Origin: an uncultured Lachnospiraceae bacterium
GTDB lineage: Bacteria > Bacillota > Clostridia > Lachnospirales > Lachnospiraceae
DNA: 64,000 bases
Direction of reading: 5' to 3'
NCBI GenBank assembly: GCA_946628415.1
Contig: CAMOWK010000001.1
Span: 1 to 64,000, forward strand
Every line of letters begins with the position of its first letter. The stretch's first letter is position 1. Shown piece after piece: positions 1 to 64,000 of this stretch. The position numbers and the translations under genes are program-made. Under the pieces are notes generated by a model. The model was not told the DNA's origin. It did no database searches and saw only the letters and a list, made by a program, of their open reading frames with translations.

Positions 1-89
1 GTCCCATTGGCTGATTTCCGTATCCACCCTGACCAGCAGGTCCCATTGGCTGATTTCCGTATCCACCCTGACCAGCAGGTCCCATTGGC
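1..89. repeat. 39-bp tandem repeat inside the partial repeat gene
   Basis: Two identical 39-bp copies (1-39 and 40-78) and the start of a third are visible before divergence at about 95. The period is a multiple of three, so copy-number change would keep the frame and only lengthen the protein tail. The array probably continues outside the window. Confidence 0.85.
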
Positions 90-163
90 TGATTAGGGAA
101 TCCTCCTTCAGTATAGCCCTGATTCATATCCGGATATCCTCCGGTATTATTATAATTATCCAT
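1..163 (-). CDS. Gly/Pro/Gln-rich repeat protein, N-terminal part (partial at window edge)
   Basis: This is the 5' end of a gene whose remainder lies before the window. The ATG at 163 follows a GGAGG site (about 171-175) at good spacing. The 54 visible codons begin MDNYNNTGGYPDMNQGY and run into repeats of a 13-residue unit (core NQPMGPAGQGGYG) encoded by 39-bp DNA repeats. The composition is disordered and resembles the Pro/Gln/Gly-rich cytosolic tails that precede membrane domains in Firmicutes proteins. No catalytic domain is visible, so function is unknown. The long repeat-free portion needed to classify it is missing. Confidence 0.7.
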   Translation of the reverse strand, partial: MDNYNNTGGYPDMNQGYTEGGFPNQPMGPAGQGGYGNQPMGPAGQGGYGNQPMG

Positions 164-189
164 ATTAAACCTCCGCCCTCAGTATATTA

Positions 190-256
190 ATTATACAGTA
201 TAAATATATAGTATTGCATACACAGTAATTCTATCACAGTTACAGTATGATTCCAA
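190..256 (-). promoter_or_regulatory. Putative promoters of the partial repeat gene
   Basis: On the minus strand TTGGAA (251-256) and TAGAAT (228-233) are separated by exactly 17 bp. A second TATAAT-like -10 lies nearer the gene at 190-195 without a clear -35. Either could drive the gene beginning at 163. Confidence 0.45.
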
Positions 257-272
257 GATTAAACTATTCATG

Positions 273-307
273 AAAAAAACGGCATGACCAAAACAAAGGT
301 CATGCCG
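273..307 (-). terminator. Rho-independent terminator of rpsB-tsf
   Basis: A perfect 10-bp stem (CGGCATGACC, 280-289 with 298-307), an 8-nt loop and seven U residues on the minus strand lie about 20 bp past the tsf stop. Flanking AAACTATT/AATAGTTT (261-268, 309-316) can extend the base of the stem. Confidence 0.92.
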
Positions 308-326
308 CTAATAGTTTAAATTATAA

Positions 327-1430
327 TTATTTATTCATCTGAGCTGCAACTTCAGCTGCAAAGTCTTCATTCTTTTTCTCAAGGCCTTCACCTGTCTCAA
401 AACGAACAAAGCTCTTAATTGCAAATGTACAACCATTATCCTTAGCAACTTTTGCTACGTACTGAGCAACATTTTCTTTATCCTCAGCCTTAACATAAGC
501 CTGATCAACAAGGCAGATTTCCTTAAGATGCTTTGAGAAACGTCCCTCAACAAGACCATTAAATATCTTATTCTCAAGATATTCATCCTTGTGTGAAGCA
601 GCTACATCTCTGAGTGCCTGAATACCCTCATCTGTAAGGAAATTGAAAAGATATTTGTCATTCTTCTTCTCAGCAAACATTGCCTTATCTTCATCACTAA
701 CAAGGTTCTTCTCAACAGCTTCATCTATAACTGCATTAAGGATTGGCTTTGGAAGTGAAGCAGGATCAGCAAGTGAGCTGTCTATAACGATTTCCTTTTC
801 CTTTGCAAGTGTAGCATCTGCTATCTCATCTCTTGATACATACTGTGGATTCATTGCTGCAATCTGCATTGCAATGTTCTTCATAGCCTCTTTAATGTTC
901 TCATTTGCGCCGTCACAATCAGCATTAACGATAACACCGATCTTACCGCCGGCATGAATATATGATACTACAAGACCATCTGTAACAACCTTCTCAAAAC
1001 GTCTGATTGTAAGGTTCTCACCGATCTTAGCGATCATTGACTTATGATATTCAGCAACTGTCTGGCTTGCATCATTTGCAGACTGAGCAGCATTAAATGC
1101 ATCAAGATCACTATAATCACCATCGTTAATCTGCTTAGCAAGTGAATCAACATAAGTTGTAAACACTTCGTTCTTAGCAACAAAATCAGTCTCTGAATTT
1201 ACTTCTATAATTGTAGCTCTCTTATTATCATCTGAAATGACAGTAGCAACAACACCTTCAGCAGCGATTCTTCCCGCCTTCTTCTCAGCTGATGCAAGGC
1301 CTTTCTTTCTAAGGAAATCTATAGCAGCATCAAAATCGCCATCTGTTTCTGTAAGTGCCTTCTTGCAGTCCATCATGCCTGCACCGGTCATTTCTCTTAA
1401 TTTCTTAACGTCAGCAGCTGTAATAGCCAT
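327..1430 (-). CDS. tsf: Elongation factor Ts
   Basis: EF-Ts is the cytosolic guanine-nucleotide exchange factor that recycles EF-Tu-GDP during translation. The N-terminal UBA-like segment (MAITAADVKKLREMTGAGMMDCKKAL) and the signature TDFVAKN (about residues 81-87) are intact. At 367 residues it is clearly longer than the roughly 280-310 usual for the family; the extra sequence appears to lie in the second half, around residues 235-300, between the core subdomains. The ATG is preceded by AAGGAGG at good spacing. It follows rpsB by 23 bp with no terminator between, the standard rpsB-tsf pair, and ends at a strong terminator. pyrH and frr, which often follow, are absent; the partial repeat gene comes next. 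Confidence 0.97.
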   Translation of the reverse strand: MAITAADVKKLREMTGAGMMDCKKALTETDGDFDAAIDFLRKKGLASAEKKAGRIAAEGVVATVISDDNKRATIIEVNSETDFVAKNEVFTTYVDSLAKQINDGDYSDLDAFNAAQSANDASQTVAEYHKSMIAKIGENLTIRRFEKVVTDGLVVSYIHAGGKIGVIVNADCDGANENIKEAMKNIAMQIAAMNPQYVSRDEIADATLAKEKEIVIDSSLADPASLPKPILNAVIDEAVEKNLVSDEDKAMFAEKKNDKYLFNFLTDEGIQALRDVAASHKDEYLENKIFNGLVEGRFSKHLKEICLVDQAYVKAEDKENVAQYVAKVAKDNGCTFAIKSFVRFETGEGLEKKNEDFAAEVAAQMNK

Positions 1431-1453
1431 GTATTTATCCTCCTTAAAAAGTA

Positions 1454-2194
1454 TTACTCTTCTGTTTCCTCATCTGCCTGTGCTGATTCAGCTTCAATTG
1501 ACTCAGCATCTGCACCTTCACTTGCTTCAATAACAGCATCAGCAAGTTTTGAAACGATAAGCTTAACAGCACGGATAGCATCATCATTTCCAGGGATTAC
1601 ATAATCAAGCTCATCAGGATCACAGTTTGTATCAGCAATACCGATAAGTGGAATTCCAAGAGCATGAGCTTCATTTACACAGATTCTCTCCTTGTGAGGA
1701 TCTACGATAAATATCATGTCAGGAATCTTCTTCATCTCCTTGATACCACCAAGGTTCTTCTGAAGTTTTTCCATCTCTTTCTTTATATTAACAACTTCTT
1801 TCTTAGGAAGTACATCAAATGTACCATCTTCTTCCATCTTCTCATACTTCTTAAGAGTTTCGATACGGCTCTGGATTGTACGGAAGTTTGTAAGCATTCC
1901 ACCAAGCCATCTCTGATTTACGTAGTACATACCGCATCTAAGAGCCTCAGACTGAACTGATTCCTGAGCCTGCTTCTTTGTACCTACAAAAAGGATCTTA
2001 CCGCCTTCAGAAACGCAATCAAATACTGCCTTATATGCAGTATCCATCATACCAACTGACTTCTGAAGATCGATAATGTGGATTCCGTTACGCTCAGTAT
2101 AAATATACTCAGCCATTTTAGGATTCCATCTTCTTGTCTGATGTCCAAAATGAACACCTGCTTCAAGTAACTGTTTCATTGAAATAACGCTCAT
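1454..2194 (-). CDS. rpsB: 30S ribosomal protein S2
   Basis: S2 is a late-assembling small-subunit protein that helps recruit S1 and mRNA. The product (246 residues from this start) has the S2 signatures [19 protein letters not shown] and [32 protein letters not shown], followed by an acidic tail ([11 protein letters not shown]). An open frame extends upstream to 2269, but the ATG at 2194 has AAGGAGG at ideal spacing and begins with the family's usual [18 protein letters not shown], so the upstream 25 codons are leader RNA. It is the first gene of rpsB-tsf. Confidence 0.96.
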
Positions 2195-2300
2195 AATATA
2201 CCTCCTTGGTTTTAATCTTCTGTACGAGCCAAGCGTTACGGGATTATTTACCGATACAATCGGAACCAATCATCCCTGCCCGTACATGTATTTTTTGCGC
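2195..2300 (-). other. rpsB leader (5' UTR)
   Basis: About 110 nt separate the putative promoter from the S2 start. The leader contains complementary GTACGGG (about 2277-2283) and CGTAC/CCCGTA elements (2223-2243), so it can fold into a hairpin enclosing the intervening sequence. rpsB leaders are autoregulatory targets of S2 in several bacteria; assigning that here is inference. Confidence 0.35.
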
Positions 2301-2307
2301 AACTGCA

Positions 2308-2336
2308 ATAATAACACATAGAAAAAGCTCCGTAAA
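2308..2336 (-). promoter_or_regulatory. Putative rpsB promoter
   Basis: TTTACG (2331-2336) and TATTAT (2308-2313) on the minus strand are spaced by 17 bp. The -35 lies within the 3' arm of the preceding gene's terminator, so read-through control and rpsB initiation share DNA. Confidence 0.5.
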
Positions 2337-2376
2337 GTAAAATTTTAATAAAATCACTTTTTACGAAGCTTTTAAT
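2321..2376 (-). terminator. Terminator of the che/acidic-protein operon
   Basis: Minus-strand RNA forms AAAAGCTTCGTAAAAAG paired with CTTTACGGAGCTTTTT around an AU-rich loop, ending in a U run. It lies just past the stop at 2382 and separates this operon from rpsB. Confidence 0.75.
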
Positions 2377-2381
2377 TCATT

Positions 2382-2975
2382 TTAATAGTTCAGAAGCACT
2401 TTTGCAGCTTCTTCATAAGACATATTTTTCTTTAAATTGAACTTTCCTGCACTGAGTTTGCTGTCATATCCTTTTTCACAAAGATACTCATTAAACTTAA
2501 CAGCATCATCTACAACGCCTTCTTTTTTGAGAAGTTCGGAAACTTCTTCGGAATACATCCCCTGTTTTATCTCTATTGTAATACTTCCGCCAGGTTTTTT
2601 CTCTTCTGTTTTTTCCTCTGTAGCTGCTTCTGTTTTCTTTTCGGTGGTTGCTTCAGTTGTCGCTTCTGTAGTTGCTTCCGTAGTCACCTCAGTAGTTGCT
2701 TCTGTCTCTTTTTCAGTAGTAGCTTCTGTAGTTGCTTCGGTACTTTCTTTTGTAGCAGCTTCAGTAGTTTTTTCTTCAGTCTTCTTCTCTGTTACAGCCT
2801 CTGTAGTTTTTTCCTCTGTTTTTTCCACAGACACTGTTTCTGTAGTAATCTCTTTAGATACTTTTTTGTCATCTGTTTTAGCCGGAACACTTCCTCTTGA
2901 TGCAGTAAACATTACGAGAGCACCAATTATGATTCCTATTCCTATACCTCTGAGCATATAATTCTTATTCATCAT
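2382..2975 (-). CDS. Membrane-anchored single-domain MltG/YceG-like protein
   Basis: The 197-residue product has an N-terminal membrane helix (about residues 5-25), a long Thr/Glu/Lys low-complexity linker of TEATTE-type repeats (about 45-130), and a C-terminal domain of about 65 residues. That domain (SITIEIKQGMYSEEVSELLKKEGVVDD, then LSAGKFNLKKNMSYEEAAKVL) matches the LysM-like N-terminal subdomain of the endolytic transglycosylase MltG/YceG. The transglycosylase domain with its catalytic Glu is absent, so it probably binds wall or membrane-proximal targets rather than cutting glycan. The start is the second in-frame ATG, which has GGGAG at 6-nt spacing; an earlier ATG at 2996 lies in the upstream gene. 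It starts one base after the stop of the acidic protein, implying translational coupling. Confidence 0.7.
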   Translation of the reverse strand: MMNKNYMLRGIGIGIIIGALVMFTASRGSVPAKTDDKKVSKEITTETVSVEKTEEKTTEAVTEKKTEEKTTEAATKESTEATTEATTEKETEATTEVTTEATTEATTEATTEKKTEAATEEKTEEKKPGGSITIEIKQGMYSEEVSELLKKEGVVDDAVKFNEYLCEKGYDSKLSAGKFNLKKNMSYEEAAKVLLNY

Positions 2976-2976
2976 A

Positions 2977-4776
<1,800 letters not shown>

Positions 4777-4821
4777 CGTTAATCTCCTTTAGCATTTATA
4801 AATAATTATTTAAAAATTATA

Positions 4822-5295
4822 TCATATTATGTATTTATCCCTACCGGGAATTTTTACAAAGAGTTCTCTTGTAGACGGGTCAAATGTAATAGTTCTGCTT
4901 CTGCCACCACCAACATCGGATGAAACAATCTCTATCCGATATCTGGAAAGCTCTTTTTTAACCGCCTCTATATTCCTGTCACCAATTGCCATCTTTTCAT
5001 TTGATGTTTCAAACATCTTGGCGCCACCGCATACTTTAGCTTTAAGAGTTGCTCTTCTGACACCTTTTTTTGATAAGGCATCTATCATTGCTTTTATACC
5101 CGAATCAGCATATTTATATATATTCGTATCATTTCCGGGATTAACCGGCATCATAATATGTATCATTCCGCATACATCGGAAAAATTACTGTACAAAACA
5201 AGTCCGACACAGGATCCAAGAGCCACTGTCATTATCTTGTCAGGTACCTTGCACATCTTGAACTCAGATATGCCGACATTTATCGTTTCAGGCAT
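4822..5295 (-). CDS. cheD: Chemoreceptor glutamine deamidase CheD
   Basis: CheD hydrolyses specific glutamines of methyl-accepting chemotaxis proteins and, in Bacillus, is sequestered by CheC in CheY-P feedback. The 157-residue protein has the catalytic triad in order: Thr23, Cys29 in LGSCVGLVLY and His46 in GMIHIMMP. These are each two positions beyond the Thermotoga residues Thr21, Cys27 and His44. The gene overlaps the end of cheW by 8 bp. cheC, cheB and cheR are not in the window, so any receptor and adaptation partners must be encoded elsewhere. Confidence 0.95.
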   Translation of the reverse strand: MPETINVGISEFKMCKVPDKIMTVALGSCVGLVLYSNFSDVCGMIHIMMPVNPGNDTNIYKYADSGIKAMIDALSKKGVRRATLKAKVCGGAKMFETSNEKMAIGDRNIEAVKKELSRYRIEIVSSDVGGGRSRTITFDPSTRELFVKIPGRDKYII

Positions 5296-5749
5296 ATCTG
5301 TTCTCCTTTATGCTGCCTATATATTTAAATATTGAATCAAGGTCAAGTATACTGATAAGAGAATCATCTGTTCTTAGTATTCCTTTAATAAACTTTCTGT
5401 TCTCTATGGAATCCGATACCTCATCAGAATACTTATCACTCTCGACTGCAATTACATCATTTACCCTGTCTGCCAGAAAAGCTATCTCCTGATTATCCTC
5501 ATCATGAACAATGACAATTCTTGATTCGTCGTCCGCAGGAACATCAGGAAAGCCTAAAAATCTTCTTAAGCTTACAACAGGTATTATAAGACCTCTTACA
5601 TTTATTATACCAAGAAAAATATCACTTGTAAGCGGAACCCGTGTTACATTTGTATATCTAATAATACTAATAATGTCAAAAAGATTGATTCCATAGTATT
5701 CTCTTCCAAGATTCAGCGATATAATCCGGTAATCGGTTGACTCACTCAT
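5288..5749 (-). CDS. cheW: Chemotaxis coupling protein CheW
   Basis: CheW is a scaffold that links receptors to the CheA kinase at the cytoplasmic side of the membrane. The 153-residue product is a single CheW domain: YYGINLFDIISIIRY near the N-terminus, then GIINVRGLIIPVVSLRRFLG and a VIAVESD segment. It lies 12 bp after cheA and overlaps cheD by 8 bp, so the three are co-transcribed. Confidence 0.94.
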   Translation of the reverse strand: MSESTDYRIISLNLGREYYGINLFDIISIIRYTNVTRVPLTSDIFLGIINVRGLIIPVVSLRRFLGFPDVPADDESRIVIVHDEDNQEIAFLADRVNDVIAVESDKYSDEVSDSIENRKFIKGILRTDDSLISILDLDSIFKYIGSIKENRYA

Positions 5750-5761
5750 AATTACCTCCTC

Positions 5762-7903
5762 TTAGAATAATGCATTCGGATCAAGTATAAGCGCTACATT
5801 TCCATCACCAAGGATAGTTGAACCACTTATCACCTTAGGAGAATCTATGTAGTCTCCTATAGGCTTTATAACTATCTCCTGCTGACCTATATAACTGTCA
5901 ATGACTATTCCGCAGGCACGCTTATTCTTTCTCACAATTGCAACAATAATATCATCATCAGAATCAAGACTGTTCTTTGGCATATTGAAATACTCCCTCA
6001 TAAAAATGAGCGGAATTACTTCATCTCGAAGATTAATGAATGGTTTATCCTGGATGTAATTAACATCACCATATTTAATAATCTCAACTATAGATATAGT
6101 GCTGGTCGGTATCGCAAATATCTCATCAGCAATAGAAACCATAAGCGCTTTAATTATAGCAAGTGTAAGCGGAAGTCTTATGATAAATGAACTGCCTTTT
6201 CCAAGTTCGGTTTCTACAGTCACATCACCGCCAAGCCCTTCAATCTTATTCTTTACGACATCAAGTCCAACGCCTCGTCCTGAAACATCAGAAACTTTTT
6301 CAGCAGTGGAAAATGAAGGTTTGAAAAGAAGACCTATTATATCATCCTGAGACATCATTTTTGCTTCTTCAGCTGTTACCGAACCTGAGCTTACAGCCTT
6401 ATTCAGGACTTTCTCGGTATTTATTCCGGAACCGTCATCAGAAACTCTGATGAGTACGTTATCACCGACCTGACTTGCATCGATCCATATATTCCCGACC
6501 GGGCTTTTTCCGGCTTTAACTCTTGTTTCGGCATCTTCAAGACCGTGATCCGCAGAATTTCTTATCATATGCATTATAGGATCACCGATTTCATCAATAA
6601 CAGTTCTATCAAGTTCTGTATCTTCACCGGAAATGTGAAGTTCTATCTCTTTACCAAGCTTTTTGGAAAGATCTCTTACCATTCTGTAAAAACGGCTCAG
6701 TACACTTTCAATAGGCACCATCCTGACCCTCATAACTGATTCATGAAGATTAGATGTAATCCTGTCAAGATAATCCATATCCTGTTTATAATTCTTAAGG
6801 TATGGATTATTATCCCTTGAATTCTCTGCAGCAAGCCTTGCTCCGGCAATAATTGTATTCTTTGCGATAATAAGCTCACTGACAAGATTCATAAGATTAT
6901 CGAGTTTTTCAATATCAACTCTTACAGAGTGATTCGCAACTGTTTTCTTTTTTACTTTAGCAGTATTTACGGTATCATCATTTCTCAACGCGGGAGATTC
7001 AGGTGTTGCAGCTGTTTCAGCCTTGACGTTTTCTTCAGCGTCATTTGTTTTTTCGACATAAGGTTTTAAATCATCACCTTTTAAAACCGTCACCTCAAGT
7101 TTCTCTATCTCAGCGATTTTTGAAAGCCTTTTATTAACATCTTCGGCAGAAAGCCCGGTAAGAATAACCATTGAAAAATCAAAATCAAACTTTTCATCCT
7201 CTATATCCTGAGAAGAAGGTGAAAGCTTAATAATTTCAGCCTTGCCCTCAAGTTTCTTAAATACCATGAAGGCTCTTACACTTTTAAGAAGACAGCTTGA
7301 TTCAATGGTCACAGATACCTGAATACAATTCTGCCCATCTGCTTCTGCTTCTTTAATGGCTTCTATCTCAAATTCTTCAAAGCGAAGAACAATATCCTTA
7401 TGGGAAATACCATTCTTACTTACTTCCTGAGCCAATTCATCCCCTGATTCATCTTTTTTAGGGGCATTCACTTCTTTTTTCTTTTCAGCTTTTTTATCAT
7501 CCTTATTAGGTTTATCATCACTTCCGGACAGATAAACCCCAAGTTTATCTATAAGATCCTGATTATCATTAGTTCCTTCATCAGCTGATTCACTGATATT
7601 GCCAAGATATTCCTGAATGGCATCAAGACATTTAAAAAGAAGATCAACCAGATCCGAATCAACTTTCAGTGTACCTTCCCTTACTAAGGAAAATACACTT
7701 TCCATATCGTGGGTAAGTCTCTGCAAACGAACAAAGCCCATACTTCCTGAAGTACCCTTCAGTGAATGAGCCGCACGGAATATTTCATTGATGGTTTCAG
7801 AATCATCCGGTGTCTTCTCGAGAACAAGAACTCTCTCATTGAGAGTTTCCAGATGTTCTCCGGACTCATCTATAAACATTTCAAGCAATTCCTGCTGATC
7901 CAT
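5762..7903 (-). CDS. cheA: Chemotaxis histidine kinase CheA
   Basis: CheA autophosphorylates in response to receptor signals and passes phosphate to CheY/CheB. The 713-residue protein has all canonical domains: P1 HPt with the phosphorylated His46 in FRAAHSLKGTSG; a charged linker and P2-like region; the P3 dimerisation helices with VDIEKLDNLMNLVSELI; the P4 ATPase with NSADHGLED (N box), DDGSGI (G1) and GRGVGLDVVK (G2); and a C-terminal CheW-like P5 domain. No key residue is missing. It begins 20 bp after codY, with no room for its own promoter, so it may be transcribed with codY. Confidence 0.96.
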   Translation of the reverse strand: MDQQELLEMFIDESGEHLETLNERVLVLEKTPDDSETINEIFRAAHSLKGTSGSMGFVRLQRLTHDMESVFSLVREGTLKVDSDLVDLLFKCLDAIQEYLGNISESADEGTNDNQDLIDKLGVYLSGSDDKPNKDDKKAEKKKEVNAPKKDESGDELAQEVSKNGISHKDIVLRFEEFEIEAIKEAEADGQNCIQVSVTIESSCLLKSVRAFMVFKKLEGKAEIIKLSPSSQDIEDEKFDFDFSMVILTGLSAEDVNKRLSKIAEIEKLEVTVLKGDDLKPYVEKTNDAEENVKAETAATPESPALRNDDTVNTAKVKKKTVANHSVRVDIEKLDNLMNLVSELIIAKNTIIAGARLAAENSRDNNPYLKNYKQDMDYLDRITSNLHESVMRVRMVPIESVLSRFYRMVRDLSKKLGKEIELHISGEDTELDRTVIDEIGDPIMHMIRNSADHGLEDAETRVKAGKSPVGNIWIDASQVGDNVLIRVSDDGSGINTEKVLNKAVSSGSVTAEEAKMMSQDDIIGLLFKPSFSTAEKVSDVSGRGVGLDVVKNKIEGLGGDVTVETELGKGSSFIIRLPLTLAIIKALMVSIADEIFAIPTSTISIVEIIKYGDVNYIQDKPFINLRDEVIPLIFMREYFNMPKNSLDSDDDIIVAIVRKNKRACGIVIDSYIGQQEIVIKPIGDYIDSPKVISGSTILGDGNVALILDPNALF

Positions 7904-7922
7904 ACCTTAACCCCGCAAATGT

Positions 7923-8660
7923 CTATATATTCTTAACAACAAGAGCTTTGTTATAGAACTTTATATAAGTCCCCTTCATACCAAGAGATCTGGAATCAAT
8001 GACGCCTGCTCCCCTCAGCTTCTTTATGGCATTAACTATAATTGAACGTGTGATTCCATACTTTGAAGAAATATTACTTACTACAATGGTTCCCTCATCT
8101 CCTGAAAGCTCATTCGCAACATCACGAACTGCTTCTCTTTCAGAAAGGGACAATGTATCGCATGCCGATCTGACTGATGACTGAATTCTTTTTTTCTTCT
8201 CGTTCTCATCGACTATAGCTCTCATCAGTTCAAGGTCAATTACAGTATTCGCATACTCAGATAAAATAATATCATCAACAGAATAATCAGATTCTTTCCT
8301 GCAGATAACAGTCGTACCCATCCTGTTACCTGTAAGTGATATAGGCATGATAAGCGCTTTACAGTTATTACTTACATCTTTTTCAAGTGTATTCTTAACA
8401 CTGAGCAGCTCATCATTAAAATCCACATCAATAAATTCGCCAATGTTCTTAGCAGAAATGGTCTTAGGTACAAATGAAACATCATGATTATATAGTCCCA
8501 AAATCTTACCCTTAAGACTCACCACCATAACATTGGCTGATAAAATATCACCAACGCATTTACATATATCACTGAATATAAGCAAATGCGTGGTATTATC
8601 ATATAATAATTTTTGAATTTTTCTGGTATTCTCTAAAAGTGTATCGCCCAATTCATTCAC
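7923..8660 (-). CDS. codY: GTP- and BCAA-responsive global regulator CodY
   Basis: CodY represses nutrient-limitation genes, including BCAA biosynthesis, when isoleucine/valine and GTP are plentiful. The protein (245 residues from the first ATG) has an N-terminal GAF-like effector domain (LLENTRKIQKLL, then NVMVVSLKGKILG) and a C-terminal winged HTH with the near-invariant ITRSIIVNAIKKLRGAGVI and SRSLGMKGTYIK. The first ATG is only 3 nt from GGGG; a TTG three codons later is better spaced, so the true start may be there. It is preceded by topA and followed by cheA, the same relative order as in Bacillus but with flagellar genes missing. Confidence 0.95.
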   Translation of the reverse strand: MNELGDTLLENTRKIQKLLYDNTTHLLIFSDICKCVGDILSANVMVVSLKGKILGLYNHDVSFVPKTISAKNIGEFIDVDFNDELLSVKNTLEKDVSNNCKALIMPISLTGNRMGTTVICRKESDYSVDDIILSEYANTVIDLELMRAIVDENEKKKRIQSSVRSACDTLSLSEREAVRDVANELSGDEGTIVVSNISSKYGITRSIIVNAIKKLRGAGVIDSRSLGMKGTYIKFYNKALVVKNI

Positions 8661-8708
8661 CCCAAATATGATTACGATTCAAATTCAAATATACCACAAA
8701 TAAGGCTT

Positions 8709-8729
8709 TTAGACAACATAATTGTCTAA
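8709..8729 (-). terminator. Weak hairpin after topA
   Basis: A perfect AT-rich 8-bp inverted repeat (TTAGACAA/TTGTCTAA, 5-nt loop) lies directly past the topA stop, but no long U run follows. It may attenuate topA-codY read-through or simply stabilise the 3' end. Confidence 0.4.
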
Positions 8730-10685
8730 CTATTCCTCTGTGTTCTCCTTTATTTCTTCATCCATTTTAGGCTTCTGCCATGACATATAGTCACAGTCCT
8801 GATTCATACATCCGTAGAATCTTCTGCCTTTCTTTGTTTTCATTATAACTATATCTTCACCACACTTAGGACATTTAACACCGATTTTTTCAAAGTATGG
8901 TTTTGTATTCCTGCATTCAGGAAATCCCGGACACGCAAGAAATTTACCATGAGGTCCGTATTTAATGACCATCATTTTTCCGCAAAGATCACATTTCGTA
9001 TCACTTACTTCATCTGCAATCTTAATGTTTTCAAGTATCTTTCCCGCCTCGCTGACTTCTCTGTCAAGGTCCGGGCAGAAATTTCTTATAACAGTTTTCC
9101 AGTTAATGATACCGTCACCTATATTATCAAGCAGCTGTTCCATATTTGCAGTAAAATCAACATTTATTATCTCAGGAAATGCCTTTTCCATAATACTGTT
9201 TACTGCTTCACCCAGTTCCGTAAGATAAAGATTCTTATCCTCTTTAATTATATATCTTCTGTTAAGAAGTGTGGATATAGTCGGAGCGTAAGTTGACGGT
9301 CTGCCTATACCATTATCTTCCATGGTCTTTACAAGAAGTGCCTCTGTATAATGAGCCGGCGGTGCAGTAAAATGCTGTTTTGGATCAAATGAAATGAAGC
9401 TAAGGCTGTCTCCCTGCTTTAAGGTGTCAACCACAGCATTCTTCTCTTCTTTTTCATTTTCATCAGCATTATAAACCGAAAGATATCCTTTAAATACTGT
9501 CTTGCTGTTGGAAAGTTTAAATTTTTCCTCTCCTGACGAAACAGTTGCGGTAATATTTGAAAACCTGGCAGGAGCCATCCTGCTGGCAAGAAACCTTGAA
9601 TAAATCAGCTGATATAATCTAAATTCCTCACGTGAAAGCTTCTGTTTTAAACTTTCAGGAGTCATAGTAACTTCTGTCGGTCTTATAGCCTCGTGCGCAT
9701 CCTGGGCATTCTTTGAATTGGAAGCTGTATTTTTAACAGTAGATACATACTCTTCACCGTATGTTTCCAATATAAAGTCTCTTGCTGCCTTATCTGCGAC
9801 ATCAGATACTCTTGTGGAATCGGTACGCAGATATGTAATGTATCCCTCTTCATAAAGCGACTGAGCAATCCTCATTACTTTAGAGGTTGTAAAATTAAGC
9901 TTCCTGGAAGCAGTCTGTTGAAGTGTACTTGTCGTAAAAGGAAGAGGTGCTTTTCTCTCTCTTTTCTGCTCTTTAATATCTGTTACTTTAAAATCGGAAG
10001 TATCTATATTAGCAAGTATTTTATCTACAGCTTCTTTATTAGGAAGCTCATCTGTATAATGGAAATGTCCTTCTTTTCCGGAATTGTCATTTTTAAGGCA
10101 GACATCAATAGTCCAGTATTCACGCGGAATGAATTTTGCTATCTCATCCTCTCTGTCAACTATCATCTTAAGAGTAGCCGACTGTACTCTTCCTGCTGAG
10201 AGACCTCTTTTAATTTTTTCCCAAAGAAGCGGACTTATCTCATAACCAACAAGTCTGTCAAGAACCCTCCTTGCCTGCTGGGCATCAACAAGATTCATAT
10301 CTATGGCTCTGGCATTTTTAATTGATTCTTTTACTGCATTTTTCGTAATTTCGTTAAATGTAATCCTCTTATACTTTCCTTCTTCAAGCTTTAAGGCAAT
10401 CGCAAGATGATAAGAGATAGCTTCTCCTTCACGGTCAGGGTCAGTTGCAAGATAAACTTTATCAGCCTTCTGCGCAGCCTTTTTTAATGCTGCCACAAGT
10501 TCTCCTTTCCCCCTGATTGTTATATACTGGGGTTCATAGTCATTTTCCTTATCGATTCCCATTTTACTTTTAGGGAGATCTCTAACATGACCCTGTGATG
10601 CGACTACTTCATAGTTTTTACCCAGATATTTTTTTATGGTTTTCGCCTTGGCAGGAGACTCAACTATAACCAGATTCTTAGACAT
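8730..10685 (-). CDS. topA: DNA topoisomerase I
   Basis: This type IA topoisomerase relaxes negative supercoils. The 651-residue protein has the N-terminal Toprim fold (KNLVIVESPAKAKTIKKYLG, then the acidic DPDREGEAISYHL), the active-site tyrosine in GYITYLRTDSTR, and two C-terminal C4 zinc ribbons (CDLCG...CPGFPEC and CPKCG...CMNQDC). Length and domains are normal for Firmicutes. It lies 58 bp downstream of dprA, the conserved dprA-topA order. Confidence 0.97.
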   Translation of the reverse strand: MSKNLVIVESPAKAKTIKKYLGKNYEVVASQGHVRDLPKSKMGIDKENDYEPQYITIRGKGELVAALKKAAQKADKVYLATDPDREGEAISYHLAIALKLEEGKYKRITFNEITKNAVKESIKNARAIDMNLVDAQQARRVLDRLVGYEISPLLWEKIKRGLSAGRVQSATLKMIVDREDEIAKFIPREYWTIDVCLKNDNSGKEGHFHYTDELPNKEAVDKILANIDTSDFKVTDIKEQKRERKAPLPFTTSTLQQTASRKLNFTTSKVMRIAQSLYEEGYITYLRTDSTRVSDVADKAARDFILETYGEEYVSTVKNTASNSKNAQDAHEAIRPTEVTMTPESLKQKLSREEFRLYQLIYSRFLASRMAPARFSNITATVSSGEEKFKLSNSKTVFKGYLSVYNADENEKEEKNAVVDTLKQGDSLSFISFDPKQHFTAPPAHYTEALLVKTMEDNGIGRPSTYAPTISTLLNRRYIIKEDKNLYLTELGEAVNSIMEKAFPEIINVDFTANMEQLLDNIGDGIINWKTVIRNFCPDLDREVSEAGKILENIKIADEVSDTKCDLCGKMMVIKYGPHGKFLACPGFPECRNTKPYFEKIGVKCPKCGEDIVIMKTKKGRRFYGCMNQDCDYMSWQKPKMDEEIKENTEE

Positions 10686-10743
10686 AACAATTCACTTCCT
10701 AAAGATTTTAAAAATAACACCTATGGAATATACACCAAATTTT

Positions 10744-11838
10744 TTATGTGTGCAAGTCCGTCCGTATATAATATCCCCGTTCTACCTGTTTTGCAATCCC
10801 GTTTTTTTCGAGCTTAATCAGTATACTGACGAGTTCTCCTATCCTTATATCAAGTTCCTCTGCAATATCCGAAACGAATACCGGATACTGCCCAAGTCTC
10901 TTTAAAACCTCCTTTTCAAGTTGAGAAAGATTAATTTTAACCTTATCATTTTTGATTCGCTCCGGCACATCTCCCAACATATCAAAACGTATAATATCCG
11001 GACTCGTAACAAGTGTTGCCCTGCCTTCCGAAATCAGGTTATTTGTACCTTCTGACAGCTTATCTCCGATTCTCCCGGGTACCGCATATATATAACGGTT
11101 CTGTGACAGAGCCATATCTGCCGTTATGAGTGAGCCGGACTTTTTTCTTGCCTCAATCACAAGTACACCTTTAGATATCCCGCTTATAATCCTGTTCCTG
11201 AGAGGGAAATTATAGATAAACGGTTCCGTATCCGGTGGTTGTTCTGAAATAATAAGCATTTCTTTTCCAAGCTTTTCATACAGACTATAGTTCCTTTTGG
11301 GGTAGCAGACATTAATACCCGATCCAAGCACAGCGATTGTCCTTCCATTTACCGAAAACGTTTCATGATGCGCAACGCTGTCAATACCAATAGCCATTCC
11401 GGAAGCAATACTCATCCCCATGTCTGAAAGCTCTCTTGAAAAATACCTGCACATCTCAACTCCGTATGCTGATGGTGTACGTGAACCTACTACGCCTATG
11501 ATATTTTCGTCTTTTAAAAGCGATACATTTCCTCTGAAATAAAGAACATACGGAATATCCGGGATCTCTCTTAATCTTTCGGGATACTCATCGTCATAAA
11601 ATGTCACAAGACCTATATTTTTACTCTTAATGCTGTTTATATAATCATCAGCTTTAAATGCTCTTATATCAGTTTCAAAGCGAAGATTAACATCTTTACC
11701 TAAAAGTAAACTCCTCATCTCATGACTGATTTCCAAAAGATTAACGGGTTCGCCAACCTCTCTTACTGCATCACTTATCCTTACAGGTCCTATCCTTTCC
11801 TCTTTTGAAAGCCAGATGACCACATCCCTGTTGTTCAA
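10744..11838 (-). CDS. dprA: DNA-processing protein DprA (Smf)
   Basis: DprA loads RecA onto incoming single-stranded DNA during natural transformation. The 364-residue protein has an N-terminal helical region, the Rossmann-like core with IGVVGSRTPSAYG, SGMAIGIDSVAH and VLGSGINVCYPKRN, FPLRNRIISGIS, and a C-terminal winged-helix (about 300-360). The start overlaps the comM stop by 4 bp (ATGA type), implying translational coupling. Confidence 0.95.
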   Translation of the reverse strand: MNNRDVVIWLSKEERIGPVRISDAVREVGEPVNLLEISHEMRSLLLGKDVNLRFETDIRAFKADDYINSIKSKNIGLVTFYDDEYPERLREIPDIPYVLYFRGNVSLLKDENIIGVVGSRTPSAYGVEMCRYFSRELSDMGMSIASGMAIGIDSVAHHETFSVNGRTIAVLGSGINVCYPKRNYSLYEKLGKEMLIISEQPPDTEPFIYNFPLRNRIISGISKGVLVIEARKKSGSLITADMALSQNRYIYAVPGRIGDKLSEGTNNLISEGRATLVTSPDIIRFDMLGDVPERIKNDKVKINLSQLEKEVLKRLGQYPVFVSDIAEELDIRIGELVSILIKLEKNGIAKQVERGYYIRTDLHT

Positions 11839-13418
11839 TAATAAACCTCCTCCAAATCATCATTTTTATAAAAAAGCGCTTCGTCTACATCTTCTGCTAT
11901 TATGTCACCATGATTGTTAACATCGGCAACTGTCCTTGCCAGTAAAAGTGTCTTGAAATAACTTCTCGCCGAAATACCTTTCTCATTCATATAGTTTTCA
12001 AGTTTTCTTTCATCCGCTTCACTTAAGTTTACAAATTCTCTGATTCTACTCTGAGGAATATCCGAATTAAACTTAAAAGACTCATTTTTGAAGCGATACA
12101 TTTGCCTTTCCCTTGCATTATTAATCATGTCTCTTGCCATAACGGTTCCGGTTCCTTCTTTATGTATGGTAAGCAGCCTCGCATCAACTTTTTTTACAGT
12201 TACGGAAATGTCAATCCTGTCCATAATAGGGTGACTCACTCTGCCTCTGTAACGTTCTATGTCAGAAATACTGCAATGGCATTTATTTCTGTTTGGGTAC
12301 GCTCCGCATGGGCAGTTATTTCTGGCAGCAACAAGCATAAAATCAGCCGGAAATGTATAGCTTTCGTCAAGCCTAGAAACTGTTACCGTTCTGTCTTCCA
12401 TAGGCTGTCTTAAGGCATCAATCACGTGTTTATTGAATTCAGGTATCTCATCAAGGAATAGAACTCCCCTGTCAGCCAGTGATACTTCACCGGGTTTCGG
12501 AATCCTGCCTCCTCCTATAAGAGCTGTATCTGTAATGGAGGAATGCGGACATCTAAATGGGCGCTCAGTTAATAGTTCATTTCCGCTTTCCAAAAGCCCC
12601 GCGATACTATATATCTTGGTAAGTTCAAGCTTTTCCTGATAAAGCAGGTCAGGCATAAGATACGGAATACATTTTGCTGTCATCGACTTCCCAGAACCGG
12701 CTTCACCCGTAAGAAGAAGATGATGTCTGCCTGATACAGCCATAATAAGTCCCCTTTTCATGGTTTCCTGCCCGATAATATCTTTCAGGTCATTTTTAAT
12801 TATGATTTCTCTTTTGGAGTCATGAATATCTTGTTTTTCAATCTTGTCATTCTTTACAATAAATATATCTTTGGTATTTGAACCACCGTTATTCCTATCA
12901 GTGAAAATGTATTGAACTGCGATCACGGCATCCTTAATAGAACCAACGCCGATTATCGTAATGTCATTTATATATGACGCTTCTTTCAGATTATCAACAG
13001 GAACAATTACATATTTAATCTGATTCATCGAGGCAAAATGTACAACAGGAAGAACCCCTGTCACGGACTGAACTCCCCCGTCCAGAGACAGTTCCCCGAG
13101 AATAAGAGTATCCGACATGTCCGTGTTACTCCCAAACGTTTCCATGCAAAGAAGAATGGACATCGCTATTGAAAGATCGTAAACTGTACCGTTTTTCCTG
13201 ATATTCGCCGGAAAAAGATTAACCGTCACTCTTCTGGATGGAATCATAAAACCCGAATTCTTAAGAGCCGTTCTTACCCTTTCTCCCGCTTCTCTTACTG
13301 AAGAAGATAAATAACCAACCAGACTCATACCCGGAAGCCCCGGACTTATATCTGTTTCAACCGAAATAACGTCAGCTTTCATACCTGCCGGTTTTGCACT
13401 GTAAACACGTCCGTACAT
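11835..13418 (-). CDS. comM: ComM/YifB family Mg-chelatase-like AAA+ ATPase
   Basis: ComM is a hexameric helicase that extends branch migration during transformation in Gram-negative bacteria; the role in Firmicutes is less clear. The 527-residue protein has an N-terminal Lon-S5-like fold (GLPGMSLVGYLSSSVREAGERV), Walker A GEAGSGKS, Walker B/sensor region VLFLDEIPEF, the Cys-rich insert NNCPCGAYPN and a C-terminal helical lid. GGGGGA precedes the ATG. It is the first gene of a comM-dprA(-topA) unit. Confidence 0.93.
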   Translation of the reverse strand: MYGRVYSAKPAGMKADVISVETDISPGLPGMSLVGYLSSSVREAGERVRTALKNSGFMIPSRRVTVNLFPANIRKNGTVYDLSIAMSILLCMETFGSNTDMSDTLILGELSLDGGVQSVTGVLPVVHFASMNQIKYVIVPVDNLKEASYINDITIIGVGSIKDAVIAVQYIFTDRNNGGSNTKDIFIVKNDKIEKQDIHDSKREIIIKNDLKDIIGQETMKRGLIMAVSGRHHLLLTGEAGSGKSMTAKCIPYLMPDLLYQEKLELTKIYSIAGLLESGNELLTERPFRCPHSSITDTALIGGGRIPKPGEVSLADRGVLFLDEIPEFNKHVIDALRQPMEDRTVTVSRLDESYTFPADFMLVAARNNCPCGAYPNRNKCHCSISDIERYRGRVSHPIMDRIDISVTVKKVDARLLTIHKEGTGTVMARDMINNARERQMYRFKNESFKFNSDIPQSRIREFVNLSEADERKLENYMNEKGISARSYFKTLLLARTVADVNNHGDIIAEDVDEALFYKNDDLEEVYY

Positions 13419-13459
13419 ATATTCCCCCTTTGAAAATGAAATAAACTCTGTCTCTACTT

Positions 13460-13487
13460 ACTATATAAGCTCTATGTAAGATTATTC
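13460..13487 (-). promoter_or_regulatory. Putative comM-dprA promoter
   Basis: On the minus strand TTGAAT and TATATA occur about 16 bp apart some 50 bp before the comM ATG. The match is moderate and the region is AT-rich. Confidence 0.35.
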
Positions 13488-13539
13488 AAATTAACAAAGT
13501 GTGTACTTTGTTCAGTTTGGTATCATGATTATGTAAACC

Positions 13540-13572
13540 AAAAAAAGAGACTCCCAATCAGGAAGTCTCTCT
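13540..13572 (-). terminator. Terminator of the CobW gene pair
   Basis: Minus-strand stem AGAGACTTCC/GGGAGTCTCT with a 5-nt loop and a run of seven U. It follows the stop at 13633 by about 60 bp. The remainder of the 214-bp gap (13419-13632) holds the comM promoter region and nothing else recognisable. Confidence 0.85.
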
Positions 13573-13632
13573 AAAGCCCATATATTAAGCCGTTAATCAG
13601 CGAAATTACGCTAAGTATGATTATATATTTTT

Positions 13633-14601
13633 CTAATAATTAAAGTAAACCAGTTCATCCTCGGCAGGACTTGTCATTACAACTTCATCAGCAAATATAA
13701 CAGGTCCGTCACCTTCAAATTCCTTGTAATACTCTTTATCGATCTTGCCTTTAACTATAACCCAGTCTCTGTCTTTTAGATTTTTAGCTCCGCCGTAATA
13801 GGTCTTAAATCCTACAAATGCAATATCAGCAGCACAGCAGGTCATGGCAAAACGTCCCGGCACAAATTCATTTTTCCCATAATTTGAAGGTTTATGAACC
13901 TGAGCCTTAAACTTAATGGTCTTGCCAAGATATTTATCCGGATTATCGGCAGCATCTATGTAGAAAAGGCCAAAATCTTCATCTTCAAGCGTAATCTCAT
14001 CGCCTGAAATATCATACGGAACGATGAGCTCATCTTCGCTTCCATTATCCACACTGCCGTCGGCATTTTCAAATATAACCTGTGCACGTCTGTTGACAGC
14101 ACGTATACTTCTTCTGTACTCTGACTTTTTTGTATCAGCGTTACATCTGTTAAAGATAATCATATCAGCATTACGAAGCTGATCCATCATGATTTTCTTC
14201 ATATTATTAACATATACATCAAATGTAAGAGCATTCACAAATGAAAGCACCTGAACCACAGTCCATCCCTTAGGAACCCTGATATTAAATATCTTATCAA
14301 GCTCCCACATTCCGTTATACTCTATAAGAACAAGCTCCGGATTATATTTATTACCCAGATTAAGCAGATTTTCATCTGTAAGACTGTCTTCATCTATATA
14401 TTCAAGGAAAATGTTACGCTTCTTTAATTCCTCTTTATTATACTCAACTTCGCCTTCCTCACAAACAAGAAGCAAAGCCGGTTTACCCTCATTGAATCCT
14501 CTGTCTATAAGAGTTTCCTTTGCAAATGTAGTTTTTCCGCTTTCAAGGAAGCCCATAAATACATAAACCGGTATTTCTTTTACAGGTATCTCTTTATTCA
14601 C
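13633..14601 (-). CDS. CobW-type GTPase fused to a TIGR03943-like domain
   Basis: The 322-residue protein has an N-terminal G3E-family P-loop (FMGFLESGKTTFAKE) with a degenerate metal motif: the CxCC of COG0523 proteins is absent (LVCEEGEVEYN sits there). From about residue 215 it carries a different module (YLGKTIKFKAQVHK, then FAMTCCAADIAFVGFK and RDWVIVKGKI) that resembles the C-terminal, OB-like half of TIGR03943/YcgQ proteins, which are normally paired with a permease. The CC pair may bind metal. It starts 27 bp after the His-rich CobW gene and ends at a terminator, so the two act together. A role in zinc or other metal homeostasis is inference. Confidence 0.75.
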   Translation of the reverse strand: MNKEIPVKEIPVYVFMGFLESGKTTFAKETLIDRGFNEGKPALLLVCEEGEVEYNKEELKKRNIFLEYIDEDSLTDENLLNLGNKYNPELVLIEYNGMWELDKIFNIRVPKGWTVVQVLSFVNALTFDVYVNNMKKIMMDQLRNADMIIFNRCNADTKKSEYRRSIRAVNRRAQVIFENADGSVDNGSEDELIVPYDISGDEITLEDEDFGLFYIDAADNPDKYLGKTIKFKAQVHKPSNYGKNEFVPGRFAMTCCAADIAFVGFKTYYGGAKNLKDRDWVIVKGKIDKEYYKEFEGDGPVIFADEVVMTSPAEDELVYFNY

Positions 14602-14628
14602 TGCCTACGCCTCACTTATTTACTAATA

Positions 14629-15846
14629 TTATAATCCAAACAGTTCTTTTAATTTATCTTCTTTTAATTCACTTCCGATAACACACAGTTTTCCTGTGTA
14701 ATCAGGCTTTCCGTCTCTTACTTCATATTCACCGGGAACAAGATCGAATTCAAGCCATTTTCCTGACTTATCAGGAACAATTCCCTTAGCACGAAGGATT
14801 ATTCCATACTCATTACTTTCCATATCAGAAAGTTTATCAAGTATAACTTTTAAGTCTGACTCATCATATTTTGCAGCTGTCTCTTTGCCCCAGCTTGTAA
14901 ATACATCATCTGCATCATGATGATGGTGATGATGACCGCATGAGCATACACCATTCTCGTCATATTCATGATGGTGTTCATGTTCATCGTGGTCATGGTG
15001 ATGGTGTTCGTCCTCATCGTGATCGTGATGATGATGCTCATCCTCATCGTGATCGTGATGATGATGCTCGTCCTCGTCGTGGTCATGATGATGGTGTTCG
15101 TCCTCATCGTGATCATGGTGATGGTGTTCGTCCTCATCGTGGTCATGGTGATGGTGCTCATGTTCATCATGGTCATGGTGATGGTGGTGATGATGCTCAT
15201 CATCAACTGCCGGATCATAACGGAAATTCTTCATAATATCCTCGATCTTTGAAGAATGTTCAATCGCATCAAGGATTACATCTCCTGCTATATCATCCCA
15301 CGGAGTGGTTATTATTCTTACATCGGCATTGTGTTCTTTTATAAGATTAACTGCTTCAAGAATCTTATCCTCATCTGCATCCTGTGTACGGCTCAGAACA
15401 ACTGTTCCGGCAGCCTCAATCTGATTAAGGAAGAACTCGCCAAAATTCTTTATATACATTTTTGCTTTCTTAACATCAACAACTGTTGTAGCGCTGTTAA
15501 GCTTTATATCTACATCCTGACCTGCTTTCTCTATAGCTTTTATAACATCAGAAAGCTTTCCTACACCTGATGGCTCAATTATTACTCTGTCCGGCTTATA
15601 ATCTTCAACTACCTGCTTAAGAGCAACGCCAAAGTCGCCTACAAGAGAACAGCAGATACAGCCTGAATTCATTTCAGTAATGTTAACTCCGGCTTCTTTA
15701 AGAAATCCGCCATCAATACCTATCTCGCCAAATTCATTTTCAATAAGAACAACCTGTTCATCTTTAAAAGATTCCTTGATAAGCTTTTTGATAAGAGTAG
15801 TCTTACCAGCACCAAGGAATCCGGAAATAATATCTATCTTTGCCAT
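14629..15846 (-). CDS. CobW/ZNG1-type metallochaperone GTPase with His/Asp/Glu repeat
   Basis: COG0523 GTPases deliver metals, usually zinc, to client proteins. The 405-residue product has Walker A GFLGAGKTT at the N-terminus, the metal-binding CxCC motif in NSGCICCSL (about 65-70), a nucleotide-specificity segment near VVLSRTQ, and a CobW C-terminal domain. Between them (about residues 210-295) lies a His-rich insert of seven or so units of HHHHDHDEDE, plus CSCGHHHHHH, likely a metal buffer. The ATG at 15846 is better spaced from AAAGGA than the one two codons earlier. It is preceded by mscS and followed by the CobW-TIGR03943 fusion. Confidence 0.85.
   Translation of the reverse strand: MAKIDIISGFLGAGKTTLIKKLIKESFKDEQVVLIENEFGEIGIDGGFLKEAGVNITEMNSGCICCSLVGDFGVALKQVVEDYKPDRVIIEPSGVGKLSDVIKAIEKAGQDVDIKLNSATTVVDVKKAKMYIKNFGEFFLNQIEAAGTVVLSRTQDADEDKILEAVNLIKEHNADVRIITTPWDDIAGDVILDAIEHSSKIEDIMKNFRYDPAVDDEHHHHHHHDHDEHEHHHHDHDEDEHHHHDHDEDEHHHHDHDEDEHHHHDHDEDEHHHHDHDEDEHHHHDHDEHEHHHEYDENGVCSCGHHHHHHDADDVFTSWGKETAAKYDESDLKVILDKLSDMESNEYGIILRAKGIVPDKSGKWLEFDLVPGEYEVRDGKPDYTGKLCVIGSELKEDKLKELFGL
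14970..15200. repeat. 30-bp tandem repeat coding HHHHDHDEDE units
   Basis: Degenerate 30-bp units of CAT/GAT/GAA triplets repeat about seven times within the CobW gene. The period is a multiple of three, so the number of His clusters could vary between strains without frame loss. Confidence 0.88.
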
Positions 15847-15903
15847 TTTCATCTGTCCTTTCTTCTATATTTTCAATACCTAAATCTGATTATACTCCAT
15901 CTG

Positions 15904-16740
15904 TCAAGTCTTATTTTTTATATAAACATCAAGCTGATTATATGGAATACTAATATTGTTTTTATCAAATTCGGTCTTAATCTTTTCAATAGTTTCCCAT
16001 CTTGCCGGAAAATAATTTTCGGCTTTAACAGTATATCTAAGCCCAACAACTATACCACTTTCACCAAGTTCATCAACATATGCAAGAGAGCCCGCCTCTT
16101 TTAAAATGTAAGTAAGTCCGTTGTCAGCTATATAAAGAAGAACCCTTTTTACATTTTCAAGATTCGACTCATAAGAAACAGGGACTTTAACATCAACCTT
16201 TCTCTCGCCAAGTTTGGTAAAATTGATAACCGTTGTATTGGACAGATTTCCGTTTGGAATAACTATTTCTTTATTATCAAATGTAATGAGATGTGTATAA
16301 AAAATGTCAATCGCTGTAACAGTACCCTCCTGTCCTGTAGCCTTCTCCTGTATGTAATCTCCGGCATCAAATGGCTTTAAGATAAGTATGAGGACTCCAC
16401 CTGCCATATTGGAAAGACTTCCCTGAAGAGCAAGTCCAATTGTAATACCTGAAGTTCCGAGAAGCGTAACAAGGGATGTTACGGGAAATCCCATAATTCC
16501 GGCAGACATAATAAAAAGCACAGCAAAAAAAACTATTCTGAAAAATGAAAGGAGAAAGCTTTCAACCCCTTTTGAAAGTCTGTTTGAACGTTCAAAAGCT
16601 CTTGTTATCGCTTTCAGAATAACTTTTATAATCTGGGCACCGATTATAAAGAACAGAACTGTCATAAGAAGAAGCATTCCGTTCTTTACAACCCAATCCC
16701 TTGCCTTATTTAGATATAGTGTAATTACAGCATCATCCAT
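15904..16740 (-). CDS. mscS: Small-conductance mechanosensitive channel, MscS family
   Basis: MscS channels open under membrane tension during hypo-osmotic shock. The 278-residue protein has three transmembrane segments in the first 110 residues. The third contains the pore-lining GTSGITIGLALQGSLSNMAGG, followed by the beta domain (FDAGDYI, then GTVTAIDIFYTHLITFDNKEIVIPNGNL) and the C-terminal alpha/beta domain. It starts one base after the glgB stop, so it is coupled to that gene, a link with no obvious functional reason. Confidence 0.93.
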   Translation of the reverse strand: MDDAVITLYLNKARDWVVKNGMLLLMTVLFFIIGAQIIKVILKAITRAFERSNRLSKGVESFLLSFFRIVFFAVLFIMSAGIMGFPVTSLVTLLGTSGITIGLALQGSLSNMAGGVLILILKPFDAGDYIQEKATGQEGTVTAIDIFYTHLITFDNKEIVIPNGNLSNTTVINFTKLGERKVDVKVPVSYESNLENVKRVLLYIADNGLTYILKEAGSLAYVDELGESGIVVGLRYTVKAENYFPARWETIEKIKTEFDKNNISIPYNQLDVYIKNKT

Positions 16741-16741
16741 T

Positions 16742-18949
16742 TTATTTCTTCTTAAAGACTGATATTGAAAGTCCCGGCACAGTTATGGAAATGTAGTTTT
16801 CTCTGTCATCAACCTTACCTGCCTTTGACTGTTTAACTACTTTATTGTTGTTTCCGTCTCCGCCATATTTTGCATTATCACTGGAGAAAATCTCCTTCCA
16901 CTTGCCCGGAGTCGGAACAGCAAGCTTATAGTTTTTATGAACTATAGGCGTGAAGTTGCATATAACAAGAAGTGTATCTTTATCATCATCACTTCTTCTC
17001 TCGTAGCTTACTATACTTTCATTAGCGGAATTCTGAGATATCCATTTGAATCCTTCTGACTTGGTATCAAGTGCATAAAGTGCAGGCTCGTTAAAGTAAA
17101 GCTTATTAAGATCCTTAACATAGTCAAAGATATAGCTGTGAGCATCAAAATCAAAGAGTGACCAGTCCAGTTCAGAAGATTCACTGAATTCTTTCATTAC
17201 AGCAAATTCCTGTCCCATGAAAAGAAGCTTCTTACCCGGATGTGTCATCATAAATCCATATGCAGTACGAAGATTCGAGAATTTATCCTCATAACCACCC
17301 GGCATTTTACCTATCATAGAGCATTTCTCATGAACAACTTCGTCATGTGAAAGAACCAGCACGAAGTTTTCACTGTATGCATAAACCATACTGAAAGTAA
17401 GCTCATTATGATTATACTTTCTGTAGAGAGGATCGAGCTTCATATATGACAGGAAATCATTCATCCAGCCCATATTCCACTTTAGATCAAAACCAAGTCC
17501 GCCATCCTTCACAGCATGCGTAAGCATAGGCCATGCAGTTGACTCTTCGGCTATCATAAGTACGCCCGGGAACTTATCCTTAAGAACCGTATTAAGCTCT
17601 TTGATAAAAGCGATAGCTTCAAGGTTTTCATTTCCACCGAACTTGTTCGGACGCCACTGTCCGCCCTGTCTTCCATAATCGAGATAAAGCATCGATGCAA
17701 CAGCATCCATTCTTATTCCGTCTACATGATACATATCTGCCCAGTAAAGCGCATTTGCAACAAGGAAGTTACGAACTTCATTCCTGCTGTAATCGAAAAT
17801 GTATGTCCCCCAGTGCGGATGTTCATTCCTAAGCGGATCATCGCCCTCATAAAGATGTGTGCCGTCAAAATTCCCGAGTCCGTGTTCATCCTTTGGAAAA
17901 TGAGCAGGCACCCAGTCTATAATGACACCAATCCCTTCACTATGCATATAATCCACAAACGCCATAAAATCACTTGGGGAACCATATCTTGAAGTAGGTG
18001 CATAATATCCTGTAACCTGATATCCCCATGATGGATCAAATGGGTGTTCCATTACAGGCATAAGTTCAACATAGTTATACCCGGCATCCTTAACATAAGC
18101 AGCCAAAAGTCTTGCTATTTCTTTATAGTTATAGAACTCTCTTCCGTCATCCGGTCTTTTCCACGAGCCAAGATGTACTTCATAAATGTTCATAGGTTTA
18201 TTTACAGCAAGCTCTTTATCACTGTTTCTTTTTTCAATCCATTTATCATCTTTCCATGTGTAGTCAAGGCTAACAACTCTAGATGCATTTGCAGGCCTTA
18301 CTTCCCCTGAAAAACCGTATGGATCACTCTTCATAAATACATTGCCATTTTTGGCACGTATTTCATACTTATAAATCTCACCTAAAAACTCACTGGGAAT
18401 GAAGAGTTCAAAAATCCCTGAATAATCAAGCTTTCTCATAGGATGTCTTCTTCCATCCCAGCCATTGAAGTTTCCAACTACAGAAACTCTTTCTGCATTT
18501 GGAGCCCATACAGCAAATAGTGTACCACTGACACCGTCTACCGTAGCAGGGTGAGCACCAAGTTTATTATAAATCTCGTAATGAAGCCCTTCATTAAACT
18601 TACTGATATCTATCGGATCTATAACAGGATCAAAGCTGTAAGGGTCAATGAAACGGAGCTCTTTGCCGTCATTCATCTTTGCTCTTACTTCATAATCAAA
18701 ACACTTTTTGTCCTTAATACATATTGAAAAGAAACCGGGAACCCTGTCAGAAACAAGGTTATAAAGCTTATTTCCGGTAAGATCCTTTATCTTGACAACC
18801 TTTGCATCGGGAATAAATACATTGATATAAACATCGTCAATGCATTCATGAATTCCGAGTATGTGATGTGGATTGTCATGTCTTGCCTCACGAAGTGCCT
18901 CTACTTCCATCCAGTTTATGGCAAATACTGCTTTTCTATCTCTTTTCAT
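16742..18949 (-). CDS. glgB: 1,4-alpha-glucan (glycogen) branching enzyme
   Basis: GlgB cuts alpha-1,4 glucan chains and re-attaches them by alpha-1,6 bonds. The 735-residue product has N-terminal beta-sandwich domains (HHILGIHEC, then FAVWAPNAERVSVVGNFNGWD, a CBM48 module), the GH13 barrel with nucleophile Asp in GIRMDAVASMLY, acid/base Glu in IAEESTAWP, and LSHDEVVH, and a C-terminal beta domain. The ATG at 18949 has AAAGGAGCC in front; a frame open to 18976 adds nine codons without a site. Other glycogen genes are not in the window. Confidence 0.96.
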   Translation of the reverse strand: MKRDRKAVFAINWMEVEALREARHDNPHHILGIHECIDDVYINVFIPDAKVVKIKDLTGNKLYNLVSDRVPGFFSICIKDKKCFDYEVRAKMNDGKELRFIDPYSFDPVIDPIDISKFNEGLHYEIYNKLGAHPATVDGVSGTLFAVWAPNAERVSVVGNFNGWDGRRHPMRKLDYSGIFELFIPSEFLGEIYKYEIRAKNGNVFMKSDPYGFSGEVRPANASRVVSLDYTWKDDKWIEKRNSDKELAVNKPMNIYEVHLGSWKRPDDGREFYNYKEIARLLAAYVKDAGYNYVELMPVMEHPFDPSWGYQVTGYYAPTSRYGSPSDFMAFVDYMHSEGIGVIIDWVPAHFPKDEHGLGNFDGTHLYEGDDPLRNEHPHWGTYIFDYSRNEVRNFLVANALYWADMYHVDGIRMDAVASMLYLDYGRQGGQWRPNKFGGNENLEAIAFIKELNTVLKDKFPGVLMIAEESTAWPMLTHAVKDGGLGFDLKWNMGWMNDFLSYMKLDPLYRKYNHNELTFSMVYAYSENFVLVLSHDEVVHEKCSMIGKMPGGYEDKFSNLRTAYGFMMTHPGKKLLFMGQEFAVMKEFSESSELDWSLFDFDAHSYIFDYVKDLNKLYFNEPALYALDTKSEGFKWISQNSANESIVSYERRSDDDKDTLLVICNFTPIVHKNYKLAVPTPGKWKEIFSSDNAKYGGDGNNNKVVKQSKAGKVDDRENYISITVPGLSISVFKKK

Positions 18950-18990
18950 AAAAGGCTCCTTTAAAGTAAAAATCAAATTCTGTCTTGTTT

Positions 18991-20223
18991 TTAAATCTCA
19001 TGAATAAAAAGGCCTGATCTTAATTTCGGTTCAAACCATGTTGATTTTGGCGGCATGAGAAGACCTGCATCTGCAACATTAAACAGCTCATCTATAGATG
19101 TGGGATACATTGAAAAGGCAAGATCCATATCAAGTCCTGCACGTCTTTCAAGTTCGCCAAGTCCTCTTATACCTCCGACAAAATCTATATCACTGCTTGT
19201 TCTGGGGTCATCAATCCCAAGTATCGGAGATAGGATATTATCCTGAAGTATAGATACATCAAGTCCTTTTACAGGATCATCCGAAAGAAGTTCCTTCTTA
19301 AATTTAAGCCTGTACCATTTATTATCTATATAAAGACCAACTGTCCCTTTTTCGTCCGGCTGAAATGCATTTTCCGATACAGTAATATCTGAAACTTCCT
19401 TAAACTTATCCAAAAGCTCTTCTGTTGTCAGACCTGTCTTATTCTTAACAACTCTGTTATATGGAAGAATTGCAAGTTCAGATTCCGGGAAAAGAACTGA
19501 AAGGAAGTAGTTGAATTCTTCCTCACCTGTATAGCCCGGATTCTCCTCTCTTTTCTTCAGTCCGACCTTTACTGCGGATGCGGCTCTGTGGTGTCCGTCT
19601 GCTATATATACTGCATCTATATTTGAAAAGCAGTTCTTAATGGTCATGATGTCATTATCATTATCTATAGCCCAGACATTATGTCCGATTCCGTCATCAG
19701 CAACAAATGAATAAAGAGCTTCGCCATTTTTTATCCTTGCAACAGTTTCATTGATAACCGCCTCATCTCTATACGCAAGGAATATAGGACCTGTCTGTGC
19801 AGACATAGTATATACGTGGTTTATACGATCCTTTTCTTTTTCTTCCCTTGTATTCTCATGTTTTTTTATGACGCCATTTAAATAGTCATCGATTGAAGAT
19901 GCAGCAACTATACCTGTCTGATGACGTCCATCCATTATAAGCTCGTATATGTAATATGATGATTTTTCATCCTTTATGAATGAACCATCCCTAAGCATGT
20001 CATCATATAATTCTCTTGCTTTTTCATATACTTCATCACTGTACATATCATAATCAGGAGGAAACTGGGTTTCAGGTCGGTCAAGTCTGAGAAATGACAG
20101 ACTGTCCCCCTTAACTTTTTCCCTTGCCTCTTCTCTGCTGTAAACATCATATGGAAGCGCAGCAATTTTATCAGCAAGGTCTTTTCTTGGTCTAACCGCA
20201 TTAAATGTACGAATATCAGCCAC
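18991..20223 (-). CDS. DUF1015 family protein
   Basis: The 410-residue product matches the DUF1015 family: an N-terminal VADIRTFNAVRPRKDLADKIAALPYDV, a central HENTREEKEKDR and the conserved IADGHHRAASA. Its biochemical role is not established; members are often found near serine and glycogen metabolism. The frame is open to an ATG at 20292, but that extension consists of the previous gene's terminator hairpin. A GTG at 20223 with GAGGT seven bases upstream restores the family's usual N-terminus. Clusters with glgB and mscS downstream. Confidence 0.85.
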   Translation of the reverse strand: MADIRTFNAVRPRKDLADKIAALPYDVYSREEAREKVKGDSLSFLRLDRPETQFPPDYDMYSDEVYEKARELYDDMLRDGSFIKDEKSSYYIYELIMDGRHQTGIVAASSIDDYLNGVIKKHENTREEKEKDRINHVYTMSAQTGPIFLAYRDEAVINETVARIKNGEALYSFVADDGIGHNVWAIDNDNDIMTIKNCFSNIDAVYIADGHHRAASAVKVGLKKREENPGYTGEEEFNYFLSVLFPESELAILPYNRVVKNKTGLTTEELLDKFKEVSDITVSENAFQPDEKGTVGLYIDNKWYRLKFKKELLSDDPVKGLDVSILQDNILSPILGIDDPRTSSDIDFVGGIRGLGELERRAGLDMDLAFSMYPTSIDELFNVADAGLLMPPKSTWFEPKLRSGLFIHEI

Positions 20224-20240
20224 TTTTCTTACCTCATTAT

Positions 20241-20290
20241 AAAAACCAAAAGAAAGGCTGTGTGACATATAGTCAACTGCACAGCCTTTC
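20241..20290 (-). terminator. Terminator of the long amino-acid gene run
   Basis: A perfect 11-bp stem (GAAAGGCTGTG/CACAGCCTTTC, 20252-20262 and 20280-20290) with a 17-nt loop is followed on the minus strand by a U-rich tract interrupted by GG. It lies just past the stop at 20300. Confidence 0.85.
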
Positions 20291-20299
20291 ATAATTTCA

Positions 20300-20866
20300 T
20301 TATCCTCTTATGTACTTAACTGCATCAAGAAGAGACTTTTTAAAAGTTTCATCATTTGTATTATCGAACTCAAACAGTTCAGGAATATTGCCAGGCTTAT
20401 TAAAATTCTGAGTTTTAACATACTCATCCCAATGCTCAAGCTTCCAGACATCTCTGTCTGAATTCCTGTTGATCATCCTCTGATGTGCTACTTCTACATC
20501 TGCATGCACCCAGACAACACAAAGCTCTGCACCCTTTTCGCGAAGCTTTTCACGTAAACGCTGAAGGTATTCATCATCTCTGATCTCTTCTGTAAAAGGA
20601 GCATTGATAAGAACCGTATCATTATACTCAAGCGCATCAAATGCAAGATCAAGTATTGCATAATACTCATAATCTCTAATCTCTCTCTGGAAGAAATCTG
20701 AAGATCTGTTATATTCCTCGCCTGCAACCTTGAAAATCTGTTTAGAAAGTACAATAAGTGTATCTTTATCCAAATAAACGCAATTATTGAGGGCTTTTGC
20801 AAGTCTTTTTGAAATGAATGTTTTTCCACAAGCCGGTGGAGAAGTAACTAATACAAGTTTCTTCAT
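20300..20866 (-). CDS. P-loop ATPase / nucleotide-kinase-like protein
   Basis: The 188-residue protein begins with a Walker A motif (VTSPPACGKTFISKRLAKAL) and resembles AAA_33/zeta-toxin-like kinases. Later conserved-looking elements are LINAPFTEEIRDDEYL and VVWVHADVEVAHQRMINRNSDRD, which could supply the lid arginines. The substrate is unknown. It is 70 bp downstream of asd and is the last gene before the terminator. Confidence 0.6.
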   Translation of the reverse strand: MKKLVLVTSPPACGKTFISKRLAKALNNCVYLDKDTLIVLSKQIFKVAGEEYNRSSDFFQREIRDYEYYAILDLAFDALEYNDTVLINAPFTEEIRDDEYLQRLREKLREKGAELCVVWVHADVEVAHQRMINRNSDRDVWKLEHWDEYVKTQNFNKPGNIPELFEFDNTNDETFKKSLLDAVKYIRG

Positions 20867-20936
20867 ACCGCTAACCTCCTAAAAAAGTTACTCCAAATAT
20901 AATAACAATAAATCCTACAAAAATAAACAGTTATTT

Positions 20937-22025
20937 TTACTTTTTTGTAATATATCCCTTGGCATAAAGAAGTTCAGCTGAAAGTACCGCTCCACCTGCT
21001 GCTCCTCTAAGCGTATTATGAGAAAGACCGACAAATTTATAATCGAAGATAGTATCTTCTCTGAGACGTCCCATGGAAACGCCCATTCCGTTCTCATAAT
21101 CAACATCAAGAGTTACCTGAGGTCTGTTATCATCTGTAAGGTACTGGATAAACTGCTTAGGAGCTGAAGGAAGTCCAAGTTCCTGTGGTTCGCCCTTAAA
21201 GTTAACCCATCTTTCTATAATTTCCTCTTTAGTAGGTTTCTTCTCAAAATTAACAAATACAGTTGCAGTATGACCGTTAAGTACCGGAACTCTTATACAC
21301 TGACTTGTAATCTTAGGTCCGTCTTCACATTTCTTAATAACACCGTCTTCTACCTTACCCCAGATACGAAGCGGTTCCTGCTCAGACTTCTCTTCTTCAC
21401 CACCGATATAAGGAATAACATTTCCAACCATCTCAGGCCAGTCCTTAAATGTCTTTCCTGCACCTGAAATAGCCTGATAAGTTGATACTACAACTTCCTT
21501 AGGTCCAAATTCTTTAAGTGCAAACAGTGCAGGTGCATAACTCTGGATTGAGCAGTTAGGCTTAACAGCTATAAATCCGCTCTTTGTTCCGAGTCTTTCT
21601 CTCTGATACTTTATTACCTCATAGTGCTCCGGATTAAGTTCCGGAACAACCATAGGCACATCAGGTGTCCATCTGTGTGCACTGTTATTTGAAACTACAG
21701 GAGTCTCCGTCTTTGCATATGCTTCCTCAATCTTCTTTATCTCATCTTTGGACATATCAACGGCGCTGAAGACAAAATCAACTGTAGATGCAACTTTCTC
21801 AACATCATTTACATTGAAAAGCACCAGATCTTTAACACTGTCCGGAATAGGAGTATCCATCTTCCATCTGCCTTCAACTGCCTCACTGTACTTCTTGCCT
21901 TCACTTCTTGGACTTGCTGCAACAGTTACAACCTCAAACCACGGATGATTAGCAAGTATTGATATAAATCTCTGGCCAACCATACCCGTTGCGCCGAGAA
22001 TTCCAACCTTTAATTTATCACTCAT
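20937..22025 (-). CDS. asd: Aspartate-semialdehyde dehydrogenase
   Basis: Asd reduces L-aspartyl-4-phosphate to aspartate semialdehyde, the branch point to lysine, threonine, methionine and isoleucine. The 362-residue protein has the NADP motif GILGATGMVGQRFI and the catalytic Cys in VKPNCSIQSYAPAL, plus NNSAHRW. The sequence (AASPRSEGKKYSEAV, GRWKM) is of the archaeal/fungal-like class rather than the classical bacterial Asd type. It follows serA by 21 bp and supplies precursor for isoleucine, fitting the BCAA genes upstream. Confidence 0.95.
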   Translation of the reverse strand: MSDKLKVGILGATGMVGQRFISILANHPWFEVVTVAASPRSEGKKYSEAVEGRWKMDTPIPDSVKDLVLFNVNDVEKVASTVDFVFSAVDMSKDEIKKIEEAYAKTETPVVSNNSAHRWTPDVPMVVPELNPEHYEVIKYQRERLGTKSGFIAVKPNCSIQSYAPALFALKEFGPKEVVVSTYQAISGAGKTFKDWPEMVGNVIPYIGGEEEKSEQEPLRIWGKVEDGVIKKCEDGPKITSQCIRVPVLNGHTATVFVNFEKKPTKEEIIERWVNFKGEPQELGLPSAPKQFIQYLTDDNRPQVTLDVDYENGMGVSMGRLREDTIFDYKFVGLSHNTLRGAAGGAVLSAELLYAKGYITKK

Positions 22026-22046
22026 TTTATGAATCCTCTATAAATG

Positions 22047-23210
22047 TTATTTAATAACTCTTACTCTTATAACACCATCAATATTTCTAAGCTCTTCTGC
22101 TACTTCAGCAGCATCAGGAGTATCTACATCAAGAATTGTATATGCAAAGTCACCACGTGATTTACTTACCATATCAGGTACATTGATTCCTGACTTTGAG
22201 AATGCTCCTGTAAACTGTGTAAGCATATTAGGAATATTCTTATGGCAAACTGTTATACGACCTGCAGATGATGGAACGCCTGCATCAACTCTCGGATAAT
22301 TAACTGAGTTGATTACATTTCCGTTCTCAATGAAGTCAACAATCTCATTTACAGCCATAACAGCGCAGTTATCTTCTGACTCTGCTGTAGAAGCTCCAAG
22401 GTGAGGTGTACAGATAACGCATTCATGCCCAACTACTGTAGGATTAGCGAAGTCTGTAACATATCTGTGAACCTTGCCTGCATCAATAGCAGCCATAAGA
22501 GCTTCTTCATCGATGAGAATATCACGGGCATAGTTAAGAACTACAACGCCATCTTTCATCTGATCTATAGCTTCTTTATTTATCATACCCTTAGTAGAAT
22601 CCATAAGCGGTACATGAATTGTGATATAATCGCAGTTAGCATAGATATCATTTACATTAGTAATATGCTTAACTGACTTTGAAAGATTCCATGCTGCATC
22701 TACCGATACATATGGGTCATAGCCCCAAACTTCCATACCAAGATGAACAGCTGCATTTGCAACTCTGCATCCTATAGCTCCAAGACCGATAACACCAAGC
22801 TTCTTGCCCTGGATTTCATTTCCTGCATAAAGCTTCTTCTGCTTTTCAGCAGTTTTAGCTATGTTCTCATCGTCCTTATCTTCATTTACCCAGTTAGCAC
22901 CTGCAACAATGTCACGTGAGCCAAGAAGAAGTCCTGCTATAACAAGCTCCTTAACACCGTTTGCATTAGCTCCAGGTGTATTGAAAACAACTATACCTTT
23001 TTCAGCATATGCATCAAGAGGGATATTGTTCACGCCTGCACCGGCTCTTGCAACTGCAATAAGTGAATCAGGAACTTCAAGTTCATGCATTGATGCACTT
23101 CTTACAAGAACAGCATCAGCTTCATTCAAATTATCTGTAATAGTATAATTATCACCAAGTAAATCTGTACCGCATGCAGCGATAGGATTTAAACAATTAA
23201 TCTTTGTCAT
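22047..23210 (-). CDS. serA: D-3-phosphoglycerate dehydrogenase
   Basis: SerA oxidises 3-phosphoglycerate to 3-phosphohydroxypyruvate, the first step of serine synthesis. The 387-residue protein has the NAD-binding GLGAIGCRVANAAVHLGMEVWGYDP, the catalytic Arg/Glu/His region (NYARDILIDEEAL through ICTPHLGASTAES), and a C-terminal ACT domain (about 320-387), usually the serine-feedback site. It lacks the additional intervening domain of long SerA forms. It is 26 bp after serC. Confidence 0.96.
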   Translation of the reverse strand: MTKINCLNPIAACGTDLLGDNYTITDNLNEADAVLVRSASMHELEVPDSLIAVARAGAGVNNIPLDAYAEKGIVVFNTPGANANGVKELVIAGLLLGSRDIVAGANWVNEDKDDENIAKTAEKQKKLYAGNEIQGKKLGVIGLGAIGCRVANAAVHLGMEVWGYDPYVSVDAAWNLSKSVKHITNVNDIYANCDYITIHVPLMDSTKGMINKEAIDQMKDGVVVLNYARDILIDEEALMAAIDAGKVHRYVTDFANPTVVGHECVICTPHLGASTAESEDNCAVMAVNEIVDFIENGNVINSVNYPRVDAGVPSSAGRITVCHKNIPNMLTQFTGAFSKSGINVPDMVSKSRGDFAYTILDVDTPDAAEVAEELRNIDGVIRVRVIK

Positions 23211-23236
23211 TTTTTATAATCTCCTAAACAATCTTG

Positions 23237-24319
23237 CTAAGCATTCTTTTCTTCAAATTCTTTCATGAACTGAACAAGCTTCTCAACGCCTTCAATTGGC
23301 ATAGCATTGTAGATAGATGCTCTCATTCCGCCTACTGATCTGTGACCCTTGAGGTTAACAAATCCTGCTTCTGTAGCTTCTTTAACAAATTTTGCATCAA
23401 GCTCGTCATTTCCTGTAACAAAAGGAACATTCATAAGTGATCTGTCCTTCTTAACTACAGTTCCCTTGAAAAGTTTTGAAGAATCAAGGAAATCATAAAG
23501 AATCTTAGCCTTCTTCTCATTGTGGATCTTCATAGCATCAAGTCCGCCCATTGACTTAACCCACTTAAATACAAGACCGCAGATATAAATACCATAGCAT
23601 GGAGGTGTGTTGTAAAGAGAATCTGCATCAGCCTGAGTTTTATACTTAAGCATAGTAGGAACCTTCTCATCAAGGTCATCTCTTATAAGATCCTCTCTGA
23701 TAATAACAATTACAACACCTGCAGGACCTACGTTCTTCTGTACTCCAAAGAATATAAGGCCGTAATCTTCAACATTAACAGGCTGTGAAAGTATATCAGA
23801 TGACATATCAGCAACAAGAATCTTTCCCTTTGTGTTAGGAAGTTCATGATATGCCGTACCATAAATAGTATTGTTATGGCAGATATATACATAATCAGCA
23901 TCATCGCTTATAGGAAGATCCGACACATCAGGAATGTATGAAAATGTCTTATCCTCTGAAGATGCAACAACATTTGCCTTGCCGTACTTCTTTGCTTCCT
24001 GATAAGCCTTCTTTGCCCACTGACCTGTTATGATATAATCTGCTACACCATTTTTCATAAGGTTCATAGGAATAGCTGCAAACTGCTGAGATGCGCCTCC
24101 CTGAAGGAAAAGAACCTTGTAATTATCAGGGATATTCATAAGATCCCTTAAATCCTTCTCTGCTTCCTTAATGATATTATCATAAACCTTTGAACGGTGG
24201 CTCATCTCCATAACACTCTGTCCTGAGCCCTTGTAATCCAGCATTTCTTCTGCAGCCTGCTTAAGAACAACCTCCGGAAGTATTGATGGACCTGCTGAGA
24301 AATTATATACTCTAGCCAT
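23237..24319 (-). CDS. serC: Phosphoserine aminotransferase
   Basis: SerC transaminates 3-phosphohydroxypyruvate with glutamate, using PLP. The 360-residue class-V aminotransferase starts MARVYNFSAGPSILPEVVLKQ, and the PLP lysine is in FFGVQKNVGPAG. The C-terminal GHRSVGGMRASIYNAMP is typical. It lies between ilvB and serA; serB (phosphatase) is not nearby. Confidence 0.96.
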   Translation of the reverse strand: MARVYNFSAGPSILPEVVLKQAAEEMLDYKGSGQSVMEMSHRSKVYDNIIKEAEKDLRDLMNIPDNYKVLFLQGGASQQFAAIPMNLMKNGVADYIITGQWAKKAYQEAKKYGKANVVASSEDKTFSYIPDVSDLPISDDADYVYICHNNTIYGTAYHELPNTKGKILVADMSSDILSQPVNVEDYGLIFFGVQKNVGPAGVVIVIIREDLIRDDLDEKVPTMLKYKTQADADSLYNTPPCYGIYICGLVFKWVKSMGGLDAMKIHNEKKAKILYDFLDSSKLFKGTVVKKDRSLMNVPFVTGNDELDAKFVKEATEAGFVNLKGHRSVGGMRASIYNAMPIEGVEKLVQFMKEFEEKNA

Positions 24320-24353
24320 GATACTTTTTATCCTCCTTAAATATATAACATAT

Positions 24354-26042
24354 TTATTTATTCTTATTTAATTCTTCTTCACTGTCAAAACATGTTTCAA
24401 TAGCAGCACCCGGTGCAACCATAGGCCAAACCTTATCATCCTCATCAATGATACAGTTTATAAGATACGGTCCTTCACCCTTAATTGCAGCATCAAGAGC
24501 CTTTTCAAACTCTTTTACAGTCTTAACAGTATATCCCTTTGCTCCGAGAGCATCGGCAACCTTTGCAAAATCAACATTGTCATTCAGCATGGTATTGGAA
24601 TATCTCTTTCCATAGAAAAGAGTCTGCCACTGCCTAACCATTCCAAGAACATGGTTATTGATGACTATTTCAATAACATGGGTATTATATCTTGCTGCTG
24701 TAGCAAGCTCATTCATGTTCATACGGAAGCATCCGTCACCCGCGATATTTATAACAGTTTTATCAGGGCGTCCGAACTTAGCTCCTATTGCAGCTCCAAG
24801 ACCGTAACCCATAGTTCCGAGTCCGCCGGATGTAAGAAGCTGTCTTGGCTCCTTATAGAGATAATACTGTGCAGCCCACATCTGATGCTGTCCTACATCT
24901 GTAGAAATGATTGCATCACCTTTAGTCTTCTCATAGATCTTACTTATAACAGCAGGACCTGTTAAGTTCTTCATATCATATGAAAGCGGGTATTCCTTCT
25001 TAAGATCAGCGATAAGATTCATCCAGTCTTTATTCTGCTTCTTATCAATCTTAGGAAGCATGCGCTTAATAATTTCTTTAGCATCACCGATTACCGATGC
25101 ATCGGCAACTATATTCTTATTAATCTCAGCTGCATCAATATCTATATGAATAATCTTTGCATTATTTGCAAATTTGGCAGCGTTACCTATAACACGATCC
25201 GAGAATCTTGCTCCAACTACTACAATGAGATCAGCTTTATTTACACCAAAGTTAGAAGCCTTGGTACCATGCATACCTATCATACCGGTATAACGCTTAT
25301 TCGTACCGTCAAATGCACCTTTACCCATAAGAGTATCGCATACGGCTGCATCCATCTTGTCTGCAAGTTTCTTTATCTCAGGAGCAGCATCTGCTGCTAT
25401 AGCTCCACCACCTACAAGAATAAATGGCTTACTTGCAAGATTTATCATGCGTACAGCCGCATCAATGTCACTGTCTTTAATTGTAGCAGTAACCTTTTCA
25501 ATCTTTTCAGGAGCCTTGTACTCATAAGCTGCCTTTGTAGCTGTAACATCCTTTGTAATATCTACAAGTACAGGTCCCGGTCTTCCGCTCTTTGCTATCT
25601 TGAAAGCACGTCTTATAGTATCTGCAAGTTCATGTACATTCTTGACAATAAAGCTGTGCTTTGTGACCGGCATAACGACTCCTGCGATATCAACCTCCTG
25701 GAAGCTGTCTTTTCCAAGAAGTGCCACACCAACGTTAGCAGTTATGGCAACAAGCGGAATTGAATCCATATACGCCGTTGCAATACCTGTAACAAGATTT
25801 GTAGCACCCGGTCCACTGGTCGCAAGACATACGCCAACTTTACCAGTTGCTCTGGCATATCCGTCTGCGGCATGTGAAGCACCCTGCTCATGTGATGTAA
25901 GAACGTGTGTTATCTCATCTGAATGTTTATAGAGTTCGTCATAGACGTTAAGTATGGTTCCACCCGGATAACCGAATACAGTATCAACGCCCTGCTCTTT
26001 AAGACATTCGATAACAATCTCTGAACCTGTCAACTGTTTCAT
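24354..26042 (-). CDS. ilvB: Acetolactate synthase, large (catalytic) subunit
   Basis: This ThDP enzyme condenses pyruvate with pyruvate or 2-oxobutyrate at the start of valine/leucine and isoleucine synthesis. The 562-residue protein has the N-terminal FGYPGGTILNVYDEL with the catalytic Glu in SHEQGASHAADGYARATG, a central FAD-type domain, and the ThDP GDGCFRMNMNELATA region. A regulatory small subunit (ilvN) and ketol-acid reductoisomerase (ilvC) are not present in the window. It has an upstream AT-rich 139-bp gap with its own promoter-like sequence. Confidence 0.96.
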   Translation of the reverse strand: MKQLTGSEIVIECLKEQGVDTVFGYPGGTILNVYDELYKHSDEITHVLTSHEQGASHAADGYARATGKVGVCLATSGPGATNLVTGIATAYMDSIPLVAITANVGVALLGKDSFQEVDIAGVVMPVTKHSFIVKNVHELADTIRRAFKIAKSGRPGPVLVDITKDVTATKAAYEYKAPEKIEKVTATIKDSDIDAAVRMINLASKPFILVGGGAIAADAAPEIKKLADKMDAAVCDTLMGKGAFDGTNKRYTGMIGMHGTKASNFGVNKADLIVVVGARFSDRVIGNAAKFANNAKIIHIDIDAAEINKNIVADASVIGDAKEIIKRMLPKIDKKQNKDWMNLIADLKKEYPLSYDMKNLTGPAVISKIYEKTKGDAIISTDVGQHQMWAAQYYLYKEPRQLLTSGGLGTMGYGLGAAIGAKFGRPDKTVINIAGDGCFRMNMNELATAARYNTHVIEIVINNHVLGMVRQWQTLFYGKRYSNTMLNDNVDFAKVADALGAKGYTVKTVKEFEKALDAAIKGEGPYLINCIIDEDDKVWPMVAPGAAIETCFDSEEELNKNK

Positions 26043-26113
26043 GCCCTAAATCTCCTTTACTTTATTCTTTATCAGTAATTAAATTAATCTATAATCTGAC
26101 ATATCGAATATCT

Positions 26114-26142
26114 ATAATACTTCAAAAATGAAAATATTTGAA
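26114..26142 (-). promoter_or_regulatory. Putative ilvB-serC-serA-asd promoter with palindrome
   Basis: TTCAAA (26137-26142) and TATTAT (26114-26119), spaced 17 bp, lie about 70 bp before ilvB. They coincide with a perfect 8-bp inverted repeat ACTTCAAA/TTTGAAGT (26119-26144) that could be an operator or RNA hairpin. Confidence 0.4.
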
Positions 26143-26146
26143 GTAG

Positions 26147-26161
26147 AAATTTTATAAAATG
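26147..26161 (-). promoter_or_regulatory. Possible CodY box upstream of ilvB
   Basis: CATTTTATAAAATTT matches 11 of 15 positions of the Bacillus consensus AATTTTCWGAAAATT and lies just upstream of the putative ilvB promoter. In such AT-rich DNA this may be chance, but codY is in the window and ilv genes are classical CodY targets. Confidence 0.3.
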
Positions 26162-26181
26162 CAGATTTTTTTGTCTTTTGA

Positions 26182-27855
26182 TTAGTTTTTACCCGGTATT
26201 TCAAGTATAGCCCCTCTGTTACCGCTTGTAACCATCGAAGCATATCTTGCAAGATAGCCTGTATTTACCTTTGGTTCTCTTGGTTTCCATTCGGAAGCTC
26301 TTCTGGCAAGTTCTTCATCACTTACCTTAAGATTTATCGAGTAATTATTGATATCGATTTCGATCATATCTCCTTCTTCAACAAGTGCGATTGGTCCGCC
26401 CACTGCTGCTTCAGGTGATACATGTCCGATTGAAGCTCCACGGCTGGCTCCTGAGAAACGTCCGTCTGTTATAAGAGCAACTGTTGAACCAAGTCCCATA
26501 CCTGCTATAGCAGATGTAGGATTAAGCATCTCTCTCATACCGGGGCCACCCTTAGGTCCTTCATATCTGATAACAACAACATCACCCTCAACTATCTTTC
26601 CGCCAAGGATAGCTGCAATTGCATCTTCTTCTGAATCAAATACTCTTGCCGGTCCTTCATGCTTAAGCATTTCAGGAACAACTGCAGATCTCTTAACAAC
26701 TGAACCGTCAGGTGCAAGATTACCTTTAAGTACGGCAAGTCCGCCTGTCTTTGAATATGGATTATCTACAGGGCGAATAACTTCAGGATTTCTGTTCACT
26801 GAATTCTTAACTGCCTCACCGATAGTCTTTCCTGTTACTGTCATGCAGTTTCCATTAATAAGTCCTATGTCTAAGAGTTCCTTAATAACCACATAGACAC
26901 CGCCTGCCTCATTAAGATCTTCCATATATGTAGGGCCTGCAGGAGCAAGATGACAAAGGTTAGGTGTCTTCTCACTGATAGGATTTGCAAATGAAATGTC
27001 AAAATCAAAACCTATCTCATGGGCTATAGCAGGAAGATGGAGCATTGAATTTGTTGAACATCCAAGTGCCATATCAACTGTAAGAGCATTGAGTATTGCA
27101 TCCTTTGTGATTATATCTCTTGGACGTATATTCTTTTCAAGCATATCCATTACAGCATAACCTGCACGTTTAGCAAGTCTCAGTCTTTCTGAATATACGG
27201 CAGGAATCGTTCCATTTCCCGGAAGTCCCATACCAAGAACTTCTGTAAGGCAGTTCATTGAATTTGCTGTGTACATACCTGAACATGAACCGCATGTAGG
27301 ACAAACTTTCTCTTCAAATTCAGTCACATCACTTTCACTTATCTTACCGGCAGTATACTCACCTACTGCCTCAAACATAGATGAAAGACTTCTCTTTCTT
27401 CCGTGAATATGTCCTGCAAGCATAGGACCTCCGGATACAAAGACTGTCGGTACATTTACTCTTGCCGCTGCCATAAGGAGTCCGGGAACATTCTTATCAC
27501 AGTTAGGTATCATAACAAGTGCATCAAACTGATGAGCAATTGCCATAGCCTCTGTGGAATCAGCGATAAGGTCTCTTGTTACAAGGCTGTATTTCATACC
27601 TATATGACCCATAGCTATACCATCACAAACAGCAATTGCAGGGAACATTACAGGTGTACCGCCTGCCTCTGCAACGCCAAGCTTAACAGCCTCAGCAATC
27701 TTATCAAGATTCATATGTCCCGGTACAATCTCATTATATGAGCATACGATACCAACCATAGGTTTTCTTATCTCTTCAGGTGTAAAACCGAGTGCATTCA
27801 GTAATGAACGTGCCGGTGCCTGCTGAAGACCGCTTTTCATGTTATCACTTTTCAT
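26182..27855 (-). CDS. ilvD: Dihydroxy-acid dehydratase
   Basis: IlvD dehydrates 2,3-dihydroxy-isovalerate or -methylvalerate to the 2-oxo acid using an Fe-S cluster. The 557-residue protein has cluster cysteines in PNCDKNVPG and [19 protein letters not shown], and the C-terminal [20 protein letters not shown]. It is followed by ilvB after 139 bp and preceded by leuB after 81 bp; the latter gap carries a short AAGCT/AGCTT hairpin but no clear terminator. Confidence 0.97.
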
Positions 27856-27936
27856 AATTCATCATCCCTTCTCAAGCTATTTTCATATCAGCTTGTTAAA
27901 TTCATAAAAATAATACTCTATCTTTAATCTTCTAAT

Positions 27937-29019
27937 TTACACACGTTCTGCAATTAGTGTTCCCATTTCATCACACTTAACCTGCGGCTCGCCCGGCTTG
28001 GCTATATCTATTGTCCTGTAGCCTTCCTTAAGAACCTTCTTAACGGCATTCTCGATTGCATCAGCCTCTGTATCAAGATCAAATGTATATCTGAGCATCA
28101 TAGCTGCACTAAGTATAGTTGCAATAGGATTTGCAATATTCTTTCCGGCTATATCCGGAGCCGAACCGCCTGACGGTTCATAAAGTCCGAACTTAGTTTC
28201 ATTAAGTGAAGCAGATGGCAGCATTCCGATAGAACCTGTTATCATTGAAGCTTCATCTGAAAGAATATCTCCGAACATATTCTCCGTAAGAACAACATCG
28301 AACTGTGCCGGATCCTTTACAAGCTGCATTGCAGCATTGTCTACGAGCATTACATCGTAATCAACATCAGGATAAGACTCTGCAACCTCGTTTGTTACTT
28401 TTCTCCAGAGTCTTGATGAGTCAAGCACGTTTGCTTTGTCAATAAGAGTAACTTTGTTATGACGCTTTCTTGCGATTTCAAATGACTTTACAGCAATACG
28501 GCGGATTTCATTTTCATTATATGAAAGTGTATCAACAGCCGTCATAACTCCATCTATCTCTTTAGTATATCTCTCTCCGAAATAAAGACCGCCTGTCAGT
28601 TCTCTCATCATAAGCATATCGAAGCCGCGCTCTGCAACCTCTTCTTTAAGAGGACACGCTTCTTTAAGTTCCGGATAAAGATAAGCAGGCCGGAGGTTAG
28701 CAAAAAGCTTAAGTGCTTTACGTATTCCAAGGAGTCCGGCTTCCGGTCTTTTTTCAGGAGGAAGCTTATACCATGGTGATGTCTGTGTATTACCACCTAT
28801 CGAACCCATAAGAACTGCATCCTTACTCTTTGCTATTTCTATCGTTTCCTCAGTAAGAGGTTCACCGTATTTATCTATGGAGCAACCTCCCATCAGAATC
28901 TGCTCATAATTAAATGTATGTCCGTATTTTGCTCCGACAGCATCCAGTACCTTCATAGCTTCAGTCACTATCTCCGGACCTATACCATCACCCTTAATAA
29001 CTGCTATATTACAAATCAT
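27937..29019 (-). CDS. leuB: 3-isopropylmalate dehydrogenase
   Basis: LeuB oxidatively decarboxylates 3-isopropylmalate in leucine synthesis. The 360-residue NAD-dependent enzyme has VIKGDGIGPEIV at the N-terminus and the Mg/substrate site in VDNAAMQLVKDP and TENMFGDILSDEASMITGS. It is 50 bp downstream of leuD, completing leuC-leuD-leuB. leuA (isopropylmalate synthase) is not in the window. Confidence 0.97.
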   Translation of the reverse strand: MICNIAVIKGDGIGPEIVTEAMKVLDAVGAKYGHTFNYEQILMGGCSIDKYGEPLTEETIEIAKSKDAVLMGSIGGNTQTSPWYKLPPEKRPEAGLLGIRKALKLFANLRPAYLYPELKEACPLKEEVAERGFDMLMMRELTGGLYFGERYTKEIDGVMTAVDTLSYNENEIRRIAVKSFEIARKRHNKVTLIDKANVLDSSRLWRKVTNEVAESYPDVDYDVMLVDNAAMQLVKDPAQFDVVLTENMFGDILSDEASMITGSIGMLPSASLNETKFGLYEPSGGSAPDIAGKNIANPIATILSAAMMLRYTFDLDTEADAIENAVKKVLKEGYRTIDIAKPGEPQVKCDEMGTLIAERV

Positions 29020-29069
29020 TTTTCAATCCTCGTTTTCCAAAATTTCACTTTATTCTTTTCAGCTTCTTA

Positions 29070-29555
29070 TCATTTTGAATTAATATAATTTATCAATCCG
29101 CCCTGCTTAATAATATTCTGCATAAACGGAGGGAATGCCTGCCCCTGATACTTCTTACCTGTAGTCACATCTTCTATCTCGCCTGTATCAAAATTAACAG
29201 ACACCTCATCTCCGGCATTTATTTCAGATGCCGCTGCCTCACACTCAATTATCGGAAGTCCGATATTGATCGAGTTTCTGTAAAAGATTCTTGCAAAATT
29301 ATCGGCTATAACGCAGGAAATACCCGAAGCTTTTATAGCTATAGGTGCATGTTCTCTCGATGAACCGCATCCAAAATTCTTTCCGGCAACCATTATATCA
29401 CCGGGCTTAACTCTTTTTACAAAGTCTGCATCAATATCTTCCATACAGTTTTTTGCAAGCTCTGCAGGATCGGCTGTATTAAGATATCTTGCAGGAATTA
29501 TAACGTCTGTATCGACATTATCACCATATTTATGTACTGTTCCTCTTGCTTCCAT
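29070..29555 (-). CDS. leuD: 3-isopropylmalate dehydratase small subunit
   Basis: LeuD is the swivelling small subunit that pairs with LeuC to isomerise 2- to 3-isopropylmalate. The 161-residue protein contains [13 protein letters not shown] and the conserved [16 protein letters not shown]. This is the short, archaeal/clostridial-type LeuD. It is 33 bp downstream of leuC. Confidence 0.96.
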
Positions 29556-29588
29556 TTGGAAACCTCCTATATTTCATCTAAATCTTAA

Positions 29589-30863
29589 CTATATTTCTTC
29601 AGGGCTTGCAATCCTTCCCTTTATCGCTGAAGCCGCTGCAACAGCCGGGCTTGCAAGATAGATTTCAGAATCAATGGCACCCATACGTCCTACAAAGTTT
29701 CTGTTTGTTGTTGATACAGCTCTTTCACCATGTGCAAGTATACCCATGTGTCCACCAAGGCACGGACCGCATGTAGGAGTTGATACTATACAACCTGCAT
29801 TTATAAATATTTCCGTAAGGCCTTCCTTTATCATCTGAAGATAAACTTCCTGAGTTGCAGGAATTACGATCGCTCTTACATAAGGTGCAACCTTATTTCC
29901 GTTAAATACATCTGCAGCGATGCGCATATCAGAAATTCTTCCGTTTGTACATGAACCGATGACAACCTGGTCTATCTTTATATCACCGACTTCATCGATA
30001 GTCTTTGTATTTTCAGGAAGATGTGGAAATGCAACTGTAGGTCTTAAAGTACTGAGATCAATTGTATATTCTTCATCATAAACAGCGTCAGGGTCAGCTT
30101 CATATACCTTATATGAGTTGTTTGCAAATTTTTCCGGAGCATGTTCTTTCATATAGCTAAGAGTCAGATCATCAACAGGGAAAATGCCGTTCTTGGCACC
30201 TGCTTCTATAGCCATATTAGCTATGGTAAATCTGTCGTCCATAGTGAGGTTCTTTATTCCCTCTCCGACAAATTCCATTGACTTGTATCTTGCTCCGTCA
30301 ACACCTATCATTCCGATGATATGAAGGATAACATCCTTACCGCTTATCCACTCACTCTTTTCACCGACTATATTAAACTTAACAGCTGAAGGAACCTTGA
30401 ACCATGTCTGTCCTGTAACCATTCCGGCTGCCATATCAGTCGATCCAACACCGGTTGAAAATGCACCGAGAGCTCCATAAGTACATGTATGTGAATCGGC
30501 ACCTATAACAGCATCTCCAGCAACAACAAGACCTTTTTCAGGAAGAAGTGAGTGCTCAATACCCATAGTTCCTACATCAAAGTAATTAACTATATTGTTT
30601 TCCTTTGCAAAGTCTCTTACCTGCTTTACGTGCTCGGCGCTCTTAATGTCCTTATTCGGTGTGAAGTGATCCATTACCATTGCTATCTTGGTATTATCAA
30701 ATACTGTCTTTTTTTTGAACTTGGAAAGTTCATTGATGGCAACAGGAGTAGTAACATCATTTCCCAGAACAAGATCAAGGCGAGCCTCGATCAGCTGACC
30801 TGCTGAAACATGAGGAAGACCTGCATGATCGGCAAGTATCTTCTGTGTCATTGTCATTCCCAT
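29589..30863 (-). CDS. leuC: 3-isopropylmalate dehydratase large subunit
   Basis: LeuC carries the [4Fe-4S] active site of isopropylmalate isomerase. The 424-residue product has [32 protein letters not shown] and the cluster cysteines in [14 protein letters not shown]. The frame opens at 30878, but those first five codons form the GGAGG ribosome binding site of the ATG at 30863. It follows paaK by about 20 bp, so leucine genes and the ior-paaK genes are likely one transcript. Confidence 0.96.
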
Positions 30864-30884
30864 TTCTATATCCTCCATTACTTA

Positions 30885-32120
30885 TTATTCATATCTTTCA
30901 TCTATAACTCTTTTTGTCTTCTTTTCAGACCTAGGAAGAACTCCTATTTCAACAACCTTAACTATAGGAGTAAAGCCTATTCGGCTCTTTACCTTTTGAG
31001 CTATATCACTGCTCATTTTTGCAAAATCGACTGTACCGTTAGTTTCAACATATATACGGAGCGTATCCTTTCCGTCTACGTGTGAGATTCTTATCTGGTA
31101 CTCACTTGATAGTTCAGGGAAGTTACGAAGAATCTCTTCAATCTGGGCAGGAAATACATTTACGCCCTTAATCTTCATCATATCATCCGTTCTGCCCATA
31201 ATGACATCAAGTCTAGGGAATTTACAGCCGCACTTACATTCACCCGGAATTATACGGGAAAGATCATGTGTTCTGTATCTTATAAGCGGAGCCCCCTCTT
31301 TTACAAGAGTTGTGATAACTATCTCACCAAATTCACCGTCAGGAAGAACTTCTCCCGTCTTAGGATCTATAATCTCAACATAGATAAAATCATCCCAGTA
31401 ATGCATTCCTGTTTCTCCCGGGCAGTTGATTCCTATACCCGGTCCGTATATTTCCGTAAGTCCGTATATATCATAAAGCTCTATACCGAGTTCATTTGAG
31501 ATTCTTTCTCTCATTGTCTTTCCCCAGCGTTCTGAACCTATGATACCCTTCTTTAAATGAATCTTGTCCTTTATACCCCTCTTCTCAATCTCTTCTGCAA
31601 GAAGAAGTGCATATGAAGATGTAGAACAAAGAACCGTAGTCTTAAGATCCATCATCATCTGAAGCTGTTTATCTGTATTGCCCGGTCCCATAGGAACTGC
31701 CATTGCTCCAAGCTTTTCTGCTCCCGCCTGAAAACCTATACCGGCTGTCCAGAGTCCGTATCCCGGTGTTATATGAATTCTGTCCTTATTTGTTACACCT
31801 GCCATCTCATAGCAGCGGGCAAACATTGTTGCCCAGTCATCTACATCCTTCTTGGTATAAGGAATTATTACAGGGAGTCCTGTCGTTCCCGATGATGAAT
31901 GTATTCTGACAATCTCTTCTTCAGGTGCAGTCATAAGTCCGAGCGGATAAGCGTCTCTTAAATCATTTTTTTCCGAAAAAGGAAGTTTTTCAAAATCCTC
32001 ACTTGAATTTACACTTGAAATACCTGCTTCTGCGAGCTTTCTTCCGTAGAAGCTTCCGGAAGCTATAAGTGCCTTAATTCTTCCGTTAACAAGTTTTATC
32101 TGTTCATCACTAATCTTCAT
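30885..32120 (-). CDS. paaK: Phenylacetate-CoA ligase (PaaK-type)
   Basis: This AMP-forming ligase activates arylacetates to CoA thioesters. The 411-residue protein has the adenylate motif SSSGTTGLPVIIPYT, YGLTEIYGPG, and the C-terminal GRTDDMMKIKGVNVFPAQIEE. It belongs to the short anaerobic PaaK group common next to iorAB. The start is 12 bp downstream of iorB. Together with IorAB it could make arylpyruvates from arylacetates (see findings). Confidence 0.92.
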   Translation of the reverse strand: MKISDEQIKLVNGRIKALIASGSFYGRKLAEAGISSVNSSEDFEKLPFSEKNDLRDAYPLGLMTAPEEEIVRIHSSSGTTGLPVIIPYTKKDVDDWATMFARCYEMAGVTNKDRIHITPGYGLWTAGIGFQAGAEKLGAMAVPMGPGNTDKQLQMMMDLKTTVLCSTSSYALLLAEEIEKRGIKDKIHLKKGIIGSERWGKTMRERISNELGIELYDIYGLTEIYGPGIGINCPGETGMHYWDDFIYVEIIDPKTGEVLPDGEFGEIVITTLVKEGAPLIRYRTHDLSRIIPGECKCGCKFPRLDVIMGRTDDMMKIKGVNVFPAQIEEILRNFPELSSEYQIRISHVDGKDTLRIYVETNGTVDFAKMSSDIAQKVKSRIGFTPIVKVVEIGVLPRSEKKTKRVIDERYE

Positions 32121-32131
32121 CTAAAACCTCC

Positions 32132-32704
32132 TTAAATATCTTTCCTTAATGCTTTTTCATTAAGTTTTATAAACTTTTCCTTCACAAGCCCTTTCATGGC
32201 AGTAACCGCTTCGTCTATTGTAAGATCAAGAGCTCCGGTTCTTATCGCCTCACCGAGAAGAACCATATTAAGTGCCTTAAGGCTTCCCAGTCCGGCACAT
32301 ATTTCATCTCCGTCTATTACAGTCAGATTATTTATCTTATGACTGAGATACGAAATAATGCTTTCTTCATCATATTTCATATCCGAAAGAGTAGCCGTAA
32401 CAGGTCTTATTATATGCTTACTGGTTATAACGAATCCGTCTTTTTTTAGATAAGGCAGCATTCTTACAGCTTCACCCGGTTCGAATCCGATGATTATGTC
32501 CGCCTCACCAAGACCTATCATAGGAGACGATGCATCATCTCCGATTTTTACATAGCTTGTAACACTTCCGCCTCTTTGTGACATACCTATGGTCTCGGCA
32601 CTCATAACCTTTATACCTTTATGTATGGAAGATGCCGCAAGAACCTTGGAGGCAAGAACCGTTCCCTGTCCGCCGACGCCGGCAAGTATAATATTTTTTG
32701 ACAT
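32132..32704 (-). CDS. iorB: Indolepyruvate:ferredoxin oxidoreductase, beta subunit
   Basis: IorB is the gamma-type subunit of the two-subunit aryl 2-oxoacid oxidoreductase. The 190-residue protein begins with IILAGVGGQGTVLASKVLA and has SQRGGSVTSYVKIG, both typical of the family. It starts 4 bp after iorA and precedes paaK. Confidence 0.95.
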   Translation of the reverse strand: MSKNIILAGVGGQGTVLASKVLAASSIHKGIKVMSAETIGMSQRGGSVTSYVKIGDDASSPMIGLGEADIIIGFEPGEAVRMLPYLKKDGFVITSKHIIRPVTATLSDMKYDEESIISYLSHKINNLTVIDGDEICAGLGSLKALNMVLLGEAIRTGALDLTIDEAVTAMKGLVKEKFIKLNEKALRKDI

Positions 32705-32708
32705 TAGC

Positions 32709-34517
32709 TTAACCTTCCCTTCTTATGGCATCAACAGGACATACCTGACTGCAAAGCCCACAACCTGTGCACAGACTCTTATCTATACTGATATGACCAT
32801 TATCGTTAATAATAGCAGGACAGCCAAGTTCTCTGATGCATTTTTTACATTTAATGCATTTATCCTGATCCACACAGTATGGCTTTTCAGGCGGAACCAG
32901 CGCTATACATGGTGATTTAAAGATAATAGCTTTAACTCCCGGCTTTTCCGCCGCTCTTTTAACTACATCTATAGCCTTATATAGCTGAAGAGGATCAACC
33001 GTTTCAACAAAATCAAGTCCGATTCCTCTAAGTATATTTTCAATACTTACCTTTGAGACAATTTCTCCCATCATAGTCTCACCCGTACCGGGATGAGGCT
33101 GATGACCTGTCATGGCAGTTGTCGAATTATCAAGTACAATCAGTGTAAGATCAGCCTGATTATATACTGCATTAACCACTCCGGTGATTCCTGATGAAAA
33201 GAAGGTTGAATCACCAACAAAAGCAAATGCCTTAGTATCTTTTTCTATATGGTAAATGCCCTGCGCTATATTTATACCGGCACCCATGCAGAGGCAGGTA
33301 TCAACCATATCAAGCGGCATTGCATTTCCAAGTGTATAACATCCTATGTCCCCGGCAAAAAGAGTCTTTTTCCCCGCCATCGCCTTTTTTACAGCATAGA
33401 ATGATGCTCTGTGAGGACAGCCCGCACAAAGAACCGGAGGTCTTACAGGAAGATCGGGTGCATCGCTTATATCAAACAGATTGGTTTCTTCTTCGCTACC
33501 GGTAAATGCATTTATGCATTTTTTTACAATATCAATAGTGTATTCTCCGGCTTTCGGTGCATCCCCTGAAAGTTTTCCTCTGACTTTTATCTTTAGTCCT
33601 GTCTTTCCGGCAGTATATATAAGACCCCTTTCGATTACGGGATCCAGTTCTTCCATTACAAGAACTTCGTCAAGGTTCTCCATGAAATCAGCTGCAAGCT
33701 TTTCAGGAAACGGGAACTCTGTTCCAATCTTAAGTACGGGTATATCATCCCTATCTTTAAGCACTTCTTTTACATATGTAAATGAAACGCCGCCCGTAGC
33801 AATGCCTTTCTTTTTGCCACTCGTATCTCCTAAAATAAAATTTAAGTGAGAATCGGAAAGAACATCCTTTAAAAGTTCATTTCTGTTTTCTATTTTTTCG
33901 TGATTTGCAAGGGAAAGCTTAGGGAATATAACCCATCTCTTTGAATCTTTTACAAAACCCTCCGGAGTATTCTTATAATACTCATCTCTGTCTTTTATAT
34001 CTAAAGACATATATCCATGACTTACTCTTGTTGTAGAACGGAGAAATACAGGCGTTTTATATTCCTCTGAAAATGAAAAAGCTTCCTGTATCATGTTATA
34101 AGCTTCAAAAGGGTCTGAAGGGTCAAACACCGGAACTTTACTGAACATAGCAAAAGTCCTTGTATCCTGTTCGGTCTGAGAAGATATCGGTCCCGGATCA
34201 TCCGCAACCAGAATAACCATTCCACCCTTAATACCAACATATTCAAGACTCATTAAAGGATCAGCCGCAACATTAAGCCCCACCTGCTTCATGGTAACAA
34301 GTGTTCTGGCACCGGCGTACGCCGCACCTGCTGCAACTTCAAGAGCAGCCTTTTCATTTACGGACCACTCTACATAAGTATCATCTGTCCTTATCTTTGC
34401 AACAGTTTCCAGCACCTCTGTGGACGGCGTGCCCGGATATCCGGAAACAAGATTTACTCCTGCCGCAACAGCTCCGTAAGCTATAGCCTGATTACCCATT
34501 AAAAACTCTTTATGCAT
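32709..34517 (-). CDS. iorA: Indolepyruvate:ferredoxin oxidoreductase, alpha subunit
   Basis: IorA converts aryl 2-oxoacids to arylacyl-CoA with ferredoxin, reversibly. The 602-residue protein has the N-terminal pyrimidine-binding domain (LMGNQAIAYGAVAAGVNLVSGYPGTPSTE), a ThDP motif around GDIGCYTLG and FVGDSTFF, and a C-terminal two-cluster ferredoxin (CIKCKKCIRELGCP and CTGCGLCSQVCP). It starts 12 bp after the CmpB-type gene. Confidence 0.95.
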   Translation of the reverse strand: MHKEFLMGNQAIAYGAVAAGVNLVSGYPGTPSTEVLETVAKIRTDDTYVEWSVNEKAALEVAAGAAYAGARTLVTMKQVGLNVAADPLMSLEYVGIKGGMVILVADDPGPISSQTEQDTRTFAMFSKVPVFDPSDPFEAYNMIQEAFSFSEEYKTPVFLRSTTRVSHGYMSLDIKDRDEYYKNTPEGFVKDSKRWVIFPKLSLANHEKIENRNELLKDVLSDSHLNFILGDTSGKKKGIATGGVSFTYVKEVLKDRDDIPVLKIGTEFPFPEKLAADFMENLDEVLVMEELDPVIERGLIYTAGKTGLKIKVRGKLSGDAPKAGEYTIDIVKKCINAFTGSEEETNLFDISDAPDLPVRPPVLCAGCPHRASFYAVKKAMAGKKTLFAGDIGCYTLGNAMPLDMVDTCLCMGAGINIAQGIYHIEKDTKAFAFVGDSTFFSSGITGVVNAVYNQADLTLIVLDNSTTAMTGHQPHPGTGETMMGEIVSKVSIENILRGIGLDFVETVDPLQLYKAIDVVKRAAEKPGVKAIIFKSPCIALVPPEKPYCVDQDKCIKCKKCIRELGCPAIINDNGHISIDKSLCTGCGLCSQVCPVDAIRREG

Positions 34518-34528
34518 GCTAAATCACC

Positions 34529-35377
34529 TTAATCCAAATTATTATCAGTGCCGTCATTTGACGCACTGTCATCATTATTGCCGCGGATCTTCTGTACAAC
34601 TTTGTTATTTACGATAAGATCCTTGCCTTTTTTCATGCTTCTTCCGATACGTCCGCTCATAACACGGTCTCTGTATTCTTCAAACGAACCACGGAAATCA
34701 CGCTCCGAAAATACAGCAAAACGGCGAAGTATCCTCTTTGGTCTTTCGGTTATCTTCTCCCTGTAACCGTTAATACTGTCAAGAAAGTCATTGTATCTTA
34801 CGACTATATTATGCTCAACCGCAAAGTTTTTGACCTTAACAACAAGATTAAACGAAAAGACAAGGTCAATGACAAAAATTCCATAAAAGAATCCTATTGC
34901 AAATGAAAATGTAAGGTTTCTCGATAACCAGTCAACGGCCTCCATAGTATATGGATGAACCAGATAATAGTACCCTATTCCGAGAAGCCCCCACATCAGT
35001 GTATAAAGAGGACAGATTATACCTTTAAAATTAAGCCATTCATCCGTATAGTCCCAAAGCTGAACTTTAAGGACATTTATAAATATCAGTCCCGCCACAA
35101 GCTCGATAGATGTAAGCACGAATGCCATTATAAAGAATGTCATGAGGACTCCCATCCATCCGGGCATCAGATACTTTGTATAGAAATCACACACAAGATA
35201 ACAGATCACCTGACCAAAGCCATATACAGGAAGATAAGGTCCCATAAGGAATCCGGGATTTTCCCATTTATGACTGACTGATTTAACAGGCGCATATCTT
35301 CTGAAGAAAAGTTCACCTATCCAGCCGACAACGCTTCCGACCGAAAATAGAAATGCAAGTTTAATAAAATAATTCAT
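34529..35377 (-). CDS. Polytopic membrane protein, CmpB/ABC-transporter type IV family
   Basis: The 282-residue protein has about four or five hydrophobic segments in the first 180 residues and a basic cytosolic tail. The N-terminal GSVVGWIGELFFRR and ENPGFLMGPYLPVYGFG match the CmpB (PF06541) family, annotated as a putative ABC-transporter component without proven function. It starts two bases after the GH3 stop, and iorA follows 11 bp later, so transcriptional linkage with both is likely. Confidence 0.75.
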   Translation of the reverse strand: MNYFIKLAFLFSVGSVVGWIGELFFRRYAPVKSVSHKWENPGFLMGPYLPVYGFGQVICYLVCDFYTKYLMPGWMGVLMTFFIMAFVLTSIELVAGLIFINVLKVQLWDYTDEWLNFKGIICPLYTLMWGLLGIGYYYLVHPYTMEAVDWLSRNLTFSFAIGFFYGIFVIDLVFSFNLVVKVKNFAVEHNIVVRYNDFLDSINGYREKITERPKRILRRFAVFSERDFRGSFEEYRDRVMSGRIGRSMKKGKDLIVNNKVVQKIRGNNDDSASNDGTDNNLD

Positions 35378-35379
35378 AA

Positions 35380-37875
35380 CTACTCTTCTACTTCTGTAGA
35401 AATCTCCTCTATATAGAATATCTTTCTTCCGGTTTCAAACTGCATCTTACCCTGTGATGCATTATAAAACATCATATCATCCTTTTCCGGATAAAGAGTT
35501 ACATTTCTTGTTTCACCCGGAAGAATGCCACTTTCTCTTGTAAATGCACACAGCCTTTTTATAGGGCGCGTCTCCCCTTCTTTATCCTGCCTGAAGAAAA
35601 GCGGAATTGAAATATCAGACACCATATCTCCGGCATTAGTTACATTTACACTAACCTTGTAGGAATCTTCTTTGCTTAAGACTGTCATATCACTGAACTT
35701 AAAATCTGTGTAAGAAAGACCGTACCCAAATGGATAAAGGACTTCTTTATCAAAATACATATATGTCCTCGGGCTTCCTATGATATCATAATCATTCTTA
35801 TCAGGAATATCCGCATCACATCTGTACCACGTGGAAGGAAGTCTTCCTGCAGGTGAATACTTTCCGTAAAGAACGCTTGAAAGACCATTTCCAAATTCTT
35901 CACTTCCAAATGCAGAGTAAATTATGGCGTTAACTTTCCCGGATGAATCTTCAGCCGAGACACCAAGCGGTGCATTTGCCGCAAGCACAAGAACATTTTT
36001 ATCAAATGTATCGCTGATCATACCGTACACGGCTCTCTGGAAAGGAGGCAGCTCTATCGTTGTTCTGTCTCTTTCCTCACGGCAGTTAATGATAGGATGA
36101 AGTCCGAATACTCCCAGCGATACATCTACGCCTTTCTCTTTTATCATGGATATTTTATCTTCAGGCGATACTACTGTTTCAAAATGTATGTCAGAATAAA
36201 CCGGGTCGCCATCAAAGCCAAGTAAACCGCTTATTCTTTCATCCTCCCAGAAAGAAGCTGCATTTTCGTCATTAAAGCTGATTATTCTTCCGAACTTATC
36301 GGACAGCATAAACTCTTCTTCTGCAAACCATCCGTAAGCTTCTTCGGAAATAGCATAAACCTTTTCCCTCTTTTCAGGATTTGTTAGTACTATATCATCA
36401 GGGCTTTTAAGTGAAAGAAGTCTGCCTGTCGATTTTGACCTGATGGTAAGTCTTTTTTCATCCCAGAGCATGATGGAGAATACTTCCGCATCTTCCTTAT
36501 CTACAGGAATAACCTCGAAAGAATCCCTGCTAAGGGACGGATCTGCCTTCATGAATAAAACGTGACTGTATTTATCAATAAGGATACTTTCTTTTGAAAG
36601 TCCGAGATACTTGTCACCAAAAGCTATTCTTACTTCCGGGAACAGCTCATCCTTAACCACTTTACTTTTTCCAAGTTCTGTGTATTCATCAAGGATTGCC
36701 TCGTAAAGTGTCACAGTATGATCAGGGATACCGCTGTACCAGTCAAGAGGACATCTGTCAGCAAAAGGTCCAAGGAGAGCTATGCTCTTTTCATTATTCA
36801 GCGGCAAGGTACCGTCATTTTTAAGAAGAACAACTGCTTCTTTAGCAGCCTTCCTTGAAACTTCTCTTGAAAGTGGTGTATTAACCTTCGTGATATTATA
36901 GTACTTCTTTGGAAATACATTTTCACTGAAGATACCGTTTCTTGCATAAGTCGTAAATTTATTTTTAAGACATCTGTCCAGTTCTTCTTCCGTAAGAATA
37001 CCATTTGCAAGAGCTGTTCTTAATGCATCACTTACCTTTTCCTTGTCATCGGAAAAAACATCAACCCCTGACTTAATTGCCGTTGCAACTGTATATGAAT
37101 CCTCATCAAAAACCTTCTGATACTGTGCAACCTGAACCATTGCATTCGCATCACATACAACATGACTGAGACCCCATTTTTTAAGGATGTTACCGACATC
37201 GGGATTAAGAATACCCGGTACGTTATTAATGAGATTATATGCTGTCATTACCGCTTCCGGATCACTTTTCTTTATGCAAAGTCTGAAGACTTCCATATAA
37301 TATTCATGTTTCAGTCTGTCATTTATAACTGAATTATCTGTAAATCTTCCCTCTTCAACATTATTCCCAAAGAAATGCTTAAGCGTAGCTCCTATCTTCA
37401 CATATACGGGATCATCGCCCTTCATTCCTCTTATATAAGCGCCGGCCATGGATGCAGAAAGAACAGGATCTTCACCGTAAGCCTCTTCATTTCTTCCCCA
37501 TCTCGGATCCCTCGCCATATCAATGGTAGGTGCCCACATGGTAAGAGCTCTGCTTCTTCTTTCGTTATAAAGCGACCTTCCTTCATCACCTACAACTTTT
37601 CCGATTTCTTCCATGAGTTCAGTATCAAACATTGAAGCCATCCCGTAAGGATTCGGAAATACTGTCGTAAATTCAGTAATGCCAAGATCAAAGCTTTGAT
37701 CATGACGAGCCTGTACCCCGTGTGCAGCTTCACCCCAAAGGCCTGTTTCAGGGATGCCAAGCCTTTCTATCTTATTACCTGAACTTGACAAAGAATCACA
37801 CTTTTCAGAAATAGTCATTTCCTTAATAATGTTATCAATCTTATCCGATAGCTCTTTTGGAATTCTTTCTTTCAT
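35380..37875 (-). CDS. Glycoside hydrolase family 3 enzyme with internal insert domain
   Basis: The 831-residue protein has no signal peptide and is probably cytosolic, acting on imported oligosaccharides (beta-glucosidase or beta-xylosidase class). The N-terminal GH3 barrel has IERLGIPETGLWGEAAHGV, RDPRWGRNEEAYGEDP and the probable nucleophile Asp in SHVVCDANAM. The C-terminal alpha/beta sandwich (EAVVLLKNDGTLPL, then APLGVSAEDSSG) and fibronectin-III-like tail (YPFGYGLSYTDFKFSD) follow. Between the domains, roughly residues 405-555, lies an inserted beta-rich segment (HVLFMKADPSLS, RLTIRSKSTGRLLSLKS) resembling a fascin-like fold. Substrate cannot be assigned. Confidence 0.88.
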   Translation of the reverse strand: MKERIPKELSDKIDNIIKEMTISEKCDSLSSSGNKIERLGIPETGLWGEAAHGVQARHDQSFDLGITEFTTVFPNPYGMASMFDTELMEEIGKVVGDEGRSLYNERRSRALTMWAPTIDMARDPRWGRNEEAYGEDPVLSASMAGAYIRGMKGDDPVYVKIGATLKHFFGNNVEEGRFTDNSVINDRLKHEYYMEVFRLCIKKSDPEAVMTAYNLINNVPGILNPDVGNILKKWGLSHVVCDANAMVQVAQYQKVFDEDSYTVATAIKSGVDVFSDDKEKVSDALRTALANGILTEEELDRCLKNKFTTYARNGIFSENVFPKKYYNITKVNTPLSREVSRKAAKEAVVLLKNDGTLPLNNEKSIALLGPFADRCPLDWYSGIPDHTVTLYEAILDEYTELGKSKVVKDELFPEVRIAFGDKYLGLSKESILIDKYSHVLFMKADPSLSRDSFEVIPVDKEDAEVFSIMLWDEKRLTIRSKSTGRLLSLKSPDDIVLTNPEKREKVYAISEEAYGWFAEEEFMLSDKFGRIISFNDENAASFWEDERISGLLGFDGDPVYSDIHFETVVSPEDKISMIKEKGVDVSLGVFGLHPIINCREERDRTTIELPPFQRAVYGMISDTFDKNVLVLAANAPLGVSAEDSSGKVNAIIYSAFGSEEFGNGLSSVLYGKYSPAGRLPSTWYRCDADIPDKNDYDIIGSPRTYMYFDKEVLYPFGYGLSYTDFKFSDMTVLSKEDSYKVSVNVTNAGDMVSDISIPLFFRQDKEGETRPIKRLCAFTRESGILPGETRNVTLYPEKDDMMFYNASQGKMQFETGRKIFYIEEISTEVEE

Positions 37876-37974
37876 ATGGACTCCTCATAACAAAACAATT
37901 AAGGGCACAAATCCGCGCACAATATCTACTTTATTATATTACTAAAGGGTCAAAAAATACATAACTTTTTAAAA

Positions 37975-38016
37975 TGAATATTATTCATAAATATGCATAA
38001 AATGATTAATTATTGT
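37975..38016. promoter_or_regulatory. ARG-box-like operator pair upstream of carB
   Basis: TGAATATTATTCA (37975-37987) is the ARG-box palindrome with one base fewer in its centre; TGATTAATTATTGT (38003-38016) matches 11 of 14 core positions of TGAATAATTATTCA. They lie upstream of carB, an arginine-pathway gene regulated by ArgR in other bacteria. AT-richness lowers certainty. Confidence 0.4.
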
Positions 38017-38101
38017 ATATTTTAGCTATTATTATTCAAAAAAAAGAAAAAAATCTTTGTGAAAATTATTTTATAAATGTATGGAAATTTATATATACGG
38101 G

Positions 38102-38110
38102 TGTTATAAT
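38102..38110 (+). promoter_or_regulatory. Putative carB promoter (extended -10)
   Basis: TGTTATAAT is an extended -10 element about 47 bp before the carB ATG; the -35 position (38082-38087, TGGAAA) is weak. AGGAGGG (about 38143-38149) is the ribosome binding site. Confidence 0.55.
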
Positions 38111-38156
38111 ACGTAAGATTTAGGTCTACGTTAATTTTTATTAGGAGGGAATAGAC

Positions 38157-41381
<3,225 letters not shown>

Positions 41382-41402
41382 GAGTCTTTAAAAGAATAAA
41401 TA

Positions 41403-41451
41403 AAAATGGAAGCGAATCATGAGGTAACTCAGAAATTTGCTTCCATTTTTT
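41403..41451. terminator. Bidirectional terminator between carB and GH32
   Basis: A perfect 11-bp stem (AAAATGGAAGC, 41403-41413, with GCTTCCATTTT, 41439-41449) encloses a smaller TGAG/CTCA hairpin. U runs occur on both strands, so it can end the two convergent transcripts. Confidence 0.9.
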
Positions 41452-41469
41452 ATAATAAATGAATTATAT

Positions 41470-42960
41470 TCAAACTACAAAATCATCAACAACTGACGAT
41501 CTCAGTTCCCAAAGTCTGCATGATGCATTTTCAGGAAAAATGTAATAGCATTCTTCATCTGTCGGAAATACTCTGGATGTAAATACCGCTTCTCCATCAT
41601 TTACAAATACTTCTATACTGCTGCTGTCAATAAAAACACTTAGTTTTGAAAGCGGTTCGATAAGTGTATATTCTCTTACATCGCCGACACCGGGGTTTAC
41701 TCTGTTACCAAGTAATGATCTGTCTACGGAAATCATCCTTTTTTCTGTATCATATTCAAATCTGATACCACCACTCCCATCTTTATCCGTGAAGAAACAA
41801 AATGAAATTTCATTTCTATATGATTCCGATTTTTTAGAAGATAAATCCGGAATCATTATTTCCATCTCACAGGCTTTTGGAAGCTGTCCCTTACTTCCCT
41901 CTTTCATATCACCACGGAGACTTCTTATTTCAGGTAAAGGTGTTTGAATTAGTCTTCCGCCTTTTACGGAAAGCTTTCTTGCAAGAGTGAGGCAGCCTGA
42001 CCAGCCTTCATTATCAGTCGGATAAGATGCATCCGGAAGTCCCATCCATGCAACAAGTATCTTTGAGTCAGTATCCTGCCCGCCGAAAGCACACTGTGCA
42101 GCGTATGAGTCAAAGCCGAAATCAAGAACATCAAAACCTCCGTCAGGCTTAAAAGTAAATGTATCCCAGTCCATATCGCCTATTATATAAACATTCTGAT
42201 TTGTATTACTTCCTCTGCCGGGCAGTTTTAAATACTGAGGGCAGAAAATAAGAATATCCTTATCACCTATATGTTCCATTGACGGACATTCCCACATCCC
42301 ACCGAAATCATGAAAGCCCGGAACAAAGAGTTCAGCCGCAAATTTCCATCCTGAAAGAAGTCTGCTTGATTCGTAGATAAGAATGGTTCCCCTGTTATCA
42401 TTTGTTCTTGCTCCGATCAGTATATAGTACTTTTTCTTATCTTCGTTATATATAATCTTTGGATCTCTCTGATCAAAAGTATAGTCCGGTGACATTGAGA
42501 ATACAGGTCTATCCAGTTTGAAAAATGGTTTTGTATTGGAAAAGCCGGCAACGCAGGTATAGGAAATCCTTTCTCCGTCCGGCTCCACGTGATTTCCTGT
42601 GTAAAAAAGATATACAGTATCCCCTTCATTATATGCCGTACCTGAAAATGCACCCTGATTTTCATATTCTGTGTCAGGCTTTAAAAAGAGCCCTGCATTT
42701 TTCCAATGGATCAGATCTTTTGAAACCGTATGGTACCAGTGTTTCATACCATGGAACGCTCCCCATGGACACCACTGATAAAAAAGATGCCAGTAACCGT
42801 CATTATAAATAAACCCATTCGGGTCATTTAAAAGTCCGGCTACCGGCTGAATATGAAACGTCTGTCTAAATGACGACTTCTTTACTTTATTATGCAATTC
42901 GGAAATTTCATCTTTGCTTCCCAGAACCGGGCTCATCTCTTCCTTTGTCCACTCATTCAT
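41470..42960 (-). CDS. Glycoside hydrolase family 32 (sucrose-6-phosphate hydrolase / fructanase type)
   Basis: GH32 enzymes cut beta-fructosidic bonds of sucrose, sucrose-6-phosphate or fructans. The 496-residue protein has the nucleophile Asp in GLLNDPNGFIY, the stabilising RDPKII, and the acid/base Glu in WECPSME, then a C-terminal beta-sandwich (about 350-496). No signal peptide is seen, so a cytosolic invertase-like role is likely. The ATG at 42960 follows GAGGT; the frame's first GTG at 42969 lies inside that site. No sugar transporter is adjacent. Confidence 0.92.
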   Translation of the reverse strand: MNEWTKEEMSPVLGSKDEISELHNKVKKSSFRQTFHIQPVAGLLNDPNGFIYNDGYWHLFYQWCPWGAFHGMKHWYHTVSKDLIHWKNAGLFLKPDTEYENQGAFSGTAYNEGDTVYLFYTGNHVEPDGERISYTCVAGFSNTKPFFKLDRPVFSMSPDYTFDQRDPKIIYNEDKKKYYILIGARTNDNRGTILIYESSRLLSGWKFAAELFVPGFHDFGGMWECPSMEHIGDKDILIFCPQYLKLPGRGSNTNQNVYIIGDMDWDTFTFKPDGGFDVLDFGFDSYAAQCAFGGQDTDSKILVAWMGLPDASYPTDNEGWSGCLTLARKLSVKGGRLIQTPLPEIRSLRGDMKEGSKGQLPKACEMEIMIPDLSSKKSESYRNEISFCFFTDKDGSGGIRFEYDTEKRMISVDRSLLGNRVNPGVGDVREYTLIEPLSKLSVFIDSSSIEVFVNDGEAVFTSRVFPTDEECYYIFPENASCRLWELRSSVVDDFVV

Positions 42961-42977
42961 GCATATCACCTCATGTA

Positions 42978-43412
42978 TTATGAACAGTTCCTTGGTTTAA
43001 TAAGATACTGTATCATTCCCGGTCCAAGATAGTCAGTCGGTCGGGCAATGAAGTTATGTCTTTCATAAAACTTTTCACGCCCTTTTGCACACATAAGACA
43101 TAGCATGATTTCTTCACCTTCCTCCGAAAAAGACATAGCCTTTTTCTTTAAAAGTTCAACAATCTCGCCGCCTATACCGCGACCTCTGTATTCAGGAAGG
43201 ACAATGAGATCCTGAATATATACAATGACACTTCCGTCTCCTACAAGTCTTCCCATGCCTATGAGCTTATCGCCGTCATAAACCGAAATCATACAGAGTG
43301 CATTATCAACTGCAAGCTTTGCCTGTCTTTCTGTAAGCTTTTTCCAGCCAACCTTGAGACGAAGCATCAAATAATCTTCTGTACTTATCTTTTGTTCCTT
43401 ATACTCTATCAT
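42978..43412 (-). CDS. GNAT family N-acetyltransferase
   Basis: The 144-residue protein is a single GNAT domain with motif A (YIQDLIVLPEYRGRGIGGEIVELL), which binds acetyl-CoA, and a C-terminal KGREKFYERHNF segment. The acceptor is unknown. It ends 17 bp before GH32, so the two are probably co-transcribed. Confidence 0.88.
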   Translation of the reverse strand: MIEYKEQKISTEDYLMLRLKVGWKKLTERQAKLAVDNALCMISVYDGDKLIGMGRLVGDGSVIVYIQDLIVLPEYRGRGIGGEIVELLKKKAMSFSEEGEEIMLCLMCAKGREKFYERHNFIARPTDYLGPGMIQYLIKPRNCS

Positions 43413-43483
43413 TTTTATATATCCTGTAATTCATGATGTGTATATAATTAAAAATTACAATTCATTTATCAATCTAAATTATA

Positions 43484-44248
43484 CTAATATAATCTTACAG
43501 GCACATCTCTGTCCCTTAGATAGCTTTTTACTTCATTTATTTCAAGCTCTTTAAAATGAAAAAGTGAAGCCGCAAGCGCCGCATCAGCCTTTCCGTATGT
43601 AAGAGCATCATAGAAATGCTCCTTCGTTCCGGCTCCGCCGGATGCTATAACCGGAATCGATACATTTTCGGAAATGATACGTGTGAGTTCCAGATCATAA
43701 CCTGCCTTTGTTCCGTCGCAGTCCATGCTTGTGAGAAGTATCTCACCGGCACCCAGCTTATCAGCCTTTACAGCCCATTCAACAGCATCAATTCCCATAT
43801 CAAGTCGTCCGCCGTTCTTATATATAGTCCAGCCCGAACCGTCTTTTCTTCTCCTTGCATCAATGGCAACCACGACGCACTGACTTCCAAATTTGTCTGC
43901 CGCATCACTTATAAGATTTGGATTATCTATAGCCGAGGAATTGATTGAAACTTTATCAGCACCTTCTCTAAGGATTGCCCTGAAATCATCAACTGTTCTT
44001 ATTCCTCCACCAACAGTGAACGGAATAAATACCGTCTCAGCAACTCGCCTTACCATTTCTGTCACAATATTTCTTCTGTCGGAAGATGCGGTAATATCAA
44101 GAAATACAAGTTCATCTGCTCCGGCTTTATCATAAGCCTTACCACATTCAACCGGATCTCCGGCATCAACCAGATTAACGAAGTTTATTCCCTTTACAAC
44201 CCTGCCGTTATTTACATCCAGGCATGGTATTATTCTTTTTGTATGCAT
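43484..44248 (-). CDS. hisF: Imidazole glycerol phosphate synthase, subunit HisF
   Basis: HisF is the cyclase barrel that uses ammonia from HisH to form imidazole glycerol phosphate and AICAR. The 254-residue product starts [20 protein letters not shown], placing the catalytic Asp at the canonical position 11; the second catalytic Asp is in VVVAIDARR and [12 protein letters not shown] binds substrate. The ATG at 44248 has AAAGGA at good spacing; an in-frame ATG seven codons earlier does not. It follows hisH; hisA, often between them, is missing. Confidence 0.97.
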
Positions 44249-44310
44249 TAAACTATCCTTTACCAGCAAAAAATACTAAAAACCATTAATCATTTCATTG
44301 ACATCACTCA

Positions 44311-44931
44311 TCACAGATTAATGAAATTTCTGAGAATTGTAAGTCCAACGTCGGAAGACTTTTCAGGATGGAACTGACAGGCAAATACATTTCCATGTTC
44401 CACGGATGCATGTATATCTGTACTGTAAAAAGTCTTTGCTGCAACATCAGCCGGGTCGTCAGCCTTAAGATAATAAGAATGTACAAAGTAAACGTAAGGA
44501 TTTGCCGGAACATTTTTAAACAGCTTTGCGCCCTCTCTTACAAGAAGAGAATTCCAGCCAATCTGTGGAATCTTAAGCTTTTCACCCGTTACAGTATCTA
44601 TATCCGGTATTTTTAGTATATGACCTTTTAAAACTCCAAGTCCGGGTATACCCTTACTCTCCTCACTGTCTTCAAAAAGAATCTGAAGTCCCAGACATAT
44701 TCCGAGAAAAGGTTTTCCCGAATCAATAAAATCATATATTACATTCTTAAGCCCATATTCATTTATCTTATTCATCGCGTCCCCAAATGAACCGACTCCC
44801 GGAAGAATCGCCCTGTCGCTCGCCATGATCACATCTTTATCTCTTGTGATAACAGCCTCTTCCCCGATAAACTCAACTGCTTTTTCGACGCTCTTTATAT
44901 TACCGGCATCGTAATCAATTATTGCTACCAT
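44311..44931 (-). CDS. hisH: Imidazole glycerol phosphate synthase, glutaminase subunit HisH
   Basis: HisH hydrolyses glutamine and channels ammonia to HisF. The 206-residue class-I glutamine amidotransferase has IIDYDAGNIKSVEKAVEFIG, nucleophile Cys in LGICLGLQILFE and the His/Glu pair in FACQFHPEKSSDVG. It is the first gene of the hisH-hisF pair; all other his genes are outside the window. Confidence 0.97.
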   Translation of the reverse strand: MVAIIDYDAGNIKSVEKAVEFIGEEAVITRDKDVIMASDRAILPGVGSFGDAMNKINEYGLKNVIYDFIDSGKPFLGICLGLQILFEDSEESKGIPGLGVLKGHILKIPDIDTVTGEKLKIPQIGWNSLLVREGAKLFKNVPANPYVYFVHSYYLKADDPADVAAKTFYSTDIHASVEHGNVFACQFHPEKSSDVGLTILRNFINL

Positions 44932-44949
44932 AATTACTTCCTTTTATAT

Positions 44950-44992
44950 ACAATGTGCGTTTCATATACGCACATTGTACCACATTTGTCAA
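44950..44992 (-). promoter_or_regulatory. hisHF promoter overlapped by an 11-bp palindrome
   Basis: TTGACA (44987-44992) and TATATG (44963-44968) are spaced 18 bp on the minus strand. The -10 sits in the loop of a perfect inverted repeat ACAATGTGCGT/ACGCACATTGT (44950-44960 and 44968-44978). No U run follows, so an operator is at least as likely as a terminator. Confidence 0.45.
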
Positions 44993-46527
44993 TTTCTAGG
45001 AATCATAACCTTAAGTGTAAATGAAGTGCTGTCTGATTCTGCCCTGAGAAGTCCGTCATATTCTTCAACGGAATTTCTTATATTTCTAAGTCCAAATCCG
45101 TGATGCTCTTTATCACTCTTGGATGTATATCCGGAGGACATAAGAAGTTTCTCCACATCAACAATCCCGGAGGCGGCATTTGATATACTGATAACAAAAA
45201 ACTTTTCGGTTCTTTTTATCATCATTTTTATCCACGGAACGAAAGACCTGTTTTCACTTCCCTGTTCTGCAGCCCCTGTCATTTCATTAATATGCTGATC
45301 ATAGGCAGGTATAAGTTTTTTTGTAGCTTCTATCGCATTATCAAGAGCATTGGCAAAGATGCTGCATACATCCATCGGTTTCATATTAAGACCACCATCT
45401 ATGACACCATCAAGATTGAAGCTTATTCCAAGTTCCTTCATTCTGTCAGCCTTCATCGAAACTATACAGTCAAGCATTTCATCACCCGTAATTATAGAAG
45501 GAGAAAGTGCCTTGACATTCCCGAGAAGTTCTTTTAAATGACCGGATGCCTCATCCACTTTTCCTTCATCAATCATCATGCTCGTAAGCGACAGATTATT
45601 AATAATATCATGCCTGAATGCTCTTATCTCCGTCTGACTTCTTTTATACTGCTGAATATACTGAAGCTCCGCTTCAAGATAATTTGCCTGATATTCATTT
45701 TTTTCTTTTAATGATTTTTCTGCCGCAAGCATAACTATAAGTACAGGAGCAATTGCTCCAAGTACCGGAATCATAAGTCCCAAAGAAATACTCAGCATAT
45801 ATATTCTATCCGTCTCATTATTCCCGGAAAGAGCAAATGCCGGAAATGTATTAAAAATGAACAGCCAGATAATGAAAAGCACTCTGAATCTGACTTTTAC
45901 GATATATACCCTTTTCCTCTTATAATAGACAAAATACAGTATCGATAAAATAGCGGAAATCAGAATAAAATTAAATCCAAGAGTGAAACAGTTAAAATAT
46001 ACATTCTCTTCAGTATTAAGCAAAGAAATATTCAATAAATACTGCATATCTTTACGCATAATAAACAAATATGTGTACTGCGCTATGGTATTCATATAAT
46101 AATAAAGAAGAAGTAAACAAACTGTCCCCTCAATTGCACGTAAGAGTTTTTTCTCTTTAAACACGATCAGATAAAAAATAAATGCGTATAGGAATACAGA
46201 ACCGTTTAGAATATACGAAAGAACAAGACTGATATTCATGACAATACCATACTTGGGATCATTCTCTTTAATAGTATCCCCCAGATTAGTATCATCAAAA
46301 TAAGATACAAGTTCAGGCCATATTTTTTCTATAGCAAAAGAACTGATAAAAATAAACAAAATCTGAAGCACGATAATTCCGAGTGTAGCCAGTATCATTC
46401 TTCTCGAAATCACAACATATCTTCCCAGAAAACAGGCAGCAACAAGAACTACTACAAGCATGGAAAGCATGAATACCGCATCCGACAGAAATATGCTTAT
46501 AATATTCATCAGAGTTAATCTATCCAT
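44989..46527 (-). CDS. GHKL-type sensor histidine kinase (AgrC-like architecture)
   Basis: The 512-residue protein has six or seven hydrophobic segments in the first 270 residues, then a coiled coil and a kinase core with the phospho-acceptor His in AFRHDIINNLSL (about residue 310), the N box NALDNAIEATK and GFGLRNIRNSVEEYDG. This matches peptide-sensing AgrC/VirS-type kinases. No agrB or agrD is adjacent, so the signal is unknown. It follows the LytTR regulator by 36 bp and is its likely partner. Confidence 0.88.
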   Translation of the reverse strand: MDRLTLMNIISIFLSDAVFMLSMLVVVLVAACFLGRYVVISRRMILATLGIIVLQILFIFISSFAIEKIWPELVSYFDDTNLGDTIKENDPKYGIVMNISLVLSYILNGSVFLYAFIFYLIVFKEKKLLRAIEGTVCLLLLYYYMNTIAQYTYLFIMRKDMQYLLNISLLNTEENVYFNCFTLGFNFILISAILSILYFVYYKRKRVYIVKVRFRVLFIIWLFIFNTFPAFALSGNNETDRIYMLSISLGLMIPVLGAIAPVLIVMLAAEKSLKEKNEYQANYLEAELQYIQQYKRSQTEIRAFRHDIINNLSLTSMMIDEGKVDEASGHLKELLGNVKALSPSIITGDEMLDCIVSMKADRMKELGISFNLDGVIDGGLNMKPMDVCSIFANALDNAIEATKKLIPAYDQHINEMTGAAEQGSENRSFVPWIKMMIKRTEKFFVISISNAASGIVDVEKLLMSSGYTSKSDKEHHGFGLRNIRNSVEEYDGLLRAESDSTSFTLKVMIPRN

Positions 46528-46563
46528 AAAACATCACCACAATAAAATTCTAAATCAGTTATT

Positions 46564-47274
46564 TTAGAAGGCAGTATTCTCAACATAAGTATAAAGTGCA
46601 TCTTTAAGCGCTTTAAGATTCGATCTGCTTACAGGGAGACTTACTTCACTACGGGACATATCCATGATTACTTCATTCTTAACGAGTTTTTTAACTTTCC
46701 CAAGCGAAACGAGATACCCTCTGTGGATTCTGAAAAAACCGTCATTTTTCAGTTTTTCTTCAAAATCCCCGATATTATATCTGACAAGGTGCTCTTCCCC
46801 GGAAGAATAAATCATTACATACTGATTCTGCGCCTCAAAGTAAACTATATCAGAAATATTAAGCAGAAGTTCTTCACCGTCTTCCCTTATCATAAGCTGT
46901 CTTTTACTTACATTTTTATCCATCACAAATCGAAGTACTTCTCTTAACTTATCTTCCTTAACAGGCTTAGTAAGATATCTGATTGCATTTACCTCATAAC
47001 CCTGAAGAGCATATTCCACATGCCCGGTCAAAAATACTATATATATATCCTCACTTCGTGCACGAAGCTTTTTTGCAAGAGTAATACCATCCATAGCCGG
47101 CATTTCTATATCAAGAAAAAGTACGTCATATGGTTTTTTATCAAAAGCCGCGATAAGATCATTTCCATCCGAAAATGCATCTACTACAACATCAAGACTT
47201 CCTGCAAGTTTATCTATAAGATTTCTCTCATCTATTCTAAACTTTTCCTCATCATCACATACAGCAATCCTCAT
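46564..47274 (-). CDS. LytTR-family response regulator
   Basis: The 236-residue protein has a receiver domain (IAVCDDEEKFRID, phosphorylated Asp55 in VLFLDIEMPAMDG, Thr near VFLTGHVEYALQGYEVNAIRYLTKP) and a C-terminal LytTR DNA-binding domain (DIVYFEAQNQYVMIYSSGEEHLVRYNIGDFEE, then FFRIHRGYLV). AgrA-type regulators bind paired direct repeats. It is transcribed before the GHKL kinase gene. Confidence 0.93.
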   Translation of the reverse strand: MRIAVCDDEEKFRIDERNLIDKLAGSLDVVVDAFSDGNDLIAAFDKKPYDVLFLDIEMPAMDGITLAKKLRARSEDIYIVFLTGHVEYALQGYEVNAIRYLTKPVKEDKLREVLRFVMDKNVSKRQLMIREDGEELLLNISDIVYFEAQNQYVMIYSSGEEHLVRYNIGDFEEKLKNDGFFRIHRGYLVSLGKVKKLVKNEVIMDMSRSEVSLPVSRSNLKALKDALYTYVENTAF

Positions 47275-47320
47275 ATGTCTACCCTTCCCCGATTAATAAA
47301 ACTCAACATTCAAACATTTA

Positions 47321-47357
47321 AACGTGCCAGTTTAAGATTTATTTAAACTGACACGTT
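47321..47357. terminator. Strong inverted repeat between CPBP protease and LytTR regulator
   Basis: AACGTGCCAGTTTAA and TTAAACTGACACGTT form a 15-bp stem with one mismatch and a short loop. It lies about 20 bp past the CPBP stop; U runs are poor, so a weak terminator or regulator site are both possible. Confidence 0.5.
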
Positions 47358-47376
47358 CATTATTATATATTTTGTA

Positions 47377-48234
47377 TTAAACTGTTGCAACTTTTACTTC
47401 AGCTGTCTCACGGCTTTTTCTAAATGCAAATACCATGATAAGTATTATAGCAGGTACAGCTGCAAAGAGTGCTATATTAAATACTCCCTCAGTTGCATAA
47501 GCAGAAAGCTTTGTGCAGTTAACAAGTGTTGAAGTACCGTTAAGGAACATATGAGCTACGACTCCCGGAAGAATCGAGCCTGTTTTATGATAGATAAATG
47601 CAAGGAAAAGTCCTACAACTGTTGCGTAGCATACCCAAACTATCTGACCATGCATAAGTCCGAATATTACTGACGAAAGGAGCATTGCAAGCCCTACCGG
47701 CATAGCCTTTTTAAATCTGTCAAAAAGAAGTCCTCTGAATATGATTTCTTCTATAACAGGTGCTGCTATAACATTTCCTATGATCGCAAGTATTACACTC
47801 TGTGAAAAAAGCCCGTTTGCTGACTCAGCATATGAGTTCAACATGTTCTCTGATAAAGGCAAATGCATAAGAACACCAACAACCAGAATATACATTGCTG
47901 TACCGATCCCCGCTCCTGCAAGTATGTGTTTTGCTGATGCAGGTTTTAAGTTTATCTTTTCGGACATTTTTTCATGTCTTGCTTTATAGATTATCGCAAG
48001 AGTAAGAATTGCAAGAACCGCAGATACTATAACCATAATTCCCATGTTGTTCTGTATAAGCCCCATGGTACTTTCCATTATCTTGCCGGAATCTGTTACT
48101 CCATCTCTTGCAGCTTTATATCCTGCATAAATTCCAAATCCCATACTGGATATAAACGAACCTGCCAGCTGACTGGCAAAGTAAATACCAAAATATCCAA
48201 GTCCTCTTCCTATGTTTTTAAATCTTTCTTTCAT
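47377..48234 (-). CDS. CPBP family intramembrane metalloprotease
   Basis: The 285-residue protein has about seven or eight transmembrane segments. The Abi/CPBP motifs are clear: APVIEEIIFRGLLFDRF with the paired Glu and Arg, FGLMHGQIVW, and HMFLNGTS. Family members process prenylated proteins or peptides in the membrane, and some act in bacteriocin immunity. It precedes the LytTR/GHKL pair on the same strand but is separated by a strong inverted repeat. Confidence 0.9.
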   Translation of the reverse strand: MKERFKNIGRGLGYFGIYFASQLAGSFISSMGFGIYAGYKAARDGVTDSGKIMESTMGLIQNNMGIMVIVSAVLAILTLAIIYKARHEKMSEKINLKPASAKHILAGAGIGTAMYILVVGVLMHLPLSENMLNSYAESANGLFSQSVILAIIGNVIAAPVIEEIIFRGLLFDRFKKAMPVGLAMLLSSVIFGLMHGQIVWVCYATVVGLFLAFIYHKTGSILPGVVAHMFLNGTSTLVNCTKLSAYATEGVFNIALFAAVPAIILIMVFAFRKSRETAEVKVATV

Positions 48235-48444
48235 TTCCTTTTACCTCCCGATTATCTTTTATTTCTTAAGAAGATTTTCTTTCTTGCTTCGATGTTTGGA
48301 TAATACTCCGAAAGGTAATTCATTTATTTTTTTTCGTTGTGAATGGTAAAAACTTTGTCGTAAACTGCATATAAAATCAAGAAGCCCACCCTTCGTATGA
48401 AGGATGGACTTCTCTTAAGAGGTTAAAAAGTTTAATAAAAGATC
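48235..48444. other. Gap between pseudopilin and CPBP genes
   Basis: About 210 bp containing the pseudopilin terminator and the CPBP leader. I looked for a short peptide gene (AgrD-like) on both strands and saw none with a ribosome binding site. Confidence 0.5.
48380..48414 (-). terminator. Terminator of the pseudopilin gene
   Basis: Minus-strand AGAAGTCCATCCTTC pairs with GAAGGGTGGGCTTCT (some G-U) around a 4-nt loop, followed by a U-rich but interrupted tract. It lies 30 bp past the stop. Confidence 0.65.
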
Positions 48445-49518
48445 TCAATTTCCATTATAGACGAATCTCTCGTCCGGTTCAGGATAAACTCTGTACATAG
48501 GATTATTTGCCCACTTTGTACCATGATTACCAACCCAAACTTCAAGTCGGTTATCAGATGCTCTTCTGCAAACGAACCATCTGTATACTTCTGTATCCTT
48601 TGTTGTAATCGGAACCATGTTCATTCCATTCTCTTTATTATTTTTGTACTCGCCTTCTTTCATACCAAGTTCTTCATTAAAGGCCGTTCTGAACTGAACA
48701 TGTCCTGTATATTCATTACCATTTGTAATAAACTGTCCTTTTTCAACATCATGCCAGCCCTGAGCTCCGTTAGTTCTGGCAAGTGTATACATATCATAAG
48801 GAACATTAAAAGCTTTATCCGAAGTCTTAAGCGGTGTATTCTGTCCACTGTTTAAGAATGCCTTTTTAGCCATCTCATCACTTTCGATAACCTTTTTAGC
48901 TGCCTCATATATTCTTATACCTGTAGCAAGATCAGTAGCCTGCTTAACTTCCCAAGGAAGGCTTTCTATCTCTTCTTTGCTCATACCCATAAGTTCAACA
49001 TATGTGTAAGCTTTTGGTACTGTAGGTTCTGCAGCTTCGCTGCTACCATTTGCTCCGCCTGTTTCTACACTTCCGTCAGCATAAAATGTTCCATCGCCGA
49101 TAGTTGATGTAGGAACTCCGTCAAGCCCTGCAAGCCAAACTGATACGTTTCTGTTCTCAGGTGCTATATACATATAAATAGCTTCTGCTTCTTTAGCAGC
49201 CTTTGACTTAAATATCTTTGAAAGACTAAGATCAAAATTGATTCCTGTATAAGTAGAAATCTCTGTCTTAAGAGAATCATCGATTGCAGCCATATTGAGA
49301 GCCTTACCCATAGGTATCTCATCATCTTCTTTATCCTGTATAGCTACAAGAACTCCAAGTCTTATGGTTGCAAGCTTCTGCTCATCAACAGATGTTCTTG
49401 ATTTTTCATAATGTCTGATAAGTACCGGTGAAACAACCGCCGCCAGTATAATCAGGATAGCTATAACAATAACTAATTCAACTAATGTGTAACCACTGTT
49501 CTTTGTAATTCTTCTCAT
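48445..49518 (-). CDS. Type IV pilin-like (pseudopilin) protein
   Basis: The 357-residue product begins with a class-III signal: short basic leader MRRITKNSG, cleavage before Tyr, then YTLVELVIVIAILIILAAVV with the conserved Glu at mature position 5. The long polar remainder (about 320 residues) has no recognised domain and no second helix; it is much larger than a typical major pilin (150-200 residues), so it may be a minor pilin, tip adhesin or pseudopilin. The ATG at 49518 has AAAGGAG eight bases upstream; a GTG at 49527 lies inside that site. No other pilus genes are adjacent. Its leader is a c-di-GMP-I riboswitch. Confidence 0.85.
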   Translation of the reverse strand: MRRITKNSGYTLVELVIVIAILIILAAVVSPVLIRHYEKSRTSVDEQKLATIRLGVLVAIQDKEDDEIPMGKALNMAAIDDSLKTEISTYTGINFDLSLSKIFKSKAAKEAEAIYMYIAPENRNVSVWLAGLDGVPTSTIGDGTFYADGSVETGGANGSSEAAEPTVPKAYTYVELMGMSKEEIESLPWEVKQATDLATGIRIYEAAKKVIESDEMAKKAFLNSGQNTPLKTSDKAFNVPYDMYTLARTNGAQGWHDVEKGQFITNGNEYTGHVQFRTAFNEELGMKEGEYKNNKENGMNMVPITTKDTEVYRWFVCRRASDNRLEVWVGNHGTKWANNPMYRVYPEPDERFVYNGN

Positions 49519-49642
49519 AAGAATCACTCCTTTCTTTTATTAAACTTATAAACATTTAAGCGGCCCTCTTAAAACCGCTATGAACAGCTGCTCTGTTCAT
49601 CTATATGGGAAGCTGTAACCTCTTCAGCTTCTAAAATGTAAT

Positions 49643-49678
49643 AAAAAAGCATTGCTAAAATAGAAATTTAGCAATGCT
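49643..49678 (-). terminator. Riboswitch expression-platform terminator
   Basis: A perfect 12-bp stem AGCATTGCTAAA/TTTAGCAATGCT with a 7-nt loop and six U on the minus strand lies about 20 nt after the aptamer and 125 nt before the start codon. It is a premature terminator in the leader rather than the end of a gene. Confidence 0.92.
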
Positions 49679-49699
49679 GATAAATCATAAATAATGGAA

Positions 49700-49785
49700 A
49701 TAACTCATTCCGGAGGCAACTGGCTGCCATTTTACAGGCCCTATAGCTTTGCGTCATTGACTTTCATCAACTTTGCTAAATATTT
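49700..49785 (-). ncRNA. Cyclic di-GMP-I riboswitch (GEMM-I)
   Basis: Minus-strand RNA shows the GEMM-I core in order: GCAAAGTTG, a GAAA-tetraloop hairpin (TTGATGAAAGTCAA), the near-invariant GACGCAAAGC, the second helix with CTATAGGGCC, and ATGGCAGCCAGTTGCC closing P1. These are the conserved elements of c-di-GMP-I aptamers. It is followed by a terminator and controls the pseudopilin gene. Confidence 0.92.
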
Positions 49786-49802
49786 AGTTCGCTTATATGT
49801 AT

Positions 49803-49830
49803 ATATTATCACTTATCTTAATAATGTCAA
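49803..49830 (-). promoter_or_regulatory. Promoter of the riboswitch-pseudopilin transcript
   Basis: Perfect TTGACA (49825-49830), 16-bp spacer and an extended -10 (TGA-TAATAT, 49803-49808) on the minus strand. Transcription would begin just upstream of the aptamer. Confidence 0.75.
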
Positions 49831-49932
49831 CCATTTTTTTACGAAACTGTAAACAAATTGTGTCATTTTATATGAACATTTTGTGAAATGGCATATTTAA
49901 GTGAAAAAATACAGAAAGTATAAGTTTATTTT

Positions 49933-50151
49933 TTAAAAATCGTTATGTGTATTTACAACGTGAAATGATCCTTTAACATTATTATTAAATACATAATATA
50001 CAGCATCCTCTTCAACATTAAGATACAGTCTCATATCTTTAAGATCTGATGGCTTATTGCCTGCGTCTTCCCATATCTTCTTAGCTGTCTCAATAAGCTC
50101 GTTCTCTGCTACCTGCTCACCGAAATACTCGATATAAACTTCCTTCTTCAT
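49933..50151 (-). CDS. Small DUF6465-like protein
   Basis: The 72-residue protein starts MKKEVYIEYFGEQVAENELIETAKKIW and continues with RLYLNVEEDAVYYVFNNNVKGSF, resembling the DUF6465 family common in Lachnospiraceae. Function unknown. The ATG at 50151 follows GGGAGG; the open frame to 50223 is leader. It has no operon partner: the riboswitch region follows, and the sensor kinase precedes it by about 120 bp. Confidence 0.75.
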   Translation of the reverse strand: MKKEVYIEYFGEQVAENELIETAKKIWEDAGNKPSDLKDMRLYLNVEEDAVYYVFNNNVKGSFHVVNTHNDF

Positions 50152-50268
50152 AATTACCTCCCATTTTACTTTACATTTAATCATAAAAAAATAATTAATA
50201 TGGACAATTAGCACAAAAATCAATCATTATTTTATTAAATCATGACAGTGCTTTCAAGATGTATATTA

Positions 50269-51780
50269 CTACTCATTTACATTTGTATCAAGTTCAAAAT
50301 AAAAAACAACCCCGTCATCGGTATTATAAACTCCGAAATCCTGATTATGATTATGCATAATCGCCGCAACTATTGAAAGTCCTATACCCGATCCGCCATA
50401 TTCTCTGGTTCTTGCAACATCGGCTTTATAAAACTTTACAAATAGTTTTTCTATATCTTTGTCGGCTATATGACTGCCTTCATTATACACACATACTCTG
50501 ACCTTGTTTTCTTTATCCTCGTACCAGACTTTTATCTTTCCTCCGTCTTTAACATAATGAATTGCATTTGAAAGATAATTGGTAATAACTTCCTCTATCA
50601 TAAACTGATCTGCCCAGACATACTTATCGACAGTATTATCAAAAATAATGCTTGCATTATTCTTAGACGCAAGGAGAGTTGATGATTTAATAATGCTTTC
50701 AATAAGTCCGGTAACATTAAACCTTTCTATATCAAGATCGGTTTTGCCAAATTCAAGCTCATTAAGATCAAGAAGTTTCATTACAAGATTATTCATCTTT
50801 GCCGCTTCATCGATAATAACATCACAATAAAAATCGGTATTCTCCGGATCACTGATATTATCCTTTAAGCCTTCAGCATACCCCTGAACAAGTGCAATAG
50901 GAGTTTTAAGTTCATGGGAAACATGCGACAGAAACTCACGTCTCATTTCATCTATTTCTTCTTTTTTCTCTATATCTTTTTCAAGCTCAAGATTAGAAGC
51001 TTTAAGTTCTGAAATGGAATGCTCCAGTTTTTCAGAAAGTTCATTCATACTGTTGCCAAGTTCGCCTATCTCATCATTCTTTTTAATATCTACCTTGGCT
51101 TCAAAATCAAGAAGTGACATCTTTCTGGCAATAACAGACATATTCTTGATCGGAGTAACAAACCTGTCGGTAAATACGAGCATAACAATCATTTCAATAA
51201 GAATAAGAATGAATGTAATAGCCATAAACAGTCTGGACATGAACTTAAGACTGCTGTCAATTCTTTCGACAGGACATCTTATAATTATATAATTGCCGTT
51301 TGTAAGTCTTCCGAGAAGCTCAAGATACGATTCATCAACTTCGCTATGAACATTTTCTCTGATCTCATAACCAACTTTTGTGTATTTGAATCTTTTAAAA
51401 TCTGTATTCAGCAGGATATTCTTAAGTTCATTTTTTACGGAATCAGTAAGTACAACGGCAGAATACACATGAAGCGTATCCTCATCGATTATATAGATTG
51501 TTGCTCCGGAAGGATTTTCTATACTGCTTATATATTCGCCAAATTCATCTGCCGTATGGTCGAGCATATACTCATATATCTTAATTCCCGAAAACAGCTC
51601 ATCGCAGGACTTGTACGACGCTATGAGATTGGTTCTGGCATTATAGAGAATAATATCTTTTAAAAAGAAATTAACGAACATAACAACAAGACCCATGGTT
51701 ACGATAGTAACTATCATAACCATGAGTGTTATCTTAAACCTTATAGAGATAAAACGTCCTTTATTCTCCCTATTCTTCAT
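50269..51780 (-). CDS. HAMP-domain sensor histidine kinase
   Basis: The 503-residue kinase has two transmembrane helices (about residues 18-40 and 185-205) flanking an extracellular sensor domain, a HAMP linker, HisKA with the phospho-acceptor His in FLSHVSHELKTPIALVQGYAEG, and a HATPase_c domain (NYLSNAIHYV, GSGIGLSIVAAIM). The start overlaps the regulator's end by 11 bp (ATG at 51780, GAGGT upstream). The signal is unknown; the upstream lipoprotein may be a sensor partner. Confidence 0.92.
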   Translation of the reverse strand: MKNRENKGRFISIRFKITLMVMIVTIVTMGLVVMFVNFFLKDIILYNARTNLIASYKSCDELFSGIKIYEYMLDHTADEFGEYISSIENPSGATIYIIDEDTLHVYSAVVLTDSVKNELKNILLNTDFKRFKYTKVGYEIRENVHSEVDESYLELLGRLTNGNYIIIRCPVERIDSSLKFMSRLFMAITFILILIEMIVMLVFTDRFVTPIKNMSVIARKMSLLDFEAKVDIKKNDEIGELGNSMNELSEKLEHSISELKASNLELEKDIEKKEEIDEMRREFLSHVSHELKTPIALVQGYAEGLKDNISDPENTDFYCDVIIDEAAKMNNLVMKLLDLNELEFGKTDLDIERFNVTGLIESIIKSSTLLASKNNASIIFDNTVDKYVWADQFMIEEVITNYLSNAIHYVKDGGKIKVWYEDKENKVRVCVYNEGSHIADKDIEKLFVKFYKADVARTREYGGSGIGLSIVAAIMHNHNQDFGVYNTDDGVVFYFELDTNVNE

Positions 51781-52456
51781 CAATGACCTCAAACTTATAC
51801 CCAAGAGCCCATATAGTTTTAATGTATCTTCCTTTATCTCCGAGCTTTGCTCTGAGCTTCTTTACGTGGGTGTCAATCGTTCTGGCATCGCCATAATAAT
51901 CGTAATTCCATACATTATTAAGAATCTTCTCACGCGATAGGGCAACCCCCTGGTTGGAAAGGAAATAACTGAGAAGTTCAAATTCCTTGAAGCTTAGTTC
52001 GATGTATTCACCGTCAACAGCCACTTTATGCGCCGCCTTGTCAATAAGTATTCCTCCGGCTTCAACAGTATCCTCTTCATCTTTTGCAACACTTCTTCTT
52101 AACACGGCTTCTGCCCTTGCCACAAGTATCTTCGGGCTGAAAGGCTTAGTAATATACTCATCCACTCCAATGGAAAAGCCTTTTAATTCATCTTTTTCAT
52201 CAGACTTTGCCGTAAGCATGATTATCGGCACATCCGAAATCTTTCTTATCTCGGCACTCGCCTCATAACCATCCATTTTCGGCATCATGACATCCATAAT
52301 TATAAGAGAGATGTCACTGTTACTGTAAAACTTAGCTATGGCATCCTCGCCGTTTGAAGCTTCTATAACAGTATAATTATTCTTAATAAGATAATCCTTA
52401 AGAAGTTTTCTGATCCTCGGTTCATCATCGACGATCATCACTTTAATCTCACCCAT
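51770..52456 (-). CDS. OmpR/PhoB-family response regulator
   Basis: The 228-residue protein has a receiver domain (VMIVDDEPRIRKLL, phospho-acceptor Asp55 in IIMDVMMPKMDG, VPIIMLTAKSDE, YITKPFSP) and a C-terminal winged helix (ELLSYFLSNQGVALSREKILNNVW, then RTIDTHVKKLRAKL). The ATG at 52456, after GGGGGC, is preferred to the one four codons earlier. It begins 17 bp after the lipoprotein stop and precedes its kinase. Confidence 0.94.
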   Translation of the reverse strand: MGEIKVMIVDDEPRIRKLLKDYLIKNNYTVIEASNGEDAIAKFYSNSDISLIIMDVMMPKMDGYEASAEIRKISDVPIIMLTAKSDEKDELKGFSIGVDEYITKPFSPKILVARAEAVLRRSVAKDEEDTVEAGGILIDKAAHKVAVDGEYIELSFKEFELLSYFLSNQGVALSREKILNNVWNYDYYGDARTIDTHVKKLRAKLGDKGRYIKTIWALGYKFEVIDEE

Positions 52457-52473
52457 AATTGCCCCCATATAAA

Positions 52474-53049
52474 CTATTCAGATTCAGCATCCGTTGCGGT
52501 ACTGTAATCTGTATATATAAATGAACCGCTAAGATTAATCCCGTTTTCCTCTGCGACTTCCTTCAGATATCTTTCGTAATCACCCATTGCCGCTTTTGAT
52601 TCTTTCAACTTGGATGATGCAGAATCAAAGAGTGAGGAATCATAATTCTCTATACCGGTTATGATATCCTGCATTGCGGAAAGCTGGTAATCAGCACTCT
52701 TAATATAATAATCAAGAAGCTGCCTGCCCTCATCAGTAGTAACACCGACTGCATTAAGCTTTACAATGTAGTTTTCGAATTTATCCTTTGCCTCTTTAAG
52801 CACAGGAAGCCATTCTTCAGTATTTGCCTTGCTTCCTTCTTTAAAATAATCGTTAAATGTACCGATTGCCGAATTTCTGTCAGCCGAGATTGCAGGAAGT
52901 TCATTCATAACAAGATTTACAACTTCCTTAGCTACCGGATTCTCCACAGCTTCATCTTTAGCTTTACTGTCTTTCTTATCACTTCCGCATGCGGCAAGTG
53001 AAAATGTAAGAAGTGCCAGCATAAGCACAGCCATAAGTCTTCTTTTCAT
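52474..53049 (-). CDS. Lipoprotein of unknown function
   Basis: The 191-residue protein has a lipoprotein signal (MKRRLMAVLMLALLTFSLAACG) with lipobox LAAC; Cys21 would be lipidated. The mature part is mostly alpha-helical and charged, with no recognised domain. Being first in a three-gene unit with the response regulator and kinase suggests an extracytoplasmic accessory or a target of that system. Confidence 0.82.
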   Translation of the reverse strand: MKRRLMAVLMLALLTFSLAACGSDKKDSKAKDEAVENPVAKEVVNLVMNELPAISADRNSAIGTFNDYFKEGSKANTEEWLPVLKEAKDKFENYIVKLNAVGVTTDEGRQLLDYYIKSADYQLSAMQDIITGIENYDSSLFDSASSKLKESKAAMGDYERYLKEVAEENGINLSGSFIYTDYSTATDAESE

Positions 53050-53076
53050 ACGCCCCTCCTCATAACTACTGCTTTA

Positions 53077-53106
53077 ATTATACAACAGCCGTCATTTTAT
53101 AGTCAA
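53077..53106 (-). promoter_or_regulatory. Promoter of the lipoprotein-two-component unit
   Basis: TTGACT (53101-53106) and TATAAT (53077-53082) with an 18-bp spacer on the minus strand. The -35 overlaps the last codons of trmD, so this unit is separated from the ribosomal operon by its own promoter. Confidence 0.7.
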
Positions 53107-53870
53107 TCTGCCTTTTTCCCCGATATAAGATCCGGTCTTCTTTCTTCAGTAACAATAAACGATTCATTTTTTCTCCATGCATCAACCTTTGCATGGTCAC
53201 CGGAAAGCAAAATATCAGGCACTTTAAGCCCCATATATTCATACGGTCTTGTATACTGCGGATACTCAAGCATTCCGCCTGAAAAGGATTCATCTACAGC
53301 ACTTCCTTCATTTCCGAGAACTCCCGGAACAAGCCTTGAAATAGAATCTATCATGGCTATAGCAGGAATCTCACCTCCCGTAAGTACAAAATCTCCGAGA
53401 GATACTTCTTCCGGCTCTATAAGCATAAGAGCCCTCTCATCTATCCCTTCGTAATGTCCGCAAAGGAAAACAACATCCTCTTCCTGTGAGAGTTCACTTG
53501 CAAAGCTTTGATCAAAAGTCCTTCCTTTTGGAGACATAAAGAGTACCCTTACTTTCTCTCTTCTTTTTTTAACCTCGGGAATAATATCCTCCGTAACCTC
53601 TTCTTTTGTAAATGGAAGAGCCGGCAGATCCGGATTAATCTTATTTAAAAGGTCAATAAATGAAAGCCATACAGGTTCAACCTGAATGAGCATCCCTGAG
53701 CCGCCTCCATAGATATAATCATCAACATGCTTATATCTGTTCTGTGCATAGTCTCTTATATTAACGGTATTTAGACCGATTATTCCTTTTTCAATCGCCT
53801 TTCCGGTTATGCTTTCGCTAAGTGCATTTTTTATAAGCTCCGGAAAAAGAGTCATAACATGAAAATTCAT
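53103..53870 (-). CDS. trmD: tRNA (guanine-37-N1)-methyltransferase
   Basis: TrmD methylates G37 next to the anticodon to prevent frameshifting. The 255-residue SPOUT enzyme has the trefoil-knot sequence FLCGHYEGIDERAL, SLGDFVLTGGEIPAIAMIDSISRLVPGVLGN. The ATG at 53870 overlaps the rimM stop (TGATG), which is preferred to a GTG one codon upstream. rplS, which usually follows, is absent; a lipoprotein gene follows. Confidence 0.96.
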   Translation of the reverse strand: MNFHVMTLFPELIKNALSESITGKAIEKGIIGLNTVNIRDYAQNRYKHVDDYIYGGGSGMLIQVEPVWLSFIDLLNKINPDLPALPFTKEEVTEDIIPEVKKRREKVRVLFMSPKGRTFDQSFASELSQEEDVVFLCGHYEGIDERALMLIEPEEVSLGDFVLTGGEIPAIAMIDSISRLVPGVLGNEGSAVDESFSGGMLEYPQYTRPYEYMGLKVPDILLSGDHAKVDAWRKNESFIVTEERRPDLISGKKAD

Positions 53871-54379
53871 CACAGCATTCCCTTTATAAGTTTGACTGTC
53901 ATAGTCATATTCTGAGTGTCAACTTCTTTAATAAACTCATCCACTGCAGGAATCATGATTTCTTTTCCCGCATCGGTTTTTATTATATAAATATCCTGTA
54001 CAGCCGTTTCTGTATAATCGAAAAATGTACCGATATAGTTTCCTTCTGTATCATAAACTTTTGCCCCGAGTATATCTGCGACATAATATTCTCCTTCTTC
54101 GAGAGGCACCGCATCTTCTCTTTTCACAAAGAGGTCTTTTTGAAGAAGACTTTCAACATCCTCAATCTTATCATAGCCGTCAAACTTAAGAATAACCTGA
54201 TTCTTAAAATACTTAACACTCGTAACACTTAAGTTTATTATATTACCCTTAAAGTCCTTAATAAAGCATTTGTCGAGATTATCATATCTTCCCTCTTCAC
54301 TTGATGTAGGAAATACCTTAACCTCTCCCTTTATACCGTGTGCTTTTGTAATAATCCCGATTCTGAATTCCTGTTCCAT
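53870..54379 (-). CDS. rimM: 16S rRNA processing / ribosome maturation factor RimM
   Basis: RimM assists 30S head assembly around S19. The 169-residue protein has the N-terminal RimM domain (RIGIITKAHGIKGEVKVFPTS) and a PRC-barrel C-terminal half (EGEYYVADILGAKVYDTEG, MIPAVDEFIKEVD). It lies between khpA and trmD, with a terminator-like hairpin upstream, and is coupled to trmD. Confidence 0.95.
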   Translation of the reverse strand: MEQEFRIGIITKAHGIKGEVKVFPTSSEEGRYDNLDKCFIKDFKGNIINLSVTSVKYFKNQVILKFDGYDKIEDVESLLQKDLFVKREDAVPLEEGEYYVADILGAKVYDTEGNYIGTFFDYTETAVQDIYIIKTDAGKEIMIPAVDEFIKEVDTQNMTMTVKLIKGML

Positions 54380-54470
54380 GCATTTTTCCTTTATCTACAA
54401 TATAGTATCACACCACTAATGCGGGTTTGCAGAAATTATTCAATAATAATTCCGAATATTCAAATACCAT

Positions 54471-54501
54471 GAAAGAAAACGAGCCGCGGAATACGCGGCT
54501 C
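54471..54501 (-). terminator. Hairpin between khpA and rimM
   Basis: Perfect GC-rich 8-bp stem GAGCCGCG/CGCGGCTC with a 5-nt loop, followed by GTTTTCTTTC. It lies just past the khpA stop and may partly terminate rpsP-khpA before rimM. Confidence 0.75.
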
Positions 54502-54507
54502 ATATAA

Positions 54508-54735
54508 TTATTTGATATCTACAACAACTCTCTTGTCGAGTTTTGACGAAGCAGCTTTAACAACGGCACGTATAGCCATAGCTATTCTGCCCTGCTTACC
54601 AATAACTTTACCCATATCATCAGGTGCTACTGATAACTCAAGCTTAATCATTTCTTCATCAGTTGTTTCGGTAACAACAACCTCATCAGGTGAATCTACA
54701 AGGGACTTGGCAATTATCTCAACTAATTCCTTCAT
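54508..54735 (-). CDS. khpA: KH-domain RNA-binding protein KhpA (YlqC)
   Basis: KhpA is a small KH protein that binds many RNAs and, with KhpB, affects cell division in streptococci. The 75-residue protein is a KH domain with the GxxG loop in VIGKQGRIAMAIRAVV. It lies 18 bp after rpsP, its usual place. Confidence 0.93.
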   Translation of the reverse strand: MKELVEIIAKSLVDSPDEVVVTETTDEEMIKLELSVAPDDMGKVIGKQGRIAMAIRAVVKAASSKLDKRVVVDIK

Positions 54736-54753
54736 AAAGCCTTGTACCTCCTG

Positions 54754-54999
54754 TTATTTCTCGATACCTGCCTGTTTGAAAAGCTTAGCTACAGTTTCTG
54801 TAGGCTGTGCGCCATTACCGAGCCATTTCTTAGCTGAGTCAGCATCGATCTTAACCTCTGCAGGCTCCGTGTTAGGATCATATGAACCTATCTCATCGAT
54901 AACGCTTCCGTCTCTTTTTCCTCTTGAATCAGCAACTACTACTCTGTAGATAGGGTGCTTCTTGTAACCAAGTCTCTTTAATCTGATCTTTACTGCCAT
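54754..54999 (-). CDS. rpsP: 30S ribosomal protein S16
   Basis: S16 stabilises the 5' and central domains of 16S rRNA. The 81-residue protein starts [31 protein letters not shown], the family signature, and continues with [16 protein letters not shown]. It sits 46 bp after ffh. Confidence 0.97.
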
Positions 55000-55045
55000 T
55001 TTTAAATGACCTCCTTAAAATATAAAAAATAAAAATTGTTATTAT

Positions 55046-56386
55046 TTAAAAGCCGAAAGGCAAATTAAATCTACGTTTCTTTTTACCGCCCATCATACCT
55101 GACATCTGCTTCATCATCTTCTTCATCTGATCAAACTGTTTAATGAAACGGTTTACTTCACTTATATCAAGGCCGCAGCCCTTTGCTATCCTCTGCTTAC
55201 GGCTCACATTCATAAGCGAAGGATTCTCTCTTTCCTCAGGTGTCATTGACTGTATGATTGCTTTTGGTTTAGACATCATACTGTCATCAATTTCAACGCC
55301 CTTCATCTTATTACCCATTCCCGGAAGCATTCCGATTATATCCGAAATACTGCCCATATTACTCATCTGCTCAAGCTGGGTAAGAAAGTCATTGTAATCA
55401 AAGGTCGCCTTGCGAACCTTTTCCTCCATGGCTTTTGCAGCCTCTTCATCGATAGACTCCTGAGCCTTTTCAATGAGGCTTTCTATATCACCCATTCCGA
55501 GAATACGGCTCGCCATTCTGTCCGGATAAAATGGCTCGAGATCAGTGAGCTTCTCTCCCATACCGGCATATACTATAGGTTTTCCGGTAACTGCTTTAAT
55601 GGAAAGTGCAGCACCGCCTCTTGTATCACCATCAAGCTTTGTAAGTACAACTCCGTCTATACCGATACGGTCATTAAATGTCGTTGCTACATTTACAGCA
55701 TCCTGACCTGTCATTGAATCAACAGTAAGAAGCGTATACGTTACATTTATATTCTGCTTTATCTCTTCAAGCTCAGACATCATATCATCATCTACATGAA
55801 GACGACCTGCAGTATCAATGAATATAAGATTGATGTCATTTTTATCGGCATGATTTATAGCTGCCTTTACTATATCAACAGGTTTATATCCAGTGCCCAT
55901 GGAGAATACAGGAACACCGACCTTTTCACCGTTTATTTCAAGCTGTTTAATAGCAGCCGGTCTATATATGTCACAGGCAACAAGCAGCGCTTTCTTGCCC
56001 TTATTTTTAAATTGGCCGGCAAGCTTTGCAGCCGTAGTTGTCTTACCTGCACCCTGAAGTCCACACATCATGATTATGGTAATCTCATTTGAAGGGAGCA
56101 ACTTCAACTCAAAGTTTTCCGTACCCATGAGACTGACAAGTTCATCACGAACTATCTTGATTACCATCTGACCGGGATTAAGGCCCTTCATGACCTCTTC
56201 GCCGATTGCCTTTTCAGTAACTGTATTTATAAAATTCTTAACAACTTTAAAATTAACATCCGCCTCGAGAAGAGCCCTCTTTACTTCCTTCATCGCCTCT
56301 CTTACGTCATTTTCAGTAAGTGCGCCCTTGCCTCTAAGCTTCTTCATTACATTTTGAAGTTTATCCGATAAGCTGTCAAACGCCAT
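55046..56386 (-). CDS. ffh: Signal recognition particle GTPase Ffh
   Basis: Ffh binds signal sequences of nascent proteins and targets ribosomes to FtsY. The 446-residue protein has the N and G domains (Walker A GLQGAGKTTTAAKLA, DIYRPAAIKQL, DTAGR, TKLDGDTRGGA) and a Met-rich M domain at the C-terminus (QMKKMMKQMSGMMGGKKKRR). The ATG at 56386 follows TTGGAGG and begins MAFDSLSDKLQ; six upstream codons are excluded. Confidence 0.97.
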   Translation of the reverse strand: MAFDSLSDKLQNVMKKLRGKGALTENDVREAMKEVKRALLEADVNFKVVKNFINTVTEKAIGEEVMKGLNPGQMVIKIVRDELVSLMGTENFELKLLPSNEITIIMMCGLQGAGKTTTAAKLAGQFKNKGKKALLVACDIYRPAAIKQLEINGEKVGVPVFSMGTGYKPVDIVKAAINHADKNDINLIFIDTAGRLHVDDDMMSELEEIKQNINVTYTLLTVDSMTGQDAVNVATTFNDRIGIDGVVLTKLDGDTRGGAALSIKAVTGKPIVYAGMGEKLTDLEPFYPDRMASRILGMGDIESLIEKAQESIDEEAAKAMEEKVRKATFDYNDFLTQLEQMSNMGSISDIIGMLPGMGNKMKGVEIDDSMMSKPKAIIQSMTPEERENPSLMNVSRKQRIAKGCGLDISEVNRFIKQFDQMKKMMKQMSGMMGGKKKRRFNLPFGF

Positions 56387-56444
56387 ATATTCCTCCAAAA
56401 CCATGAATCAGAATCTTTATCAGAATTCTTATATTAAAATAAAA

Positions 56445-56819
56445 CTATAAATCATTAATTATATCTTCTGTAATAGAGATGATTTTTTCTATGTCATTTT
56501 TAAGCGGTGCATCCGCCTTCTTATCAAGGTAATTTGTCATATCATTACAAATACCCAGAATTTCTTTTTGCTTTTCTTTAACAGCAACAAATCTGTCTAT
56601 AAGAAGGAGCTTTGATTCATATCCTTCAAGTATCGCATCACACCTTTTTATAAGGTCGTATACGCCCTGCCTTGAAATTCCGTATTCATCCGCAATCTCA
56701 CTATATGATAGGTCATTTAGGACCGCATCCGTGTAGACTTCCTTCTGGTGGTCAGTTAAGAGTTCACCATAGAAATCATATAAAAGTGTGCGTCTTACTA
56801 TGTCCTTCATACTTTTCAC
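56445..56819 (-). CDS. ylxM: UPF0122 / YlxM-type helix-turn-helix protein
   Basis: YlxM is a small HTH protein always next to ffh and suggested to tune SRP function. The 124-residue protein has the family core LLYDFYGELLTDHQKEVY, DLSYSEIADEYGISRQGVYDLIKRC. It lies 58 bp upstream of ffh and is the first gene of the operon. Confidence 0.94.
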   Translation of the reverse strand: MKSMKDIVRRTLLYDFYGELLTDHQKEVYTDAVLNDLSYSEIADEYGISRQGVYDLIKRCDAILEGYESKLLLIDRFVAVKEKQKEILGICNDMTNYLDKKADAPLKNDIEKIISITEDIINDL

Positions 56820-56835
56820 CTCGTAAAGCTTTTAT

Positions 56836-56864
56836 ACTTTACAACACATGGGTTCGTGTGTCAA
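56836..56864 (-). promoter_or_regulatory. Promoter of the ylxM-ffh operon
   Basis: Perfect TTGACA (56859-56864), 17-bp spacer and TAAAGT (56836-56841) on the minus strand, about 20-30 bp before the ribosome binding site of ylxM. Confidence 0.75.
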
Positions 56865-56883
56865 GTATTTTTTCTTTACAGTA

Positions 56884-58699
56884 TCAGTATGTCAGCCAGC
56901 GGGACATTTTTCCGTGACTGGTCCAACTTCCCGCACTTTTACCACCTTTATATGCAAGTCTTCTTCCGGCACTGTCAACATAGCTGTAGACAATACCACC
57001 GCCAAATGAAACGGTACATTCAATTACATTATAAACACGTCCGTTAATCACCACATCTTCTCCAATGTATCCGCCAATATGCCCCTTCTTCCAAAGCATC
57101 CTTGGTTCACCGGCTTTAAGCCTTGTAAAATCGCTTGAAATATCCGTACACTGTGAAAAGAGATTCTGAGTAGAACAGTCACCTGTGTTAATTAAATCCT
57201 TTTGGAAGTAACCCGGCGTTCTGTTATTAATATCATATCCATTCAAAAGCGATTTATATAGATTGGAACAATCTCCGCTTATTCTTCCGTCTTCATGCAC
57301 ATAGCACAGATTATATGGATATACACTCTTGTAAAATGTATCGCGCGATGCAAGCACCTTTAATTTTGCCACAAGCTCACTTGCGCTCATTATAATCTTT
57401 TGCGAGTCATTTCTCGCAAAATACTCTATAGCCTTAAGATCATCAAAGGTTGTAACGTTCCTTACGTTTTTATTACTGTTCCAGTAAGTATTAAAATCGT
57501 AGATTGAACTGTAATCAACATTGAAGAAATGAGTCTCGTAATCAAGCATCTTAGTACAGCCGGTCGTTACTCGCTTTTCATTTTTACCATTCTTTATATA
57601 GTGTAAATAGTACTTTGAAAAATCATCTTTAAATGCTCTTCTTAAATCAACATATCTATATGCATATGATCTGACATCAAACGTTGCATTTCCAGCACGT
57701 CTTTCATTCATTCCATACTTTATAAAATGCTTTAGCGTTGCCGTATCATCAAATCCGAAAGCCTTCTTTATATCAGAATATCTGTTTGTATAGTACTTAT
57801 AGTTATAAACCGCCGAATAATCTACACCGTTTAAAGATGAAACAGGATTCTTAAGCTCTTTTGTACCTGTAGTCTTTCTTCCCTCTTTCTTACCATACTT
57901 TATATAATGCATATAGTATTTCGGAAGATCCTTGCCAAATGCCTTTCTTAAATCCTGATACTCATAAGCATATGAATATACGTCGAAGTTCTGATTTGCA
58001 CGCCTACCCTCTTTCATTCCGTAGTTTATAAAGTGCTGAAGAGAAAGTATATCATCACTATTAAAAGCCTTCTTTAAGTCCGTATTTAAGATAATGCTCA
58101 TAATAGCTTTTTATATCCGTACCAAAAGCAGACCTTAAGTCAGAATAAGCATTCTTATATGAGTATACATCAAATGCATCGCTGGCCATTCTGCCCTCCT
58201 TCATTCCATATATAATGAAATGTCTTAGCGCAGCATTATCATCAGTGCCAAATGCCTTCCATAAATCACCATACTTAGTCACGTAATAATTGTAGTTATA
58301 AACAGGAGCATAATCTACGCCATTAAAAACAGTCAGATAACTTGATTTAATGGTTTTATTCTTCTCGCTTAATGCCTCATCGGAAGAATTCTGAATCAGA
58401 GTAATAGTACTGCTTTCCGGTTCTTTGATGCCGCTATCATCTGAAGCAGTCTGTGTATTCTTTGGCATACTTTTATCCGCTTCTGTTACATCAGGTACAT
58501 CTGCCGTAGTGGTATATTCACCATCTGTGGCATCGTCGTCACATTTATACGATTCTTCTGTGGCATCTCCTTCCGACGCAAGTGTGCCTATATCTTCTGC
58601 AGCATTCGCATTTAGAGGTTCAAATGCAAATATTACAACTAATGTAAGAACCAGCCTTATTATATTTATTCTTATTTTATATAATCTTCTATCGTTCAT
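56884..58699 (-). pseudogene. Frame-broken secreted repeat protein with NlpC/P60-like C-terminal domain
   Basis: Two overlapping frames (58061-58699 and 56884-58101) encode one protein broken in its repeat region. The first carries a signal peptide (MNDRRLYKIRINIIRLVLTL, cleavage after ANA), a Ser/Thr/Asp-rich linker and one repeat (GVDYAPVYNYNYYVTKYGDLWKAFG... HFIIYGMKEGR, then DVYSYKNAYSDLR). The second has two more repeats and a catalytic domain with the probable nucleophile Cys in SGDCSNLYKSLLNG and His in GHIGGYIGE, as in NlpC/P60 peptidoglycan peptidases. The break shows a deletion-like joint. The start (TAATG) overlaps the stop of the sce7726-like gene. Repeat modules of this type occur in cell-surface hydrolases; function otherwise inferred. 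Confidence 0.72.
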
Positions 58700-59340
58700 T
58701 ACTTTTTCTTTCTCTTTCTTATAGTATGCTTTGTAAATGTCCTTGGTCTTTTTCTTGCTCTGACTCCGGAATTTGTCTTTTTATATGTGGCAGGCTTTGC
58801 TGTATCATCATAAATAGTGTAATCTCTTTCAAAAAGCTGATCTGTCATCTGTCTTTTAAGTATATCCGGGTCAATCTTTTGGAGCAGTTTTTCGGAAATG
58901 AATCGCCTCGACTGAGCCTTGTACTCCGGCAATGCATTTCTCTGAAGTATACTATGAAGTTCTTTTTTCCAAAGAAACTCCATCTGATACTTAAGCATAA
59001 CTTTAGGCGAAGGTTCCGCCTCTCTTTCGACAGTTGCTCCATCATCTGAAATAACAATTATTCCCCAGTAGTCCGGAATATGCTCATCTGCATGAATATG
59101 GCTTTTCCCGACAACAAGATAAGAATAATCGCAGAATTTATCATAATCCTTAATCTGGGTCTTAAGTCTTTCATATGTATCACTGTCAGACTTGATTTCA
59201 AAACCTATAATAGCGCTGTCTGTTATCCCGAGCACATCCGCTCTTGAGCTTCGTATGGTCTTTTCCTCGATAGTCCGGATCTTTCCAAAGTATTCATCCA
59301 GAAAGTCAAACAATGGCTCACGCATATCTTTGTCTAGCAT
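58699..59340 (-). CDS. sce7726-like protein (putative PD-(D/E)xK nuclease fold)
   Basis: The 213-residue protein has an N-terminal region with SSRADVLGITDSAIIGFEIKSDSDTYERL and VVGKSHIHADEHIPDYWGIIVI, the pattern of sce7726 proteins: an Asp and an ExK pair spaced as in restriction-like nucleases, then a Trp-Gly-Ile motif. The C-terminal tail is highly basic (RARKRPRTFTKHTIRKRKKK), likely nucleic-acid binding. Its stop overlaps the ATG of the NlpC/P60-like gene (TAATG). The role is unknown; members are sometimes phage- or defence-associated. Confidence 0.65.
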   Translation of the reverse strand: MLDKDMREPLFDFLDEYFGKIRTIEEKTIRSSRADVLGITDSAIIGFEIKSDSDTYERLKTQIKDYDKFCDYSYLVVGKSHIHADEHIPDYWGIIVISDDGATVEREAEPSPKVMLKYQMEFLWKKELHSILQRNALPEYKAQSRRFISEKLLQKIDPDILKRQMTDQLFERDYTIYDDTAKPATYKKTNSGVRARKRPRTFTKHTIRKRKKK

Positions 59341-59366
59341 AAATCACCTGTTTAAGCTAAATAAGT

Positions 59367-59399
59367 TAAAAGGGAGTCAGACTGATTTCATCTGACTCC
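59367..59399 (-). terminator. Terminator of the zinc-ribbon gene
   Basis: Perfect 9-bp stem GGAGTCAGA/TCTGACTCC with a 9-nt loop and a U-rich tail (CCCTTTTAAC) on the minus strand, just past the stop at 59408. Confidence 0.85.
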
Positions 59400-59407
59400 A
59401 TAAATAT

Positions 59408-60523
59408 TTAATATGTAACATCCGCTAAAAAGTATCTGTCATTTATACAGATAACCTTTAGCTCTAAACTGCCACTAAAATCTGAAGAAGGATTAATGGT
59501 ACCGGTATAATCAATCGTAACCGTTTCAAACCCTGAAATTACAATCTTATTACCACTGTACTCTTTCACCACTCTCCTGAACTCTTTATATTCATTGCCG
59601 GTTTTAGATTCAACCAACGTATTTCCGGCTGATATCACAAAATCAGTATTTTCAATCGATTCAAAAAGCTCGTCAACCGACGAAAGCACTTCATCTGTTT
59701 CTATATCGTCAGGTATGTATGATAAATACTTTTCCTTATCATGATTCTGAAGTGAATCAAGAATACTATCTGCAAGCTCACTGCTGGATGATGCTCCGCC
59801 TTCCACATTCTTATTATAAGAAAATGTTTTGACAAGTACTATAACCATTAGTGTTAAAAGCACCAAAACACCGGCTATTACTCCGAGTATAATCGGAAGC
59901 GGGCTCTTCTTTTTAACACTTTCAGCCGGGCTATTGCTTTGAGGAACATAAGTATCATCCATATGCATATACTGATATGGCGGCATACCATTCGTAACCG
60001 GATTTTCTCTGGTCTCTGCACCAACATGCTGTGTTATAACAGGAGTCGGATTCTGTGGCTGCATTCCTACCATCTGCGACTGTGCTGCCATTTGTGGCTG
60101 TGTCGGTGCTGCCTGTGGACGCCCTGCCATTTGTGGCTGCGTAGGCGCTACTTGTGGTTGTCCTGCCATCTGAGTCTGTATCGGTGCTGCCTGCGGACGC
60201 CCTGCCATTTGTGGTTGCGTCGGTGCTGCCTGCGGCTGTCCCGTCATTTGTGGCTGTGTGGGCGCTGCCTGCGGTTGTCCTGCCATTTGCGGTTGTCCTG
60301 CCATTTGTGGCTGTGTAGGTGCTGCCTGCGGCTGTCCTGCCACCTGTGGCTGTATCGGTGCTGCCTGCGGCTGTTCTGCGTTAGCAGACATTTTCTGCCC
60401 GGGCTCATACACAAATGCTTTCTGTTCTTTAATACCTGATGGATCAGTAGTAAGATATGCCCCACAATATGGACAGATTGTGGTTCCCTCTTCTAACTCT
60501 GCTCCACAGACAAAACAATTCAT
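59408..60523 (-). CDS. Zinc-ribbon, Pro/Gln-repeat membrane protein
   Basis: The 371-residue protein begins with a zinc ribbon (NCFVCGAELEEGTTICPYCG), continues with about eight 13-residue units of QPQMAGQPQAAPT (about 45-155), has a transmembrane helix (LPIILGVIAGVLVLLTLMVIVLV, about 210-232) and an extracytoplasmic domain of about 130 residues with no recognised family. The layout, a cytosolic zinc ribbon tail and one membrane helix, is common in Clostridia, with no assigned role. The ATG at 60523 is preferred over GTG at 60532, which abuts AAAGGA. Confidence 0.82.
   Translation of the reverse strand: MNCFVCGAELEEGTTICPYCGAYLTTDPSGIKEQKAFVYEPGQKMSANAEQPQAAPIQPQVAGQPQAAPTQPQMAGQPQMAGQPQAAPTQPQMTGQPQAAPTQPQMAGRPQAAPIQTQMAGQPQVAPTQPQMAGRPQAAPTQPQMAAQSQMVGMQPQNPTPVITQHVGAETRENPVTNGMPPYQYMHMDDTYVPQSNSPAESVKKKSPLPIILGVIAGVLVLLTLMVIVLVKTFSYNKNVEGGASSSSELADSILDSLQNHDKEKYLSYIPDDIETDEVLSSVDELFESIENTDFVISAGNTLVESKTGNEYKEFRRVVKEYSGNKIVISGFETVTIDYTGTINPSSDFSGSLELKVICINDRYFLADVTY
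60060..60370. repeat. 39-bp tandem repeat in the zinc-ribbon gene
   Basis: About eight degenerate 39-bp units encode QPQMAGQPQAAPT and variants. Units are often near-identical in DNA, suggesting recent expansion or gene conversion; the period preserves frame. Confidence 0.88.
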
Positions 60524-60543
60524 AATCAACACGTCCTTTATAA

Positions 60544-60777
60544 TTATTCAGCAAGATAAGGCTTGATTGTCTCAAGAATCTCATCAATACCTTCTTCTGC
60601 ATAGATATTAAGATCTATAGGTTTGTTGATATCAAGGCTGAATATACCCATAATAGACTTTGCATCTATAACATATCTTCCTGCAACAAGATCAAATTCA
60701 GCATTAAATCCGCTGATATCATTAACAAATTCCTTTACCTTATCAATTGAGTTAAGTGATACTTTAACTGAAGTCAT
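60544..60777 (-). CDS. HPr-like protein lacking the active-site histidine
   Basis: The 77-residue protein has an HPr fold: SVKVSLNSIDKVKEFVNDIS at the N-terminus and the Ser46 loop YVIDAKSIMGIFSLDINKPIDL. The His15 of HPr (in GxHARPA) is absent, so it cannot be a phosphoenolpyruvate-dependent carrier; Ser in KSIMG is retained and could be a kinase site. The ATG at 60777 follows GGGAGG. Its role is unknown; it lies upstream of the zinc-ribbon gene with only 20 bp between, so they are likely co-transcribed. Confidence 0.78.
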   Translation of the reverse strand: MTSVKVSLNSIDKVKEFVNDISGFNAEFDLVAGRYVIDAKSIMGIFSLDINKPIDLNIYAEEGIDEILETIKPYLAE

Positions 60778-60831
60778 AATTCTTCCTCCCAAATAATTAA
60801 AATTCTTAAATAAAGATGACTTCCTCATAGA

Positions 60832-60887
60832 TTTACTTTTCAGAAGTCTTACGTTATAATTGTAAAAGTTGACCTGCAAAAAGTCAA
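60832..60887. promoter_or_regulatory. Divergent promoters of the HPr-like gene and mtaB
   Basis: Minus strand: TTGACT (60882-60887), 17-bp spacer, TACAAT (60859-60864). Plus strand: TTTACT (60832-60837), 17-bp spacer, TATAAT (60855-60860). The two overlap, and a GTTGAC/GTCAAC inverted repeat (60868-60888) spans them. Confidence 0.65.
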
Positions 60888-60906
60888 CTAAATAAAGGAG
60901 TTTTTT

Positions 60907-62223
60907 ATGGAATTACTGGATAATAAAATCGTATATATTTATACTCTTGGATGCAAAGTGAATCAGTTTGAATCCGATGCCATGCTTGAAACACTTATAA
61001 GTGAAGGATGCACAAAATATAATCCGGAAGACTCTAAAAAAACTCCGGATATATGTATAGTAAATACCTGTTCCGTCACAAATATGGCAGATAAAAAGTC
61101 AAGGCAGATCATACATCGTATGAGAAAGCTGTATCCAAATGCCATAGTTGTCGCTACCGGCTGTTATGTTCAATCATCATCAAATGAACTCTCACTCGAC
61201 GGAACAGCCGACCTTATAATCGGCAATAACAGAAAAAAAGATATAGTAAGACTTCTGAAAGACTATATATCGGGTGCTGATATCACAGACAATCTCATAG
61301 ATGTAAATAAAGACCCTGAATTTGAAGATCTTAAAGTAAATATTCCGGAAAGTCAGACCAGAGCATATCTTAAGATACAGGATGGCTGTAATAATTTCTG
61401 CACCTTCTGCATAATTCCATATGTAAGAGGCCGTATTAAAAGCAAGTCTGCGCTTCGAGTCATTGACGAAGCAAGGGTACTTGCCGAAAACGGTGTCAAA
61501 GAGATAGTCCTTACAGGAATCGATCTCTCATCCTATAATGACAGTGGAAATGATCTTGCTGACATCGCGTGTGCCATTTCAGAGATAAAAGGTATAAAAC
61601 GGGTAAGAATCTCCTCGCTTGAACCTAGAAAGATAAACAAGACATTTCTTGATAAGATATCTTCAAAACCTGAAATCTGTCCTCATTTTCACCTGTCTCT
61701 GCAAAGTGCATGCAATGCAACTTTAAAAAGAATGAACAGGAAATACACTATAGAAGAATATAAAGATGCATGCAGTCTGATCAGAGCTTACTATGACCGC
61801 CCAGCTCTTACTACAGATGTCATTGTTGGTTTTCCGGGTGAAACAGATGACGAATTTGATGAAACAGTAAAAAATCTGGAAGAGATTAATCTATATGAAA
61901 TGCATATCTTTAAATACTCGCGCAGAAAAGGTACCGTTGCAGACCGAATGCCTGATCAGGTTGATGAAAGAATCAAGAATAAACGAAGTGACATTTTACT
62001 AAATATGTCAGAACGTCATAAAAAAGCATATGAAGAGTCATTTATTGGTGAAACAGTATATGTACTTGTAGAAGAAATAATTGAAAATGAAAACGGAGTC
62101 TTTTTAAGAGGTCATACAGACCGCTATCTTTCGGTGGATATTCCATATGAAGATTTAAAGAAGGACACAGCATGCGATGCTCCAAGTACATACATTAACC
62201 GGATTATCCCATATAGCTTCTAA
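60907..62223 (+). CDS. mtaB: tRNA t6A37 methylthiotransferase MtaB
   Basis: MtaB is a radical-SAM enzyme that adds a methylthio group to t6A37 of tRNAs reading ANN codons. The 438-residue protein has the N-terminal UPF0004 domain with YTLGCKVNQFESDAM and the later Cys in NTCSVT and TGCYVQ, the radical-SAM motif CNNFCTFCIIPYVRGR, and a C-terminal TRAM-like part. AAAGGAG precedes the ATG. It is the only other plus-strand gene besides carB. Confidence 0.95.
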   Translation: MELLDNKIVYIYTLGCKVNQFESDAMLETLISEGCTKYNPEDSKKTPDICIVNTCSVTNMADKKSRQIIHRMRKLYPNAIVVATGCYVQSSSNELSLDGTADLIIGNNRKKDIVRLLKDYISGADITDNLIDVNKDPEFEDLKVNIPESQTRAYLKIQDGCNNFCTFCIIPYVRGRIKSKSALRVIDEARVLAENGVKEIVLTGIDLSSYNDSGNDLADIACAISEIKGIKRVRISSLEPRKINKTFLDKISSKPEICPHFHLSLQSACNATLKRMNRKYTIEEYKDACSLIRAYYDRPALTTDVIVGFPGETDDEFDETVKNLEEINLYEMHIFKYSRRKGTVADRMPDQVDERIKNKRSDILLNMSERHKKAYEESFIGETVYVLVEEIIENENGVFLRGHTDRYLSVDIPYEDLKKDTACDAPSTYINRIIPYSF

Positions 62224-62364
62224 TCTCTTTACCACATAAACATAATAAAACATTTTCAAACAGCATCAATCAAATTAAAACAGCATAAACACTTTCAGAC
62301 TGCATCAATCAAATTTAAACAGCATCAAACATTTACATATGTCGATACTAATATTAAACAACAA
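62224..62364. other. Region after mtaB with duplicated 39-bp segment
   Basis: The sequence 62254-62332 contains two copies (about 85% identical) of a 39-bp segment rich in CAGCATCAATCAAA. No gene is seen. It probably arose by local duplication. Confidence 0.6.
62254..62332. repeat. Two-copy 39-bp direct repeat
   Basis: Copies begin at 62254 and 62293 with TTTCARACWGCATCAATCAAA in common; they differ at a few positions. The segment lacks spacers and dyad repeats, so it is not CRISPR. Confidence 0.7.
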
Positions 62365-62390
62365 AAAAGCCACGCATCAGCGTGGCTTTT
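62365..62390. terminator. Bidirectional terminator between mtaB and tRNA-Glu
   Basis: AGCCACGC/GCGTGGCT with a 4-nt loop (62369-62388) has U runs of six on the minus strand and five on the plus strand. It can end both the tRNA transcript and mtaB. Confidence 0.88.
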
Positions 62391-62394
62391 TCAG

Positions 62395-62466
62395 CAGTCT
62401 GTAGGGGAATCGAACCCCTGTTTTCGCCGTGAGAGGGCGACGTCTTAGCCGCTTGACCAACAGACC
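62395..62466 (-). tRNA. tRNA-Glu (anticodon CTC)
   Basis: The minus strand folds as a tRNA: acceptor GGTCTGT/ACAGACT (one G-U), D arm with GGTCAAGCGGCTAAGAC, anticodon arm with CGCCCTCTCACGGCG giving CTC, T arm CAGGGGTTCGATTCCCCTA. It matches bacterial tRNA-Glu, and CCA is not encoded. The TTC isoacceptor is not in the window. Confidence 0.95.
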
Positions 62467-62486
62467 ATTTCTTAACAACATGTGAA

Positions 62487-62515
62487 AGTATATCAAATGT
62501 TAAAGTATAATGCAA
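62487..62515 (-). promoter_or_regulatory. tRNA-Glu promoter
   Basis: TTGCAT (62510-62515), 17-bp spacer and TATACT (62487-62492) on the minus strand, about 20 bp before the mature tRNA 5' end. Confidence 0.75.
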
Positions 62516-62583
62516 GCACTTTTTTGACAAAAATGAATCCAAAAAAGAACACCATAAAAATGAAAGTATCATGCCGCTAATAT

Positions 62584-63774
62584 CTATTTAAGATATACTA
62601 CTTCTATCTCGTTAAGTGCCTTCTCATAGAGCGGTTCTATTACGCCTGCAAGCTTCTCCTCGGACTTTTTAATCTGCTCCAAAGTCGGTTTTGTCACAGG
62701 ATGTTTTGCCACAAATATAGTGCAGCAGTCCTCATAAGGAAGAATCGAAGTTTCATAAGTATCGATCTTTTCAGAGATATCGATTATTTCCTGTTTATCC
62801 ATACCGATGAGAGGTCTGAAAACAGGTATATCGTTCACCGCTTCATTAATAACCGAAAGAGACTGGGTCGTCTGAGATGAAACCTGACCTATGGATTCCC
62901 CTGTAACAATACACTGACAGTCTTCCATCTTTGCGATATCTTCAGCCATCCTGAACATAAATCTCTTCATGATTATAGTCAGCTCGTCATGAGGGCATTT
63001 ATCATAGATAGCAAGCTGTATATCGATAAAATTAACAATATGAAGCTTTATCGGTCCCGCATACTGTGAAACGATGGTACCAAGTTTTTTAACCTTTTCC
63101 TTAGCTCTTTCAGATGTATAAGGCGGTGCATTAAAGTAAACTGCATCCATGATAACGCCCCTTTTAGCGATCATATATGTCGCAACAGGGCTGTCAATTC
63201 CACCCGAAAGAAGAGATATAGCCTTACCGTTAGTTCCAACAGGAAGTCCGCCCGGTCCCGGAATTACCTTTGAATATATATACGCCTTATCCCTTATCTC
63301 AACTTCAACCTTAACTTTGGGATTATGGACATCAACATGAAGTCCATCTTTGGAAAATGCATCGAGAAGCACTTCACCAAGCTTTGCATCCATTTCCATT
63401 GAATTAAGAGGAAATGTCTTGTCATTTCTTCTTACATGCATTTTAAATGAAAAACTCTTCTCACCATATTCACTGTCTATATACTCAGTTAAAGCTTCCG
63501 AAATACTTTCAACCGATGGTTCTTCAACCACCTTTACAGGGCATACACCACTCACCCCAAAAATCCGGGTAAGCCTGTCAATGACAGCGTCATAATCAAA
63601 TTCTTCTGATTCTGCTATGACAAAAATACGACCGTACTCTCTTTTAACATTAAAGTTTCCGAGTGGCTTAAGTCTCTGCCTCATTCTTTTACAGAGAGTA
63701 TCTTCAAAAACATATCTGTTCTTTCCCTTAGTTCCTATCTCTGCATATTTTATAATAAAAACCCTGTAATTCAC
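62584..63774 (-). CDS. thiI: tRNA 4-thiouridine synthase ThiI
   Basis: ThiI transfers sulfur to U8 of tRNA and, in some bacteria, to thiamine precursors. The 396-residue protein has the N-terminal ferredoxin-like and THUMP domains (about 60-165) and the ATP-pyrophosphatase P-loop in LLSGGIDSPVATYM. It ends without the C-terminal rhodanese domain of the Escherichia form, as usual in Firmicutes, so sulfur must come directly from a cysteine desulfurase, whose gene lies just upstream. Confidence 0.95.
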   Translation of the reverse strand: MNYRVFIIKYAEIGTKGKNRYVFEDTLCKRMRQRLKPLGNFNVKREYGRIFVIAESEEFDYDAVIDRLTRIFGVSGVCPVKVVEEPSVESISEALTEYIDSEYGEKSFSFKMHVRRNDKTFPLNSMEMDAKLGEVLLDAFSKDGLHVDVHNPKVKVEVEIRDKAYIYSKVIPGPGGLPVGTNGKAISLLSGGIDSPVATYMIAKRGVIMDAVYFNAPPYTSERAKEKVKKLGTIVSQYAGPIKLHIVNFIDIQLAIYDKCPHDELTIIMKRFMFRMAEDIAKMEDCQCIVTGESIGQVSSQTTQSLSVINEAVNDIPVFRPLIGMDKQEIIDISEKIDTYETSILPYEDCCTIFVAKHPVTKPTLEQIKKSEEKLAGVIEPLYEKALNEIEVVYLK

Positions 63775-63849
63775 TACTTAAAACCTCTTCTTTAAAATCA
63801 AAAATATATAATCAAACAATACTTCTTCTAAGTTCCTGTCGGGAATATA

Positions 63850-64000
63850 CTATCCTCTTGTATAATGCCGGAGCATAGGCAAAAGTTCTGATATGGTTTT
63901 CACTGTATAATCAACTTCTTCTTCACTATTATCCTCAGAAAGACTGAATCTTATAGTTGATTCAATCATCCCTTCACTCAGTCCTATTTCACGCAGTACG
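63850..64000 (-). CDS. Cysteine desulfurase, C-terminal end (partial at window edge)
   Basis: The last 50 codons of a NifS/IscS-type enzyme are visible: VLREIGLSEGMIESTIRFSLS, EEEVDYTVKTISELLPMLRHY, ending in TAG at 63850. The SIRFSLS-like and EEEID-V motifs fix the family; the catalytic Lys and Cys are outside the window. It precedes thiI by 75 bp, the conserved sulfur-donor pair. Confidence 0.85.
   Translation of the reverse strand, partial: VLREIGLSEGMIESTIRFSLSEDNSEEEVDYTVKTISELLPMLRHYTRG

Follow-up and report, generated by a model that had tools for sequence, protein, structure and literature searches.

A Predicted OFF-Type Class I c-di-GMP Riboswitch Ahead of a Candidate Tandem-Head Type IV Pilin Gene in a Lachnospiraceae Genus

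Class I c-di-GMP riboswitches are known, as are pili under riboswitch control. In C. difficile, the Cd1 riboswitch of the flgB operon, which controls flagella, combines a GEMM-I aptamer with a separate terminator and follows OFF logic (PMC9262584, PMC11477304), and the class I switches of this organism are OFF switches (PMC11477304). The type IV pilus genes of the same clostridium are under c-di-GMP control by a different aptamer class, a class II riboswitch that acts as an ON switch for the whole pilus cluster (PMC11477304). In Geobacter, the GEMM-Ib element of pilM shares the GEMM-I fold and has a pilus-related target; it is an ON switch in which the aptamer and the terminator have strands in common (PMC9262584).

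The locus described here lies within a 64,000-nucleotide stretch of DNA from an uncultured Lachnospiraceae bacterium (assembly GCA_946628415.1, contig CAMOWK010000001.1, positions 1 to 64,000), hereafter the window, and resembles each of these systems in part. Like Cd1, it combines a GEMM-I aptamer with a separate terminator and predicted OFF logic; however, its target is a pilin, and the predicted antiterminator uses the 5′ half of the aptamer, including the ligand-binding core, whereas that of Cd1 uses the aptamer 3′ end. Relative to the C. difficile pilus switch, it belongs to class I, is predicted to be OFF, and stands ahead of one pilin gene distant from the pilus cluster. It differs from the Geobacter element at the base of P2, where it has G-C instead of U-G (PMC9262584). 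We propose, with a probability of roughly 0.7, that this riboswitch is a transcriptional OFF switch for a single tandem-head type IV pilin, so that c-di-GMP probably lowers rather than raises pilin expression. The aptamer class, the terminator-type control, and the pilin target are ordinary parts. Less ordinary are the predicted use of the ligand-binding core as an antiterminator strand, the candidate two-headed pilin, and the genus-wide, predicted OFF-type control of pilins by class I switches, which recur in this gut and rumen genus ahead of pilins with a common head type and have a predicted sign opposite to that of the C. difficile pilus operon.

The features of the locus are collected in Table 1. 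The Rfam covariance search, which the first-pass annotation had proposed as a check on its claim of a complete GEMM-I aptamer, matches the full model (positions 1 to 87, E=7.7e-8) well above the gathering score of 35 bits, and the match is the only GEMM-I copy in the 2.26-Mb genome. In the aptamer alignments, A47 and C92 of the ligand pocket (numbered according to PMC11218506) and the GNRA tetraloop of P2 are present as GACGCAAA, GTTGCC, and GAAA. The terminator and consensus promoter claimed upstream of the gene were likewise located. A sigma-70 scan returned 13 promoter-like sites where 8.8 were expected, and the promoter by itself therefore counts for little; two orthologous loci carry TTGACA-16-(TATAAT/TAATAT) at the matching position. 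The arrangement of a riboswitch and a single pilin gene is confirmed: the encoded protein matches PF07963 (N_methyl, 25.7 bits against a cut-off of 21.2), and its neighbors are not pilus genes. With a terminator-like hairpin behind it and no pilus gene adjacent, the transcription unit looks monocistronic.

Table 1. Features of the riboswitch-pilin locus, in window coordinates
Feature	Positions	Strand	Evidence or remark
Promoter TTGACA-16-TAATAT, extended -10 TG	49803..49830	-	Promoter scan; similar layout in two orthologues
c-di-GMP-I (GEMM-I) aptamer	49712..49787	-	RF01051, 54.3 bits; 71/71 bases invariant in three orthologues
Predicted antiterminator 5′ strand in aptamer, AUUUAGCAA-A-GUUGAUGA (A20-A25 core plus P2 5′ strand)	49764..49781	-	Folding; duplex -20.8 kcal/mol
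Small linker hairpin GGAAUGAGUUAUUUCC	49696..49711	-	Folding; L211 orthologue keeps the hairpin with different bases
Predicted antiterminator 3′ strand, UUAUC plus terminator 5′ arm AGCAUUGCUAAA plus U	49666..49683	-	Block invariant in three orthologues
Intrinsic terminator, 12-bp stem plus U tract (TTTTTT)	49642..49678 (stem 49678-49648)	-	Terminator scan; hairpin about -15 kcal/mol
Three short leader hairpins between terminator and ribosome-binding site	49609-49631, 49581-49599, 49560-49578	-	Folding, z -2.8
Ribosome-binding site AAGGAG	49527..49532	-	Sequence; block 26/27 invariant in orthologues
Candidate tandem-head prepilin gene, 357 aa	ATG 49518 to stop 48445	-	Class III leader MRRITKNSG|YTLVE
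Head A, residues ~30-150	49069..49431	-	31-33% identity to 168-171-aa pilins
Head B, residues 186-357	48448..48963	-	Homology to entire heads of GEMM-I-controlled pilins, alpha1-C helix included
Terminator-like hairpin 3′ of pilin gene	48379..48414	-	Terminator scan

Full-length orthologues of the protein (58 to 59% identity) were recovered from two genomes of the genus (G399 and G412), Lachnospiraceae bacterium YSB2008 (JHWR01000011.1) and Eubacterium sp. RGIG4867 from roe deer rumen (JAFUVQ010000028.1), with a riboswitch about 200 nt upstream of the gene in both. In both orthologous loci, hisH and then hisF directly follow the pilin gene. In the window, genes for a LytTR response regulator, a GHKL sensor kinase, and a CPBP (Rce1-like) protease (44989-48234(-)) lie between the pilin gene and hisH, an arrangement seen in the window only among the three loci. 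A sensor kinase and a response regulator also lie upstream of the pilin gene in YSB2008, as in the window, and the contig extends further there. The leader 3′ of the terminator gave nothing credible, and no Rfam family, at a permissive threshold. Two of its three hairpins (49560-49631(-)) have AAGAGG-type loops, and the orthologous leaders place hairpins in the matching position with unrelated stems and similar GAGG sequences; these hairpins are possibly mRNA stabilizers or a protein-binding site.

The predicted direction of the switch derives from the pairing of its parts. The sequence TTATCAGCATTGCTAAA spans the terminator 5′ arm together with the bases that immediately precede it. It is fully conserved among the three orthologues while the linker and loop vary, and has about 17 bp of complementarity to AUUUAGCAA-A-GUUGAUGA, that is, to the A20-A25 ligand-binding core and the 5′ strand of P2; the leader segment that pairs with the aptamer in the predicted antiterminator is UUAUCAGCAUUGCUAAA. 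Across the three genomes, invariant positions number 71/71 in the aptamer, 15/29 in the linker, 3/6 in the terminator loop, and 19/103 in the leader 3′ of the terminator. For a transcript that ends with the 5′ arm, the antiterminator is the minimum-energy fold in 3/3 orthologues. With the complete terminator, the two states are nearly balanced in the window (-35.0 kcal/mol for the antiterminator, -34.8 for aptamer plus terminator), and the antiterminator is preferred by about 4.6 kcal/mol in the two orthologues with ligand energy not counted, such nearest-neighbor energies leaving out tertiary contacts, ligand, and kinetics. A cross-pairing control covered the 108 loci with a usable terminator and matched every terminator arm with every aptamer in the set. 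The pairing of the window arm with the 5′ half of its own aptamer stands at z -3.64 against noncognate aptamers, and about 2% of the other loci equal it, that is, two loci, the number expected for the two orthologues. Because the three aptamers are identical, covariation is absent within the orthologue group and comes from other loci: other pilin switches of the genus, L249, L252, L109, and L171, share the geometry but not the bases. Their arm is the complement of UAGGCAAAGC, and the pair at position 20 is G-C where the window has A-U, an exchange that is covariation across loci.

The terminator begins about 34 nt 3′ of the aptamer without overlapping it, so that a ligand-bound aptamer is compatible with termination; hence the prediction of an OFF switch. 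We propose that, in the ligand-free state, the 5′ arm of the nascent terminator, along with the bases preceding it, would pair with the 5′ half of the aptamer to form the antiterminator, and RNA polymerase would read through into the pilin gene. Bound c-di-GMP would hold the 5′ half within the aptamer and free the arm, and the terminator would then form and no pilin would be made. The reverse sign, with c-di-GMP raising pilin expression, has precedents in the class II ON switch of the C. difficile type IV pilus operon (PMC11477304) and in Geobacter pilM, a known ON switch of the GEMM-I type (PMC9262584). We nevertheless regard it as improbable: the Geobacter terminator uses aptamer strands, whereas that of the window is separate, and the competing antiterminator of the window dismantles the ligand-binding core. 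Moreover, none of the 28 pilin-linked switches falls in the overlapping, ON-type class (no terminator was found for 9, and 5 could not be classed clearly).

These pilin-linked switches come from a survey of the genus, in which GEMM-I is present in 53 of 61 genomes. We read downstream of 177 distinct aptamers, mostly from the genus, with a simple rule for the first prepilin-type gene, and such a gene came first behind 28 of them. Conversely, 32 pilins have an aptamer at most 700 nt upstream, and they are found in 28/61 genomes of the genus and in two genomes of another genus. Placement of GEMM-I before pilins is hence a recurrent regulon of the genus and not an oddity. The first-pass annotation had called such a target unusual; its reading is partly supported, the locus being less isolated than it first appeared, and the predicted OFF direction, the A at the specificity base, and the tandem arrangement of two candidate pilin heads were absent from it. 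An antiterminator formed from the 5′ half of the aptamer was predicted for 9/14 pilin-linked switches against 8/78 others (Fisher p 4e-5, a value that is too small because related loci were counted separately).

The 357-residue protein has the N terminus of a type IV pilin, with a class III signal peptide, N-methylation motif, and hydrophobic alpha1, and no other significant domain. The gene for one relative of head A, at L263, is flanked by those for PilC and a prepilin peptidase. The C-terminal part had no significant relative in Pfam, NCBIfam, or PDB sequence searches; nevertheless, a profile of it matches the ends of 220- to 300-aa open frames, many of them GEMM-linked pilins, in a further 16 genomes of the genus. 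On realignment, residues 186 to 357 match 19 pilins from the alpha1-C helix (RKAxDxxTAxxIYxAAELA) through the shared C-terminal end (ECWxVYRRxD..PEVWIGYK..PLYRIYPDPCxEYK). The head B profile is found in 20/32 GEMM-linked pilins versus 7/48 others (Fisher p 2e-5, related sequences included), and each of the seven nonlinked matches comes from a stretch with a GEMM-I aptamer. By this profile, the head B class is found mostly in GEMM-I-controlled cassettes, and the most fitting reading of the window protein is a tandem-head pilin with a second head of the GEMM-controlled class.

The proposed two-headed architecture has a precedent in C. difficile PilJ, a single subunit with two pilin domains of which the second projects out of the pilus (PMC9556784); PilJ is a solved structure, whereas the window protein is known by sequence and had no PilJ match in the PDB sequence search. 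The modular pilin PilB of S. sanguinis also has an extra module grafted behind its pilin module (PMC8179133), but that module is a nonpilin vWA domain and that of the window protein a putative second pilin head. An AlphaFold2 model of head B from 22 sequences (pLDDT 74, pTM 0.78) has the helix-then-sheet order and had no significant match in a PDB fold search; a full-length model from three sequences was discarded (pLDDT 43). The pilin fold of head B therefore rests on homology. An hhalign comparison of head A with head B gave no support for an internal duplication (probability 2%), and head B is placed instead by its homology to other pilins. If the riboswitch were real but the protein a secretion-type pseudopilin or a membrane-tethered surface protein instead of a pilus subunit, it would be no surprise that the N-terminal motif is its sole known family and that full-length orthologues are few (2 found). 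This too we consider improbable, given that head A is akin to the pilin at L263, whose gene neighbors are those for PilC and a prepilin peptidase, that head B is related to pilins of GEMM-I cassettes, and that the genome has a complete PilB/PilT/PilC/PilM/N cluster.

A type IV pilin would find its machinery in this genome. The search for pilus genes and diguanylate cyclases, also suggested at first pass, recovered a type IV pilus cluster, a prepilin peptidase, and GGDEF and EAL domains. The cluster (contig 1, ~189-203 kb) encodes PilB, PilT, PilC, a 144-aa pilin, a PilM/PilN fusion, a PilO-like protein, and minor pilins, and lies about 140 to 150 kb from the riboswitch; the prepilin peptidase gene is on contig 15. 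The pilin of our preferred reading would be processed by this peptidase and join the pili of the cluster, with head A packing in the filament and head B displayed; it may be an adhesin or pilus tip protein, as the first-pass annotation suggested. PilB (L242:15547-17331(-), contig 1 ~201.5-203.3 kb) has an MshEN domain (56.9 bits), in which one RxGxxLxxxGxI...Q motif was matched, with a second recognizable 28 residues further along. As these motifs are of the c-di-GMP-binding type, c-di-GMP may also act directly on pilus extension. One possibility, which we offer tentatively and think somewhat unlikely, is that the c-di-GMP-I switches of the genus control pilus composition: high c-di-GMP would stop the synthesis of head-B-class pilins and stimulate the MshEN extension ATPase, and at low c-di-GMP these pilins, alone or grafted on a second pilin, would be made and decorate the pilus. 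If so, one signal would alter both the amount of pilus and the head displayed.

In Geobacter, the GEMM-Ib riboswitches that sense cGAMP carry A at the specificity position. The window aptamer also has A (49777) at the position of Vc2 G20 in the Rfam alignment, as do both orthologues. G at this position is typical of RF01051 but not defining, because 33 of the 177 aptamers examined have A20, and the genus contains these side by side with G20 aptamers. In Cd1, the equivalent G-to-A mutation was without large effect (PMC9262584). On the enzyme side, the Hypr GGDEF signature is Ser where the usual domains have Asp (PMC6456294). Geobacter has such enzymes, whereas the window genome, which is 97% complete and encodes nine EAL domains, had no Hypr cyclase among its 11 GGDEF domains with an intact GG[DE]E[FY] motif, all of which have Asp, and no SMODS cyclase. 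With no Hypr or SMODS enzyme, A20 beside G20 in the genus, and the mild Cd1 mutation, c-di-GMP is the likely ligand. Sensing of 3′,3′-cGAMP, or of both dinucleotides, would accord with A20 in all three orthologues and with the precedent of cGAMP riboswitches first annotated as c-di-GMP riboswitches (PMC9262584), but in view of the enzyme survey and of the occurrence of A20 beside G20 we hold it to be very unlikely. The locus allows direct tests of the ligand of A20 aptamers outside Geobacter, and of c-di-GMP changing the pilus subunits displayed.

Other genes also recur behind GEMM-I. At 18 loci, the first gene encodes an approximately 70-aa helix-turn-helix-like family (MEGYxTIxEVAExWxLTxRRVQKMCSDGxIPG...; L039, L049, L055, L060, L078, L141, L147, L148, L155, L159, L174, L195, L196, L201, L209, L222, L232, and L241). 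Another recurrent target is a set of 70- to 135-aa proteins starting M[YF]DEMDID (L179, L185, L190, L192, and L201). At L012 and L014, from another genus of the family (G015 and G340), GEMM-I is followed by a different long prepilin-like protein of >380-440 aa.
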